64,000 nt of DNA, taken from positions 1 to 64,000 of the forward strand of contig NZ_NRQR01000013.1 of the NCBI RefSeq assembly GCF_002849595.1, given 5' to 3'. A program made the position numbers and the translations under genes. A model generated the notes under the pieces. That model made no database searches and was not told the DNA's origin. It saw only the letters and a list, made by a program, of their open reading frames with translations. Positions 1 through 64,000 of the stretch are shown piece after piece. Origin of the DNA: Luteimonas rhizosphaerae. Lineage in GTDB: Bacteria > Pseudomonadota > Gammaproteobacteria > Xanthomonadales > Xanthomonadaceae. Each line of letters opens with the position of its first letter. Position 1 is the stretch's first letter.

Positions 1-1
1 C

Positions 2-415
2 GCCGCGCCGCCCACCGCCGCCGCAGCGCCGGCACCGCGCGCGCCTGCCGACGCGCCACCCGCGCCGAAGGCCGCGCCGGCCGGCGAACCCGGCCTGGTG
101 CAGGTCACGGCGGTGCGGTCGGGCCAACAACTGTATGCGCAGAACCGCGACCTGACCGTGCTGTCCTCGGTCGGCGCCGGCGCCGAAGTCATCGCCGACG
201 GTTCGATCCACATCTACGGGCCGCTGCGGGGCCGCGCGCTCGCCGGCGCCCAGGGCAGCACCACCGCCCGCATCTTCTGCCGCAGCTTCCAGGCCGAACT
301 GGTCGCGGTGGCGGGGCACTACAAGGTGCTCGACGATATCCCCAAAGAACTCCATGGCCAGGCCGTCCAGGTCTGGCTGGAGCATGACGAATTGAAGATC
401 GCCGCACTCGAGTGA
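2..415 (+). CDS. minC: Septum site-determining protein MinC (3' part)
   Basis: MinC inhibits FtsZ polymerisation away from mid-cell and is brought to the membrane by MinD. Only the last 137 residues lie in the window; the start is upstream of base 1. The visible part opens with an alanine/proline-rich linker (about 30 residues) followed by the C-terminal beta-helix domain that dimerises and binds MinD. Recognisable family features are DGSIHIYGPLRGRALAG, the CRSFQAELVAVAG strand and the C-terminal VWLEHDELKIAALE. minD follows after 24 bases with its own ribosome binding site, the usual minCDE order. The low-complexity Ala/Pro linker is common between the two MinC domains in high-GC relatives. 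The identification is secure; the amino-terminal domain cannot be judged. Confidence 0.93.
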   Translation, partial: AAPPTAAAAPAPRAPADAPPAPKAAPAGEPGLVQVTAVRSGQQLYAQNRDLTVLSSVGAGAEVIADGSIHIYGPLRGRALAGAQGSTTARIFCRSFQAELVAVAGHYKVLDDIPKELHGQAVQVWLEHDELKIAALE

Positions 416-439
416 CGGCGGCATACCAGGAGATGTGTT

Positions 440-1249
440 TTGGCTGAAATCATCGTAGTCACCTCGGGCAAGGGCGGCGTCGGCAAGACCACCAGCAGCG
501 CGAGCATCGCCATCGGCCTGGCGCGCAGCGGCAAGCGCACCGCGGTCATCGACTTCGACGTCGGCCTGCGCAACCTCGACCTGATCATGGGCTGCGAGCG
601 GCGCGTGGTGTACGACCTGGTCAACGTGGTCCAGGGCGAAGCCTCGCTGAAGCAGGCCCTGATCAAGGACAAGCGCTTCGACAACCTCTACGTGCTGGCC
701 GCGTCGCAGACCCGCGATAAGGACGCGCTGACCAAGGAAGGCGTCGAGAAGGTGCTCAAGGACCTCTCCGACGAGGGCTTCGAGTACATCGTCTGCGATT
801 CGCCGGCGGGCATCGAGAAGGGCGCGTTCCTGGCGATGTACTTCGCCGACCGCGCGATCGTCGTGGTCAATCCCGAAGTGTCGTCGGTGCGCGACTCCGA
901 CCGCATCATCGGCCTGCTGCAGTCCAAGACGCGCCGCGCCGAAGCCGGCGAGCGCGTGCAGGAATACCTGCTGCTGACGCGCTACAGCCCGGCGCGCGTC
1001 GAGACCGGCGAGATGCTGTCGATCGCCGACGTCGAGGAAGTGCTGGGCCTCAAGAGCATCGGCGTGATCCCCGAGTCGAGCCACGTGCTCAACGCGTCCA
1101 ACAAGGGCGAACCGGTGATCCTGGACATGGAATCGGACGCCGGCCAGGCCTACGACGACGCGGTCGCACGCCTGCTCGGCCAGGAGCGGCCGATGCGGTT
1201 CACCACGCTGGAGAAGAAGGGGTTCTTCAGCAAGCTGTTCGGAGGCTGA
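440..1249 (+). CDS. minD: Septum site-determining ATPase MinD
   Basis: MinD is a membrane-cycling ATPase that recruits MinC and is released from the membrane by MinE, setting up the oscillation that places the division septum. The 269-residue length is normal. The deviant Walker A motif KGGVGKTT is at residues 11-18, the switch region IDFDVGLRNLDL is near residue 40, and the protein ends in an amphipathic membrane-targeting helix (KKGFFSKLFGG). The start is TTG at 440, chosen because AGGAG at 428-432 sits 7 bases upstream and translation begins MAEIIVVTSGKGG as in relatives. minE begins 3 bases after the stop, so the two are almost certainly co-transcribed and perhaps translationally coupled. 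Confidence 0.97.
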   Translation: MAEIIVVTSGKGGVGKTTSSASIAIGLARSGKRTAVIDFDVGLRNLDLIMGCERRVVYDLVNVVQGEASLKQALIKDKRFDNLYVLAASQTRDKDALTKEGVEKVLKDLSDEGFEYIVCDSPAGIEKGAFLAMYFADRAIVVVNPEVSSVRDSDRIIGLLQSKTRRAEAGERVQEYLLLTRYSPARVETGEMLSIADVEEVLGLKSIGVIPESSHVLNASNKGEPVILDMESDAGQAYDDAVARLLGQERPMRFTTLEKKGFFSKLFGG

Positions 1250-1252
1250 TCC

Positions 1253-2155
1253 ATGGGCATGTTCGATTTCCTGAAGGTCAAGAAGAACACCGCCTCGATC
1301 GCCAAGGACCGCCTGCGCATCATCGTCGCGCAGGAACGGACCAACCGCGGTGCGCCTGACTACCTGCCGCTGCTGCAGCGCGAGCTGCTCGAGGTGATCC
1401 GCAAGTACGTCAGCATCGACGTCGACGCGGTCAAGGTCGATCTGGTCAAGGACGGCGAACACGACGTGCTCGACATCTCGGTTCTGACGACGGCAGTGGC
1501 GGCGCGCGTTGCGGCCTCCGCCGCGGCGCGCGTCGCACGCGACCAGGCTGTCATGTTCCTGTCGCATCCCGGGCGTCAAGTCGTGGCGCCCGCCGCATCC
1601 GCCCCGCGTCCGACCGCCATGGCTCCCCACCCCGACACCCCTGCCCCGATCGCGACCGCCGAGCCGGCCGTGCTGCGTGTCGGTGACATCGCATTCGACG
1701 CAGCGCAGGCGCTGCTCGCTTCGCACGGCTTGCGCCTGGTCCACGTCGCCCCCGGCACGCCGATCCCGGGCAGTTACTGGGGCGATCCGGAAGCCGGCGT
1801 CATCGGCAGCGACGTCTACGTGCGCGACGACACGCCCGTGCACTCGCTGCTGCACGAGGCCTGCCATCTGATCGTGCTGCCGCCCGAGCGGCGCGCCGTG
1901 GTGCACACCGACGCGACCGATTCGGACGAGGAAGAAGACGCGACCTGCTATCTGCAGATCGTGCTCGCCGACGCGCTGCCCGGTGTCGGCCGCGCGCGGC
2001 TGATGGCCGACATGGACGCCTGGGGCTACAGCTTCCGGCTGGGCTCGACGCGTGCCTGGTTCGAGGCCGATGCGGACGACGCGCGCACCTGGCTGCAGAC
2101 ACGTGGGCTGCCGGTCACCGCGGCGGCATCCGGTCCGCGCGACGGGTTCCGCTGA
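1253..2155 (+). CDS. minE: MinE read through into a HEACH-motif metallopeptidase-like domain
   Basis: Residues 1-76 are a typical MinE, the topological specificity factor that stimulates MinD ATPase: MGMFDFLK membrane helix, the anti-MinCD stretch with [10 protein letters not shown], and a dimer domain ending HDVLDISV. MinE normally stops within about 10 residues of that point. Here the frame continues through an Ala/Arg-rich and Pro-rich linker (about residues 77-142) into a folded-looking domain with HEACH at 201-205, an acidic patch ([10 protein letters not shown]) and a WGYSFRLGS block. HEACH fits the HExxH zinc-peptidase pattern, but I do not recognise a characterised family. Two readings compete: a true fusion, or two genes joined by an error. 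Deleting one T of the pair at 1482-1483 creates GTC TGA directly after DISV; the second gene could then start at ATG 1553 or 1619, neither with a strong ribosome binding site. Confidence 0.8.
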
Positions 2156-2159
2156 GCGC

Positions 2160-2708
2160 TTACGGCAGCGGCTGCATCGTGCGCGCGATGTCCGGCACCT
2201 GCGCTTCGGCCCAGTCGTCGAGGGCGACGAGCGCGGGCATCGGCGCCTGGCGGCGGCTGGAATGGAAGACCGTCAGCGTCGGCGTGCCGTCGCAGCTCGT
2301 GGTCGCGGCGCCGCAGTTGCGATGGATCAGGCCGGCGACCAGCACGACACCCGCGTCCGCGTCGTAGACCACCGCGCCGGCTTCATCGCAGGCGCGCTCG
2401 CGGCAGCCGGTCTGCAGGACGAGTCCGTCACCGACCGCACGCGCGCGCGACGCCGGGTCGCCGTCGGCGGGCGTCGCCATCGCGCCCACCATGCGTGCGA
2501 GCAGCGTATCCGCCGCGTCTCCACCGGCGACGCGGGCATTGCCGAAGAACGCGCGCAGCGCGGGATCGTCGGCGGTGGGCGTCCGCGCATGGGCCGCGGC
2601 GCTGGACGCGGCCTGCGCGGACGCGACCGCCGGCAGCACGGCCGCACCGCAGGCGAGCGCGGCCGCGAGCATGGGCGGCGCGGAATACCGCAGAGAGAAC
2701 ATGGACAT
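2160..2708 (-). CDS. Predicted secreted protein with an Ivy-like CxxxxC motif
   Basis: A 182-residue protein that I do not recognise with confidence. It starts MSMFSLRYSAPP and has a hydrophobic signal sequence ending near AVASAQA, so export to the periplasm is likely. The mature part contains GCRERACDE followed by a hydrophobic strand pair (GAVVYDADAGVVLVAGLIH) and a further Cys (RNCG). The Cys-x4-Cys spacing followed by strands resembles the loop of Ivy-type lysozyme inhibitors (CKPHDC), but that is only a pattern match. A longer reading frame starts at 2816; 2708 was chosen because it places the signal peptide at the amino terminus, and 2702 is also possible. It converges with the MinE-fusion gene, with only 4 bases between the stops. 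Confidence 0.6.
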   Translation of the reverse strand: MSMFSLRYSAPPMLAAALACGAAVLPAVASAQAASSAAAHARTPTADDPALRAFFGNARVAGGDAADTLLARMVGAMATPADGDPASRARAVGDGLVLQTGCRERACDEAGAVVYDADAGVVLVAGLIHRNCGAATTSCDGTPTLTVFHSSRRQAPMPALVALDDWAEAQVPDIARTMQPLP

Positions 2709-2854
2709 GATCTGGTCTCGGGGGAACGCCGACCGCGGCGCCGCGGGACGGCCCGTGTCTGCTGGCGGGGCGCCATCCTTAGCACACCGACACTTGCGAG
2801 CCTGCATGCGGCGCACTAGCCTCCCGGGTTCCCAATGCCGACCGGTAACGTTCC

Positions 2855-4852
2855 GTGAATCCTCGCCTCGCCCTGCTCGCCCTCGCCGTCACCGCGAGCC
2901 TGACGCTCGTCGGCTGCAACCGCTCGCCGTCGCCGGACGCGACGCCCGCGACCGGCAGCACGGCGCCGGCCGGCGAAACCGCCGACCAGTTCATCGCCCG
3001 CGTCAACGACGAACTCAAGACGATGATGCCGGAGCTCACCGCTTCGCAGTGGCTCTCGTCGACCTACATCAACGACGACAGCCAGCTGCTCGCGGCGAAG
3101 TACAACGAGCGCTACCTGGCCCAGCTCAACCGCTGGATCGAGGACGCCAAGCGCTTCGAAGGCCAGGAGATGTCGGCCGAGACCGCGCGCGCGATCAACC
3201 TGCTGAAGCTCGGCGCGTCGATGCCGCCGCCGCGCAACCCCGAGCACCTGGCCGAGCTGACGAAGATCGCGTCCAAGATGGAAGGTGTCTACGGCAGCGG
3301 TGCCTACTGCACCGGCGAGGGCGATGCCCGCAACTGCCGCCAGCTCGGCGCGCTCGAGGACGTGCTGCGCACCAGCCGCGACTACGACGCCCAGCTCGAC
3401 GCGTGGCAGGGCTGGCACACCGTCGCCCAGCCGATGCGCCAGGACTACGTGCGCTTCGTCGAGCTGGTCAACGAAGGCGCCAACGACCTCGGCTTCGCCG
3501 ATGCCGGCGAAGTCTGGCGTTCCGGCTACGACATGCCCCCGGCCGAACTCGCCGCCGAGACCGACCGGTTGTGGGGCCAGGTCAAGCCGCTGTACGAGCA
3601 GCTGCACTGCTACACGCGCACGCGCCTCGAAACGCAGTATCCCGGCCGCGGTACCGTCGACGGCGGTCTGCTGCCCGCGCACCTGATGGGCAACATGTGG
3701 CAGCAGGACTGGGGCAACCTGTGGGACGTCCTGCAGCCCTATCCCAACGCCGGCAGCCTCGACATCACCGCCGCGCTCGAGCAGCAGTACCAGTCGACGC
3801 TCAACGAGCGCATGGTCCGCGAAAACGTGCTGATCGATGCCGACCGCCGCGCCGACATCGCCCACGCGGCGCAGATCGACAACGCCAAGCGCATGAACGA
3901 ACGCGCGCAGGATTTCTACGTCTCGCTGGGCATGCCCAAGCTGCCCGAGAGCTTCTGGGAGAAGACCCAGTTCGTGAAGCCGCGCGACCGTGACGTGGTC
4001 TGCCACGCCAGCGCCTGGGACATGAACATGGCCGGCGACGTACGCACCAAGATGTGCACCAAGCCGAACGAGGAAGACTTCACGACGATCTACCACGAGC
4101 TCGGCCACGTCTATTACTACCTCGCCTACAACGGCCGTCCGCCGCTGTTCCAGACCGGCGCGCACGACGGCTTCCACGAGGCGATCGGCGACACCATCGT
4201 GCTGGCGATGACGCCGCGTTACCTGCACACGATCGGCCTGACCGGGGCGCAGGTGCAGACCGAGGAATCGCTGGTCAATTCGCAGATGCGCATGGCGCTG
4301 GCGAAGGTGTCGTTCCTGCCGTTCGGCCTGATGATCGACCGCTGGCGCTGGGGCGTGTTCGACGGCTCGATCACGCCGGAGAACTACAACAGCGCGTGGT
4401 GGGCATTGAAGGCGCAGTACCAGGGCGTCGCCCCGGCGACGCCGCGCGGCGAGGAATTCTTCGACGCCGGCGCCAAGTACCACGTGCCGGGCAATACGCC
4501 GTACACGCGCTACTTCCTGTCGCACGTGCTGCAGTTCCAGTTCTACAAGGCGCTGTGCGATGCGTCCGGCCACACCGGCCCGCTGTACGAGTGCAGCTTC
4601 TACGGCAACAAGGCCGCGGGCGAGAAGTTCTGGGCGATGCTCGAGAAGGGCAACAGCCAGCCGTGGCAGCAGACGCTCAAGGAGCTGACCGGTGGCGAGC
4701 AGATGGACGCCGCGCCGGTGCTCGAATACTTCGCGCCGCTGCAGACCTGGCTCACCCAGCAGAACGAAGGCAAGACCTGCGGCTGGACCGCGCCGGCGAC
4801 CGCACAGGCGCCAGCGCCCGCAGCACGTCCGGCGGCACCGACCCAGGGCTGA
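2855..4852 (+). CDS. M2-family peptidyl-dipeptidase lipoprotein (ACE-like)
   Basis: A 665-residue zinc metallopeptidase of family M2, related to angiotensin-converting enzyme, expected to remove dipeptides from the C terminus of peptides in the periplasm. A lipoprotein signal peptide with lipobox LVGC (Cys at about residue 21) suggests membrane anchoring. The zinc motif HELGH is at residues 414-418 and the third ligand is in the following HEAIGD segment. FFDAGAKYHVPGNTPYTRYFLSHVLQFQFY is the conserved substrate-binding region near the C terminus. The start is GTG at 2855, which puts the signal peptide first. It stands alone, divergent from the preceding secreted protein and ending in a hairpin terminator. 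Length and motifs are complete. Confidence 0.9.
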   Translation: MNPRLALLALAVTASLTLVGCNRSPSPDATPATGSTAPAGETADQFIARVNDELKTMMPELTASQWLSSTYINDDSQLLAAKYNERYLAQLNRWIEDAKRFEGQEMSAETARAINLLKLGASMPPPRNPEHLAELTKIASKMEGVYGSGAYCTGEGDARNCRQLGALEDVLRTSRDYDAQLDAWQGWHTVAQPMRQDYVRFVELVNEGANDLGFADAGEVWRSGYDMPPAELAAETDRLWGQVKPLYEQLHCYTRTRLETQYPGRGTVDGGLLPAHLMGNMWQQDWGNLWDVLQPYPNAGSLDITAALEQQYQSTLNERMVRENVLIDADRRADIAHAAQIDNAKRMNERAQDFYVSLGMPKLPESFWEKTQFVKPRDRDVVCHASAWDMNMAGDVRTKMCTKPNEEDFTTIYHELGHVYYYLAYNGRPPLFQTGAHDGFHEAIGDTIVLAMTPRYLHTIGLTGAQVQTEESLVNSQMRMALAKVSFLPFGLMIDRWRWGVFDGSITPENYNSAWWALKAQYQGVAPATPRGEEFFDAGAKYHVPGNTPYTRYFLSHVLQFQFYKALCDASGHTGPLYECSFYGNKAAGEKFWAMLEKGNSQPWQQTLKELTGGEQMDAAPVLEYFAPLQTWLTQQNEGKTCGWTAPATAQAPAPAARPAAPTQG

Positions 4853-4874
4853 GCCCGCGGGAGGGTGTGCAGCG

Positions 4875-4898
4875 ACAGGCCGGCGCAAGCCGGCCTGT
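4875..4898 (+). terminator. Hairpin terminator after the M2 peptidase gene
   Basis: A perfect 10-bp stem, ACAGGCCGGC (4875-4884) and GCCGGCCTGT (4889-4898), closed by a GCAA tetraloop, begins 23 bases after the peptidase stop. The downstream tract (TGCGTTGTGG) is only weakly T-rich, so termination may be partial. The MFS gene converges from the other side, and the symmetric stem could serve both strands. Confidence 0.6.
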
Positions 4899-4963
4899 TG
4901 CGTTGTGGCATCCGTACGCCGCGGATCGGTGTCTTGGAGCTCCGATGCCGCGTTGCGCCAGCG

Positions 4964-6214
4964 TCACATCTGGTCGGTCGGTTCCAGCTGGGCGGCGTCC
5001 TTCGGGCAGGGCGGCGTCGGTGTGCCGCGCCGCTGCTCCCAACGCCAGAACAGCCAGCCGACCAGCATGAAGGACGCGCCCGCCACCGCCAGATGCAGCG
5101 GCGTGTCGCTGACCAGCGGCGACAGCACGCCGGCGACGACCGCATTGAGCACCAGGCCGGTGAAGGCCTGCAGCGACGAGGCCGAGCCGCGCTGGCGCGG
5201 GTACATGTCGAGGATCGCCAGCGTCAGGATCGGGAACACCAGCGCGATGCCGAACGAGTTGAGCATCATCGGCAGTACCGCCCACGGCACCGTCGGCACG
5301 TCGACGAGCAGGTTGTAGCCGAGGTTGAGCGCCATCGCCACGCCGCTGCAGGCGAAACCGATGTTGGCGAGCCGCGTCCCGGTGATGCGCCCCGCGGCGC
5401 GGCCCGACAGGAACGCGCCGAACATCATGCCGCTGATCATGGGGATGAAGAACCAGCCGAACTGGCGTTCGTCGAGGCCCAGGTGGTCCATGACGAACGC
5501 CGGCGCCGAGGCGATGTACAGAAACAGCGCCGAGAAATTGAACGCACCGGCGGCGGCGATCTTCTGGAAGCGCGGATTGACGAAGATCGCGACGTAATCG
5601 CGGACCAGCCGCCTCGGCACCAGCGACAGGCGATTGGCCGGCGTATGGGTCTCCGGCAGGCAGAACCACGTCACCACCAGCAGCACCAGCGAGAACGCGA
5701 CCAGGAACCAGAAGATCAGCGGCCAGCGGCCCCAGCCCAGGATCCAGCCGCCGATGATCGGTGCAATGGCCGGCGCGATGCCGAAGATCATCGACACCTG
5801 GCTCATCAGCCGCTGCGCGTCGTCGCCCTGCAGCACGTCGCGGATCACCGCGCGGCCGACGATCAGGCCGACACCCGCCGACAGGCCCTGCAGCGCGCGG
5901 AATGCCAGCAGCGTGCCCAGATCGGTCGACAGCGCGCAGCCGACGGACGCGACGACGAACATGCCCAGGCCGCCGAGGATCACCTTGCGCCGCCCGATCG
6001 CATCCGACAGCGGCCCGTGCACGATGCTCATCAGCGCGTAGGCGATCAGGTAGACCGCGATGGTCTGCTGCATGGCGACCCGGTCCGCGCCGAGGTCGGT
6101 GCCCATCGCCGGGAACGCGGGGAAGATCGTGTCGATCGAGAACGGACCGAACATCGCCAGCCCCGCCAGCAGCAGCGCCAGCGTGCGCATGCTCGGCATC
6201 CTGGGCGTGCTCAT
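4964..6214 (-). CDS. Bcr/CflA-family multidrug MFS transporter
   Basis: A 416-residue inner-membrane drug:proton antiporter of the major facilitator superfamily, DHA1 group, Bcr/CflA type. About twelve hydrophobic segments are visible. Between TM2 and TM3 is the MFS signature GPLSDAIGRRKVIL, and TM5 carries the antiporter-type GIAPAIAPIIGG segment. The amino-terminal FGPFSIDTIFPAFP matches Bcr/CflA proteins. The start at 6214 (MSTPRMPS) is favoured because it overlaps the stop of the upstream membrane protein gene by ATGA, indicating translational coupling; the open frame extends further upstream but is antisense to nothing useful. Substrate cannot be read from sequence; export of drugs or of a small molecule such as an amino acid is possible. 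Confidence 0.88.
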   Translation of the reverse strand: MSTPRMPSMRTLALLLAGLAMFGPFSIDTIFPAFPAMGTDLGADRVAMQQTIAVYLIAYALMSIVHGPLSDAIGRRKVILGGLGMFVVASVGCALSTDLGTLLAFRALQGLSAGVGLIVGRAVIRDVLQGDDAQRLMSQVSMIFGIAPAIAPIIGGWILGWGRWPLIFWFLVAFSLVLLVVTWFCLPETHTPANRLSLVPRRLVRDYVAIFVNPRFQKIAAAGAFNFSALFLYIASAPAFVMDHLGLDERQFGWFFIPMISGMMFGAFLSGRAAGRITGTRLANIGFACSGVAMALNLGYNLLVDVPTVPWAVLPMMLNSFGIALVFPILTLAILDMYPRQRGSASSLQAFTGLVLNAVVAGVLSPLVSDTPLHLAVAGASFMLVGWLFWRWEQRRGTPTPPCPKDAAQLEPTDQM

Positions 6215-6999
6215 TGGGTTGGCGCCGGCGACGCGGGCGGGACCGGCGTCGCGGACGCGGCAGCGGGCGGCGGGGTGCGCACCACCGGCTCGGGACGCAT
6301 CGCGATCCTGGCGACCGACGAGACCGGGATCACCTCGGCGCGGCGCGTCTCGGGCCACCACAGATAGACGAACGCGCTGCTGGTGCCCAGCAGACGCGCC
6401 TCGGGAAGCGACGCCGTCTGGCCCATCAGACGCACTTCCACCCGGTCGCCGCCGCGGCCCTCGTGAATCGCCTGCGCGTCGTTGCGGTTGATGACGAACA
6501 GCATGTACATGGCCAGCAGCGCGGACCCCAGCACCAGCTGCGATTCACTGCGCGCACCCCAGAAATGCATCCAGCTGTCGCTGGCCGGGAACACCCAGCC
6601 GCCCCACCAGCGGGCGCGGATCCGTGCCGCACGCTCGGGGTCGCGCTCGTTGATGCGCTGTGGCCACGTGGACAGCCACATGCCGGCGATCGACAACAAC
6701 AACATCATCAGATAGGTGGGTCGCCGCAGCCCGGCGAAGAACACGTCGCTGATCTGCAGGTATTCGAGAATCGGAATGCCAAAGCGCCGGTAGAACCAGT
6801 AGCTCGACCACAGGCCGAGGACCGAGACCAGCGCATACCCGAGCGACAGGAACAGCACGGGCTCGCGATGCAGCGTGCCGAGCAGCCGAAGCACCAGTGA
6901 CGCGTCGCTCCCCCGCCCGGCCGCCTGGGTTTGCTGGCGCGCGTCCGGAGCCGCGGGCTGCACGGCAGGCCGAAGCGGCGGCGGAGTCGATGGGGGCAT
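6211..6999 (-). CDS. Membrane protein of unknown function
   Basis: A 262-residue protein that I do not recognise. After a Pro/Ala/Gln-rich cytoplasmic head (about 45 residues) there are hydrophobic segments at roughly residues 50-72 (with GLWSSYWFYRRFG), 93-112 (YLMMLLLSIAGMWLS) and 155-173 (LGSALLAMYMLFVI), then a soluble domain with VEVRLMGQTASLPEARLLGTSS and a Pro-rich tail. The tail region, VYLWWPETRRAEVIPVSSVARI, looks like a small beta-rich fold. The start at 6999 (MPPSTPPP) was chosen because the upstream extension is Arg-rich and unlike a protein head. The stop overlaps the MFS start by four bases, so the two are probably one operon and may act together, although the pairing could be incidental. 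Confidence 0.7.
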   Translation of the reverse strand: MPPSTPPPLRPAVQPAAPDARQQTQAAGRGSDASLVLRLLGTLHREPVLFLSLGYALVSVLGLWSSYWFYRRFGIPILEYLQISDVFFAGLRRPTYLMMLLLSIAGMWLSTWPQRINERDPERAARIRARWWGGWVFPASDSWMHFWGARSESQLVLGSALLAMYMLFVINRNDAQAIHEGRGGDRVEVRLMGQTASLPEARLLGTSSAFVYLWWPETRRAEVIPVSSVARIAMRPEPVVRTPPPAAASATPVPPASPAPTQ

Positions 7000-7160
7000 G
7001 GCACGGATCCTGTTGGGTGACGACTTACCGGGACGGAACCGGTAGGCCGGATGTGTCCGTTCCGCGCCGGGCCGGCGTGCCCGGCTCCGGCAGCCGGTCA
7101 TGATAGAGCGCCCTCTCCCACGACAGCAGCCCGGCGTGCGTGCTCCGCCGGCACGGCCGG

Positions 7161-7166
7161 TATACT
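7161..7166 (+). promoter_or_regulatory. Probable -10 box for the gcvP leader
   Basis: TATACT lies 11 bases before the first conserved base of the glycine riboswitch, which is where transcription of the leader should start. No convincing -35 hexamer is seen at the usual distance, so this is a partial match. Confidence 0.45.
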
Positions 7167-7176
7167 GCGCGGGTTC

Positions 7177-7372
7177 GCAGTGGGAGAAGCGGGGCGACCC
7201 GCTGCCGTAGGCGCAACCGCCCGGAATCGCTCAGGCCCAACACCGCTGCGGGCCACACACTCTGGAGAGACCGGCGGCCGGATCATCGGCACGCAGGCGC
7301 CGAAGGGGCACGAAGTCCGGCGACGCAGCAGCGTTCGTGGCTTCCAAACTCTCAGGCAAAAGGACAGAGGGG
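7177..7372 (+). ncRNA. Tandem glycine riboswitch (gcvT motif)
   Basis: Two consecutive glycine-binding aptamers control gcvP. Aptamer 1 (about 7177-7247) shows GGGAGAAGC, CCGTAGGCGCAAC and CGCTCAGGCCCAACACCGC. Aptamer 2 (about 7257-7370) shows the textbook elements CTGGAGAGACC, GCGCCGAAGGGGCA and ACTCTCAGGCAAAAGGACAG. The two P1 regions are separated by a short linker as in other cooperative tandem switches. In known examples glycine binding turns on glycine cleavage genes, so excess glycine is oxidised. Aptamer 1 departs from consensus in its last conserved block (CAGGCCCAACACC instead of the usual CAGGCAAAAGGAC form), while aptamer 2 is nearly canonical. About 100 bases separate the switch from the gcvP start. 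Confidence 0.93.
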
Positions 7373-7377
7373 CGCGA

Positions 7378-7395
7378 GGAAGACCGCGGTCTTCC
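7378..7395 (+). promoter_or_regulatory. Palindromic hairpin just after the riboswitch (possible expression platform)
   Basis: An 18-base perfect palindrome with arms GGAAGACC and GGTCTTCC starts about 8 bases after the P1 stem of aptamer 2. No T tract follows, so it is not a simple intrinsic terminator. It could be the mutually exclusive stem of the switch, an RNA stability element or a protein site; the role is inferred from position only. Confidence 0.45.
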
Positions 7396-7474
7396 GGCAA
7401 CGGTCGGCATGCGCCGCCGCGTCGCCGGACCGGGGCTTCCGACCTTCGCGTCTCCCCCTATCCGGATGCCCGCC

Positions 7475-10363
<2,889 letters not shown>

Positions 10364-10585
10364 TCCACGCCGCCCCGGTGCCGGCTGCGCCGGGGCGCAG
10401 GCCTGCAGCCGGACCGGAAGGTACCGCGGCGACCCGCCTGACCGGCGCGATCCGGCCCGTGCCCGGGGGCCGCTGCACGTCACAAACCGTCGATGCGGCT
10501 TGCGCGCGGGCCGCGTCGGGGGTGGCCCCGCGCCTTCCGTTCAGGCGGACCCCCCGTCCGGCGCGGCGGCCGTCCGGCTGAACCG

Positions 10586-10601
10586 TGGCATGCAACTTGC
10601 T
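10586..10601 (+). promoter_or_regulatory. Sigma-54 (RpoN) promoter of the MHYT-GGDEF-EAL gene
   Basis: TGGCATG-CAAC-TTGCT matches the sigma-54 consensus TGGCAYG-N4-TTGCW at every defined position, with the GG (10587-10588) and GC (10599-10600) dinucleotides exactly 12 bases apart. Transcription would start near 10612, giving a leader of about 22 bases to the ATG at 10635. Sigma-54 promoters need an activator ATPase bound upstream; no binding site could be assigned in 10364-10585. Confidence 0.8.
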
Positions 10602-10634
10602 TGAGCACGGGACCGTCGTTTCCCGCGCGTCCCC

Positions 10635-12692
10635 ATGCTCGTCGGCACCTACAACTCCCTGCTCGTCGTCCTGTCGTTCGTCGTCGCGGCCGTGGCGTCG
10701 TTCGTCGCGCTCGACATGGCCGGGCGCATCAACGCCAGCCGCGGCGCGGCGGCGCGTGGCTGGCTGACCGGTGGCGCGGTGGCGATGGGGTTCGGCATCT
10801 GGTCGATGCACTTCATCGGCATGCTCGCGTTCGAACTGCCGATCCCGCAGGGCTACGACCTCGCGATCACCCTGTACTCGCTGGTGATCGCGGTCTGCAG
10901 CTCGGCGTATGCGCTGTGGGTCGTCTCCAGCGCCACGCTGCCGTTGCGCCGGCTCGTGCTCGGCGCGCTGATCCTCGGAACCGGCATCGCGTTCATGCAT
11001 TACGTCGGCATGGCCGCGATGCAGATGCAGCCCGGCATCGACTACGACCCGTGGTGGTTCGTCCTCTCGATCGTGATCGCGGTGGCCGCGGCCGGCGCCG
11101 CGCTGTACATCGGTTTCGCGCTGCGGGCCGAAGGCGTGCGCAACCGCCGGTTCCGGCTCGCCGCCGCTCTCGTCATGGGCCTGGCGATCGTCGGCATGCA
11201 CTACACCGGCATGGCGGCGGCCCGGTTCCCCGACGGCAGCATCTGCGGCGCCGCGCTCAGCGGCGGCATCTCGCCGCAATGGCTGGGCAGCCTCGTCGGC
11301 ACCACCACGTTCGCGATCCTCGGGCTCGCCGTCGTGACTTCGATCTTCGACCGCCGCCTGCAGGAGCGCACGACCCTGCTCGGCGATTCGCTGAAGAAGG
11401 CGAACCAGGAACTGACCTATCTCGCGCTGCACGACAACCTGACCAAGCTGCCGAACCGGCTGCTGCTCGAGGACCGGCTGGCGAACGCGGTGCACCGGTC
11501 GTCGCGCAGCGGTACGCCGTTCGCCCTGCTATTCGTCGATCTCGACGGCTTCAAGGCGGTCAACGACGTCTACGGCCATCCGGTCGGCGACCGGCTGCTG
11601 CTGCAGGTGGCCGACAACCTGCGCGCCGCGATCCGCGCCGGCGACACGCTGGCCCGCCTCGGCGGCGACGAATTCGTGGTGCTCGCCGACATCCAGGAAC
11701 CCGACGACGCCGCGACGCTGGCCGAGAAGCTCATCGGCCAGGTCGCCCGCCCGGTATCGCTGGAGCGCGGCGAATTGCACGTCACCGCGAGCGTCGGCAT
11801 CGCGATCTTCGGCGCGGACGGCGACAGCGCGCGCGAGCTGATGGCCAATGCGGATGCGGCGATGTACTCGGCCAAGGGCCAGGGCCGCAACGGCTACTGC
11901 TTCTTCGAGCCGTCGATGAACCACGGTGCGCACGAACAGCTGGCGCTGATCCAGGACCTGCGCCGCGCGGTCGCGCTGGACCAGCTGTCGCTGCACTACC
12001 AGCCGAAGATGCGCGCGCCGTCCGGCCCGCTGATCGGCGTCGAGGCGCTGCTGCGCTGGCACCATCCCGAACGCGGCCTGGTGATGCCCGACCGCTTCAT
12101 TCCACTCGCCGAGAAGACCGGGCTGATCCTGGAGATGGGCCGCTGGGTCATCGACGAGGCCTGCCGCCAGCTGATGGCGTGGCGCGCGGACGGCCGCACG
12201 GTGCCGTCGGTGTCGGTGAACCTGTCGGCGACCCAGTTCCGCTCGCCCGGCCTGTTCGGCAAGATCACCAGCGCGCTCGAACGCCACGGCATGCCGCCGT
12301 CGTCGCTGGTGCTGGAGATCACCGAGTCGACGGCGATGCACGACCCGGAATCCAGCCTCGCGATCCTCAAGCGGCTGTCCGACCTGGGCGTGCAGATCTC
12401 GATCGACGATTTCGGCACCGGCTATTCCAGCCTGCTGTATCTCAAGCGCCTGCCGGCCAGCGAGCTGAAGATCGACCGCGCCTTCATCCAGGGCCTAGAA
12501 CGCGACAGCGAGGACGCTGCGATCGTCTCGTCGATCATCGCGCTGGGCCGCACGCTGAACCTGTCGGTGATCGCCGAAGGCGTCGAGACCGAGGCGCAGC
12601 AGAACCTGCTGACCGAACTCGGATGCACCTCGCTGCAGGGCTTCCATCTCGGCCGGCCGGTCGACGCGCTGTCCATCGTCAGCCGCTTCTGA
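10635..12692 (+). CDS. MHYT-sensor GGDEF/EAL cyclic-di-GMP protein
   Basis: A 685-residue inner-membrane protein expected to make and/or break cyclic-di-GMP. The amino-terminal half is a seven-helix MHYT domain with three motif copies (MHFIGM, MHYVGM, MHYTGM), thought to sense a diatomic gas or redox state through bound copper. It is followed by a GGDEF domain with the intact catalytic loop RLGGDEF (343-347) and an EAL domain with intact EALLRW (from residue 470), TESTAMHDPE, DDFGTGYSSL and KIDRAFI. Both enzymatic sites therefore look functional. The layout equals that of MucR and NbdA of Pseudomonas. The ATG at 10635 lies 34 bases after a sigma-54 promoter, tying expression to RpoN. It converges on the second cyclic-di-GMP gene. 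Confidence 0.94.
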   Translation: MLVGTYNSLLVVLSFVVAAVASFVALDMAGRINASRGAAARGWLTGGAVAMGFGIWSMHFIGMLAFELPIPQGYDLAITLYSLVIAVCSSAYALWVVSSATLPLRRLVLGALILGTGIAFMHYVGMAAMQMQPGIDYDPWWFVLSIVIAVAAAGAALYIGFALRAEGVRNRRFRLAAALVMGLAIVGMHYTGMAAARFPDGSICGAALSGGISPQWLGSLVGTTTFAILGLAVVTSIFDRRLQERTTLLGDSLKKANQELTYLALHDNLTKLPNRLLLEDRLANAVHRSSRSGTPFALLFVDLDGFKAVNDVYGHPVGDRLLLQVADNLRAAIRAGDTLARLGGDEFVVLADIQEPDDAATLAEKLIGQVARPVSLERGELHVTASVGIAIFGADGDSARELMANADAAMYSAKGQGRNGYCFFEPSMNHGAHEQLALIQDLRRAVALDQLSLHYQPKMRAPSGPLIGVEALLRWHHPERGLVMPDRFIPLAEKTGLILEMGRWVIDEACRQLMAWRADGRTVPSVSVNLSATQFRSPGLFGKITSALERHGMPPSSLVLEITESTAMHDPESSLAILKRLSDLGVQISIDDFGTGYSSLLYLKRLPASELKIDRAFIQGLERDSEDAAIVSSIIALGRTLNLSVIAEGVETEAQQNLLTELGCTSLQGFHLGRPVDALSIVSRF

Positions 12693-12839
12693 CGCCACAC
12701 CGCCCGGGCGGCGCCAGCCTGCGCCGCCATTCCGGCGAGCCTCTACGCGGGCGACCGCCGCTTCGAGACGGCGGGGCGCAGCAGGTCATCCGTCAGAACC
12801 GGACGCGCAGGGCGCTCCACGCGACAACGGCTGACGCGC

Positions 12840-15773
12840 TCAGGTGAGCAACGCCGCCAGGGCTTCGTCGAGCGGCGCCGGCCGGCCCAGGTGATACCCC
12901 TGCGCCTGGTCGCAGGCGTTCGCATGCAGCCACGCCAGCTGACCGTCGCGCTCGACGCCCTCGGCGATCACCCGCAGACCCAGCCCGTGTCCCAGCGCGA
13001 TCAGCGCCCGGCAGATGGAGGCATTGCGGGCGTCGCGGTCGACGTCGTGCACGAAGGCCCGGTCGATCTTGAGGTGATCGAGCGGCAGGTCGCGCAGGTA
13101 GGCCATGCTCGAGAAGCCGGTGCCGAAATCGTCGATCGACAGGCACACGCCCTGCTCGCGCAGCCTCCGCATCTGCGCGCGCGCGGCGTCGGGATTGCGC
13201 AGCACCACGCTTTCGGTCAGCTCCAAGTGCAGTGCGTTCTCCGGCAGCGCGTAGTCGCGCTGCAGGCGCCGCAGCACGTCCGCCGTCGTGCCCGCATCGA
13301 ACTGCACCGCCGACACGTTGACCGCGATCGCGACGTCGCCGTGCCCCGCCGCCGCCAGCCGCTGGTGCGCCCGCGCCGCCTGCTCGAGCACCCAAGCGCC
13401 GATCGGCACGATCAGGCCCGACTCTTCGCACAGCGGGATGAACTGCAGGGGTGGCACGAAGCTGCCGTCGGGCTGGCGCCAGCGCAGCAGCGCTTCGAGC
13501 GCGGTCGGCTTGCCGCCCGGCACCTGCCGGATCGGCTGGAAGAACAGCTCGAACTCCGACAGCTCCACCGCGCGTCGCACGCGCCGCAGCAGCGCCAGAC
13601 GGTCCGCGGCGACGGCCGCCATCGTCGCGTCGTAGGCCAGCAGCGGCAGATTGTCGCGACGGGCCTTCAGCGCCGCGAGCGCGGCATGGCCGACGACCTT
13701 CTCCGCGCCGCCCGCTTCGCAGGGCGCCGACGCGAGCCCGATCCAGGCTTCCAGCGACTGCAGACCACCTTCGAGTTCGATCGGCGCGTCGATCGCCGCC
13801 ACCAGCGCCGCGACCATCTCGTCGCGATGCGCGGGATCGAGCGCCACGACGACGAAGGACTCCGCCGGCGCATAGGCGACCCAGCCGAACTGCGCGCCGA
13901 TGCGGGCGAAGCGCGCGGCCGCTTCGCGCAGCAGCTTCTCGGCGGCGCGCTGGCCCAGCGTCGGCGCCACGAGCTCCAGGTCGCGCAGGCGCACGTAGGC
14001 CACTGCGAATCCCGGCGCGGCGCCGGCGTCGCAACTGGTGTCGAGGCGCAGGATCAACGCCGGCACCGTCAGCAGGCCCGTGGTCGAATCGTGGTTCGCG
14101 CGCCACGCCAGGTCGCGCTCGTAGGTCAGCCGTTCGCCGATGTCCTCGGCCAGCACCAGTCGCGCGGGACGATCGGCGAAGTCGATGTCGCGCGCCTGGA
14201 TGCGCACTTCGATCTCGCGGCCGTCGCGCGCGACGTGCCGCACGATGCCCGTGCGCAGGTCGAACTCCGCGCTTTCCTGCTCGGCGACCGACGGCGCCAG
14301 CAGATCGGTATCGCGCATCGCCAGCAGCTCCTCGCGCCGATAGCCGTAGCTGTCGATCGCCGCGTCGTTGGCGGCGAGGAAGCGGCGCGTCGCGATGTCG
14401 ACGACCCAGAACGGCAGGGGGTTGCGCTCGAACAGGTGCCGGAACTGCAGTTCGGCGCGTTCCAGCTGCAGCTGCGCCGCATGCAGCGCACTGACGTCGT
14501 TCACGGTGCCGGTCATCGCCGGCGTGCCGCGCCGGTCGCGGACGGTCGCGCCGCGCCCTTCCACCCAGCGGACGCTGCCATCGGAGGGCACGATCCTGTA
14601 ATCCTCCTCGAACGGCGCGCCATCCATCTGCGAGTGCGCGAAGCTCGACCGGATCCGCTCCCGGTCGTCGACGTGGATGCGGTCGAAGAAGTCGTCGATG
14701 GGGACCAGGCCATCGCCCGGTTCGAGACCGAACAGCGCGGCCATCTCGCTGGAGACCCGGACCGTCGACGTGCCCGCCTCGACACGCCAGACACCGGTCT
14801 TCGTCGCGCGCTGCGCCTGCTGCAACCACTCCGACTGCGTCTCGATCTGCTCGAGCATGGTTTCGCGCGCACGTTCGTTGGCGCGCAGCCGGCGCACGAG
14901 ATACAGCAGCGACAGCCAGTAGAGCAGCACCAGCGAACCGCCCGCCGCGGCATACCAGCGCCAGGCCGACAGCGCTTCGCTCAGCCCGATGCCCGCGCCG
15001 ACGACGAAGGGATAACCGCTGGTCGCGCTGAAGCGCATCGCGCGTTCGACGCCGTCCAGCTGGCTGACCGCATCGCGGCCTGCGATGCCGTCTGCCCACT
15101 CCCCCGTCGCCGGCAATGCGATCCGCTTGCCGACATGGGCACCGGCACGGCGGTCGTGCGCCACGATCGTGCCGTCGCGCGCGAGGATCGCCGCGCTGCC
15201 GTCGCGTCCCGTGTCGAGGCGATCGATCATGCGCTGGAATTCCGCGGTGCCGAGCCGGGCGACCAGCCAGCCCCGCGGCGTCGGGAGCGCGACCGGCAGC
15301 GTCCAGAGGTCGCCGCGTCGTTGCAGCGGTCCGATCGACAGACCGGCCTGCGCATTCGTGCCACGGCCGGCCCAGGTCGGCAGCGTGGCATCGTCCTGCC
15401 GCCCACCGCGGGCACCGCCCTGTGCATCGAACCACTCGACCGCCTGGATTTCCTCCTGCCGGGACAGGAGGTCCGAGACCGCCGCGTCGCGGCGCGCGTG
15501 CATCATCGGGTCCAACGTCGCGTCGCCGGTGTTGCGCGCGATCCCGGCCAGCGCACGCTCGAGGTTGCGCATTTCATAATGCACGAGGCGGTCGATGCCG
15601 GTCGCGAGCGCCAGGCTCTGACGACGCGCGGCATCGATGCGCGCATTGCGATCCTGCAGCACCAGGACGCCGAGGACGATCGTGATCACCAGTCCAAGGC
15701 AGACGCCCGCGTTACGTACCACGCGTGAAGAGCCCAACCGGTGCCGTCGTGGCGTTGCTTGCAAGTGAACCAT
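12840..15773 (-). CDS. Membrane sensor with PAS repeats, degenerate GGDEF and EAL domain
   Basis: A probable cyclic-di-GMP phosphodiesterase of 977 residues. One transmembrane helix (about 25-40), a periplasmic Cache-like sensor (to about residue 265, with LTVARDG-type strands) and a second helix (SLVLLYWLSLLYLVRRL) precede a coiled segment and two PAS domains. The GGDEF domain has lost its motif (YAPAESFVVV in place of LGGDEFVVL), so it cannot make the messenger but may bind GTP. The EAL domain is intact: EALLRW from residue 760, LTESVVLRNPD, DDFGTGFSSM and KIDRAFV. The start at 15773 (MVHLQATPRR) is preferred; the open frame reaches 15824, and neither start has a clear ribosome site. It faces the MHYT gene, 147 bases apart. 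Confidence 0.9.
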   Translation of the reverse strand: MVHLQATPRRHRLGSSRVVRNAGVCLGLVITIVLGVLVLQDRNARIDAARRQSLALATGIDRLVHYEMRNLERALAGIARNTGDATLDPMMHARRDAAVSDLLSRQEEIQAVEWFDAQGGARGGRQDDATLPTWAGRGTNAQAGLSIGPLQRRGDLWTLPVALPTPRGWLVARLGTAEFQRMIDRLDTGRDGSAAILARDGTIVAHDRRAGAHVGKRIALPATGEWADGIAGRDAVSQLDGVERAMRFSATSGYPFVVGAGIGLSEALSAWRWYAAAGGSLVLLYWLSLLYLVRRLRANERARETMLEQIETQSEWLQQAQRATKTGVWRVEAGTSTVRVSSEMAALFGLEPGDGLVPIDDFFDRIHVDDRERIRSSFAHSQMDGAPFEEDYRIVPSDGSVRWVEGRGATVRDRRGTPAMTGTVNDVSALHAAQLQLERAELQFRHLFERNPLPFWVVDIATRRFLAANDAAIDSYGYRREELLAMRDTDLLAPSVAEQESAEFDLRTGIVRHVARDGREIEVRIQARDIDFADRPARLVLAEDIGERLTYERDLAWRANHDSTTGLLTVPALILRLDTSCDAGAAPGFAVAYVRLRDLELVAPTLGQRAAEKLLREAAARFARIGAQFGWVAYAPAESFVVVALDPAHRDEMVAALVAAIDAPIELEGGLQSLEAWIGLASAPCEAGGAEKVVGHAALAALKARRDNLPLLAYDATMAAVAADRLALLRRVRRAVELSEFELFFQPIRQVPGGKPTALEALLRWRQPDGSFVPPLQFIPLCEESGLIVPIGAWVLEQAARAHQRLAAAGHGDVAIAVNVSAVQFDAGTTADVLRRLQRDYALPENALHLELTESVVLRNPDAARAQMRRLREQGVCLSIDDFGTGFSSMAYLRDLPLDHLKIDRAFVHDVDRDARNASICRALIALGHGLGLRVIAEGVERDGQLAWLHANACDQAQGYHLGRPAPLDEALAALLT

Positions 15774-16002
15774 CCTTAGCCAGCAGACCCCGACGATAGC
15801 CACCCCGCATACGTCCCGCAACACCTGTCGGGGATATCACGATGGCGTGACGAAACCGCTTGATTCCACGCCTCCCGTGCGTGTGAGCCGTGCGGTGCGC
15901 CCACGCGTGCCTCGCTGCATCGCGTTGACATCGCCAGGTCTAGCGTGGGCGACTCTCGAGGACGCCCGACAGGTCCCCATCGCCACCCTGCAAGGAACCG
16001 TC

Positions 16003-16224
16003 ATGGCCGCCACCGACAAGCCCGAATCCGCCACCAATCCCGATCAGCCCGAACAGGCCGACCATGTCGCCGTCAACGATCGCAAGTCATCGAAGGGCGA
16101 CCGGTACGCGCACGACAACAACGCATACGCGGAAGGCAACGATCCGGCGCTGACCGCAGGCAAGACGCGCATCCGCGAGGTGCCGTCGGAGGCGACGCGC
16201 AAGCCGGGTGACGCGAAGCCCTGA
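16003..16224 (+). CDS. Small hydrophilic protein of unknown function
   Basis: A 73-residue, highly charged protein rich in Asp, Asn, Lys, Pro and Gln with no hydrophobic core, predicted to be disordered. AAGGAA at 15992-15997 lies five bases before the ATG, which is why the internal start is preferred over the longer frame from 15847. It reads MAATDKPESATNPDQPEQ at the start. Composition recalls small stress or desiccation-associated proteins, and its nearest downstream neighbour is a stationary-phase type catalase, but there is no direct evidence of function. A second protein of the same character is encoded at 59593-59766. Confidence 0.6.
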   Translation: MAATDKPESATNPDQPEQADHVAVNDRKSSKGDRYAHDNNAYAEGNDPALTAGKTRIREVPSEATRKPGDAKP

Positions 16225-16407
16225 TCCCGGCGATCGCGGCACTGCCCTGCGGGCCCGACACGCCGAATCCCTTGCCGGGCGATGCGGAATTCGCATTCGC
16301 GCAGCCCGGCGCGCTTGCGTACCGCAGCACCACGGTCTCCGGGTCGACGCGATGCGACCTGCCGTTCTGCACGTGCACCCATCCCTACCGACAGAACCTC
16401 TGTGCTT

Positions 16408-16430
16408 GCGTGGTTCGAACCGAACCACGC
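16408..16430. repeat. Perfect inverted repeat upstream of katE (operator candidate)
   Basis: The arms GCGTGGTTCG (16408-16417) and CGAACCACGC (16421-16430) are exact reverse complements separated by AAC. The repeat ends four bases before the possible -10 hexamer AATACT, so a dimeric regulator bound here would cover the -35 region. The identity of the regulator is unknown. Confidence 0.65.
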
Positions 16431-16439
16431 CTGGAATAC

Positions 16440-16461
16440 TGCGCTGAATACGTGCAGCGCA
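16440..16461. repeat. Second inverted repeat at the presumed katE start site
   Basis: TGCGCTG (16440-16446) and CAGCGCA (16455-16461) are perfect reverse complements with an 8-base spacer. It falls where transcription would start if AATACT at 16435-16440 is the -10 box, so it could be an operator or a 5' end hairpin. Confidence 0.5.
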
Positions 16462-16554
16462 CAGGCCCGTCACGGTGCCGCCCACAAGATCGACGCCGCC
16501 AGCCGCTGCGAGGTTCCTCCGCAGCACCGCCCGCTTTCTCCCAGGACCCCATTC

Positions 16555-18672
16555 ATGGCTAACAAGACTGCCCGCCCGGCCAAGCCCGGCGCTCCCGCTC
16601 GTTCCACCGGTGCGTCCGGCGTGGCCGAGGTCACACGTGGCAACGGCGACGAACTCCATCAGTCCGCCGGTGGCGACCATCCGGCGTTGACGACGAACCA
16701 CGGCGTGCCGATTTCCGACAACCAGAATTCGCTGCGCGCGACGGAGCGGGGCCCGACCCTGCTCGAGGACTTCATACTCCGCGAGAAGATCACCCACTTC
16801 GATCACGAGCGCATTCCCGAGCGCATCGTCCATGCCCGCGGCTCGGCTGCGCACGGCTATTTCGAGCTGACCAAGTCGCTGTCGCAGTACACGCGCGCCA
16901 GGATCCTGACCGAGGTCGGCGAGAAGACGCCGCTGTTCACGCGTTTCTCGACGGTCGCCGGCGGTTCGGGCTCGGTCGACACGCCGCGCGATGTGCGCGG
17001 CTTCTCGGTCAAGTTCTACACCAAGGAAGGCAACTGGGACTTGGTCGGCAACAACATCCCGGTGTTCTTCATCCAGGATGCGATCAAGTTCCCCGACGTC
17101 ATCCACGCGGTGAAGATGGAGCCCGACCGCGGCTTCCCGCAGGCCGCCAGCGCGCACGACACGTTCTGGGACTTCATCTCGCTGACGCCCGAGTCGATGC
17201 ATATGATCATGTGGGCGATGAGCGACCGCACGATCCCGCGCTCGCTGCGCACGATCGAAGGCTTCGGCGTGCACAGCTTCCGGCTGATCAACGAGGCCGG
17301 CGACAGTACCTTCGTGAAGTTCCACTGGCGGCCGAAGCTGGGCATCCAGTCGACCGTGTGGGACGAGGCGCTGAAGCTGCAGCATGCCGACAACGATTTC
17401 CATCGCCGCGACCTGTTCGAGTCGATCCAGGCGGGCGCGTTTCCGGAGTGGGAACTCGGCGTGCAGCTGTTTACGCAGGACGAGGCCGACAAATTTCCGT
17501 TCGACCATCTCGATTCGACCAAGCTGATCCCCGAGGAACTGGTGCCGCTGACGATCGTCGGGCGCATGGTGCTCGACCGCTGGCCGGACAATTTCTTCGC
17601 CGAGACCGAGCAGGTCGCGTACTGCCCGTCGCACGTCGTGCCGGGCATCGACTTCAGCAACGATCCGCTTCTGCAGGGCCGCCTGTTCTCGTATCTCGAC
17701 ACCCAGCTGTCGCGCCTCGGTGGCCCGAACTTCCACCAGATTCCGATCAATGCGCCGAAGTGCCCGTTCGCGAACAACCAGCGCGACGGCCACATGCAGA
17801 TGAACGTGCCCAAGGGCCGCGTCGCGTACGAGCCGAGTTCGCTGCAGGGCGACGCGCCACGCGAAACGCCGGCCGGCTTCCGCAGCCATACCACGCCCGC
17901 CGACGATGGCGCCAAGGGCCGCGTGCGCGCGGAGAGCTTCGCCGATCACTACTCGCAGGCGCGCATGTTCTTCCGCAGTCAGTCCGCGATCGAGCAGGCG
18001 CACATCGCGTCGGCGCTGGTCTTCGAGCTGTCGAAGGTCGAGACGCCGCACGTGCGCGAGGCTATCGTCGGCCATCTGCAGCACGTGGACCCGTCGCTGG
18101 CGCAGCGCGTCGCCGACGGTCTCGGGCTGGAGACCGTGCCGCCTGCCCCGGAGGCACGCGTGGCCCCGCAGGATCTGGCCCTGTCGCCTGCCCTGCGCAT
18201 CGTCGACCGGATGAAGGACACGCTCGAAGGCCGTTGCGTCGGCATCCTGGTGCATGACGGCTCCGACGGCGCCACGGTGCAGGCGCTGCGCAAGGCCGCC
18301 GAAGCGGCCGGCGCGATGGTCAAGATCGTCGCGCCGAAGCTCGGCGGCGCGACATTGGCCAACGGCAAGAAGCTGCCGGCGGACGGCCAGCTGGCCGGGA
18401 CGCCGTCGGTGCTGTTCGACGCGGTTGCGGTGGTGCTGTCCGAGGCCGGCGGCAAGCAGCTGTCGAAGGAAGCGGCCGCGGTCGACTGGGTCCGCGACGC
18501 CTTCGGCCACCTGAAGGCGATCGCCGCGGACGCCGGCGCGCAGGCCGTGCTCAAGGCGGGCGGCATTGCCAAGGATGCCGGCGTGCTCGACGCCGGTGAC
18601 GCCAAGGCCTTCATCGCCGCGGCCAAGACCCGCCAGTGGGATCGCGAAAAGATGATCCGCATGCTGGCCTGA
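16555..18672 (+). CDS. katE: Large-subunit catalase HPII type
   Basis: A 705-residue clade 2 catalase that disproportionates hydrogen peroxide in the cytoplasm. The catalytic His is in RIVHARG (residue 93), the distal Asn in VGNNIPVFF (166-167), and the proximal haem Tyr in RLFSYLDTQ (residue 380). The C-terminal 150 residues (from about [13 protein letters not shown]) form the flavodoxin/DJ-1-like domain found only in large-subunit catalases. CCAGGA at 16541-16546 precedes the ATG. The amino-terminal extension (about 65 residues, Ala/Pro/Gly-rich) is typical of HPII. Upstream inverted repeats suggest a dedicated regulator; a hairpin terminator follows the gene. It appears monocistronic. Confidence 0.95.
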
Positions 18673-18992
18673 TCCGTTTCGGGTCGCGTGATGCAGAACG
18701 CCGCCGCGAGGCGGCGTTCTGTTGTGTGGGTGGCGACGGTCACGGCCAGCGGCACCTGGGCCGGTCCCCGTGACGCCAGCGGGCGCCACGGGTTCTCGCG
18801 GTGCGCGTTGCCGCGTGCCGTGGACGCATCCCCCAGCGCTCGTACGATGCAGGCGATCCATCGGCGCGACGTCGCCCCAGGCGATGAAATGCCGGTCCAA
18901 GCGGCGCGCCGTCGAGCCGACAAGCCATCGGCGCCGTAGAATCGATCCGGGTCGACGCACCCGCCGTCGCGCGCCGCGCGCGACGCAGACGA
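18673..18992. other. Gene-free region between katE and the glycosyltransferase operon
   Basis: 320 bases between convergent genes. It contains the katE hairpin terminator at 18695-18720; apart from that I see only GC-rich sequence with short shadow reading frames and no supported gene. Confidence 0.6.
18695..18720 (+). terminator. katE terminator hairpin
   Basis: AGAACGCCGC (18695-18704) pairs perfectly with GCGGCGTTCT (18711-18720) around a six-base loop, starting 22 bases after the katE stop. The following GTTGTGTG is moderately T-rich. Because the operon downstream converges, the same hairpin could slow transcription from both sides. Confidence 0.7.
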
Positions 18993-19736
18993 TCAGCGGT
19001 GACCGGCCTCGCCGAAGCAGGGCTGCAGCGCGCCGTCGAATCCGGACGCCAGCACGCTCCCGCCGCGCGCCGCGCGCGCCAGGGTGCGGGCCTCGAGCGC
19101 GAGCAGGTAATCGGCGAAGCCGCCGCGCGCGCGCGCGACCCGGCGGGCGCTGGTGACGACGACGGGCGTCGCCTTGCGCGCGATGCACGCGCCAGCCGCC
19201 ACCAGCGAGGCGACGACGGCGACATCCTCGTGCGCGGCCAGCGGCTGGAAACCGCCACAACGCCGGTACATCGCCGCGCTCATGCCCAGGTTGGCGCCGT
19301 GCACGTGCGGGTGTTCGTCGCGATCGCATTCGGTCGACAGATAGACGTCGCGCACGCGCGGATCGTGATCGCGCCAGTCACGCACGGTGACGATGCCGCA
19401 GAACGCATCGGCGCCATAGGCGAGCTGCGCCGACAGCCAGTCGGGCGGCACCAGCGAATCGGCATCGGTGCAGGCGACCCAGCGCGCACCGCGCTCGATC
19501 GCCCGGTCGGCGCCGGCGGCGCGGGCGCGTCCGACATTGCCCTCGCCGAGCACGATCGCGACCAGGCCGTGCGCGGCGACGATCGCCGCGGTGCCGTCGC
19601 TGCACCGGTCGAGCACGACGACGATCTCCACCGCCTCGCCGCGCAGCGCGTCGCAGGCGGCGGCGATCTGCACCGAGGTCAGGCACGCGGCGATCGCGGC
19701 TTCTTCGTTGTGCGCGGGAATGACGACGCCGATCAT
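18993..19736 (-). CDS. Family 2 glycosyltransferase of the four-gene cluster
   Basis: A 247-residue GT-A fold glycosyltransferase. The amino terminus MIGVVIPAHNEEAAI is the nucleotide-sugar binding strand, VVVLDRCSDGT and ACTDADSLVPPDW carry the Asp residues, with DAD as the DXD metal motif, and HGANLGMSAAMYRRCGGFQ plus AHEDV form the acceptor/catalytic region. No membrane segments are evident, so it acts in the cytoplasm. It is the last gene of an operon with acyl-CoA dehydrogenase-like, PIG-L and methyltransferase genes, and its ATG overlaps the methyltransferase stop by four bases (ATGA). Donor and acceptor cannot be told from sequence; a small glycosylated lipid or metabolite is a reasonable guess. 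Confidence 0.88.
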   Translation of the reverse strand: MIGVVIPAHNEEAAIAACLTSVQIAAACDALRGEAVEIVVVLDRCSDGTAAIVAAHGLVAIVLGEGNVGRARAAGADRAIERGARWVACTDADSLVPPDWLSAQLAYGADAFCGIVTVRDWRDHDPRVRDVYLSTECDRDEHPHVHGANLGMSAAMYRRCGGFQPLAAHEDVAVVASLVAAGACIARKATPVVVTSARRVARARGGFADYLLALEARTLARAARGGSVLASGFDGALQPCFGEAGHR

Positions 19737-20335
19737 CGCAGGCCCGCCTGCGCGGCCACCGACACGCCCTGCCCGCCCCAGCCTTCGAGCCGGAGGTCGC
19801 CATCGGTGTAGGCGAACAGGCGCGGCAGGCCGAGCACGCGCCGCAACAGCCGATGCACCTCGCGCCCCGACTGCGGCGCCTCGCGGAATGGCGGCAGCCA
19901 GTGGCAGGCCACGAGCACGCCGTCGTCGCGCAGACTCGCGCGCAGGCGCAACGCCATGCGCGTCAGCGTTGCGACATCCAGGTAATAGCCGACCTCGCTG
20001 AAGACGATGAGATCGAACCGCCCCTCGGGCCAGTCGTCGGGATGTTGCGCCTGCTGCGTGCGGACATGCGCCTGGTCCTGCGTCCGCGCCGCGGCCAGCG
20101 CGACCGCGCGTGCGTTGAGGTCGGTCGCGAGCAGGCGGTCGCAACGCGGTGCGAGCGCCGCGGTCAGTTCCCCGTTCGAGCACCCGATCTCCCACGCAGC
20201 GGCGAAACGCGCCGCCGGCAGGCTGGCGAGCAGCAGGCTGCGCTTGCGCGCCTCGTACCAGCGTTCGCGATAGCCGAACGGATCGTCGTCGGCGTAGATC
20301 GCATCGAAGTATTGCGCGGGCGTCGACGCGCTCAT
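19733..20335 (-). CDS. NodS-like SAM-dependent methyltransferase
   Basis: A 200-residue class I methyltransferase. Motif I is WEIGCSNGELTAAL, motif II is LLATDLNARAVALA, and FDLIVFSEVGYYLD corresponds to motif IV. The opening YFDAIYADDDPFGYRERWYEARKR resembles NodS-type methyltransferases, which N-methylate the deacetylated amino group of a chito-oligosaccharide. That is suggestive because the preceding gene encodes a PIG-L (LmbE) deacetylase of the kind that would expose such an amino group. The start overlaps the deacetylase stop by ATGA, and its own stop overlaps the glycosyltransferase start, so all three are probably translated together. The substrate is unknown. Confidence 0.87.
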   Translation of the reverse strand: MSASTPAQYFDAIYADDDPFGYRERWYEARKRSLLLASLPAARFAAAWEIGCSNGELTAALAPRCDRLLATDLNARAVALAAARTQDQAHVRTQQAQHPDDWPEGRFDLIVFSEVGYYLDVATLTRMALRLRASLRDDGVLVACHWLPPFREAPQSGREVHRLLRRVLGLPRLFAYTDGDLRLEGWGGQGVSVAAQAGLR

Positions 20336-21111
20336 GGCAGCAGCACTTCGAAGTCGCGACCGAACCGCGCCAGCACGTGGACCGGCAGGATCGGCGCGGG
20401 GAACGCGGGATCTTCGGATGCGAGCTGCGAGGCGAAGCAGGCCAGCGCGCGCGCCTTCGCCTGCTGCGCATCCGCGTCGAGGCGGCAACGGAGCGCACCC
20501 GGCAGCGGCGACGCGGCCGCGTCGGGCGACATCCAGTGCCAGGCCCATACCGGGAACTGCAGGCCGCGCGCCCCGGTCAACGCGACCGCCCGCTCGACCG
20601 CGCGTGCGGTCGCTTCGTGATCGGGATGCGCATCGCCACGCCACGTGGTCAGCACGCGGTCGCCTTCGCGCAGCAGGCGCCGCAGCGCATCGACCAGCGC
20701 GGCCTCGCGTGCGGCGACAGCGCCGTCGCCGAAGTCGAGCGTGACGATCGCGCCGGCAGGCACGCCGAGGCAGGCCATCGCCGCTTCGAGTTCGCGGCGA
20801 CGCACGGCGCGCAGGTGCGCGACCGGCCAGACCGCGGCATCGGGATAGCAGGCTTCGCCATCGGTGACCGAGACCACGACGACATCGACGCCGGCCCTGC
20901 GGGCCGTCGCGATCACGCCGCCGCAGCCGAGCGCTTCGTCGTCCGGATGCGGCGCGACCACCACCAGGCGTTCGCAACCGGCGATCCAGTCCGCGGCCGC
21001 GTGCAGCGGCAATGCCGCCAGCCAGGCCGAACGTTGCCAGGCGGATTCCGGCGTGCCCAGGCCTTCGATGCGTGGACCGACCGCCACCGCCGCGTCGATC
21101 ACAGCGACCAT
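20332..21111 (-). CDS. PIG-L (LmbE) family N-deacetylase
   Basis: A 259-residue zinc-dependent deacetylase of the family that includes GlcNAc-PI deacetylase, MshB and BshB. The zinc and catalytic motif APHPDDEALGCG is near residues 53-64 and the third zinc ligand is in DAHPDHEAT. The family removes an acetyl group from an N-acetylated sugar. The first 50 residues form an extra helical head before the Rossmann-like core. The gene overlaps the end of the acyl-CoA dehydrogenase-like gene by 13 bases and the start of the methyltransferase by 4. In this context it probably acts on the same metabolite as its neighbours. Confidence 0.9.
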   Translation of the reverse strand: MVAVIDAAVAVGPRIEGLGTPESAWQRSAWLAALPLHAAADWIAGCERLVVVAPHPDDEALGCGGVIATARRAGVDVVVVSVTDGEACYPDAAVWPVAHLRAVRRRELEAAMACLGVPAGAIVTLDFGDGAVAAREAALVDALRRLLREGDRVLTTWRGDAHPDHEATARAVERAVALTGARGLQFPVWAWHWMSPDAAASPLPGALRCRLDADAQQAKARALACFASQLASEDPAFPAPILPVHVLARFGRDFEVLLP

Positions 21112-22094
21112 GCGTCGACCTCCTCGCGCGCGGCATCACCGAGCGTGGCCCAGTCGCGCTCGGCATGACTCTGCCGCAGAAACGTCGTCAGATCGGCGCA
21201 GCGTCGCGCGTGCGCGCCGTCCTCGCACAGCGGACCGGGTCCGAGTGCGCGACCGACGCGATCGATGACCTCGGTCGCAGTGCGTTCCACGACGCTGCGC
21301 ACACGGGTGACAGCGGTGGCGTGCGTCCGCTGCGGCACCGCGTCGACCTGCGCGGCGGTCTCGCGCAGCAATGCGGCCGCGGCGGACAGCACCATGTCGA
21401 TCGCGCCCAGATGCGCCATCGCATGCGGATTCTTCGCCGCGCGCGGCGCGCGCCGCAGGGTGTCGGCGATCGCGGTCGCCGCGCCGTACCAGCACGCGGC
21501 GATCCCGCCGCCGCCATGCCAGAAGCCGGGGCGGTCGAGATAGGCCCCGGGCGCGCCGACCAGCACCGCATCCGCGCCCTGGAACGACAGGCGCCCGCTT
21601 TCCACGCGCGCCATGCCGACCGCCTGCCAATCGCCTGCGACACGCGTGATGCCGGGCTGGTCGAGCACGACCTGCACCAACACGCGGCGATCGCCGTCGT
21701 GCGCGGTGACCAGCGCGGCGTCGACCAGGTCCGCGCCCGAACACCAGGCCTTGATGCCGTCGACGCGGCCCGCACCCGCACCAGTGCGCGCGAACGTCAG
21801 CCGCGCATCCGGCGGCTCCGCGGCCCAGACCGCGTACAGCGCATCGGCAATCGGCCCGGGCGCGTGGTCGAGTTCGTCGAGGATGGCGCGGGCATCGTAG
21901 TGCGCTTCCATCACCTTGACGCCGCAAACGTCCTCGCGCGCGATCGCCGCCAGCGTGCGCCAGCGCGACAACGTGTCGCCGCCGCCGGGACGCGGCAGCT
22001 CGGGACAGCGCGCGCGCCAGTCGCGTGCGAACGACGCCAGCGCCGCGGGCGCGGCCATCGGCGGCAGGGAGACAACGGGAGCGGACACGGACAC
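21099..22094 (-). CDS. Acyl-CoA dehydrogenase-like flavoprotein
   Basis: A 331-residue protein with the acyl-CoA dehydrogenase fold: a central beta domain (KAWCSGADLVDAALVTA, then VVLDQPGITRVAGDWQAVGM) and a helical C-terminal domain ending LRQSHAERDWATLG. It is about 50 residues shorter than classical members and lacks most of the amino-terminal helical domain, and I cannot identify the catalytic Glu, so the reaction may differ or the enzyme may be a specialised member. The start is GTG at 22094 with GAGG upstream; an ATG at 22058 is an alternative. It is the first gene of the four-gene operon, and its end overlaps the PIG-L start by 13 bases. Confidence 0.8.
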   Translation of the reverse strand: MSVSAPVVSLPPMAAPAALASFARDWRARCPELPRPGGGDTLSRWRTLAAIAREDVCGVKVMEAHYDARAILDELDHAPGPIADALYAVWAAEPPDARLTFARTGAGAGRVDGIKAWCSGADLVDAALVTAHDGDRRVLVQVVLDQPGITRVAGDWQAVGMARVESGRLSFQGADAVLVGAPGAYLDRPGFWHGGGGIAACWYGAATAIADTLRRAPRAAKNPHAMAHLGAIDMVLSAAAALLRETAAQVDAVPQRTHATAVTRVRSVVERTATEVIDRVGRALGPGPLCEDGAHARRCADLTTFLRQSHAERDWATLGDAAREEVDAWSL

Positions 22095-22178
22095 GCGGCG
22101 AACCTCGACAGCTGGGCCGGCGACAGTGCGCCGACCGCAGTGACGGGATCGCGAGGCCGTCGCGCCCGACGCCCGCGA

Positions 22179-24851
22179 TCAGCCGGTTTCGATTGCAGCG
22201 TGCAGATACTGCGCGGTGCGGCTCTCCGGGGCCGAGGCGACGTGCACCGGCGTCCCGGCCGCGACGATGCGACCCCCCGCCTCGCCCGCGCCGGGGCCGA
22301 TGTCGACGACCCAGTCGCTCTGCGCGACGACGCGCATCTCGTGTTCGACGACGACGACCGTGTTGCCCGCGTCCACCAGCGCCTGCAGCTGCGCCATCAG
22401 GCGGTCGACGTCGGCGGGATGCAGGCCGGTCGTCGGTTCGTCGAGCACGTACAGCGCGTCGCCGCGTTGCGGACGCTGCAGCTCCGTCGCCAGCTTGATG
22501 CGCTGCGCCTCGCCGCCCGACAGTTCGGTCGCCGGCTGACCGAGCCGCAGATAGCCCAGACCGATCGCCTGCAACAGCCGTAGCGGTTTAACGATCGCCG
22601 CCTCGTCCGCGAAAAAACTGCAGGCGTCGTCGACGCTCAGCGCGAGCACGTCGGCGATGGTGCGGTCCTGCCACGTGACCTCGAGCGTCTTGGGGTTGTA
22701 GCGCGCGCCGTGGCAGGTCGGGCACGGCGCGTAGACGCTGGGCATGAACAGCAGTTCCACACTGACGAAGCCTTCGCCTTCGCAGGTGTCGCAACGGCCC
22801 TTGGCGACGTTGAACGAGAAGCGGCCCGCGTCGTAGCGGCGTGCCCTCGCGAGCTTCGTCGCGGCGAACAGCTTGCGGACCTGGTCGAACAGGCCGGTAT
22901 AGGTCGCGAGGTTCGAACGCGGCGTGCGTCCGATCGGTTTCTGGTCGACCTGCACCAGCTTGCGGATGTGCTCGAGCCCGCCCGTGATCCTGCCTTCGGT
23001 GCGCGCGACCGGCAGCGCCGGCGCTTCGCCGTCGCCGGATTCGTCCGCCGGCGGCACGTGCCCGAGGTGATCGCCGACCAGTTCCACCAGCGCCTGGCTG
23101 ACGAGGCTGGACTTGCCCGAGCCCGACACGCCGGTGACCGCGGTCAGCAGGCCGAGCGGCAGGTCGGCGTCGAGCCCGTGCAGATTGTTGCGATGGATGC
23201 CGCGCAGCTGCAGCCACATCGTCGGCGTCCGCGGTGCCCGCGGCGCCGGTCGCCCGTCGCGGGGAAACAGATAGGCCGCGGTCTGCGAGGCCTCGATGCC
23301 CGCCAGTCCGTCCGGCGGTCCGCTGTAGAGGATCGCGCCGCCGCGCTCACCGGCGCCCGGACCCACGTCGACCAGCCAGTCGGCGCGCCGCATCATGCCG
23401 AGGTCGTGCTCGACGACGAACAGCGAATTGCCGGCGGCCTTGAGGTCGTCGAGCGCGTCGAACAGCGCTTCGCCGTCCGCCGGGTGCAGGCCCGCCGACG
23501 GCTCGTCGAGCACGTAGACGACGCCGAACAGATTGGAGCGGATCTGGGTCGCAAGCCGCAGCCGTTGCAGCTCGCCCGGCGACAGCGTCGGCGTGGCGCG
23601 GTCCATCGGCAGATAGCCGAGTCCGAGCGCCTGCAGCGTGCCGATCCGCGCGCACACATCGGCGGCCAGACGCTGCGCGACGATGCGCTTTTCCTCCGAG
23701 AGGTCGGGCGTGCGCCGCACGTCGCTGCTCGCGGCATGCGACGCGCCACCACGCGCGGCGCGTGCATCGGCGGCCTTGCGCACGGCCGCTTTCGACACCC
23801 GGGACCGGCGCGCATCGGCCGTGGTGAAGTCGCCCGCCGCCGCCGGTGCCAGTGCCTCGGCCATGCGATCGAGCGACAACGCCGACAGCGCGCCGATATC
23901 GAGCCCGGCGAACGTCACCGCCAGCGCCTCGCGCTTGAGCCGCTTGCCGTCGCAGGTCGGACACGGGCTGCCGAGCATGAACTTCGACACGCGCTTCTTC
24001 ATCTGCGCGCTCTGGGTCGTCGCGAAGGTATGCCGCACGTAGCGGCGCGCGCCCATGAACGTGCCCATGTACGCCGGTTCGGTCTTGCGCCGCAGCGCGG
24101 TGCGCGTTTCCGCCGGCGTGAAACCGGGATAGACCGGCACCACCGGCTGTTCCTCGGTGAACAGGATCCAGTCGCGGGTCTTCTTCGGCAGTTCGCGCCA
24201 GGGCGTGTCGACGTCGTGGCCCAGCGTGACCAGGATGTCGCGCAGGTTCTGTCCGTGCCAGGCCGGCGGCCACGCGGCGATCGCACGCTCGCGGATCGTC
24301 AGCGACGGATCCGGCACCATCGAGGCCTCGGTGATCGCGTAGACGTGACCGAGCCCGTGGCACTCCGGACATGCGCCCTGCGGCGTGTTCGGCGAGAAAT
24401 CCTCGGCGTAGAGCATCGGCTGCTTCGGCGGATAGGTGCCGGCGCGCGAATACAGCATGCGCAGCAGGCTCGACAGCGTGGTCACGCTGCCGACCGACGA
24501 ACGCGTGCTGGTCGCGCCGCGCTGCTGCTGCAGTGCGACCGCGGGCGGCAGGCCCTCGATCGCGTCGACGTCCGGCACGCCGGCCTGCTGGATCAGGCGC
24601 CGGGCATAGGGCGCCACCGATTCCAGATACCGCCGTTGCGCCTCGGCGAACAGCGTGCCGAACGCCAGCGACGACTTGCCCGATCCCGACACGCCGGCGA
24701 ACACCACCAGCGCGTCACGCGGCAGGTCGACGTCGACGTTCTTGAGGTTGTGCTCGCGCGCGCCGCGGACCTGCACGAACCGGGCGCGGTCGTGGGTGGC
24801 GGTGTCGGGCTTGCGCGCGCGCGGGCGCGGCGTGGTCTTGCGGGCGGACAT
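22179..24851 (-). CDS. UvrA-like ABC ATPase (second-type UvrA)
   Basis: An 890-residue double-cassette ABC ATPase of the UvrA family. Walker A motifs GVSGSGKSS (near residue 50) and [11 protein letters not shown] (second half), CxxC zinc elements ([33 protein letters not shown]), and Walker [12 protein letters not shown] and [11 protein letters not shown] are present. It is about 50 residues shorter than housekeeping UvrA. The first ABC signature is [10 protein letters not shown] instead of SGGE, whereas the second is the normal [10 protein letters not shown] low-complexity Ala/Arg insertion lies at about residues 355-395. These features fit the UvrA2 class linked to damage tolerance or drug self-protection rather than the main repair enzyme, which is inference. 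The ATG at 24851 follows AGAGGATCC. It is divergent from pyrH. Confidence 0.85.
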
Positions 24852-25047
24852 CGGGTGGATCCTCTGGAAGACGCGGAACGGCCTGGCACGACACCGCAAC
24901 CGGCACGGCAATGTGCGGCATTCGGCAAGGCGGGCACAGGCGCGCGACCACGTCGCGACGTCCGCAGGCCCTCATCCCACCATCCGCGGCATGACCGGAG
25001 CGTGTGCGCGGCGGCATCGGGCCCGCCCGGCTGGCGCGCAGATCCAC

Positions 25048-25053
25048 TAGAAT
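25048..25053 (+). promoter_or_regulatory. Possible -10 box for pyrH
   Basis: TAGAAT lies 30 bases before the pyrH ATG, in the position expected for a sigma-70 -10 hexamer. No clear -35 element is visible in the GC-rich sequence upstream. Confidence 0.35.
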
Positions 25054-25082
25054 CCGCACGCCGCCTTTCCCGGAGTTCCGCC

Positions 25083-25814
25083 ATGTCGTCGCCCCTCGCC
25101 TACCGCCGTGTCCTGTTGAAGCTGTCCGGCGAGGCCCTGATGGGCGACGAGGATTACGGCATCGATCCGAAGGTCATCGGCCGGCTCGCCGACGAAGTCA
25201 TCGAGGCCCAGCAGGCGGGCGCCGAAGTCGGCGTGGTCATCGGCGGCGGCAACATCTTCCGCGGCGCGGGCCTGGCGGCGGCCGGCATGGACCGCGTCAC
25301 CGGCGACCAGATGGGCATGCTGGCGACCGTCATCAATGCGCTCGCCATGCAGGACGCGCTGGAGAAGCGCGGCGCGCGCGCCCGCGTGATGAGCGCGATC
25401 AAGATCAACGACGTCTGCGAGGACTACATCCGCCGGCGTGCGATCCGGCACCTGGAGAAGGGCCGCATCGCGATCTTCGCCGCCGGTGTCGGCAGCCCGT
25501 TCTTCACCACCGACTCGGGCGCCGCGCTGCGCGGCATCGAGATCGGCGCCGACCTGCTGCTGAAGGCGACCAAGGTCGACGGGGTCTACGACGCCGATCC
25601 GAAGAAGGTGCCGACGGCGAAGCGCTACGACACGCTGACCTACGACGAGGTGCTGAGCCAGGGCCTCGAGGTCATGGACACCGCCGCGTTCGCGCTCGCC
25701 CGCGATTCGGACCTGCCGCTGCGCATCTTCGACATGAGCCAGCCCGGCGTGCTGCTGCGCATCCTGCGCGGCGAGGCGATCGGCACCCTGGTGCAGGGCC
25801 GCAGCAACGGCTGA
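25083..25814 (+). CDS. pyrH: Uridylate kinase
   Basis: UMP kinase phosphorylates UMP to UDP in pyrimidine nucleotide synthesis. The 243-residue protein has the amino acid kinase fold with KLSGEALMG at the start, the phosphate-binding [28 protein letters not shown] and [19 protein letters not shown] at 25073-25076 precedes the ATG. In many relatives pyrH follows rpsB-tsf; here its upstream neighbour is a divergent uvrA-like gene and a -10-like box lies close by, so it probably heads its own transcript into frr and beyond. A small unrelated gene separates it from frr. Confidence 0.96.
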
Positions 25815-25836
25815 GCGCGGCGCGCGCACGAGCGAC

Positions 25837-26298
25837 ATGCGGTACGAGTTCGCGCTGTTCGCCGACTATTTCCAGATCCTGCTGCGCGACGATGGCGCCG
25901 ACGGCGACCTGGCCGCGTGCTGGGACGACGCGGCCGTGGCCCGCATGATCACCGCCGCGCCCGGCCTCGTCGGCATCGGCACGGCCCGCAACACGACCGT
26001 GCCTGTCGTGGTCGACGTCCTGGCGGCCGATCCCGGCCCGCCTGCGTCCGATCACGCGCACGTGGCGGAAGCGTCGCTGCACGTCGCCAGCGGTCGGCTG
26101 GTCGTCGCCGGCTGCACCGACTATCTGCCCGACGCCGCGCGGATCGCACTGCCGTCCGGAGATTACCGTGTCCGGTTGTGCGCCTCGGGACTGGACACGC
26201 TGTCGGACGACGGGCTCGCCGGCGACGACCGCTATCTGGTGCAGCTGTGGCCCGCACCGCTCGCCGGCCCGGTCTGCCTGCGCCGGCACCCGGCGTGA
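25837..26298 (+). CDS. Small protein between pyrH and frr, weakly ComJ-like
   Basis: A 153-residue cytoplasmic protein with no signal or membrane segment. Its order of elements, an aromatic start (YEFALFADYFQILL), an acidic CWDDAAVARMI, a GTARNT turn, alternating beta strands and LPSGDYRVRLC near the end, recalls the ComJ family of nuclease inhibitors known from Bacillus, but the match is from memory and weak. It lies 22 bases after pyrH on the same strand and 171 bases before frr, which has its own -10 box, so it likely shares the pyrH transcript. Insertion of a non-essential gene between pyrH and frr is unusual. No partner nuclease is visible nearby. Confidence 0.62.
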   Translation: MRYEFALFADYFQILLRDDGADGDLAACWDDAAVARMITAAPGLVGIGTARNTTVPVVVDVLAADPGPPASDHAHVAEASLHVASGRLVVAGCTDYLPDAARIALPSGDYRVRLCASGLDTLSDDGLAGDDRYLVQLWPAPLAGPVCLRRHPA

Positions 26299-26430
26299 TC
26301 CGCAAACGCGGCGGCCGCGCGACGCTCTGCGGCGGTGCAGCACGTGTCTCGGTGCGTCTGCCGGCCGGCAGTGCAGCGGCGGCATCGCGTCGCGCCGACC
26401 CGCCGGCCCGGTGCGCAGGCCGCTTGCTTA

Positions 26431-26436
26431 TATAAT
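26431..26436 (+). promoter_or_regulatory. Consensus -10 box for frr
   Basis: A perfect TATAAT sits 33 bases before the frr ATG, in a strikingly AT-rich island (TTGCTTATATAATCG) within GC-rich sequence. There is no good -35 hexamer at 17 bases. Transcription would start near 26443 with a short leader. Confidence 0.65.
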
Positions 26437-26469
26437 CGTGCGATTCCGCACACGGACCGGGCCCGAACA

Positions 26470-27027
26470 ATGCTCAACGACATCAAGAAAGACACCCAGA
26501 CGCGCATGGCCAAGAGCATCGAGGCGCTGAAGCACACCTTGATCAAGGTGCGCACCGGCCGCGCATCGACGGCGCTGGTCGAGCATCTGAAGGTCAACTA
26601 CTACGGCTCGGACATGCCGCTGAGCCAGGTCGCCAGCATCGCGGTGTCCGATGCCCGCTCGCTGACGATCACGCCGTGGGAGAAGCCGATGGTCGCCGCC
26701 GTCGAGAAGGCGATCCTCGGCTCCGACCTCGGCCTGACCCCGAACACCGCCGGCACGACGATCCGCCTGAACCTGCCGGCGCTGACCGAAGAACGCCGCA
26801 AGGAACTGTCGAAGGTCGTGCACGCCGAAGGCGAGGACACCAAGGTCGCGATCCGCAACATCCGCCGCGATGCCAACCAGCAGGTCAAGGAGCTGCTGAA
26901 GGAAAAGGCGATCTCCGAGGACGACGAGCGCCGCAGCGAGGACGAGATCCAGAAACTGACCGACAAGGCGATCAAGGACGTCGACGAGGTCGTCAAGGGC
27001 AAGGAACAGGAACTGATGGCGGTCTGA
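26470..27027 (+). CDS. frr: Ribosome recycling factor
   Basis: RRF dissociates post-termination ribosomes together with EF-G. At 185 residues the length is exact for the family. It starts [22 protein letters not shown], carries [16 protein letters not shown] and the hinge region [15 protein letters not shown], and ends in a long helix rich in Glu and Lys. The ATG at 26470 is fixed by alignment with relatives; the open frame extends to 26335 without a supported start. It is followed 20 bases later by uppS. A consensus -10 box upstream indicates its own promoter. Confidence 0.97.
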
Positions 27028-27047
27028 CGGTCCCGGCCGTCGTCGCC

Positions 27048-27815
27048 ATGTCCAGTCCGCTGCAACCGGTCCCGCGCCACCTCGCCGTCATCATGGACGG
27101 CAACGGGCGCTGGGCCGCGCGTCGTCGCCGCCCGCGCGTCATCGGCCACCGCGCCGGCGCGCGCACGGTCAATCTGTGCATCGATTTCTGCCTCGAACGC
27201 GGCATCGAGGTGCTGACGCTGTTCGCGTTCTCCAGCGAGAACTGGGGCCGGCCCGACGAAGAAGTCGGTGCGCTGATGAAGCTGTTCATGGGCGCGCTGG
27301 ACCGCGAGGTGGACGAACTGCACCGCCGCGGCGTGCGACTGCGCTTCATCGGCGAGCGTGAGCGCTTCAGCGACGCGATCCGCGCCCGCATGGCCGCTGC
27401 CGAAGCCCACACGGCCGGCAACGATCGCCTGGTGCTGGCAGTGGCCGCGAGCTACGGCGGCCGCCAGGACATCGCCCACGCGGCCCGCACGCTGGCCGGC
27501 GAAGTCGCGGCCGGCCGCCTGCGGCCCGAGGACATCGACGAGGCCGCGATGGCGCCGCATCTGGCGCTGTCGGACCTGCCGGCGCCGGACCTGTTCGTGC
27601 GCACCGGCGGCGACCTGCGGATCAGCAATTTCCTGCTGTGGCAGCTGGCGTACACCGAACTGTGGTTCACCGAGACCCTGTGGCCGGAGCTCGACGCCGC
27701 CGAACTCGACCGGGCGCTGCAGGCCTACGCGTCGCGCGAGCGCCGCTTCGGCCTGACCGGCGACCAGATCGCCGAGGGCGCGTCGCCCTCCCTCACCCGG
27801 ACGAATGCCCGATGA
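27048..27815 (+). CDS. uppS: Undecaprenyl diphosphate synthase
   Basis: A cis-prenyltransferase that extends farnesyl diphosphate to C55 undecaprenyl diphosphate, the lipid carrier for peptidoglycan and O-antigen. The 255-residue protein has the catalytic HLAVIMDGNGRWA near residue 11, the FAFSSENWGRP helix, and the Arg-rich substrate pocket ending DLFVRTGGDLRISNFLLWQLAYTE. ATG at 27048 is chosen because it aligns with the family start; the frame is open further upstream into frr. The stop overlaps the cdsA start by ATGA, so translation is coupled. The extension after ERRFGLTGDQ is short and low in conservation. Confidence 0.96.
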   Translation: MSSPLQPVPRHLAVIMDGNGRWAARRRRPRVIGHRAGARTVNLCIDFCLERGIEVLTLFAFSSENWGRPDEEVGALMKLFMGALDREVDELHRRGVRLRFIGERERFSDAIRARMAAAEAHTAGNDRLVLAVAASYGGRQDIAHAARTLAGEVAAGRLRPEDIDEAAMAPHLALSDLPAPDLFVRTGGDLRISNFLLWQLAYTELWFTETLWPELDAAELDRALQAYASRERRFGLTGDQIAEGASPSLTRTNAR

Positions 27816-28651
27816 CGAGTACCCGGATCCTCGCGGCGCTGCTGATGGCGCCCGTCGCCATTGCCGCGGTGCTGCTGCTCAACACGCCGTGGATGGCCGC
27901 GGTCTCGGCGATCTTGTTCCTCGCCGCGCTGTGGGAATGGCTGCGGCTGACCGATATCGAGGACACGCTGTCGCGCACGCTGCTGCTGCTGACCAACCTG
28001 CTGCTGATGGTGGCGGTGGTGTGGGCGTCGGCGACCGGCGGCGGGTCGCTGATTTTGCTGAAAATCCTGGTGATGGTCGGCGTCGGTTGGTGGCTGCTGG
28101 CCGCGCTGTGGCTGCGCCATTACGACTTCGCGTCCGATCACGACACCAAGGCGCGGGTGTTCAAGCTCGCGGCCGGCACGCTGGCGGTGATTCCCGCCTG
28201 GTGCGCGCTGTGCGTGATCCACGCCAACGAGGGCGGTTCGAACGGCAACCGCTGGCTGCTGCTGGCGCTGGCGATCGTCTGGGCGACCGACACCGGCGCC
28301 TATTTCGCCGGCCGCAGGTTCGGCAAGCGCAAGCTGGCGCCGCGGATCAGCCCGAACAAGACCGTCGAAGGCTTCATCGGCGGCGCGCTCGCCGGCGTGC
28401 TCGTCGCGGTCGCGGCGGCGCCGCTGGCCGGCGCCACCCTGGCGCAGCTGCCGCTGGTGGCCCTGGTCGCGTTGCTGACGGTCTTCGCATCGGTCGTCGG
28501 CGACCTGTTCGAAAGCCTGCTCAAGCGCCACGTCGGCGCCAAGGATTCCGGCACCCTGATTCCCGGCCACGGCGGCGTGCTCGACCGCATCGACAGCGTG
28601 CTCGCCGCGCTGCCGGTGTTCGCGTTCGGCCAGATCTGGCTCGGCTTTTGA
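27812..28651 (+). CDS. cdsA: Phosphatidate cytidylyltransferase
   Basis: CdsA makes CDP-diacylglycerol from phosphatidate and CTP at the inner membrane, the precursor of all bacterial glycerophospholipids. The 279-residue protein shows about eight hydrophobic segments. The family signature is at the C-terminal end: SPNKTVEGFIGG, then KRHVGAKDSGTLIPGHGGVLDRIDS. The ATG at 27812 overlaps the uppS stop. It is followed by a 120-base gap and then dxr, the usual order. The amino-terminal half is poorly conserved in the family, which is normal. Confidence 0.95.
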   Translation: MTSTRILAALLMAPVAIAAVLLLNTPWMAAVSAILFLAALWEWLRLTDIEDTLSRTLLLLTNLLLMVAVVWASATGGGSLILLKILVMVGVGWWLLAALWLRHYDFASDHDTKARVFKLAAGTLAVIPAWCALCVIHANEGGSNGNRWLLLALAIVWATDTGAYFAGRRFGKRKLAPRISPNKTVEGFIGGALAGVLVAVAAAPLAGATLAQLPLVALVALLTVFASVVGDLFESLLKRHVGAKDSGTLIPGHGGVLDRIDSVLAALPVFAFGQIWLGF

Positions 28652-28771
28652 GGTGCCGATGCGTCCGGTGTCCGCATTGCATCACGTGATCGAGAGGCCC
28701 GCCCCGGAGCGCCCTGCGACCGTGTCCTGCGCTGCAGCGGCACGCGTCGCTGCGATCGACGGGAGCGCGCG

Positions 28772-29887
28772 ATGATCCGCCGGGTCGCGGTCTACGGCGC
28801 CACCGGTTCGATCGGCACCTCCGCGCTCGATGTGATCGCCCGGCACCCCGGGCGGCTGCGCGCCAGCGTGCTCGCAGCCGGCAGCAACGTCGACGCCCTC
28901 GTTGCGCTGTGCGCGCGGCATACGCCCGATCACGCGGTCATCGCCGATCCGGCCCTCGCCGCCGCGTTGCGCGACGGCCTGCGCGCGGCCGGGCTCGCCA
29001 CCGAAGCGCACGCCGGCGCCGACGCACTCGACGTGCTGGCTGCGGGCGATGCCTGCGACACCGTTATCGCCGCGATCGTCGGCGCCGCCGGCCTCGATTC
29101 GACCCTGGCCGCGGTGCGCAGCGGCAAGCGCGTGCTGCTGGCGAACAAGGAATCGCTGGTGCTGGCCGGAGCGCTGATGATGCAGGCCGCGCGCGAGGCC
29201 GGCGCGGCCATCGTGCCGATCGACAGCGAGCACAACGCGATCCACCAGTGCCTGCCGCCCGGCGGCGATTGCAGCGGCGTGCGGCGCATCGTCCTGCCCG
29301 CGTCGGGCGGCCCGTTCCGTGGTCGCACGCGGGCATCGCTGGCCGACGTCACCCCGGCCCTGATGAACAAGGGCCTGGAGCTGATCGAGGCGCATCATCT
29401 GTTCGCCATGCCGTCCTCGCGCCTCGACGTGCTGGTGCATCCGCAGAGCCTGGTGCACTCCCTGGTCGAGTTCATCGACGGCTCCACGCTCGCCCAGCTG
29501 GGCCTGCCTGACATGCGCACCGCGCTCGCGGTCGGTCTGGGCGATCCGCAGCGGATCGCCTCGGGCGTCGGCGGGCTGGACCTGCTGCAGCACGGACGGC
29601 TCGATTTCGAGCCGCCGGATCTCGCCGCGTTCCCGTGCCTCGCCCTGGCGCGCGCAGCGCTCGAGGCCGGCGGCACGGCGCCCGCGCTGCTGAACGCGGC
29701 CAACGAAGTCGCGGTTTCAGCGTTTCTTCAGGGGCGACTGCGCTTCCTGTCCATTCCCGCGCTGGTCGAGCACACACTCGCCGCGCTCCCCGCCGCGCCT
29801 GCGGATTCGCTGGACGTGCTGCGCGATGCCGACGCGCGCGCCCGGCGAGTCGCGGGTACGGCCCTCGACACGGCCACCGTCCATTGA
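28772..29887 (+). CDS. dxr: 1-deoxy-D-xylulose 5-phosphate reductoisomerase with internal deletion
   Basis: DXR makes methylerythritol 4-phosphate in the MEP isoprenoid pathway. NADPH-binding GATGSIGTS starts at residue 9, LLANKESLV follows, and metal ligands Asp151 and Glu153 lie in PIDSEHNA. The protein is 371 residues, about 25 short of relatives. After SLADVTPA (residue 196) the sequence jumps straight to [15 protein letters not shown], so the conserved stretch of about 20 residues that normally contains HPxW, MGxKISVDSAT is missing. That stretch holds the Ser equivalent to Ser222 of the Escherichia coli enzyme. The frame stays open, so the loss is a multiple of three. A protein made from this sequence would probably be inactive. 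GGGAGC at 28761-28766 precedes the ATG. Confidence 0.88.
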
Positions 29888-29896
29888 GCACGCGAC

Positions 29897-31258
29897 ATGT
29901 CTGAATTCCTCGGCTCGGTGTGGTGGCTGATCGTCAGCCTGGGCGTGCTGGTCACGTTCCACGAGTTCGGCCACTACTGGGTCGCGCGCCGCTGCGGAGT
30001 CAAGGTGCTGCGCTTCTCGGTCGGCTTCGGGCGGGCGCTGTGGTCGCGCCGTGGCCGCGACGGCACCGTTTACCAGATCGCGATGATTCCGCTCGGCGGC
30101 TACGTGAAGATGCTCGACGAGCGCGAAGGCACCGTCGCACCCGAAGACGCGTCGCAGGCCTTCAACCGCGCGTCGGTGTGGAAGCGGATCGTGATCGTCG
30201 CGGCCGGGCCGATCGCCAACCTGATCCTCTGCGTTGTGCTGCTGTGGGCGATGTTCGTCGTCGGGCGCCCCGATTTCGCGCCGGTGATCGGCCAGGTCAC
30301 CGGCATCGCCGAGACCGCGGGCCTGCGCAGCGGCGACAGCATCGAAGCGGTCGGCGACCGTGCCACGCCGACCTGGACCGAGGTCCAGCTGGCCCTGATG
30401 CCGGCCGCGCTCGATCACGCCGATGTCGCGCTGCAGGTCGTCGATGCCGAGGGCCGGGAGGTCGAGCGCACATTGCCGCTGTCGACGCTGCCCGTGTTGT
30501 TCGACCAGCGCCGCATCGCCCAGACGATCGGCCTGCTGCCGCGGCATTTCCTGCTGCCGCCGGTGATCGGCGAGGTCACGCCCGATTCAGCCGCCTGGGG
30601 TGTGCTGGCGGAGAACGACCGCATCACCGCGATCGACGGCGCGCCGGTGCGCTGGTTCGAGGACATCGGACCGCTGGTGCAGACGCTCGGCGCACGCGGC
30701 GGGCCGGCGATGGTCGAGGTGCTGCGCGACGGGGACCGGCTGGCGCTGGAGATCACCCCGGGTCGCCTCGACCATCCGGACGGCGGCCAGTACTGGGCGT
30801 TCGGTGTCGCGCCGCCGCGCGAGCTGCCGCTACCGGAGAAGGATGCGATGCAGCGCTACGGTCCGCTTGCGGCGGTGCCGGTCGCGTTCCGCGAGGTCGG
30901 TCATCTGACCGGCCAGCTGGTGGGCATGGTAGGGCGGGCGTTCAGCGGCCGGCTCGCGCTCGAGAACACGGTATCGGGTCCGATCACCATCGCCCGCGCC
31001 GCGAATACCTACGCCCAGCAGGGCGCGGCCTGGTATCTGACGATCCTCGCGCTGCTGTCGCTGAGCCTGGCGATCCTGAACCTGCTGCCGATCCCGCTCT
31101 TGGATGGCGGACACCTGTTGTATTACCTTATCGAGTTGCTCAAGGGCAGCCCCGTCAGCGAGCGCGTGATGGTGGCCGGGCAGTATGTCGGCCTGGTGCT
31201 GCTGGCCAGCCTGATGGGCCTGGCGTTCTACAACGACATCCTGCAACTGGTGCGCTGA
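29897..31258 (+). CDS. rseP: Site-2 zinc protease RseP
   Basis: An intramembrane metalloprotease that completes the cleavage of the anti-sigma factor RseA, releasing sigma-E when outer-membrane assembly fails. The 453-residue protein has HEFGH at residues 22-26 in the first membrane helix, the conserved PLGGYVKML turn, two periplasmic PDZ domains (about 110-290, with GLRSGDSIEAV and GVLAENDRITAI), and the third zinc ligand in NLLPIPLLDGGH in the last third. All catalytic elements are intact. It lies 9 bases after dxr and 79 bases before bamA, the usual grouping of envelope-stress protease and outer-membrane machinery. Confidence 0.96.
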   Translation: MSEFLGSVWWLIVSLGVLVTFHEFGHYWVARRCGVKVLRFSVGFGRALWSRRGRDGTVYQIAMIPLGGYVKMLDEREGTVAPEDASQAFNRASVWKRIVIVAAGPIANLILCVVLLWAMFVVGRPDFAPVIGQVTGIAETAGLRSGDSIEAVGDRATPTWTEVQLALMPAALDHADVALQVVDAEGREVERTLPLSTLPVLFDQRRIAQTIGLLPRHFLLPPVIGEVTPDSAAWGVLAENDRITAIDGAPVRWFEDIGPLVQTLGARGGPAMVEVLRDGDRLALEITPGRLDHPDGGQYWAFGVAPPRELPLPEKDAMQRYGPLAAVPVAFREVGHLTGQLVGMVGRAFSGRLALENTVSGPITIARAANTYAQQGAAWYLTILALLSLSLAILNLLPIPLLDGGHLLYYLIELLKGSPVSERVMVAGQYVGLVLLASLMGLAFYNDILQLVR

Positions 31259-31337
31259 CGCCATCCCTGCCGTGACAACCGCTCGACCGTCCGCCGCATG
31301 CGACACCGCGACGGACAACCTCCCCTACCCGGATCCG

Positions 31338-33885
31338 ATGATGACGCGAATGCCCGACCGCCGCCTGCTTGCCCTCGCCCTTGCCGCGGCCATCGCCACG
31401 CCAGCCTGGGCCCAGACGACGGAGTCCGCACCCGCGACCACGACGGCGCCCGCGACCGGCACCACGCTGCCGCCACTGGCGCCGCCGAGCGCCAGCAGCT
31501 TCACCGTCAGCGACATCCGCGTCGATGGCCTGCAGCGCATCGGCGCCGGCACGGTGTTCACCTATCTGCCGATCGAGCGCGGCGACGCCGTCGACCAGAC
31601 CCAGCTCACCAACGCCGTGCGCGCGCTGTACCGCACCGGCTTCTTCGAAGACGTGCAGGTCGGTCGCCAGGGCGACATCCTGGTGTTCAACGTCACCGAA
31701 CGCCCGGCGATCAACCGCCTGACGCTGACCGGCAACAAGGACATCAAGACCGAAGACTTGACCAAGGGTCTGAACGACATCGGCCTGTCGGAAGGCGAGA
31801 CCTTCGACCGCCTCGCGCTCGACCGCGTGACGCAGGAACTGGTGCGCCAGTACAACAACCGCGGCAAGTACAACGTCAACATCACGCCGACGGTCTCGCG
31901 CCTGGACCGCAACCGCGTCGACATCGCCATCAACGTCGAGGAAGGCGACGCCGCGAAGATCCGCCACATCAACATCATCGGCAACGAGACCTACGACCTC
32001 GACACGCTGACCGACAACTGGGAATCGGGCGAGTCGAACTGGCTCAGCTGGTACCGCCGCGACGACCAGTACGCGCGCGAGAAGCTCGAAGGCGACCGCG
32101 AGAAGCTGCACAACTTCTACCTCGACCGCGGCTACATCGATTTCAGCGAGGACAACATCCAGGTCGCGATCAGTCCCGACAAGGCCGACATGTACATCAC
32201 CGCCGGCATTACCGAAGGCGAGATCTAACACGGTGCTGCCCAAGGAAGAGATCGAGAGCCGCGTCTTCATCCAGAAGGACCAGGTGTTCTCGCGCGCGCT
32301 GCTGGAGCTGAGTTCGGACGCGATCACCGCGACGCTCGGCAACATCGGCTACGCGTTCGCGCAGGTCAATCCGGTGCCGGAAGTCGACCGCGAGAACCGC
32401 ACCGTCGCGATCAACATGCAGGTCGTGCCCGGTCCGCGCGTCAACGTGCGCCGCGTCCAGTTCAAGGGCAACACGCGCACCTCCGACGAGGTGATGCGCC
32501 GCGAGATGCGCCAGTTCGAGAACGCGTGGTACTCGCAGGCCGCGGTCGACCGCTCCAAGGTCCGCCTGCAGCGCCTGGGCTACTTCGAGTCGGGCAGCGT
32601 CAACGTCGAGACCCAGCCGGTCGCGGGTACCAACGACCAGGTCGACGTGGTCTTCAGCGTCACCGAGACGACGTCGGGCAGCTTTACCTTCGGCCTCGGC
32701 TACTCGCAGCTGGCAGGCCTGACGACCTCCGTGCAGCTGTCGCAGAACAACTTCCTCGGCAGCGGTAACCGCGTCTCGGTCGAAGCGCAGCGCAACGTCT
32801 ATCTGCAGCGCTACTCGTTCTCCTTCATGAATCCGTACTTCACCGACGGCGGCATGTCGCTGGGCTACAACCTGTGGTGGCGCGAGTTCGACAACTCCGA
32901 GTTCAACACCGCGCAGTACTCGTCGACCAGTGCTGCGGCGCAGACGATCCTCGGCATCCCGCTGACCGAGAACGACTCGATCTCGCTGCTGCTGGGCATC
33001 GACCGCAACCAGATCTTCACCTTCCGCGGCAGCTCGCCGGAATCGATCGTCGACTACGTCGACGCGTTCGGCACGCGCACCTTCCACGCCTGGCGCAGCG
33101 AGCTGGCCTGGGCGCGCGATACCCGCAACGATTTCCTGCAGCCGACCCGCGGCATGATGCAGCGCGTCTCGCTGGAGACGACGCTGCCCGGCTCGACCGC
33201 CGAGTACTACAAGCTCAACTACGAGATCTCGAAGTACTGGCCGATCAGCCGCGCACTGATCCTCAACACCCGCGCCGAGATCGGCTACGGCGACAGCTAC
33301 GGCAGCGACATCGTGCGTAACGTCTGCTACACCGCGCCGACGCCGCCGACGCCGCCCACGACTGCCAATCCGAATCCGCCGGCACCGCCCCCGCCGCCGC
33401 CGCCGAGCGATCCCTGCGAGACCGGCTCGGACGACTACATCCGCACGCTCACCGCGAACGGCCTGCCGTTCTACGAGAACTTCTACGCCGGCGGCGCGCG
33501 CTCGGTGCGCGGTTTCCGCGACAACACCCTGGGCCCGCGCGAAGCGGCGCTCGGCAGCACCTTCCTGCAGCCGGTCGGCGGCGCGGTCAAGACCATCGGC
33601 TCGATCGAGATGTTCTTCCCGCAGCTGATCAAGTCGCCCGCCGCGCGCATCTCCGCGTTCGTCGACTTCGGCAACGTCTACGCGGACGTCGATTCCTGGG
33701 ATGCGAAGGAGCTGCGTGCGTCGGCGGGTATCGCGCTGATGTGGCGCGCGCCGGTCGGCCCGATCTCGATCAGCTACGCCTATCCGCTGCGCAAGCAGGA
33801 CGAAGTGCGCGGTGGCTCGGGCGATCTGATCCGCGAAGGCGACGAGGTCGAGCGCCTGCAGTTCACGTTCGGCGGCGCGTTCTGA
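31338..33885 (+). pseudogene. bamA: Outer-membrane assembly factor BamA, frameshifted (probable sequence error)
   Basis: BamA inserts beta-barrel proteins into the outer membrane. The gene starts at ATG 31338 (or 31341) with a signal peptide ending PAWAQ, followed by five POTRA domains and a 16-strand barrel with LPFYENFYAGGARSVRGF (the VRGF loop-6 motif) and the C-terminal LQFTFGGAF signal. The frame breaks after ITEGEI: TAA at 32226-32228 stops the first part, and the rest continues one base on. Removing one A from TAACA at 32226-32230 restores E-I-Y-T-V-L-P-K-E-E and gives an 848-residue protein, so a one-base insertion is the simplest explanation. An extracellular loop (33325-33417) carries a proline-rich insertion between two Cys. 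No skp gene follows; lpxD starts 23 bases later. Confidence 0.93.
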
Positions 33886-33908
33886 CCGGGGCATCCGAGG
33901 TCCGCACG

Positions 33909-34939
33909 ATGGCTGAGCCCCCCCGTTCTCCGCAGACCGCCGCCGCGCTCGCCGAGCGTTTCGACCTGACGCTGCGGGGAGATGGCGCGCAGGCCGTCGA
34001 CGGCGTCGGCACGCTCGCGAAGGCCGGCCCCACGCAGCTCGCCTTCCTGTCGAATCCGCGCTACCGCTCGCAGCTGGCCGGAACGACTGCCGGGATCGTC
34101 ATCCTGCGCGATGCGGACGCCGAGGGCTTCGCCGGGACCGCGCTGATCGCGCGCGACCCCTATGTCGCCTACGCCAAGATCGCAGCGCTGTTCGAACCGG
34201 TCCGCGCCGCGCCGGCCGGCGTGCATCCGACGGCCGTGGTCGATCCGGGCGCGACCGTCGATCCGACCGCCTCGATCGGGCCGCAGGTCTGCATCGGCGC
34301 GGGGACGACGATCGGGGCCGGCGTCCGCGTCGGGGGGGGAGCGGCGAGCGGGGACGGTGGCGACGTCTGATCGCCCGCGTCACCGTGGTCACGCGCGTGC
34401 GCCTGGGCCGTCGGGTGACGATCCATCCCGGTGCCGTCCTCGGATCGGAAGGCTTCGGTCTCGCGATGGACCGTCCGCCGGGCGGCACCCCGCACTGGAT
34501 CAACGTGCCGCAGCTCGGTGGCGTCGTGGTGGGTGACGATTGCGACATCGGCGCGAACACGACGATCGACCGCGGCGCGCTCGAGGACACCACACTCGAG
34601 GAAGGCGTCCGCCTCGACAACCTGATCCAGATCGGCCACAACGTCCGCAGCGGCGCGCACACCGCGATCGCCGGTTGCGTCGGCATCGCCGGCAGCACCC
34701 GGATCGGCCGCTACTGCCTGCTCGCGGGCAAGGTCGGCGTCGCCGGCCATCTCGACATCTGCGACAACGTCGTCGTCCACGCGATGACGATGGTGTCGGC
34801 ATCCATCACCGAGCCCGGCGAGTATTCGGCCGGCATTCCCGCGCAGCCCACCCGGGAATGGCGCAAGAATGCCGTGCGGATCCGCCAGCTCGATTCACTC
34901 GCGCGCCGGATCACCGCGCGCGACAAGGGGGAGTCATGA
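33909..34939 (+). pseudogene. lpxD: UDP-3-O-acyl-glucosamine N-acyltransferase LpxD, frameshifted (probable sequence error)
   Basis: LpxD adds the second acyl chain in lipid A synthesis. The amino-terminal UDP-binding domain ([32 protein letters not shown]) and the first hexapeptide repeats ([20 protein letters not shown]) read from 33909; the stop TGA is at 34368-34370. The rest, from about [27 protein letters not shown] to the C terminus, reads one base earlier and holds the catalytic His region NLIQIGHNV and AGCVGIAGS. One base is missing somewhere between 34332 and about 34367; a run of eight G at 34332-34339 is the usual place for such an error, although an insertion before TGATC near 34366 gives a more family-like reading. 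Corrected length is about 343 residues, normal for LpxD. Confidence 0.92.
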
Positions 34940-35391
34940 GTTCCGAGTTCACGCTGCCGATCGACATCACCGGCGTCCGCAAGCTGCTGCCCCACCGTTA
35001 TCCGTTCCTGCTGATCGACCGCGTGATGGAGTGCGAGCCGGGCAAGCGCGTGCTCTGCTACAAGAACGTGTCGGCCAACGAACAGTTCTTCGAAGGCCAC
35101 TTCCCCGATCGCCCGGTCATGCCCGGCGTGCTGGTCATCGAGGCGCTGGCGCAGGCCGGCGGCATCCTGACCCACCTGACCAAGGGCAAGAACTGCGAAG
35201 GCAACCTGTCCTACCTGGTCAAGGTCGACGCCGCGAAGTTCTCGCGGATGGTCGTACCCGGCGACCGCCTGGAGCTCGAGGTCACGATCAAGCGCGAGAT
35301 CCGCAACATGACGATGTACAGCGGCGTCGCGCGCGTCGACGGCGAGCAGGCGGCCTGCGCGGAGATCCTCTGCGCGGAAGTGAAGCGCTGA
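34936..35391 (+). CDS. fabZ: 3-hydroxyacyl-[acyl-carrier-protein] dehydratase FabZ
   Basis: FabZ dehydrates 3-hydroxyacyl-ACP in fatty acid elongation and competes with LpxA for 3-hydroxymyristoyl-ACP. The 151-residue hot-dog fold protein shows the catalytic His in [14 protein letters not shown] and the Glu in [23 protein letters not shown]. It starts at ATG 34936, overlapping the lpxD stop by ATGA, with a strong GGGGGAG just upstream. lpxA begins two bases after its stop. Tight packing with lpxD and lpxA fits the shared substrate pool. Confidence 0.97.
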
Positions 35392-35392
35392 C

Positions 35393-36190
35393 ATGGGCGA
35401 CGCGGCGCTGACGCCAGCGATCCACGCCACGGCGGTCGTCGACCCCGGCGCCGTGCTCGGCGACGGCGTGCGCATCGGCGCGTTCACGATCATCGGCGCG
35501 GACGTCGAGATCGGCGCGGGCACCGTCATCGGGCCGCACTGCAGCGTGCACGGACCGACGCGCATCGGACGCGACAACCACATCCACGGCCACGCCGCGA
35601 TCGGCGGCGAGCCACAGGACAAGAAGTTCGCGGGTGAACGCGCGGAGCTCGTCATCGGCGACCGCAACACGATCCGCGAGTTCGTCACGATCAACCGCGG
35701 CACCGGCGACGGCGGCGGCATCACCCGCGTCGGCGACGACAACTGGTTCCTCGCGTATACGCACGTCGCCCACGATTGCGTCGTCGGCAACCGCTGCGTG
35801 TTCTCGAACAACGCCACGCTGGCCGGCCACGTCACCGTCGGCGACCACGTCATCCTCAGCGGCTTCGTCGGCATCCACCAGTTCTGCCGGATCGGCGCGC
35901 ATGCGTTCATCGGCATGGGCGCCTTCGTCAACGGCGACGTGCCGCCGTTCGTCATGGTCGCGCAGGACGGCTACGGCCGGCCGCGCGGCATCAATGCCGA
36001 GGGACTGAAGCGGCGCGGCTTCGACAGCGCGCGCACGGCGGCGATCAAGCGCGCCTACCGCGCGGTGTACGTGTCCGGCGATACGCTGGCCGACGCCCGC
36101 GTGCGACTCGCCGAACTGGCCGCCGACAGCGACGACGTGCGCAGCTTCCTCGACTTCATCGACGCAGGCGATCGTCCGCTGCTGCGTTGA
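35393..36190 (+). CDS. lpxA: UDP-N-acetylglucosamine O-acyltransferase
   Basis: LpxA transfers 3-hydroxyacyl from ACP to UDP-GlcNAc, the first step of lipid A synthesis, in the cytoplasm. The 265-residue protein is a left-handed beta-helix of hexapeptide repeats ([24 protein letters not shown]) followed by a helical C-terminal domain. The catalytic His region is in [12 protein letters not shown], and [19 protein letters not shown] and GLKRRGF are conserved. The start at 35393 is two bases after the fabZ stop. No anomalies were seen. Confidence 0.97.
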
Positions 36191-36217
36191 CCGCTCGCGC
36201 GGCACGGCGATCCGTCG

Positions 36218-37474
36218 ATGCCGCACAATGACGTCGTGTCCATGTCCGCGCCCGCCCCTGTCCCATCGCTGCACGACGGCTCGCCCGGCGCGCCGCTGCG
36301 CATTGCGCTCGTCGCCGGCGAAGCGTCCGGCGATCTGCTCGGCGCCGGACTGATCGAGCAGCTGCGCATGCGCCATCCGCAGGCGACGTTCGCCGGTGTC
36401 GGCGGCGATGCGATGCGCGCCGCCGGCATGACCACCTGGCACGACGCCTCCGAGCTCGCGGTCATGGGGCTGTCGGAAGTGCTGCGCCATCTGCCGCGGC
36501 TGCTGACCTTGCGCGGCCGCCTGCGCGCGCGCCTGCTCGACTGGCGTCCGGACGTGTTCATCGGCATCGATGCACCCGATTTCAATCTCGGCCTAGAGCG
36601 CTCGCTCAAGCGTCACGGCATCCGCACCGTGCATTACGTCAGCCCGTCGATCTGGGCCTGGCGGCAGGGCCGTGCGGCGAAGATCGGCCGCAGCGCGGAT
36701 CTGGTGCTGTGCCTGTTCCCGATGGAACCGCCGATCTATGCGAGGCATGGCGTCGATGCGCGCTTCGTCGGCCATCCGCTGGCGGAAATGCTGGCGCTCG
36801 AGCCCGATCGCGCGGCGGCGCGCGACGCGCTCGGCCTCGCGCCCGAGGCCAGGGTGCTGGCCGTCCTGCCGGGCTCGCGGCTGGGCGAGATCGCGCGACT
36901 CGGCGAGGTGTTCCTGGACGCGGCCGCGCGCGTCGCCGAGGCGTTGCCCGGTCTGCTGATCGTCGTGCCCGCCGCGAATGCCGGCTGCCGCGCCGCGATC
37001 GACGCGCTGCGCGCGCAGCCGCGCTTCGCCTCGCTGGATGTGCGGGTGCTCGACGGCCAGGCCCGCCTCGCGATGGTCGCCAGCGATGTCGTGCTGCTGG
37101 CCTCGGGCACCGCGACGCTGGAAGCCTTGCTGGCCAAGCGGCCGATGGTCGTCGGCTACCGCATCGCCCCGAGCACCGCCTTCCTCGTGCGGCTCTTCAA
37201 ACTGATGAAGGTCGATCGGTTCTCGCTGCCCAACGTGCTGGCCGGGCGCACGATCGCACCGGAGTTCATGCAGGAAGACTGCACGCCCGCGCATCTCTCG
37301 GCCGCGGTGCTGCACTGGTTCCGCGATCCGGCCGCGGCCGAGGCGCTGCAGCCGGTCTATCGCGAACTGCACCTGCAGCTGCGCCAGGGTGCCTCGGCGA
37401 CCGCGGCCGACGCGGTCGCGCGTCTGGCGATGCCGGCCCTGCCCGCGCCTGCCGCAACGGCGCATTCGCCGTGA
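36218..37474 (+). CDS. lpxB: Lipid-A-disaccharide synthase
   Basis: LpxB joins UDP-2,3-diacylglucosamine and lipid X to make the lipid A disaccharide at the cytoplasmic face of the inner membrane. The 418-residue protein has the GT-B fold with [15 protein letters not shown] near residue 31, the [16 protein letters not shown] segment, [10 protein letters not shown]-type motif ([15 protein letters not shown]), and [11 protein letters not shown] in the C-terminal domain. ATG 36218 gives a slightly long amino terminus; ATG 36242 (MSAPAPVPS) is also possible. Its TGA overlaps the GTG of rnhB (GTGA). No anomalies otherwise. Confidence 0.96.
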
Positions 37475-38127
37475 CCCGCCGCCTGCGCACCGCCGGTGTC
37501 GACGAAGCCGGGCGTGGCCCGCTGGCCGGGCCGGTCGTGGTCGCGGCGGTGATCCTGCATCCGAAGCGCCCGATCGACGGTCTGGACGATTCGAAGAAGC
37601 TGACCGAAAAACGCCGCGAGGCGCTGTATCCGCAGATCGTCGAGCGTGCGCTGGCCTGGCGCGTGGAATTCGTCGAGGTCGACGAGATCGATCGCATCAA
37701 CATCTTCCAGGCGACGATGGTCGGCATGGCGCGCGCGGTGCAGGCGCTGGCGCCCGCGGCCGAGCGCGTGCTGATCGACGGCAACCGCCTGCCGCGCGGC
37801 CTGCCCTGCCCCGCCCGCGCGATCGTCGGCGGCGATGCGATCGAGCAGGCGATCATGGCGGCCTCGATCCTCGCCAAGGTCGCGCGCGACCGCTCTATGG
37901 TCGCGCTGCATGCGCAGTTCCCGGCGTACGGCTTCGACCGCCACAAGGGGTACTCCGCGCCGACGCACCTGGCCGCGCTGCTGGCCCACGGTCCCTGCGC
38001 GCAGCACCGGCGGAGTTTCGCGCCGGTGTCGCGTCTGCTGCCCGGATCGGCGCCGCCGCCTTCGCGTCCGACGACCGCCGATCTGTTCGCGGATCCGCAG
38101 ACGATGCCGCACGCCGAACCGGCGTGA
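37471..38127 (+). CDS. rnhB: Ribonuclease HII
   Basis: RNase HII cuts RNA in RNA-DNA hybrids and starts removal of single ribonucleotides from DNA. The 218-residue protein has the catalytic [13 protein letters not shown] at about residues 11-23, [14 protein letters not shown], and KVARDRSM and FDRHKGY for the remaining acidic and basic residues. It starts at GTG 37471 by overlap with the lpxB stop, which indicates coupled translation. The last 25 residues are Pro/Ala-rich and poorly conserved. It is followed by a 440-base gap before dnaE, longer than expected for this operon. Confidence 0.95.
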
Positions 38128-38567
38128 CCGTCTCCGCGGGTGCCTGCGTGTACCCCGCACGTCGACATCCGGGTGATGCCTGCGCGTCCGCGATCCGCCG
38201 CGAACCCCATGGCGGGTCACCGGGCATCGCGCTGGTCCAGGCGCATCGCCGCGGGTGGGCGGCACCCGTTCGATGCCCCGTCCGGCCTGCCGCGGCAGGT
38301 GAACGGCGCCAGGTCGGCCCTGCATCGGCGACCACCTTCGATGACGTCCCGGCGTGGCAGAACGCAGCGTCGCGCTGAACCGGTGCGGCCGCGTGCGCGC
38401 GGGCCCGCTGTCAAGCCTTGTCCGGGTCGCCTGCCGGCCCTAACCTGATCTGCCGGGCCGCGGCCTCGACCGAACAGGCGGCCTCGGCCCGCCCGCGTCG
38501 CATGTCCGGGCGCTCCCGCGCCATCCGCGGACCCCCGATCTCCGACGACAGGTCTCCGCAGCCCGCA
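38128..38567 (+). other. Gene-free region between rnhB and dnaE
   Basis: 440 bases without a supported gene. A sigma-70-like promoter is visible at 38418-38446. The reading frames that cross the region are continuations or shadows of dnaE and rnhB. A small GC-rich stem (CCTGC-CGCG-GCAGG near 38286-38299) lacks a T tract and was not called as a terminator. Confidence 0.6.
38418..38446 (+). promoter_or_regulatory. Possible sigma-70 promoter of dnaE
   Basis: TTGTCC (38418-38423) and TAACCT (38441-38446) are 17 bases apart, each differing from consensus at two positions. Transcription would start near 38453, about 115 bases before the dnaE ATG. This would give dnaE a promoter separate from the lipid A genes. 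Confidence 0.5.
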
Positions 38568-42092
<3,525 letters not shown>

Positions 42093-42284
42093 GGCCGCCG
42101 CGCCGCGCCGCGCAAGATCGGGCAACGTGCGCCGATCTGCGTTCCAAACGCCCACGTACGGGTCTCTCCGACGTCGTCGGCTAGACTGTCGCCCTCCCGG
42201 CCCCCGGGCCCGGCCCGCCGCGCGCAGCGCAGGCAGGCCGGCGTCGCCCGCAGGCCCGCTCCCATCCGGATGGTCCCACCCCGC

Positions 42285-43244
<960 letters not shown>

Positions 43245-43258
43245 CGGAGGAAGTCTCG

Positions 43259-44008
43259 ATGGGTCCTGTTCTGCTGCTGTCCATCCTGCTGCAGATCGGC
43301 TGTGCCGTGCATGTGGTCCGCACCGGCCGGCCGCTGTACTGGGTGTTCATCTTGCTGATCGGTTCCTACATCGGCGTGCTGGTCTACCTGCTCGCCGCGG
43401 TGTTACCGGATCTCCGCCACAGTCGGGGGGCGAATCGAGTGGTCACGCGCGTGCGCGATCGGATCGATCCTGGCCGGCATACGCGCGCGGCCGACCGCAG
43501 TCTCGAGATCGCCGACACCCTCGACAACCGCCGGCGGCTCGCGGAACGCAAGCTGGCCGATGGCGACTACGCCGCCGCTGAAGCGCTGTATCGGGAATCG
43601 CTGCGCGGCCTGTACGCGACCGATCCGGTGTTGATGCTCGGACTGGCGCAGGTGCAGTTCCATCGCGGAGAACCTGCAGCGGCGCGCGAGACTCTCGACA
43701 CATTGATCGCGGCCAATCCGGAGTTCCGTTCCCACGCCGGTCACCTGCTGTACGCACGCGCGGTCGAGGCCAGTGGCGACTTCGATGCCTCCGTCGAGGA
43801 ATACGAGGCGCTGGTACAGGGCTATCCGGGCGAGGAAGCGAGGGTGCGCTACGCCCAGTTGCTCAAGCGGAACGGCAAGCTGGACGAGGCCAACGCGCTG
43901 TTCGCCGAGACCCTGCGCCGGGCCGAACTCGCACCCGCTTACTACCGGCGCGAGCAACGCGAATGGGTCGACGCCGCCAGGAGCGAATCGGCGCTGTCCT
44001 CGCGCTGA
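43259..44008 (+). CDS. TPR-containing membrane protein of unknown function
   Basis: A 249-residue protein with two amino-terminal hydrophobic helices (about residues 2-20 and 26-47, separated by VRTGRPLYWV), a charged linker and three to four tetratricopeptide repeats (YAAAEALYRESL, VLMLGLAQVQFHRGEPAAARETL, YARAVEASGDFDASVEEYEALV, YAQLLKRNGKLDEANALFAETL). TPRs usually bind protein partners. The two-helix head resembles the amino-terminal part of cardiolipin synthase-type proteins, but no catalytic domain follows. GGAGGA at 43246-43251 is a strong ribosome site and fixes the ATG at 43259. It lies 14 bases after accA, so it may be co-transcribed. Function is unknown. Confidence 0.75.
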   Translation: MGPVLLLSILLQIGCAVHVVRTGRPLYWVFILLIGSYIGVLVYLLAAVLPDLRHSRGANRVVTRVRDRIDPGRHTRAADRSLEIADTLDNRRRLAERKLADGDYAAAEALYRESLRGLYATDPVLMLGLAQVQFHRGEPAAARETLDTLIAANPEFRSHAGHLLYARAVEASGDFDASVEEYEALVQGYPGEEARVRYAQLLKRNGKLDEANALFAETLRRAELAPAYYRREQREWVDAARSESALSSR

Positions 44009-44108
44009 AACGGCGCGCCTGATGCAGCCGCCTCCTTGCCGGTGACGACCCGGCCACCCGCTGGGCCAGTTCGTCTCGCGCCCGCGTCCATGAAACTCCC
44101 CTCCCTGC

Positions 44109-45170
44109 TCACCAAGCCCGCAGGTACTGCGCAGGCGTGGGCAGGTCCGCGCCCAGCACCGCCGCCGCGCGGCGCGGAAAATAGGGATCACGCAGCAGTT
44201 CGCGCGCCAGCAGTACGACGTCCGCTTCGCCATCGGCGAGGATGCGTTCGGCCTGCTCCGGCGTCGTGATCAGGCCGACGGCGCCGGTCGGCACCTTGGC
44301 TTCGCGGCGGATGCGCGCGGCGAACGGCACCTGGTAGCCGGGACCCAGCGTGATCTTCTGGTCACGCGAGAGCCCTCCGCTGGAGGTGTCGACCAGGTCG
44401 ACGCCGCGCGCCGCGGCCAGCGCCGACAGGGAGACGCAGTCCTCGACGGTCCAGCCGCCGTCGACCCAGTCGGTCGCCGAGAGCCGCAGCCACAACGGCA
44501 ACGCCTCGGGCCAGACGCCACGGACGGCCTCGACGACCTCGAGCACCAGCCGCACGCGGCCGTCGAAACCGCCGCCGTAGCCATCGGTGCGCAGGTTCGA
44601 CAGCGGCGACAGGAACTGGTGCAGCAGATAGCCGTGCGCGGCGTGGATCTCGACCAGTTCGAAGCCGGCCTGCAGCGCGCGCAGCGCGGCATCGCGGAAG
44701 GCCGACACCAGCGACGCGATGCCGTCCGCGTCGAGCGCCTGCGGCTGCGGGTAGGACGCGTCGTAGGCGAGCGTCGACGGACCGACCACGGGCCAGCCGC
44801 CCGCGGCTTCGGCCACGGCGCCCTGCCCGCGCCACGGCGCGAACGTGCTGGCCTTGCGGCCCGCGTGGGCGAGCTGCATCGCCGGCACCGCGCCCTGTGC
44901 GCGGATGAAGGCCGCGATCGGCGCCCACGCCGCGGCCTGCGCGTCGTTCCAGATGCCCGTGTCTTCGGGCGAGATACGGCCTTCGGGCGTCACCGCCGCC
45001 GCTTCGGTGAACACCACGCCGGCACCGCCGACCGCGCGACTGCCCAGGTGCACCAGATGCCAGCTGTCGGGCATGCCGTCGCGCGCGGAGTACTGGCACA
45101 TCGGCGAGACCACGAGCCGGTTCGCGAACGTCAGACTGCGCTGGCGCAGCGGGGTGAACAGCAGGGACAT
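44109..45170 (-). CDS. NADH:flavin oxidoreductase, old yellow enzyme family (NamA/YqjM-like)
   Basis: A 353-residue FMN-dependent ene-reductase that uses NAD(P)H to reduce activated C=C bonds. The barrel begins LFTPLRQRSLTFANRLVVSPMCQYSA, where the Cys of the YqjM class modulates the flavin. Catalytic pair His-His is in FELVEIHAAHGYLLHQFLSPLSNLRTDGYGG, and LTQ-type QLAHAGRKA and VGLITTPEQAERILADGEADVVLLARELL are conserved. The short thermophilic-like class is indicated by the Cys and by the absence of the longer loops of the classical yeast enzyme. It stands alone on the minus strand between the TPR gene and tilS; the physiological substrate is not apparent. Confidence 0.93.
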   Translation of the reverse strand: MSLLFTPLRQRSLTFANRLVVSPMCQYSARDGMPDSWHLVHLGSRAVGGAGVVFTEAAAVTPEGRISPEDTGIWNDAQAAAWAPIAAFIRAQGAVPAMQLAHAGRKASTFAPWRGQGAVAEAAGGWPVVGPSTLAYDASYPQPQALDADGIASLVSAFRDAALRALQAGFELVEIHAAHGYLLHQFLSPLSNLRTDGYGGGFDGRVRLVLEVVEAVRGVWPEALPLWLRLSATDWVDGGWTVEDCVSLSALAAARGVDLVDTSSGGLSRDQKITLGPGYQVPFAARIRREAKVPTGAVGLITTPEQAERILADGEADVVLLARELLRDPYFPRRAAAVLGADLPTPAQYLRAW

Positions 45171-45270
45171 CGCAGGGCTCCGGCAGGTAAACCGCGACTG
45201 TAGGCGTCATGCGCGGCGGCGGCGAGCGCACCGCCGGATCGCTGCATCCGGTGCGTGGCACCATGCGCGG

Positions 45271-46605
45271 ATGACGTCCGCCTTCCCCGATCTGCCGCTG
45301 CCTGTCGCGCCCGAGGGCGGCGCGGTGCTGGTCGGTTTCAGCGGTGGCCTCGATTCGACGGCGCTGCTGCACCGGCTCGCACGCGATCCCGACCTCCGCG
45401 CGCGCGGGCTGCGCGCGGTGCACGTGCATCACGGCCTGCAGGCCGGTGCCGATGCCTGGGCCGCGCAGTGCCGCGGGTTCTGCGCTGCGCTCGACGTGCC
45501 GCTCGCGGTCGTGCGGGTCGTGGTCGACCGCGCCAGCGGTCTCGGCCTCGAAGGTGCCGCACGCGCTGCGCGCCATGCCGCGTTCGCCGGGGCGCTCGGC
45601 GACGGCGAACTGCTGGCGCTCGCCCACCACCGCGACGACCAGGCGGAAACCTTCCTGCTGCGGGCGCTGCGCGCGTCCGGTCCCGACGGCCTCGCGGCGA
45701 TGCGCGCCCAGCGGCCGCTCGCGCGTGGCCAGCTGTGGCGGCCGCTGCTCGACACGCCGCGTGCGGCCCTGCTCGCCTATGCGCGCAGCCACGCACTGAC
45801 GTGGGTCGAGGATCCCAGCAACGCCCGCGACGACGCCGATCGCAACTTCCTGCGCCACCAGGTGCTGCCGCTGCTGCGCACGCGCTGGCCGCATGCGGCC
45901 GCCGCGCTGGCGACTGCGGCCGAGCTGCAGGCCGGCACGGTGGGTCTGCTCGACAGCGGCGATGCCGACGCACTGGCGCAGGTGCGCAGCCTCGATCCGC
46001 AGGTGCTGCGGGTCGAGGCGTTACGCGGACTGCCAGCGGCGCGGCGCGCGCGGGTGCTGCGGCGCTGGGTGGCTGGCCTCGGCCTCGCGCCGCTGCCGGC
46101 CGCGGGCGTGGCGTGGTGCGACGCGACCGGCCTCGCCGCGAGCTCGGACCGCACGCCCTGTTTCGAGTGGCACGGCTGCCGCCTGCAGCGCTGGCGCGAC
46201 CTGCTGCACGCCGATCGTGCGCACCCGCCGTTGCCGGCAGCGTTCGAGGTGCGCTGGACCGGCGAGACCCCGTTGCCGCTGCCGGGCGGCGGCGTGTTGC
46301 GCCTGGCGCCGGCCGCCGCCTGGCCCTGGCCGGTCACGGTGCGCGCGCGCCGCGGCGGCGAGCGCATCGTCCAGCCCGGTCGCCCGCATTCGCATGCGTT
46401 GCAACACGTGCTGCAATCGCTCGGCGTGCCGCCGTGGGTCCGCGCCGGGCTGCCGCTGCTGGTCGACGATGAGGATCGTCTGCTGGCGGCGGGCGACCTC
46501 GCATTTGCCGCCGAGGCCGACGCCTGGTTGCGCACGCACGGCGCCGTGATGCGCTGGCAGCGTCCGGGTCTGCAGGTGAGTCGGCCGTCCACGTCGATGC
46601 CTTAG
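45271..46605 (+). CDS. tilS: tRNA(Ile)-lysidine synthase
   Basis: TilS modifies the wobble cytidine of tRNA(Ile) with CAU anticodon to lysidine, so that it reads AUA. The 444-residue protein has the PP-loop motif [13 protein letters not shown] (SGGLDS at residues 24-29), the [14 protein letters not shown] motif, the [13 protein letters not shown] segment and C-terminal domains ending [13 protein letters not shown] 45271 is chosen from the start of the PP-loop domain. xseB begins two bases after its stop. In many relatives accA and tilS are adjacent; here the TPR and old yellow enzyme genes lie between them. Confidence 0.95.
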
Positions 46606-46606
46606 A

Positions 46607-46891
46607 ATGGCCGACATGCCGAAGAAATCCGCCACCGCCGAGACCCCCTCCCCCGTCGCCGACTTCGAGAACGCGCTGGGCCAGCTCGAACAACTGGTCG
46701 AGAAGATGGAAGCCGGCGAGATGAGCCTGGAGGAATCGCTCGGCGCCTACGAACGCGGCGTCAGCCTGTATCGCCAGTGCCAGCAGGCGCTGGAAGATGC
46801 CGAGCAGCGCGTGCGCCTGCTCAGCGACCCGGCGGCACCGGAGCGCGCGCAGCCGTTCGCGCCGCTGCCCGGCGACGCCCGCGATGCCTGA
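46607..46891 (+). CDS. xseB: Exodeoxyribonuclease VII small subunit
   Basis: XseB is the small helical subunit of exonuclease VII, which degrades single-stranded DNA. The 94-residue protein has the family core [46 protein letters not shown] 46607 lies two bases after tilS; ATG 46616 is an alternative start. Its stop overlaps the ispA start by eight bases. The pairing xseB-ispA is standard, as exonuclease VII small subunit and prenyl synthase share an operon in many gammaproteobacteria. The large subunit xseA is not in the window. Confidence 0.94.
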
Positions 46892-47795
46892 GTCCGCCGT
46901 GCGCGACGACGCGACCGCCGCGCGGATCGCCGAGTGGCGCACCCGCACCGATGCGGCGCTGACCCACGCACTCGACAGCTGCGCCGGCACCGAGCCGCGC
47001 CTGCACGCCGCGATGCGTCATGCCGTGCTGCTCGGCGGCAAGCGCATGCGCCCGCTGCTGGTGCACGCGACCGCGGCGGCATTCGGCACGACGCCCGCGT
47101 CGGCCGATGCGCCGGCCGTCGCGGTCGAACTGGTCCACGCCTATTCCCTGGTCCACGACGACCTGCCGGCGATGGACGACGACGCGCTGCGTCGCGGCCA
47201 GCCAACGGTGCATGTCGCCTTCGATGAAGCGACCGCGATCCTCGCCGGCGATGCGCTGCAGACGCTCGCGTTCTCGACCCTTGCGGGCAGCGCGGCGCTG
47301 CCGGCGGAGGCCCGGTTGCAGATGGTCGCCGTGCTGGCGCGCGCGTCCGGCGCGATCGGCATGTGCGGCGGCCAGGCGCTCGACACCGCGGCGACCGGCG
47401 ATGGCGCCGCGGTCTCCCTGGAGGCGCTCGAGCGCCTGCACGCGATGAAGACCGGCGCCCTGCTGCGCGCGTCGGTGTCGCTCGGCGCGCTTGCCGCCGG
47501 CGTCGACGCCGCGACGCGCGCGCGGCTCGAGATCTTCGCCGGGGCGCTCGGCCTCGCGTTCCAGATCCGCGACGACCTGCTCGACATCGAGGGCGACAGC
47601 CAGACGCTCGGCAAGACCGCCGGCAAGGACGTCGAACAGGACAAGGCCACGTTCCCCGCGCTGATCGGTGCCGACGCCTCGCGCGCGCGCCTGGCCGAGC
47701 TCGCATCGACGATGCGCGAGGCGCTCGCGCCGTTCGGGTCGGCAGCTGCACCGCTCGTCGAACTGGGCCGGCAGGCGGTCGAGCGGGACCACTAG
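46884..47795 (+). CDS. ispA: Farnesyl diphosphate synthase
   Basis: A trans-prenyltransferase that condenses IPP with DMAPP and GPP to give farnesyl diphosphate, the substrate of UppS. The 303-residue protein has [11 protein letters not shown], the first Asp-rich motif in [19 protein letters not shown], the second Asp-rich motif [12 protein letters not shown] and [17 protein letters not shown]. The ATG at 46884 overlaps the xseB end. In many bacteria dxs follows ispA; here the next gene is a DUF4870-type protein on the other strand, so dxs must be elsewhere. The protein is complete. Confidence 0.96.
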
Positions 47796-47987
47796 TCCCC
47801 TGCAGATCCGGCGCGGGCGCGCGCGACGTGCGCGGACGCCGCCACACGGGAATATTCACGTCCATCGTCGCGTTCTTGCGACGTGCGGAGGCGCTCGCCT
47901 GCCAGCCGATGCGCCGTCGCTCCCGTTCACGCGCGAGCGCGCGCCTACAGGTGGAGCGCGCCCGTGCGCTCGAGCCTCAACGGTCGG

Positions 47988-48431
47988 TCAGCGCACCAGC
48001 CGGATCGACAGCGGATAGCGGTAGGCCTCGCCATTCCAGGCCTTGATCGCGGCGACGATGCTGCACACCAGCCATGCCACCGCCAGCGCGCAGATCGCGG
48101 CCACCAGCACCAGGCCCAGCGGCAGGGTGACGATGGCGCCGATTCCCAGCGTCAGCACGGTCGCGCCGAGCAGCACGACACCGAGCACCCCGATCGCGCA
48201 GGCATAGAGGAACATCGACAGGTTGAAGTTCAGCGCCTCGCGCGCGTGCTCGGCGACGAAGGGCGCGCTGTCGCGCTTCATCAGGTAGACCACGCCCGCG
48301 AACAGCGCACCGGCGAGCCCGGAGATCCAGCTCGTCAACAGGGCGAGCACCAGGGCGCCGACGTGCGCGCCGGCGGCCCACTGGCGGTCGCTGGTGTCGG
48401 GCAGGGAACGGGACGGCATCGTGTCGTGCAT
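47988..48431 (-). CDS. DUF4870-type membrane protein (1)
   Basis: A 147-residue small membrane protein of the DUF4870/Tic20-like family, function unknown. It has the family layout: an amino-terminal WAAGAHVGALV helix, a conserved DSAPFVAEHAREALNFNLSMFLY segment and a C-terminal AIKAWNGEAYRYPLSIRLVR. GGAGT about eight bases upstream supports ATG 48431 over ATG 48419. It follows a paralogue of 122 residues on the same strand, from which it is separated by a strong terminator, so the two probably have separate transcripts. The amino-terminal head is longer and more polar than in the paralogue. Confidence 0.82.
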   Translation of the reverse strand: MHDTMPSRSLPDTSDRQWAAGAHVGALVLALLTSWISGLAGALFAGVVYLMKRDSAPFVAEHAREALNFNLSMFLYACAIGVLGVVLLGATVLTLGIGAIVTLPLGLVLVAAICALAVAWLVCSIVAAIKAWNGEAYRYPLSIRLVR

Positions 48432-48540
48432 GGCGCAACTCCGGTGGGTGATCACGTCTTCGAATATGGCAGCGGCCGCAGGCGATACAACCCAACCGAT
48501 GGCAGGGTCCCGCACCGGGATCGGTGATGGTGCGCGCAAG

Positions 48541-48570
48541 AAAAAGCCCCGACGCATGACGTCGGGGCTT
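48541..48570 (-). terminator. Intrinsic terminator between the two DUF4870 genes
   Basis: On the minus strand AAGCCCCGAC (48570-48561) pairs perfectly with GTCGGGGCTT (48553-48544) around a seven-base loop, followed by a run of T (plus-strand A at 48539-48545). It lies 36 bases after the stop of the gene at 48606-48974 and is a textbook Rho-independent terminator. Confidence 0.9.
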
Positions 48571-48605
48571 CGGATTCCGCACATCGGCGCCGAAACGGCC
48601 CGGGC

Positions 48606-48974
48606 TCACTTCACCAGGCGCAGAATCGCCGGATAGCGGTAGGCCTCGCCGTTGTTGGCCTTCAGACCGGCGATGATGAAGAACACCACCGTCGCGATCC
48701 AGAACAGGAACGACAGCGGGCTGGCCAGCCCGAACGTGATGACGGTCAGCACGAACAGCGCGACGTAGACCAGCATCGTCGTGATGCAGGCGTTGAGCGC
48801 TTCCTTGGCCTGGTCGACGAGGAAGGTCTTCTCCGGCTTGTCCTTGTGGAGCAGCCAGACGATCAACGGGCCGACGAAGTTGAAGACGATGCAGGACAGG
48901 TGGGTCAGCATCGCCAGCGTGCGGTCGTCCTGATTCGCCGCGCCGCCGACCGGTACCTCGTGGTATTCGCTCAT
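48606..48974 (-). CDS. DUF4870-type membrane protein (2)
   Basis: A 122-residue paralogue of the neighbouring DUF4870-type protein. It reads LAMLTHLSCIVFNFVGPLIVWLLHKDKPEKTFLVDQAKEALN, the conserved head of the family, then two hydrophobic segments and the C-terminal GLKANNGEAYRYPAILRLVK. AGGGGAT upstream on the minus strand supports the ATG at 48974. It ends in a strong terminator, so its transcript probably stops before the downstream copy. No function is assigned to the family. Confidence 0.85.
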   Translation of the reverse strand: MSEYHEVPVGGAANQDDRTLAMLTHLSCIVFNFVGPLIVWLLHKDKPEKTFLVDQAKEALNACITTMLVYVALFVLTVITFGLASPLSFLFWIATVVFFIIAGLKANNGEAYRYPAILRLVK

Positions 48975-49047
48975 GGTGGATCCCCTGGTGATGGAGTGGA
49001 ACGCGTTGGCGCGGCACCCCCTGCCGCGCCGGTATCCGCAGAATACG

Positions 49048-50451
49048 TCAATCGCCGCCGGCGACGGTCATCCGGCCGACGAGGATCGAGCCGGTGCGCA
49101 CGTGCGAACGCGGGTCGATGTCGCTGCCCACCGCCTCGATGGCGGCGAACATCGTCCTGAGGTTGCCGGCGATGGTGATGCCGTCGACCGGATGCACGAT
49201 CTCGCCGTGCTCGACCCAGAAGCCGCCGGCGCCGCGCGAGTAATCGCCGGTCACGCCGTTGACGCCCTGGCCCATCAGCTCGGTGACCAGCAGGCCGGTG
49301 CCCATGCCGCGCACCATCGCGTCGAGATCCCCGGCATTGCTCGCGATCTGCAGGTTGTGCACGCCGCCCGCGTTGGCCGTCGTCTGAAGGCCCAGCTTGC
49401 GCGCCGAGTAGCTGCCCAGCACGTAGCGCTGCAGCACCCCGTCCTCGATCAGCGCGGAGTCGCGGGTCGCGACGCCTTCGGCATCGAACGCGGCCGAGCG
49501 GAAACCGCGTGGCAGGAACGGCCGCTCGACGATCGAGAACCAGTCCGGGAACAGGGGCGTGCCGACGCTGTCGAGCAGGAAGCTCGCCCGGCGATACAGT
49601 GCGCCACCCGATACCGCGCCGAGCAGGTGGCCGACCAGCGAGCGCGCGACGTCGGCCTGGAACAGCACCGGATAGCTGCCGGTCGGGATGGGCCGCGGCG
49701 CGAGCCGCGCCAGCGTGCGCTGCGCGGCGTGCCGGCCGATCGCCTGCGGCGACTCGAGATCGCCCTCGGCCAGCGCGATGCTGTACCAGCCGTCGCGCTG
49801 CATCGCCTCGCCCTGTCCGGCGATCAGCGCGCAGCCGATGCTGTGGTGGCTGCCGCGTTCGGCGCCGACGAAGCCGTGGCTGTTGGCGTAGACGCCGAGC
49901 GAGCGCGCGGTGCTGACCGATGCGCCATCGGAATTCGCGATCCGCGGGTCGGCGTCGCGTCCGGCGGCTTCGCAGGCCAGGGCCAGGTCGACGGCGCGGT
50001 CGGCGTCGAGCGCCCACGGGTGCCAGCTGTCGAACTCGGGGAAGCGCCCGCCCGCGCCCGGGCGCGCCATCAAGGCGGCGTCGGCGAGACCGGCCGCGTC
50101 GTCGTCCTCGGTGAAGCGCGCGATCGCGCAGGCCTGGTCGACGGTCGCGTCGAGGCTGCCCGGCTGCAGGTCGGCGGTACTGGCGCTGCCCTTGCGCTGG
50201 CCGAAATAGACGGTCACCGCGATGCCGCGGTCGCGCGTGGATTCGACGGTCTCGACCTCGCCCATGCGCACGTTGACGCTGAGGCCGACGTCTTCCGAAC
50301 ACGACACTTCGGCCTGGGTCGCGCCCTGCGCGCGGCAACGGTCGAGCAGCTGCTGCGACAGCGACGCGAGTGCGTCGAGGCGCGCCTGCGACGCGTCGGG
50401 ATCGTGCACGTCGCGCGGATTGCGCGCGGCCGAAGGTAAGGCGCTGTTCAA
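49048..50451 (-). CDS. pmbA: Metalloprotease-related PmbA/TldE
   Basis: PmbA (TldE) forms a heterodimeric peptidase with TldD that degrades unfolded peptides and matures some ribosomally made peptides; only TldD has the zinc site. The 467-residue protein begins with [31 protein letters not shown] and has the conserved core [20 protein letters not shown] and the C-terminal [16 protein letters not shown]. The start is uncertain: TTG 50451 has AGGA eight bases upstream, while GTG 50409 is the other option. Both lie close to the divergent yjgA start, so the two genes share a very short control region. The frame reaches 50553 but overlaps yjgA. Confidence 0.92.
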
Positions 50452-50468
50452 TGGCTTATCCTGTTGCA

Positions 50469-51062
50469 ATGAGAGGCGTAGACGACGACACCGGGGAATA
50501 CCTGGGCCCGAGCCGCAAACAGCAGCGCCGCGAGGCGCTGGAAGTGCTGGCATTGTGCGAACAGCTGATCGCGCTGCCCGACGGCCAGCTGGCGAAGCTG
50601 CCGATTCCGGACAACCTGCTGCCGCACATCGCCGAGGCGCGGCGCATCACGTCGCACATCGCGCGCAAGCGCCAGCAGGCGTTCCTGGCCAAGCAGATGC
50701 GCCGCGAGGACGACGACACGCTGCACGCGATCCGCGATGCGCTCGATATCGGCGGTGAAGCCGCGCGCGTCGACACCGCGCGCCTGCACCGGGCCGAGCA
50801 ATGGCGCGTGCGCCTGCTCGAGGAAGGCGACGTGGCGCTGGCCGCCCTGCTCGACGACTACCCGCAGGCCGACCGCCAGCACCTGCGCCAGCTGGTGCGC
50901 AACACGCTGGCCGAGCGCGCGAAGAACAAGCCGCCGACCAACTTCCGCGAACTGTTCCGCGCGCTGCGCGACATCCTCGCCGGCGAAGGCGCGGCCGAGC
51001 GCCAGGACGACACGGGTACGGACACCGACGATTCCGCGCCGGCGGACGACGCCGCCCGTTGA
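50469..51062 (+). CDS. yjgA: Ribosome-associated protein YjgA (DarP)
   Basis: YjgA/DarP associates with the 50S subunit during late assembly. The 197-residue helical protein carries [49 protein letters not shown] and [19 protein letters not shown], the family core, with a Pro/Asp-rich tail. ATG 50469 is supported by the start of conservation ([13 protein letters not shown]); ATG 50451 is an alternative. No Shine-Dalgarno is visible; a TATCCT hexamer at 50458-50463 would place transcription at the ATG itself, so translation may be leaderless. Its divergent neighbour is pmbA, as in Escherichia coli. Confidence 0.9.
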
Positions 51063-51142
51063 TCGACACCGCGGGCGCGGCCCGCGGTGCCATCCCGTCG
51101 CGATCGCACCGCGACGGCGAGTCGACTCGGCACGCACCGCGC

Positions 51143-52606
51143 TCAGGCCCGGGTACCGCCGACGGTGATCTGGTCGATCAGCAATGAGGGTTGGCCGACA
51201 CCGACCGGCAGGCTCTGGCCGTCCTTGCCGCAGACCCCGACCCCGTCGTCGAGCGCCATGTCGTGGCCGATCATGCGCACCCGCTGCATCGTCTCCGGAC
51301 CGTTGCCGATCAGCGTCGCGCCCTTGACCGGTGCGGTGATCTTCCCGTCTTCGATCAGATAGGCCTCGGTCGCGGAGAACACGTACTTGCCGCTGGTGAT
51401 GTCGACCTGGCCGCCGCCGAAGTTCACCGCGTACAGGCCCTTCTTCACCGAGCGGATCATGTCCTGCGGGTCGTCCTGCCCGGCCAGCATGTAGGTGTTG
51501 GTCATCCGCGGCATCACCAGATGCGCGAACGACTCGCGGCGGCCGTTGCCGGTCGGCGCGACGCCCATCAGGCGCGCGTTGAGCGTGTCCTGCATGTAGC
51601 CGGTCAGCACGCCGTCCTCGATCAGCGTCGTGCATTGCGTCGGCGTGCCCTCGTCGTCGATGTTGAGCGAACCGCGGCGCCCGTCGAGGGTGCCGTCGTC
51701 GACGATGGTCACGCCCGGCGAAGCGACGCGCTGGCCCATGCGTCCGGCGTAGGTGCTGGTGCCCTTGCGGTTGAAATCGCCTTCCAGGCCGTGGCCGACG
51801 GCCTCGTGCAGCAGCACGCCCGGCCAGCCTGCGCCGAGCACGACCGGCATCGGGCCGGCCGGTGCGTCGATCGCCTCGAGGTTCACCAGCGCCTGGCGCA
51901 GTGCTTCGCGCGCGAAACGTTCGGGCTTGCCGTCGCCGAGCAGCACGTCGTAGCCGTAACGACCGCCGTAGCCGGCACTGCCCGATTCGCGACGCCCGTT
52001 CTGCTCGACGAGGACGGTGATGTTGAGCCGCACCAGCGGCCGCACGTCGCCCGCGAGCACACCGTCGCTGCGTGCGACCAGCACGGTATCGACGCCGCCC
52101 GACAGGCTCACCATGACCTGCTGCACGCGCGGATCGGCGGCGCGCAGCAGACGGTCGATCACGCGCAGCGCGTCGACCTTCTCGGCGCTGCCGAGGCCGT
52201 CGATCGGATCCGCCGCCGGGTACAGCGCATGCGCATTGCCGCGCACCAGCGCATGCGGCGCGTGCTCGCGGCCGTCGCGCGCGATCGCGCGCGCGGACTG
52301 CGCGGCGCTCAGCAGCGCGCCGGTGTTGATGTCGTCGGAATACGCGAAGCCGGTCTTCTCGCCGCTGATCGCGCGGACGCCGACGCCCTGTTCGATCGAA
52401 TGCGCACCGCTCTTGACGATGCCGTCCTCGACCGACCAGCTCTCGCGTCGCGCGTGCTGGAAATACAGGTCGCCGAAGTCGATGCCCGGCCCCAGCAGCG
52501 CGGAGAAGGCATGGTCGAGCTGGGGGCCGTCGAGGCCGGCGGGCAGCAGCAGACGGGATTCGGCGAGCGCGAGCGGCGACGCATGGGACATCGTGGTTTC
52601 GGTCAT
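51143..52606 (-). CDS. tldD: Metalloprotease TldD
   Basis: The catalytic partner of PmbA/TldE. The 487-residue protein has the zinc motif HEAVGH in [20 protein letters not shown], the conserved [12 protein letters not shown] and [22 protein letters not shown] strands, and a full C terminus. The TldD-PmbA pair forms a barrel-like particle that degrades unfolded peptides. The start [11 protein letters not shown] at 52606 is preferred; MSHASP six residues in is also possible. It lies on the same strand as pmbA with yjgA between them. The three genes form one functional locus. No anomalies. Confidence 0.96.
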
Positions 52607-52711
52607 CGGTCCAGTGTGGGGGCTGTGGCAGGAATGGCAACCGCGTGCGCGGGTCGGCGCGGCTCCGGCGCTGCGCAGGCATCAGGCGAATCGACAGCGG
52701 GACGCAGCGCG

Positions 52712-55700
52712 TCAGTCCGCGGACGCGGGACCTCGTGGGCGCGTCGGGGGCGGTGACGTCGTGCCAGTGCCGCGGCGGTCGACGACGTCCACCTGCGGAT
52801 CCTGCCAGGGTCCGCTGACGTGGTAGGTCTTGGCGCCAAGCTCGCCGAGCGGTCGACGCAGCACCGCATTCGCGACCGCGCCGACCGCGGCGCCGACCGG
52901 CCCGGCCGTCAGCGCGCCGACCGCGGGCAGCAGATTGCCGGTCCGCGGCAGCACTTCGATCGCCTGGTCGTGCGTGCGCGCCTGCAGGTCCGAGCTGCCG
53001 CTGATGCGGATCTCGGCCGCAGGCGCCTCGATGACGAGATTGTCGCTGCGGGCATGCGCATCGCCGAACCGCACGTCGCCGCCGATGCGGTTGAAGCCCA
53101 GGCCCTTGTTGAAGAAATCGCGGAAATCCAGCATCAGGCGCCGCGGCAGTTCGGCGACGCTCAGCAGCCCCAGCACGCGGCCGGCGCCGGGCTCCACCTC
53201 CACCAGCTGGCCGTCCTTGATCGCCAGCGTCATCGCGCCGCGGACCCGGGTGACGTCGAAGGCCGTCGGTGCGCCGGGCCAGGACGCGTCGAAGTCCACC
53301 CGGCCCTGTCCGCCCTGGATGCTGCCCGCGAACCCGAGCCCCGACGCGAGTGCGCCGAAATCCGCGCTTTCGACATCGGCGGTGAAGCGCGTGCTGGCGT
53401 CCGCGCCGCGCCCGGTCCAGTGCCCCGCGACGTCGATCTGCTGCCCCGGCGCCCGCACCCGCAGGTGTTCGACCTCGAGTCCGCCGGGCACCTGTCGTGT
53501 CTGCACGCTGGCCGTGCCGAGCGGCAATGTGTTGAACCGCAGGTCGTCGACGACGACGTGGATCGGCGGCAGCGCCGCGGGATCGAGCGCGTCGTCGTCG
53601 GGCGCCGGCGGGGCGCGCCGGGCGGTTCCGGTCGCCGCGCCCGTGTCGGGCCTGGGCGGCGCCTGCCAGTGCAGCCGCTGCAGATGCGCCTCGACCGGCG
53701 TGCCGGTCGCCTGCGGGGCGCGCAGCGTGCCCGCGAGCGCGGCGCCGTCGAAGGCGACTTCGGTCGTGCCGCCGCGCTGCGCGGCCGTGATGCGCGTCGG
53801 CCCGAACCGTCCGCCGAGCAGCTGCAGGTCGTCGGCCACGAGGTCCACGCCGGCCAGTGCCAGGCCATCGCCGCCGCCGGCGGATCCACCGGCCAGACCG
53901 AACCAGTCGATCAGATCGACGACCGGTGTGCGGCCGCCGATCACGAGGCCGGCGGCGGGCGGCGCGCTGTCGACGCGGCCGGTCCCGAGTGCGACCCGGA
54001 TCCCGGTGCGTCCACCGCTGGTGCGGGCGCGCAAGGCCAGCCGCTCGCCGAAGGCGACGTCGATGTCGCCGCTGCCGAACGGCAACGGCGTCTCGACCGT
54101 CGTCCGCAGCGCTCGCGCTGCCGGTTTATCGAGCGGGGCCGGCAACGACAGCGTGGTGCCGACGAGATCGGAATGAAGCCGCAGCCGGGCCTCGACGCCA
54201 CCGGCCCTGGTCTTCGGCACCGAGACCGCGACCGTCCACGGCGAGCGCCCTGCGGCCAGCGGCTGCAGCCACGCGAGATCGGGCGCGCGCGACAGCAGGT
54301 CGCGGGTCGACAGCGGCATCGCCAGGTCGGCCTCGAAGGCCTGCGCACCGTCGCGGACATGGCCGTCGCCGGCGCGCAGCGACAGGCGCCCCGCCTGCCC
54401 GCCGCGCAGCGCGTCGAGCGCATCGGCGCTGAAGCCGCGCTGGTCGAAACCGACCAGGCCGCGCAGCGATTGGAACGCGATGTCGAATCCGGTGTCCTCC
54501 GCCGCGATGCCGTCGAGCTGCACGCGACCGTCGATGACCGCCGCCGCGCCCAGCGGCACCGCCACGGTGACGTCGGCAGCGGCCGGACCGGACACGCGCA
54601 ATCGCGCCAGCGTGTCGCCGAGCCGCGACTCGAACGGACTGGCGCGCAGCAGGGCGAGCAGGCGGGCGGCATCGCCGTCGGCGCGCGCCTGCACGGTCAC
54701 GCCGCTGCGGCCGTACTGCGGAATGCCGCCCTCGATGTCGCGCACCTCGACCTCGTCCAGGCGCCCGGTCGCGCCGGTCAGGCGGAAGCCGTCGTTGACG
54801 AAGCGCAGGTCGCCGTCGAGTGCCTGCAGCGCCGGCCAGTCGTCCTGGAACCGCACGGTGGCGTCCGCGATCCGGCCTTCGGCGACGAAGACGCCGCGGG
54901 TGCCGTGCGCGCCGATCGCGGAGAACGGCCAGTCCTCGAGCTCGCCGGCGACGATACCGCGACCGTCCCGGACCTCGCCCGCGACCAGCGCCATGTCCAG
55001 CCACGTGCGCGCCGCCTGCGGCATCCGGTGCCGGACCCAGAACTTCTTCGCCACCGGAATCTGCGCGGTGTCGACGCGTGCGGCGAGGTCCATCCGCGGC
55101 CGCGTGCCGTCGCCCTGGAACCACAGCTCGATGCGCGCATCGGCGGCGTAACCGTCGCCTTCGACGCGCAACGCCGGCGTGCCGACATGCCAGCCCGCGC
55201 CGTCGCGCCAGCCGGCCAGCGTGCCGTCGAGGCGCAACGGATGGGCGACGCCGAAGCCCGCGGGCCAGTCGAACACGGGGCGCGCGGCGGGATCGAACGC
55301 GAACACCACGCCGTCGGCATCCCCGCTCAGCGTGCCGCCGAGACCGTCGAGCCCCGGCTGCACGCCCACGGGCGAGAAGCCGAGCGAGGCCACGCGCGCG
55401 GCGATGCGCAGTGGCCCGCCGCGGTCGGCCGCGAGTTCGACGTCGGTCAGCAGCGCGTGCGGCGCAGCGGCCTGCAGCCAGTCGCGCAGGCCCGGCGACA
55501 CGCCGTCGGCCAGCGCGGCGAGCGCCAGCACCGGCGCGATCTCGACCCGTTCCGCCTGCATCGCGATGCGTCGGCCACCGGCCAGCAGCAAGCCGTCGAG
55601 CACCTGCTCGCGACCCTGGTGCACGACCCGCAGCGTCGGCGCATCGACCCGCCAGTCGCCGTCGGCGACGGTCCAGCGGCCGCGCGCGGTCATGCCGTCG

Positions 55701-56578
55701 AACGTGACCCGGTGCGCGTCGGTCGCGCCGGACGCGACGGCGTCGGCGCGCTGCAGGGCGATGGTGTCCAGCGCGACGTCGGCGGTGACCGCCACGACGC
55801 GTTTCTCGCGCAGGTCGAGCCAGGCGCGCACGTGCCCGTGTCCGGACGCGATCGCGACGCCGGTCGCCGCCAGCAGCGGCGACCACACCTGCAGGTCGTT
55901 GCGCGGCATCGCGATGTAGGCGCGCCCGCTGCCGTCGCCGCGCTGCAGCGCCAGGCGCACGTCGACGGGCTGGCCGTCCGCCTCGATCCAGGCCCGCGCG
56001 GACCCGCGCGCCTCGCGGCCGTCGACCTGCAACCGCAGATCGATCCGCGGCAGCGTGTGCTGCAGCCCCAGCGACGGTGCGTCGACGGTCAGGCGGGCCG
56101 CGATGACCTGCAGCTCGCCGAGTCCTTCCAGCGCCTCCAGCGGATCGTCGCCGGGATGCGCGGCGCCCGGCAGACCGAGCAGCTGCCAGCGGCCGTCGTC
56201 GTCGCGCTGCAGGGTCAGCGCGAGGCCGCGCAGGCGCAGCTCGGTCAGCGACCGTCCCGGCAACAGGCCGCTGTATTGCGCGACCTGGATCTCGGCCTCG
56301 TCGACCGGGACCGCGGCGTCCGGATCACCGATCCGCAATCCGGTGACGCGCAGCAACGGGCCGCGCCGGGTCCATTCGGTGCGCAGGGTCTCGAACGCCA
56401 CCGGGCGCCCGGCGCGCGCGCTGAGCCAGGCTTCGACACGATCCGGATGGCGCTCCGCCCAGGGCAGCAGCTGCGACGCGGCGATCGCGGCGAGCGCCAT
56501 CGTCACCAGGACCGCGGCGACGAGCAGACCGCCGCCGTGACGCGCCCGGCGCAGGCGCGTCGCCCACGCCGTGGTCAC
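52712..56578 (-). CDS. yhdP: YhdP-type AsmA-like envelope protein
   Basis: A 1288-residue inner-membrane-anchored protein of the YhdP/TamB-like group thought to bridge the periplasm and move phospholipids towards the outer membrane. One membrane helix (about residues 18-38) is followed by a very long beta-rich periplasmic region of AsmA-type repeats: RPVAFETLRTEWTRRGPLLRVTGLRIGDP at the amino end and LLSVAELPRRLMLDFRDFFNKGLGFNRIGG at the C-terminal DUF. The start is GTG 56578. Length fits the family. It is the third gene after maf and rng on the minus strand with 21 bases between rng and yhdP, the usual maf-rng-yhdP order. Confidence 0.93.
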   Translation of the reverse strand: MTTAWATRLRRARHGGGLLVAAVLVTMALAAIAASQLLPWAERHPDRVEAWLSARAGRPVAFETLRTEWTRRGPLLRVTGLRIGDPDAAVPVDEAEIQVAQYSGLLPGRSLTELRLRGLALTLQRDDDGRWQLLGLPGAAHPGDDPLEALEGLGELQVIAARLTVDAPSLGLQHTLPRIDLRLQVDGREARGSARAWIEADGQPVDVRLALQRGDGSGRAYIAMPRNDLQVWSPLLAATGVAIASGHGHVRAWLDLREKRVVAVTADVALDTIALQRADAVASGATDAHRVTFDGMTARGRWTVADGDWRVDAPTLRVVHQGREQVLDGLLLAGGRRIAMQAERVEIAPVLALAALADGVSPGLRDWLQAAAPHALLTDVELAADRGGPLRIAARVASLGFSPVGVQPGLDGLGGTLSGDADGVVFAFDPAARPVFDWPAGFGVAHPLRLDGTLAGWRDGAGWHVGTPALRVEGDGYAADARIELWFQGDGTRPRMDLAARVDTAQIPVAKKFWVRHRMPQAARTWLDMALVAGEVRDGRGIVAGELEDWPFSAIGAHGTRGVFVAEGRIADATVRFQDDWPALQALDGDLRFVNDGFRLTGATGRLDEVEVRDIEGGIPQYGRSGVTVQARADGDAARLLALLRASPFESRLGDTLARLRVSGPAAADVTVAVPLGAAAVIDGRVQLDGIAAEDTGFDIAFQSLRGLVGFDQRGFSADALDALRGGQAGRLSLRAGDGHVRDGAQAFEADLAMPLSTRDLLSRAPDLAWLQPLAAGRSPWTVAVSVPKTRAGGVEARLRLHSDLVGTTLSLPAPLDKPAARALRTTVETPLPFGSGDIDVAFGERLALRARTSGGRTGIRVALGTGRVDSAPPAAGLVIGGRTPVVDLIDWFGLAGGSAGGGDGLALAGVDLVADDLQLLGGRFGPTRITAAQRGGTTEVAFDGAALAGTLRAPQATGTPVEAHLQRLHWQAPPRPDTGAATGTARRAPPAPDDDALDPAALPPIHVVVDDLRFNTLPLGTASVQTRQVPGGLEVEHLRVRAPGQQIDVAGHWTGRGADASTRFTADVESADFGALASGLGFAGSIQGGQGRVDFDASWPGAPTAFDVTRVRGAMTLAIKDGQLVEVEPGAGRVLGLLSVAELPRRLMLDFRDFFNKGLGFNRIGGDVRFGDAHARSDNLVIEAPAAEIRISGSSDLQARTHDQAIEVLPRTGNLLPAVGALTAGPVGAAVGAVANAVLRRPLGELGAKTYHVSGPWQDPQVDVVDRRGTGTTSPPPTRPRGPASAD

Positions 56579-56599
56579 GGGCGACTCCGACCTGGCGCG

Positions 56600-58111
56600 T
56601 CAGAGCAGCACAACGTCGAACTGCTCCTGCAGATACTGGTCGTCGGCCTGGAAGCGGATGGTCTTGCCGAGGAATTCCTCGAGCTCGACGACCGCGGCCG
56701 ATTCCTCGTCGGTGATTGCCGACACCACCTTCGGCGAGGCGATCACGAGCAGGCGCTCGGCCTCGAACTGGCGCACCGCGCGGACGATCTCGCGGAAGAT
56801 CTCGTAGGTCACCGTCTCCACCGTCTTGACGATGCCGCGGCCATTGCACGACGTGCAGGCCTCGCCGAGCTGGCGCTCCAGGCTTTCGACGGTGCGCTTG
56901 CGGGTCATCTCGACCAGGCCCAGCGGCGAGAAGTCGTAGACCGTGGTCTTGGCGTGGTCGCGGCTCAGCGACTTCTCGAGCGTGCGCAGCACCTGGCGGC
57001 GGTGCTCGTCGTCGGTCATGTCGATGAAGTCGATGATGATGATGCCGCCGAGGTTGCGCAGCCGCAGCTGGCGCGCGACCGACTGCGCGGCCTCGAGATT
57101 GGTGCGGTAGACGGTTTCCTCGAGATTGCGCTGGCCGAGGAACGAGCCGGTGTTGACGTCGACCGTCGTCATCGCCTCGGTCTGGTCGATGACCAGATAG
57201 CCGCCGGACTTCAGCGGCACATCGCGGCTCAGGGCGCGCTGGATCTCGTCCTCGACGCCGTAGAGGTCGAAGATCGGCCGCGAGCCGGTGTAACACTCGA
57301 TGCGGTCGACCAGTCGCGCCTGTTCGGCCGGGCCCGGTGCCGGCAGGTACTGCGCGGCGAACACGCACAGCTTGTCGTAGGTCTCGCGCGAATCGACCTT
57401 GACCTTCTCGACGTCGCGCCGCATCAGGTCGCGCACCGCGCGCATCGGCAGCGTCAGGTCCTCGTAGACGCGGCTGCCGACGCGGGCATCGACGACGGTG
57501 CGCTCGATCAGCGCCCAGGCCCGCTGCAGATACGCGATGTCGTCGGCCAGCGCCTCCGCGCTCTGGCCCTCGGCATTGGTCCGCACGATGTAGCCGTGGC
57601 CGCCGGTGGCGTCGGCCAGCTCGGTCATCAGCGTCTTCAGGCGCATGCGCTCGCCGTCGTCCTCGATCCGCGCCGAAACGCCGATCGCACGCGACTGCGG
57701 CAGCAGCACGAGATAGCGCGAGGGAATGCTGATCTGGGTCGTCAGCCGCGCGCCCTTGCTGCCGATCGGATCCTTGACCACCTGCACCACGATGTCCTGG
57801 CCGTCGCGCAGCAACTCGTTGACCGGCACCGGCGCGGCGGGTCCGCCGAGCAGGCCGCCGGCGTCGTCGCCATTGGTCTGCGGCGGGCGCACCACGTCGT
57901 TGGCGTGCAGGAACGCGGCGCGCTCCAGGCCGATGTCGACGAAGGCCGCCTGCATGCCGGGCATCACCCGCTGCACCTTGCCCTTGTAGATGTTGCCGAC
58001 CACGCCCCGCCGCCAGCCACGCTCGATGTGCAGTTCCTGCAGCATGCCGTTCTCGACGACCGCCACGCGGGTCTCGCGCGGGGTCACGTTGACGAGGATT
58101 TCTTCGGACAT
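56600..58111 (-). CDS. rng: Ribonuclease G
   Basis: RNase G processes the 5' end of 16S rRNA and decays some mRNAs. The 503-residue protein begins MSEEILVNVTPRETRVAVVENG, then the S1 domain (NIYKGKVQRVMPGMQAAFVDIG), the DNase I-like domain with catalytic DVNTGSF and IIIIDFIDM, and the zinc-link motif CTSCNGRG near residue 404. The length matches RNase G rather than RNase E, which has a long disordered tail. ATG 58111 starts 9 bases after the maf stop. It lies in the maf-rng-yhdP operon. Confidence 0.96.
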   Translation of the reverse strand: MSEEILVNVTPRETRVAVVENGMLQELHIERGWRRGVVGNIYKGKVQRVMPGMQAAFVDIGLERAAFLHANDVVRPPQTNGDDAGGLLGGPAAPVPVNELLRDGQDIVVQVVKDPIGSKGARLTTQISIPSRYLVLLPQSRAIGVSARIEDDGERMRLKTLMTELADATGGHGYIVRTNAEGQSAEALADDIAYLQRAWALIERTVVDARVGSRVYEDLTLPMRAVRDLMRRDVEKVKVDSRETYDKLCVFAAQYLPAPGPAEQARLVDRIECYTGSRPIFDLYGVEDEIQRALSRDVPLKSGGYLVIDQTEAMTTVDVNTGSFLGQRNLEETVYRTNLEAAQSVARQLRLRNLGGIIIIDFIDMTDDEHRRQVLRTLEKSLSRDHAKTTVYDFSPLGLVEMTRKRTVESLERQLGEACTSCNGRGIVKTVETVTYEIFREIVRAVRQFEAERLLVIASPKVVSAITDEESAAVVELEEFLGKTIRFQADDQYLQEQFDVVLL

Positions 58112-58119
58112 GCGCGCGC

Positions 58120-58728
58120 CTACTCCGGGCTTGCGTCGTGGGCGTGGACATCGAACGGACGCGGCGCGAGGCCCGCGCGGCGCAGCAACGCGGCGGTCTG
58201 CTGCAACGGCAGGCCGATCACCGCGGAATGGCTGCCCGACAGGTGCGTGACGAACAGTTCGGCGCCGCCCTGGATCGCGTAGGCACCGGCCTTGCCATGC
58301 GGCTCGCCGCTGGCGACGTAGGCCGCGATCAAGGCGTCGTCGAGGATGTCGAAGGCGACCGCGGTGACGACGTCGGCCTGCAGGACGCCCGCCGACGACG
58401 CGAGTGCGACCGAGGAGATCACCTCGTGCGTGCGGCCGGACAGGCGCTTGAGCATCGCCACCGCGTCGGCATCGTCGCGCGGCTTGCCGAAGACCTCGCC
58501 GTCGAGCACGACTTCGGTGTCGGCGCCGAGCGCATGCACTCCGGCCTCGACGCTGACCGCGGCGAGCCCGGCCACGGCCTTGTCGCGGGCGACCCGGCGC
58601 ACGTATCCCGGCGCGGTTTCGCCCTCGGCGCGGCACTCGGGCACGTCGACATCGACCACCCCGAACGGCAGTCCGAGGCGGCGCAGCAGGTCACGTCGAC
58701 GGGGAGATTGCGAAGCCAGATACAGCAT
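58120..58728 (-). CDS. maf: Maf-type nucleoside triphosphate pyrophosphatase
   Basis: Maf proteins hydrolyse non-canonical or specific nucleoside triphosphates (dTTP/UTP type in the YhdE group) to monophosphates. The 202-residue protein has the signature [19 protein letters not shown] at its start, [18 protein letters not shown] with the catalytic Asp, and [26 protein letters not shown]. The start [11 protein letters not shown] at 58728 is fixed by the signature; the frame extends upstream without conservation. It is the first gene of the maf-rng-yhdP operon and diverges from the SIMPL-domain gene. Confidence 0.95.
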
Positions 58729-58850
58729 GCCGCAAGGATACCTCGCGGCCGCCGCGGCCAGCCTCGCAGGGCGCGGCCTAACCCCGTTCCGGCTCACGGG
58801 CCGTTCACTGGATCCTGACGACCCTTGTTCCGTCGTCCCTGGAGACCACC

Positions 58851-59591
58851 ATGCGCCGCCCATCCCGTTCCACGCTCCGCCCCCTGCTGCTCGCCTGCGG
58901 CCTCGCCCTGGGAACCCTGTCGATGACCGCCAACGCGCAGGATGTGACGCCTGTTTCCGCCACGCCCGGCACCACCCTGCTGTCGGTGTCGGCCCAGGCA
59001 GAGGCCAGCCGCCGTCCCGACATCGCCATGCTGTCGACCGGCGTGGTCACCCAGGCGGCCGACGCCAACGGTGCGCTGCGCGCCAACAGCGAGCAGATGA
59101 CGACGCTGATGGCCGCGATCAAGGCCGCCGGCATCGCCGAGCGCGACGTGCAGACCTCGGGCATCAATCTCAATCCGCAGTACCGCTACGCCGAGAACGA
59201 GCCGCCGGTCATCACCGGCTACCAGGCCAACAACAACGTGAACCTCAAGGTCCGCGACATCGCGCGCCTGGGCCAGGTGCTCGATGCGCTGGTCGCCAGC
59301 GGCGCCAACCAGATCAACGGCCCGACCTTCGAGATCGAGGATGCCGAAGGCGTGCAGGACGAAGCGCGCGCCGCTGCACTGAAGAAGGCGCAGGCCCGTG
59401 CCGAGATGTACGCCGCGTCGCTGGGCCTGCGCGTGCTGCGCATGGTCAGCATCAGCGAAGGCGGCGGCTTCGCGCCCCCGCGGCCGATGATGGCCATGCG
59501 GGCGATGGCCGACAGCGCCGCGCCCCCGGTCTCGCCGGGCGAAACCACCCTGAGTGCCAACCTCGACATCGTTTTCGAACTGGGACGCTGA
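58851..59591 (+). CDS. Periplasmic SIMPL-domain (DUF541) protein
   Basis: A 246-residue exported protein of the SIMPL/DUF541 family, known from small periplasmic proteins induced by envelope or oxidative stress. The signal peptide ends near TANAQDV. The mature part shows the repeated strand-helix layout: [66 protein letters not shown] and [24 protein letters not shown] lies about 5-10 bases before the ATG at 58851. A short hydrophilic protein gene follows at once. The molecular function of the family is unclear. Confidence 0.87.
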
Positions 59592-59592
59592 C

Positions 59593-59766
59593 ATGACCGA
59601 CCACAAAGACACCCCGCCCCGCACACCGACCGCCGACGAGGCGCCCGGCTACGCCGAGAAGCAGCCCCGCGACAAGGGCGATGCCCAGCAGAAAGACACC
59701 GGGCGCAAGCCCAATCCGGACGACGGCGGTCTCGATCGCGAGCCGGAGACCACGCCGGGCGACTGA
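59593..59766 (+). CDS. Small hydrophilic protein of unknown function
   Basis: A 57-residue, very polar protein (MTDHKDTPPRTPTADEAPG at the start) rich in Asp, Lys, Pro, Glu and Gln, with no hydrophobic residues forming a core. It starts one base after the SIMPL-domain stop (TGACATG), so it is probably translated from the same message, and a strong terminator follows 22 bases after its stop. The composition is like that of the small protein at 16003-16224. It may be a stress-related intrinsically disordered protein, but that is inference only. Confidence 0.6.
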   Translation: MTDHKDTPPRTPTADEAPGYAEKQPRDKGDAQQKDTGRKPNPDDGGLDREPETTPGD

Positions 59767-59787
59767 GCCCGGTGAGACGCTGCATCG

Positions 59788-59818
59788 AAAGGCCCGCCAC
59801 GTGCGGGCCTTTTTTTTT
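59788..59818 (+). terminator. Strong intrinsic terminator after the SIMPL operon
   Basis: AAAGGCCCGC (59788-59797) pairs with GCGGGCCTTT (59803-59812) around a five-base loop and is followed by a run of nine T (59810-59818). It ends the SIMPL-domain and small hydrophilic protein transcript. Confidence 0.92.
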
Positions 59819-60045
59819 GTCGGTCTGGTGTCGAGTCAATCGCCTCCACCGGCAGCACCACCGCCGGTCGCGCGTCGCAGACCGTGCGTCGGCACGGCCT
59901 TGCGGGTGTCGATTCGGGGAGCGCAGCGTCGAACCGCAGTCGCGTCTCAGGCTGGTGGTTCACGGCTCCTTCGACCCCGGGGAAACCGCCAGTGCGTTCA
60001 CGATCCCTGCCGGGCGGCCAGCCCGGTCTCGCAAGGAGGTGGAGC

Positions 60046-60753
60046 ATGGTGCTGCAGCAGCAAGGTCACGTGTTCTTCGCCCGTCGATCGCAGGAAGACG
60101 GCCCCGACCCCACCCGGATCATCGGCATCACCGGCACGCTCGCGTTCAACGCGGTCGTGTTGATGGTCCTGCTGGTCCCCAATCCGTTGCCCGACACGCT
60201 GTTGTCGGCACCCGAACGCGCCCCGGAGTTCCGCTGGATCGAGCCTGAGCCGCTGCGTCCGCCTCCGCCGCCTGTCATTGCCGAGGTGGTCCCGCCGCCG
60301 CCGCAGCCCCTCCCTCGTCCCGCCCTGCCGGTCGCGGTCGCGCCCGTCACGCCTGGTCCCACACCGGTTGCCGTGTCCCTCGCCCCGTCGCTGGCGGACC
60401 CCGGCCCGGCCGTCGATGCGGATCCGGGCATGACACACGCCAGCCCGGCAACGACGGCTGTTGCTCCATTGGCGGGCGTGCAACTCCGGTACGCCAGCGC
60501 GCCCGCCCCCGCGTATCCGCGCGATGCCCTGCGCCGGCAGGCCGAAGGCGTGGTGCAACTGGAGGTGCTGGTCGGCGTCGACGGGCGTCCGCTGGAGGTG
60601 CGCATCCACCGCAGCAGCGGCGATCGCGAACTCGACCAGGCGGCGTTGCGGCACGTTCGCCGTCACTGGACGTTCGAACCGGCAATGCGGAATGGCCAGC
60701 CGGTGCAGGCCACCGGCCTCGTGCCGATCGCGTTCAGTCTCGAGCGCGGCTGA
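60046..60753 (+). CDS. TonB-family energy transducer
   Basis: TonB couples the inner-membrane proton gradient to outer-membrane transport. The 235-residue protein has one amino-terminal membrane helix (IIGITGTLAFNAVVLMVLLV), a Pro-rich periplasmic linker (PPPPPVIAEVVPPPPQPLPRP) and a C-terminal TonB domain with YPRDALRRQAEGVVQLEVLVGVDG, DQAALRHVRRHWTFEPAMRNGQPV and VPIAF. AAGGAGG at 60033-60039 is a strong ribosome site and fixes the ATG at 60046. No exbB or exbD is adjacent, so the protein may serve a dedicated receptor or share ExbBD encoded elsewhere. It converges with rlmH. Confidence 0.9.
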   Translation: MVLQQQGHVFFARRSQEDGPDPTRIIGITGTLAFNAVVLMVLLVPNPLPDTLLSAPERAPEFRWIEPEPLRPPPPPVIAEVVPPPPQPLPRPALPVAVAPVTPGPTPVAVSLAPSLADPGPAVDADPGMTHASPATTAVAPLAGVQLRYASAPAPAYPRDALRRQAEGVVQLEVLVGVDGRPLEVRIHRSSGDRELDQAALRHVRRHWTFEPAMRNGQPVQATGLVPIAFSLERG

Positions 60754-60819
60754 GAGGCAAGCGCGCGGCGGCGCGGGATGGCAGACGTCCTGCGTCGCCG
60801 CGTCGTCGCTGGCCCCGCG

Positions 60820-61290
60820 TCAGGCGCGGTGATAGGGATGGTTGGCCAGCATCGCCGCGGCGCGGTACAGCTGCTCGGCGGCGACCAGGCGCACCAGCAT
60901 GTGCGGCAGCGTCAGCGGGCCCAGCGACCAGCGTTCGTCGGCGCGTTCGAGCACCTCGGGTGCATGACCCTCGGGGCCGCCAATGAGGAAGGCCAGATCG
61001 CGACCCTGCATGCGCCAGTGTTCGAGGCGCTGGGCGAGATCTTCGGAGGTGTGCAGCCGGCCGCAGCCGTCGAGGGCGACGACCAGCGCGTCGCGCGGCA
61101 CCGCGGCCAGCACGCGCGCGCCTTCGTCGGACATCGCGCGCACGGTGTCCCGGCCCTTGCCGCGCAGGCCGGGCTCGATTTCGATCAGATCCAGCGGCAG
61201 CCAGTGCGACAGCCGCTTGCGGTACTCGGCGAAACCCTCGGCCACCCAACCGGGTGCGCGTTCGCCGACGGCGATCAGTTTCGCCTTCAT
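60820..61290 (-). CDS. rlmH: 23S rRNA (pseudouridine(1915)-N3)-methyltransferase
   Basis: RlmH methylates pseudouridine 1915 in helix 69 of 23S rRNA on assembled 70S ribosomes. The 156-residue SPOUT methyltransferase has MKAKLIAVGERAP at the start, DALVVALDGCGRLHTSEDLAQRLEH, and the knot FLIGGPEGHAPEVLERADERWSLGPLTLPHMLVRLVAAEQLYRA. Length and motifs are exact. It follows rsfS, with 39 bases between them, on the minus strand; the pair is conserved. Confidence 0.97.
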   Translation of the reverse strand: MKAKLIAVGERAPGWVAEGFAEYRKRLSHWLPLDLIEIEPGLRGKGRDTVRAMSDEGARVLAAVPRDALVVALDGCGRLHTSEDLAQRLEHWRMQGRDLAFLIGGPEGHAPEVLERADERWSLGPLTLPHMLVRLVAAEQLYRAAAMLANHPYHRA

Positions 61291-61329
61291 GCCGCTTCCA
61301 CGCCCGGCGAACAGACCGGGACGCCGCGA

Positions 61330-61743
61330 TCAGGCATCGCGGCGCGGACCGCGGTCCTCGCCCGGCGGCTCGTCGCCGACGGTCCACAGGCGCTCCAGCG
61401 CATAGAACTCGCGCACGCGCGGCAGCATCACGTGGACGATCACGTCGCCGAGGTCGACCAGCACCCATTCGGCTTCCCGCTCGCCTTCGACGCCGAGCGG
61501 CTGGCAGCCGAGCTTCTTCGCGTGCTTGATGACCTCGTCGGCGATCGACTTGACGTGGCGGCTGGACGTGCCCGAGGCGACGACCATGAAATCGCAGACG
61601 CTGCTGCGGCCCCGGACATCGATGTCGACGACGTCGACGGCCTTGAGTTCGGCGACGGCCGCGCGTGCGACCTCCAACAGCGCGTCGGGGGACGGCGGTG
61701 GCTCGGGAAGACGGGTCTTGATGACGTGCGCGGGATTGGACAA
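61330..61743 (-). CDS. rsfS: Ribosomal silencing factor RsfS
   Basis: RsfS binds uL14 on the 50S subunit and blocks subunit joining in stationary phase. The 137-residue protein has the core DVVDIDVRGRSSVCDFMVVASGTSSRHVKSIADEV and GEREAEWVLVDLGDVIVHVMLP. The C-terminal Gly/Asp-rich tail is not conserved. A consensus TATAAT at 61776-61771 on the minus strand provides a likely promoter at the end of nadD, so rsfS and rlmH can be expressed separately. ATG 61743 gives a normal length. Confidence 0.95.
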   Translation of the reverse strand: MSNPAHVIKTRLPEPPPSPDALLEVARAAVAELKAVDVVDIDVRGRSSVCDFMVVASGTSSRHVKSIADEVIKHAKKLGCQPLGVEGEREAEWVLVDLGDVIVHVMLPRVREFYALERLWTVGDEPPGEDRGPRRDA

Positions 61744-61770
61744 GGCTCTGGCTCGGAAAGTGCGGCGGAA

Positions 61771-61776
61771 ATTATA
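61771..61776 (-). promoter_or_regulatory. Consensus -10 box for rsfS-rlmH
   Basis: A perfect TATAAT on the minus strand, 27 bases before the rsfS ATG, lies across the stop codon of nadD. A -35 hexamer at 17 bases is not convincing; TTGTAC lies 22 bases upstream, too far. Transcription would start near 61764. Confidence 0.6.
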
Positions 61777-62428
61777 GCGGAGCGGCGCGGCCGGCCCCGT
61801 ACAACCCCTTCTCCTCGATGAATGCGGCTACGTTCCCGGGCAGCAGACCCGTGACCGAGCGGCCTGCGGCGAGCCGGGCACGCACCTCGGTCGCCGAGAC
61901 CGCCACCAGCGGCTGGCGCAACCGGTAGACGAGGCCGGCCGGGGCGTGTTCGAGCGCCTTGGGCACGGCGGCCCAGCGGCCACGGACCGCAGCGGCGAGC
62001 GGCGGCGGCAACACGGCACCCAGCGGACTGCCCGGCCGTTCGGCGACGACGAGGTGGGCCAGATCCAGCAACGACGTCCAGCGCGACCAGGACGGCAGGC
62101 CGAGGAAACTGTCGGCGCCGACCAGCCACGCCAGCGGCTGGACCGGACCGAGCGTCGCGCGCAGGGCCTGCAGGGTGTCGACGGTGTAGCTGCGACCGCT
62201 GCGTTCAAACTCGAACCGGTCCAGCACGAGACGGGATTCACCGGCGATCGCACGCTCGATCATCGCCGCGCGCTGTGCCGCGGGCGCGCCGGGCGGCGGA
62301 CGGTGGGGCGGATCGGCGGCGGGCATCAGACGGACCGGGCAGGCCAGCGCATCGCGCGCGGCGCGTGCGATCGCAAGATGGCCCGTGTGGATCGGATCGA
62401 AGGTGCCGCCGTAGACCAAATGCAGCAC
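61772..62428 (-). CDS. nadD: Nicotinate-nucleotide adenylyltransferase
   Basis: NadD adenylates nicotinate mononucleotide to deamido-NAD in NAD synthesis. The 218-residue protein has the nucleotidyltransferase motif VYGGTFDPIHTGHLAIARAA, the VGADSFLGLPSWSRW segment and the C-terminal VSATEVRARLAAGRSVTGLLPGNVAAFIEEKGLYG. The start is taken as GTG 62428 because it falls five bases after the holA stop and just before the conserved strand; the longer frame is antisense-like holA shadow. It lies in the lptE-holA-nadD-rsfS run. Confidence 0.95.
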   Translation of the reverse strand: MLHLVYGGTFDPIHTGHLAIARAARDALACPVRLMPAADPPHRPPPGAPAAQRAAMIERAIAGESRLVLDRFEFERSGRSYTVDTLQALRATLGPVQPLAWLVGADSFLGLPSWSRWTSLLDLAHLVVAERPGSPLGAVLPPPLAAAVRGRWAAVPKALEHAPAGLVYRLRQPLVAVSATEVRARLAAGRSVTGLLPGNVAAFIEEKGLYGAGRAAPL

Positions 62429-62433
62429 AGAAG

Positions 62434-63480
62434 TCAGGCCGCGAGCAGCGCGCCGGCCCTGGCGTCGGCGACCGCGACCAGCAGCCGCTCGAGCACGATC
62501 CACGCGTCGACCGGATCCTGTCCCGGCCGGCCGCGGCCCTTGGCGATGCGATCGATGCGCCCGGCTTCGACCACGAACCGTTCCCAGCGCGCGGCGGGAT
62601 GCCGCTGCAGGGCGCGACGGTAAACCGCCTGCTTCGCATCCCAGATGCGCTGCGCCTTGAACTCGGCCGCCATGTTGCCGCCGCGCGCCTGGGCCTGGGC
62701 CAGCGTCGCCGCGCGGGTGAGCTCCATGACGATCATGCCCATCAGCGCCGGGATCGCATCGCCTTCGGCGCGCAGGCCGGCGAGCATCCGCGACGCCTGC
62801 GCCGGCTGGCCGTTGAGCGCCGCGTCGATCAGCCGGAACACGTCGAAGCGAGCGGCGTCGGCGACCAGCGCCTCCATGCGCGCCGCATCCAGCGTGCCGC
62901 CATCGGCGAGCAGCGCGAGCTTGTCGACCTCCTGCGCGGCGGCCAGCAGATTGCCGTCGACACGCGCGGCCAGGCTCTGGACCGCGGCATGGTCGGCCAG
63001 CACGTGGCGGCTGCGCAGGCGCGCTTCGATCCAGCTTTCGAGTTCGTGCGGCTTGACCTGCCAGGCGACGACGAGATGCCCGACCGCGGCGATCGCCTCG
63101 CTCCACTTGCCGCCGTGCTGGCGGCTCCATTCGCCGCCGGTGACCAGCAGGGTGACGTCGGCGGGCGGATCGGCGCAGAACCCGGCGATCACCTGGGCGC
63201 CTTCCTTGCCCGGCTTGGTCGTGGGCAGACGTACTTCCACCAGGCGCCGCGACGCGAACAGGCTGGGGGCGCGGAACGTCGCCTCGAGCCCGTTCCAGTC
63301 GATGTCGCGGCCCTCGGGCTCGAACACCTCGCGCTCGGCGACGCCCTGCTTGCGCGCGGCCGCGCGGACCGCGTCGGCGGCCTCGAGCACCCGCAGCGGT
63401 TCCGGACCTGCGATCAGATACGCCGGCCGCAGCGGCTCGCGGTCGAGCTGCGCGGACAGGCGTTCGGGTGTCAGCTCCAC
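62434..63480 (-). CDS. holA: DNA polymerase III subunit delta
   Basis: The delta subunit of the clamp loader, which opens the beta clamp. The 348-residue protein has the AAA-like layout: PLRPAYLIAGPEPLRVLEAADAVRAAAR, then LFASRRLVEVRLP (the clamp-binding region), VDGNLLAAAQEVDKLALL and the C-terminal helical collar with IWDAKQAVYRRALQRHP. It lies between lptE and nadD as in Escherichia coli. No anomalies. The start MELTPERLSAQL at 63480 leaves a 31-base gap to the lptE stop. Confidence 0.95.
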   Translation of the reverse strand: MELTPERLSAQLDREPLRPAYLIAGPEPLRVLEAADAVRAAARKQGVAEREVFEPEGRDIDWNGLEATFRAPSLFASRRLVEVRLPTTKPGKEGAQVIAGFCADPPADVTLLVTGGEWSRQHGGKWSEAIAAVGHLVVAWQVKPHELESWIEARLRSRHVLADHAAVQSLAARVDGNLLAAAQEVDKLALLADGGTLDAARMEALVADAARFDVFRLIDAALNGQPAQASRMLAGLRAEGDAIPALMGMIVMELTRAATLAQAQARGGNMAAEFKAQRIWDAKQAVYRRALQRHPAARWERFVVEAGRIDRIAKGRGRPGQDPVDAWIVLERLLVAVADARAGALLAA

Positions 63481-63511
63481 GACGGCCGCGTGGCGATGGC
63501 GCGCCGCGGGT

Positions 63512-64000
63512 TCACTCGGCGGCGCGGAGCTGCGGATTGCGGAACACGGCGTCGACGCGGCGGAGGATCGAAGCGCTCATCTCGCGTTCCATCTCTGCCG
63601 ACAGCAGGTCGCGCTCGGAATCGGTACCGATCGCCTGCGTCGGAATCGACAGGTAATCGCGCGCGAGCTCGATCGCCTGCGCCGGCACGATGTCCTCGCC
63701 GTCCGCGTCGACCATCGAGAACACGACGCCATAGCGCAGCGTGAACTCCTGCGCACGCCCCTGGGCGTCGATGCTCAACGGCGTCGAAGCCCAGCGTTCC
63801 GACTCGATCCGCAACGTCGCCACGTCGGTCTGGCTGGCGCTGGCACGCTGCACACCCGCGCTGTCCAGCGACCGGTTCAGCAACTGGGCGAGACCGCTGT
63901 ACCGGTCGCGCGCCGTCACCTTCACCGGCCCGAGATCCGGCGGCAACGTCAGCGCGTTGCGCAGGTGGAAACCGCAGGCCGGCAGCAGGAGCACGAGGCC
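63512..64000 (-). CDS. lptE: LPS-assembly lipoprotein LptE (5' end outside window)
   Basis: LptE is the outer-membrane lipoprotein that plugs LptD and helps deliver lipopolysaccharide to the cell surface. The last 162 residues are visible; the start is beyond base 64000. The signal peptide end with lipobox LLPAC and the mature head GFHLRNALTLP match the family, as do LAQLLNRSLDSAGV and the C-terminal ERDLLSAEMEREMSASILRRVDAV. It is followed by holA, the normal order. The truncated signal peptide prevents a start call. Confidence 0.92.
   Translation of the reverse strand, partial: GLVLLLPACGFHLRNALTLPPDLGPVKVTARDRYSGLAQLLNRSLDSAGVQRASASQTDVATLRIESERWASTPLSIDAQGRAQEFTLRYGVVFSMVDADGEDIVPAQAIELARDYLSIPTQAIGTDSERDLLSAEMEREMSASILRRVDAVFRNPQLRAAE

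Follow-up and report, generated by a model that had tools for sequence, protein, structure and literature searches.

A conserved four-gene cassette of Luteimonas rhizosphaerae with an N-deacetylase, a NodS-like methyltransferase, a GT2 glycosyltransferase and an ACAD-fold flavoprotein, and its possible function in amino-sugar metabolism

Gene organization and encoded proteins

The window analyzed in this study, i.e. the whole stretch of 64,000 nucleotides, belongs to a genome of 3.64 Mb, most closely matched by contigs of Lysobacteraceae/Luteimonas, and harbors a cassette of four minus-strand genes (22094-18993), which are read in the order ACAD-like flavoprotein, PIG-L, NodS-like methyltransferase and GT2. 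The original prediction of an overlapping four-gene operon was exact with respect to the coordinates and to the overlaps of 13, 4 and 4 bases between successive genes, and its four family assignments were borne out by Pfam matches and an AlphaFold model with ACAD fold. The genes of the cassette and those adjoining it in the window are:

21099..22094, minus strand: ACAD-fold flavoprotein, 331 aa, GTG start; nearest to the FMN monooxygenases DszC/TdsC and MsuC and to the sugar N-oxygenase KijD3 (profile and Foldseek)
20332..21111, minus strand: PIG-L family N-deacetylase, 259 aa; with intact motifs PHPDDE and HPDH for zinc binding and catalysis
19733..20335, minus strand: NodS-like SAM-dependent methyltransferase, 200 aa; predicted N-methylation
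18993..19736, minus strand: soluble GT-A/GT2 glycosyltransferase, 247 aa; DxD and ED motifs
24911-22179, minus strand: UvrA family gene, 84 bases upstream of the cassette on the same strand
16282-18672, opposite strand: long-type catalase KatE, downstream of the cassette

In the ACAD-like gene, an in-frame Met at codon 13 offers an alternative possible start. Scanning of the window for sigma-70-like promoters gave no hit, and weak matches to the families Terminase_6 and RTP1_C2 were dismissed as chance.

The deacetylase matches PIG-L (PF02585) with 4e-29 and 102 bits at a cut-off of 28, and its residues H55, D57, D58, H162 and H165 are invariant in 96 sequences. Likewise, the glycosyltransferase matches Glycos_transf_2 (PF00535) with 3e-16 and 60 bits at a cut-off of 23, its residues D91, D93, E170 and D171, which form the DxD and ED motifs, are invariant in 79 sequences, and structure prediction yielded a confident GT-A model. 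With 49 bits it stays below the cut-off of 182 of the arsenosugar-type glycosyltransferase model TIGR04283. The methyltransferase belongs to the NodS Pfam family (1.5e-12) and carries a motif DP(W/F)...WYE.RK conserved among its orthologues. It reaches 64 bits against the NodS equivalog NF041650 with a cut-off of 300 and is therefore not NodS; NodS-like enzymes may also be O-methyltransferases. In the comparison with known structures, PDB 4isc (1e-45) was found before NodS itself (3ofj, 1e-13). This homologous entry, named 'Methyltransferase', gives no function, and a describing paper was not found in the open-access full-text literature.

For the flavoprotein, the sequence match to the ACAD family is weak (middle domain 6e-4, under the cut-off), while the AlphaFold model (pLDDT 93.6) represents a complete three-domain ACAD fold, which was recovered by VIA-align with Z about 29 over 302-314 residues. 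A profile built from 59 orthologues matched DszC/TdsC and other flavin monooxygenases first, MsuC being among the matches, and then the amino-sugar enzymes KijD3, DnmZ and a nitrososynthase; Foldseek with the model also ranked the DszC group first. The sugar N-oxygenases KijD3, DnmZ and ORF36 and the S-oxygenases DszC and MsuC, which were closest in both searches, share with the cassette protein the ACAD fold and, by motif reading, the apparent absence of the usual ACAD Glu motif. In contrast to them, the cassette flavoprotein, which is about 20 percent identical, is shorter (331 aa) and has no adjoining nucleotide-sugar genes. Invariant in 92 orthologues are E63, H65, D67, C118, M161, R188, Q308, H310 and D314. 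The C-terminal motif is RQ(S)H and not of the YEGT type, and local motif reading would place the invariant Gln308 at the usual position of Glu, consistent with the earlier impression that a catalytic Glu is not visible; a Glu at some other position is also conceivable. From these similarities we infer a relationship to DszC/KijD3-type flavin monooxygenases and predict an oxidation reaction. As DszC-type monooxygenases and true acyl-CoA dehydrogenases scored level in VIA-align, dehydrogenation or a non-redox role is also conceivable for this protein.

Recurrence and distribution of the cassette

Scanning of genome contigs with PIG-L yielded 80 loci from gammaproteobacteria, betaproteobacteria and Actinomycetota, in which PIG-L is accompanied by the flavoprotein (79/80), the methyltransferase (77/80) and GT2 (63/80). 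Thus, the four genes occur together elsewhere, and the earlier statement that similar groupings without an assigned product recur in other proteobacteria was justified and could be extended to Actinomycetota. Beyond these four core families, no neighbor recurred across lineages in the 80 loci. Its carriers comprise many bacteria of soil and plants; genera with the cassette include Pseudomonas, Stenotrophomonas, Xanthomonas, Caballeronia, Variovorax, Massilia and Rhodococcus; alphaproteobacteria possess a more divergent version. At the junctions, the genes most often overlap by 13 (or 4 and 7) and 4 bases, and since both the gene set and the overlap lengths 13/4/4 recur in many genera, the grouping exceeds what chance would give.

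Gene order varies, while membership stays. GT2 is the first gene in many actinobacteria, PIG-L and GT2 come first in one Variovorax bin, GT2 is inverted in two Pseudomonas loci, and in an alphaproteobacterial locus (L140) PIG-L and methyltransferase are joined in one reading frame. Between the four proteins, the pairwise identities over 77 loci are correlated (r 0.73-0.88), which fits joint inheritance of the four genes, with species phylogeny alone also contributing to this correlation. The coherence of the set was further analyzed in 12 genomes in which GT2 is not adjacent or the cassette is damaged. GT2 is kept elsewhere in the genome (E below 1e-86) in ten of them; in the other two it is absent or merely distant (1e-21), and here the methyltransferase is missing as well (L032) or the flavoprotein is truncated (L048). 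Besides these two, L025 also contains a broken cassette. Two loci with a distant ACAD protein and no cassette-type PIG-L (L156 and L158) were set aside as a different ACAD group.

Flavoprotein matches with E below 1e-20 were obtained for 33/398 Pseudomonadota, 6/337 genomes of an alphaproteobacterial sample and 26/246 Actinomycetota; these counts refer to the flavoprotein alone, and some of the alphaproteobacterial and actinobacterial matches are distant. A plasmid collection gave no match at 1e-15. In the genus of the window, 15 of 36 relatives contain a PIG-L match with E below 1e-50, indicating that the cassette is patchy within the genus. The patchy distribution in Pseudomonadota and Actinomycetota, decayed copies in some species and the similarity of the flavoprotein to a nitrososynthase would all suit a specialized amino-sugar metabolite, antibiotic-like or signaling, with a KijD3-type N-oxidation as key step. 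We regard this explanation as quite improbable: a synthetase, polyketide, nucleotide-sugar or export gene does not recur alongside the cassette, and one minimal gene set across two phyla would be unusual for such a metabolite.

Exchange of the deacetylase and proposed pathway

In one actinobacterial clade, which has a more distant flavoprotein, PIG-L is absent and a NodB-type CE4 deacetylase is present in the cluster at all ten loci. The order here is CE4 deacetylase, flavoprotein, methyltransferase, ferredoxin reductase-like flavoprotein and GT2, with the contig of L174 ending before GT2. NodB is the best NCBIfam model of the CE4 proteins, which reach 108-133 bits and thereby miss its cut-off of 240. 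Most of the ten copies retain the metal-binding and catalytic motifs; in the L174 match the first motif is not exact, and in L181 and L183 the last one differs. Whole-genome searches detected no cassette-type PIG-L in nine of the ten genomes and weak, interrupted matches in the tenth, and no other locus fetched outside this clade contains this CE4 deacetylase. Two alphaproteobacteria without a local PIG-L carry one elsewhere in the genome. The additional ferredoxin-NAD reductase-like protein of the CE4 clade suggests that the ACAD-fold flavoprotein may need electrons, as a monooxygenase would.

PIG-L and CE4 are unrelated families which share the N-deacetylation of N-acetylhexosamines, although enzymes of both can also have other N- or O-acyl groups as targets. 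The alternation of two unrelated N-deacetylase families in one slot is the best evidence for N-deacetylation of an acetamido-sugar as the common step of the cassette, and supports the assignment of its deacetylase as a putative N-deacetylase of an acetamido-sugar compound. Within the pathway proposed below, this is the one step supported beyond family membership.

The best reading, to which we assign about even chances, is that the cassette encodes the cytosolic synthesis of a small, N-modified conjugate of an amino sugar, which most likely serves survival of stress or stationary phase. GT2 would first transfer an N-acetylhexosamine to an acceptor, with UDP-GlcNAc as the probable donor. PIG-L would then strip the acetyl group from the conjugate, the NodS-like enzyme would methylate the freed amine, and the ACAD-fold flavoprotein would catalyze an oxidation of the molecule, which might take place at nitrogen as with KijD3. 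The established pathways with MshA/MshB, BshA/BshB and BtrM/BtrD served as model for this presumed order of steps.

Such a scheme recalls the Nod-factor style chemistry that had been proposed for the last three genes. An N-deacetylase, a NodS-like methyltransferase and a GT2 resemble nodBCS, and the sequence of deacetylation, N-methylation and glycosylation as a chemical theme gained strong indirect support from the replacement of PIG-L by a NodB-type protein. Membership in the Nod-factor system itself did not hold. NodS and NodB cut-offs are both missed by far (best NodB value 133 of 240 bits), the cassette GT2 is short and soluble in contrast to a membrane synthase like NodC, there is an additional ACAD-fold flavoprotein, and the cassette occurs in non-symbionts. 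A search for a nodABC locus gave no NodA match in the genome of the window, but the NodA model matched no control genome either. Hence, the cassette resembles the deacetylate-methylate part of Nod-factor synthesis, yet lies outside that system.

Biosynthesis of bacillithiol and mycothiol offers a second comparison, as BshA-BshB and MshA-MshB also pair a glycosyltransferase with a PIG-L deacetylase to make a small molecule in the cytosol, and a low-molecular-weight thiol or redox buffer made by a related logic would agree with the stress context described below. The closest NCBIfam models of the cassette PIG-L are indeed BshB1/BshB2 and MshB, but with 58, 53 and 30 bits it falls far under their equivalog cut-offs of 182, 195 and 224. 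Moreover, the glycosyltransferase belongs to GT2 and those of BshA/MshA to the GT4 type, instead of a cysteine ligase, which was not recognized among the recurrent neighbors, there are a methyltransferase and a flavoprotein, and Rhodococcus, which makes mycothiol, also carries the cassette. A thiol pathway is therefore very improbable.

It is also conceivable that the enzymes modify an existing glycan or glycolipid of the cell, e.g. the LPS core or a cell-wall amino sugar, and not a free small molecule. Both the PIG-L and the GT2 family include glycolipid enzymes, and a second GT-A glycosyltransferase, which follows the methyltransferase in several alphaproteobacteria, would suit an oligosaccharide. 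However, the cassette occurs in bacteria with Gram-negative as well as Gram-positive envelopes, its proteins are soluble with no membrane segment in any of the four, and a conserved envelope or export gene is not among the recurrent neighbors, so that we consider modification of a glycan or glycolipid unlikely.

Stress and DNA-repair context

The proposed small amino-sugar conjugate may be connected with stress, since the cassette co-occurs with, and is frequently adjacent to, genes for LigD and KatE. In Pseudomonas and relatives the cassette is bordered by LigD and often also by Ku, in Rhodococcus by LigD, and the alphaproteobacterial locus L133 combines KatE, LigD and Ku. The window, L002, L055, L155 and G313 have KatE at the cassette, while L173 has a photolyase there. 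LigD was found within the fetched flanks of 10 out of 44 loci compared to an expectation of 0.18 based on gene number and genome size; these ten represent few lineages (Pseudomonas, Rhodococcus and some others), and the Poisson figure overstates their independence. At the genome level among 398 Pseudomonadota, LigD is present in 23/33 genomes with the cassette vs 73/365 others (Fisher p 8e-9) and KatE in 21/33 vs 34/365 (Fisher p 2e-12), both values being uncorrected for phylogeny and genome size. In the genome carrying the window, LigD is encoded on another contig than the cassette.

Stress-sigma promoters received no consistent support across the loci searched. An exact EcfG-type site (GGAAC-N16-18-CGTT) is located directly upstream of the ACAD gene in L133 and L141 and absent in the other alphaproteobacterial loci, and we do not propose EcfG control in general. 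For SigF-type promoters at actinobacterial loci, nothing consistent was observed either.

Going further, the product might be a metabolite shared across phyla, namely an N-methylated, flavin-oxidized (N-oxygenated) glucosamine conjugate which, together with non-homologous end joining and catalase, would serve survival of drying, starvation or oxidative damage; in this specific form the proposal is unlikely. No description of the gene set was found in the open-access full-text literature, with most subscription journals outside the scope of the search, and the status of the cassette as undescribed is provisional.

A minimal unit which many genera share and to which no product has been ascribed points to a widespread small molecule that was overlooked. 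The exchange between PIG-L and a NodB-type deacetylase would fix one chemical step and thereby narrow the search for the product to amino-sugar compounds, and the link to LigD/Ku and KatE provides a testable proposal, according to which this product would belong to stationary-phase or desiccation survival.

Additional enzymes at cassette loci

In several alphaproteobacteria, an additional GT-A glycosyltransferase (GT2/GT7C-like) is encoded immediately 3′ of the methyltransferase gene, and one actinobacterium carries such a second enzyme close to the methyltransferase. This protein, which perhaps adds one more sugar, was located at the following loci from other genomes (L-numbers):

L133:4918-5685, L135:11247-12017, L155:6920-7666 and L173:11199-12023, second GT-A glycosyltransferase; also in L139 and L142

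In the actinobacterial CE4-type cluster, where a NodB-type CE4 deacetylase takes the place of PIG-L, a fifth gene encodes another flavoprotein:

L176:9609-10787, ferredoxin-NAD reductase-like flavoprotein; counterpart gene in L174-L183

Duplicated and decaying genes

In some Pseudomonas loci, the GT2 gene is followed by a second PIG-L paralogue with 36% identity (L051:9139-9933; also L053, L070 and L143). The L051 paralogue may be catalytically dead, because the motif PHPGDE replaces the expected PHPDDE. Cassettes in decay were found in Caballeronia udeis (L025; flavoprotein and methyltransferase missing), at L032 (methyltransferase and GT2 missing) and in Pseudomonas wadenswilerensis (L048; flavoprotein truncated).

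Neighboring genes

On the same strand as the cassette and 84 bases upstream of it, the window contains a UvrA family gene:

22179-24911, minus strand, UvrA family protein of 910 aa; alignment starts only at about residue 265 of the UvrA models

The protein resembles a UvrA2-type paralogue. At L173, the cluster is adjoined by a DNA photolyase gene (9820-11178), and a match resembling an ATP-dependent DNA ligase lies close by. Also, several cassette loci of Caballeronia, and that of one Pseudomonas, have a conserved membrane protein in their vicinity (L017-L035 (Caballeronia), L027 and L145); from sequence reading alone, this protein reads like a bile-acid:sodium symporter.
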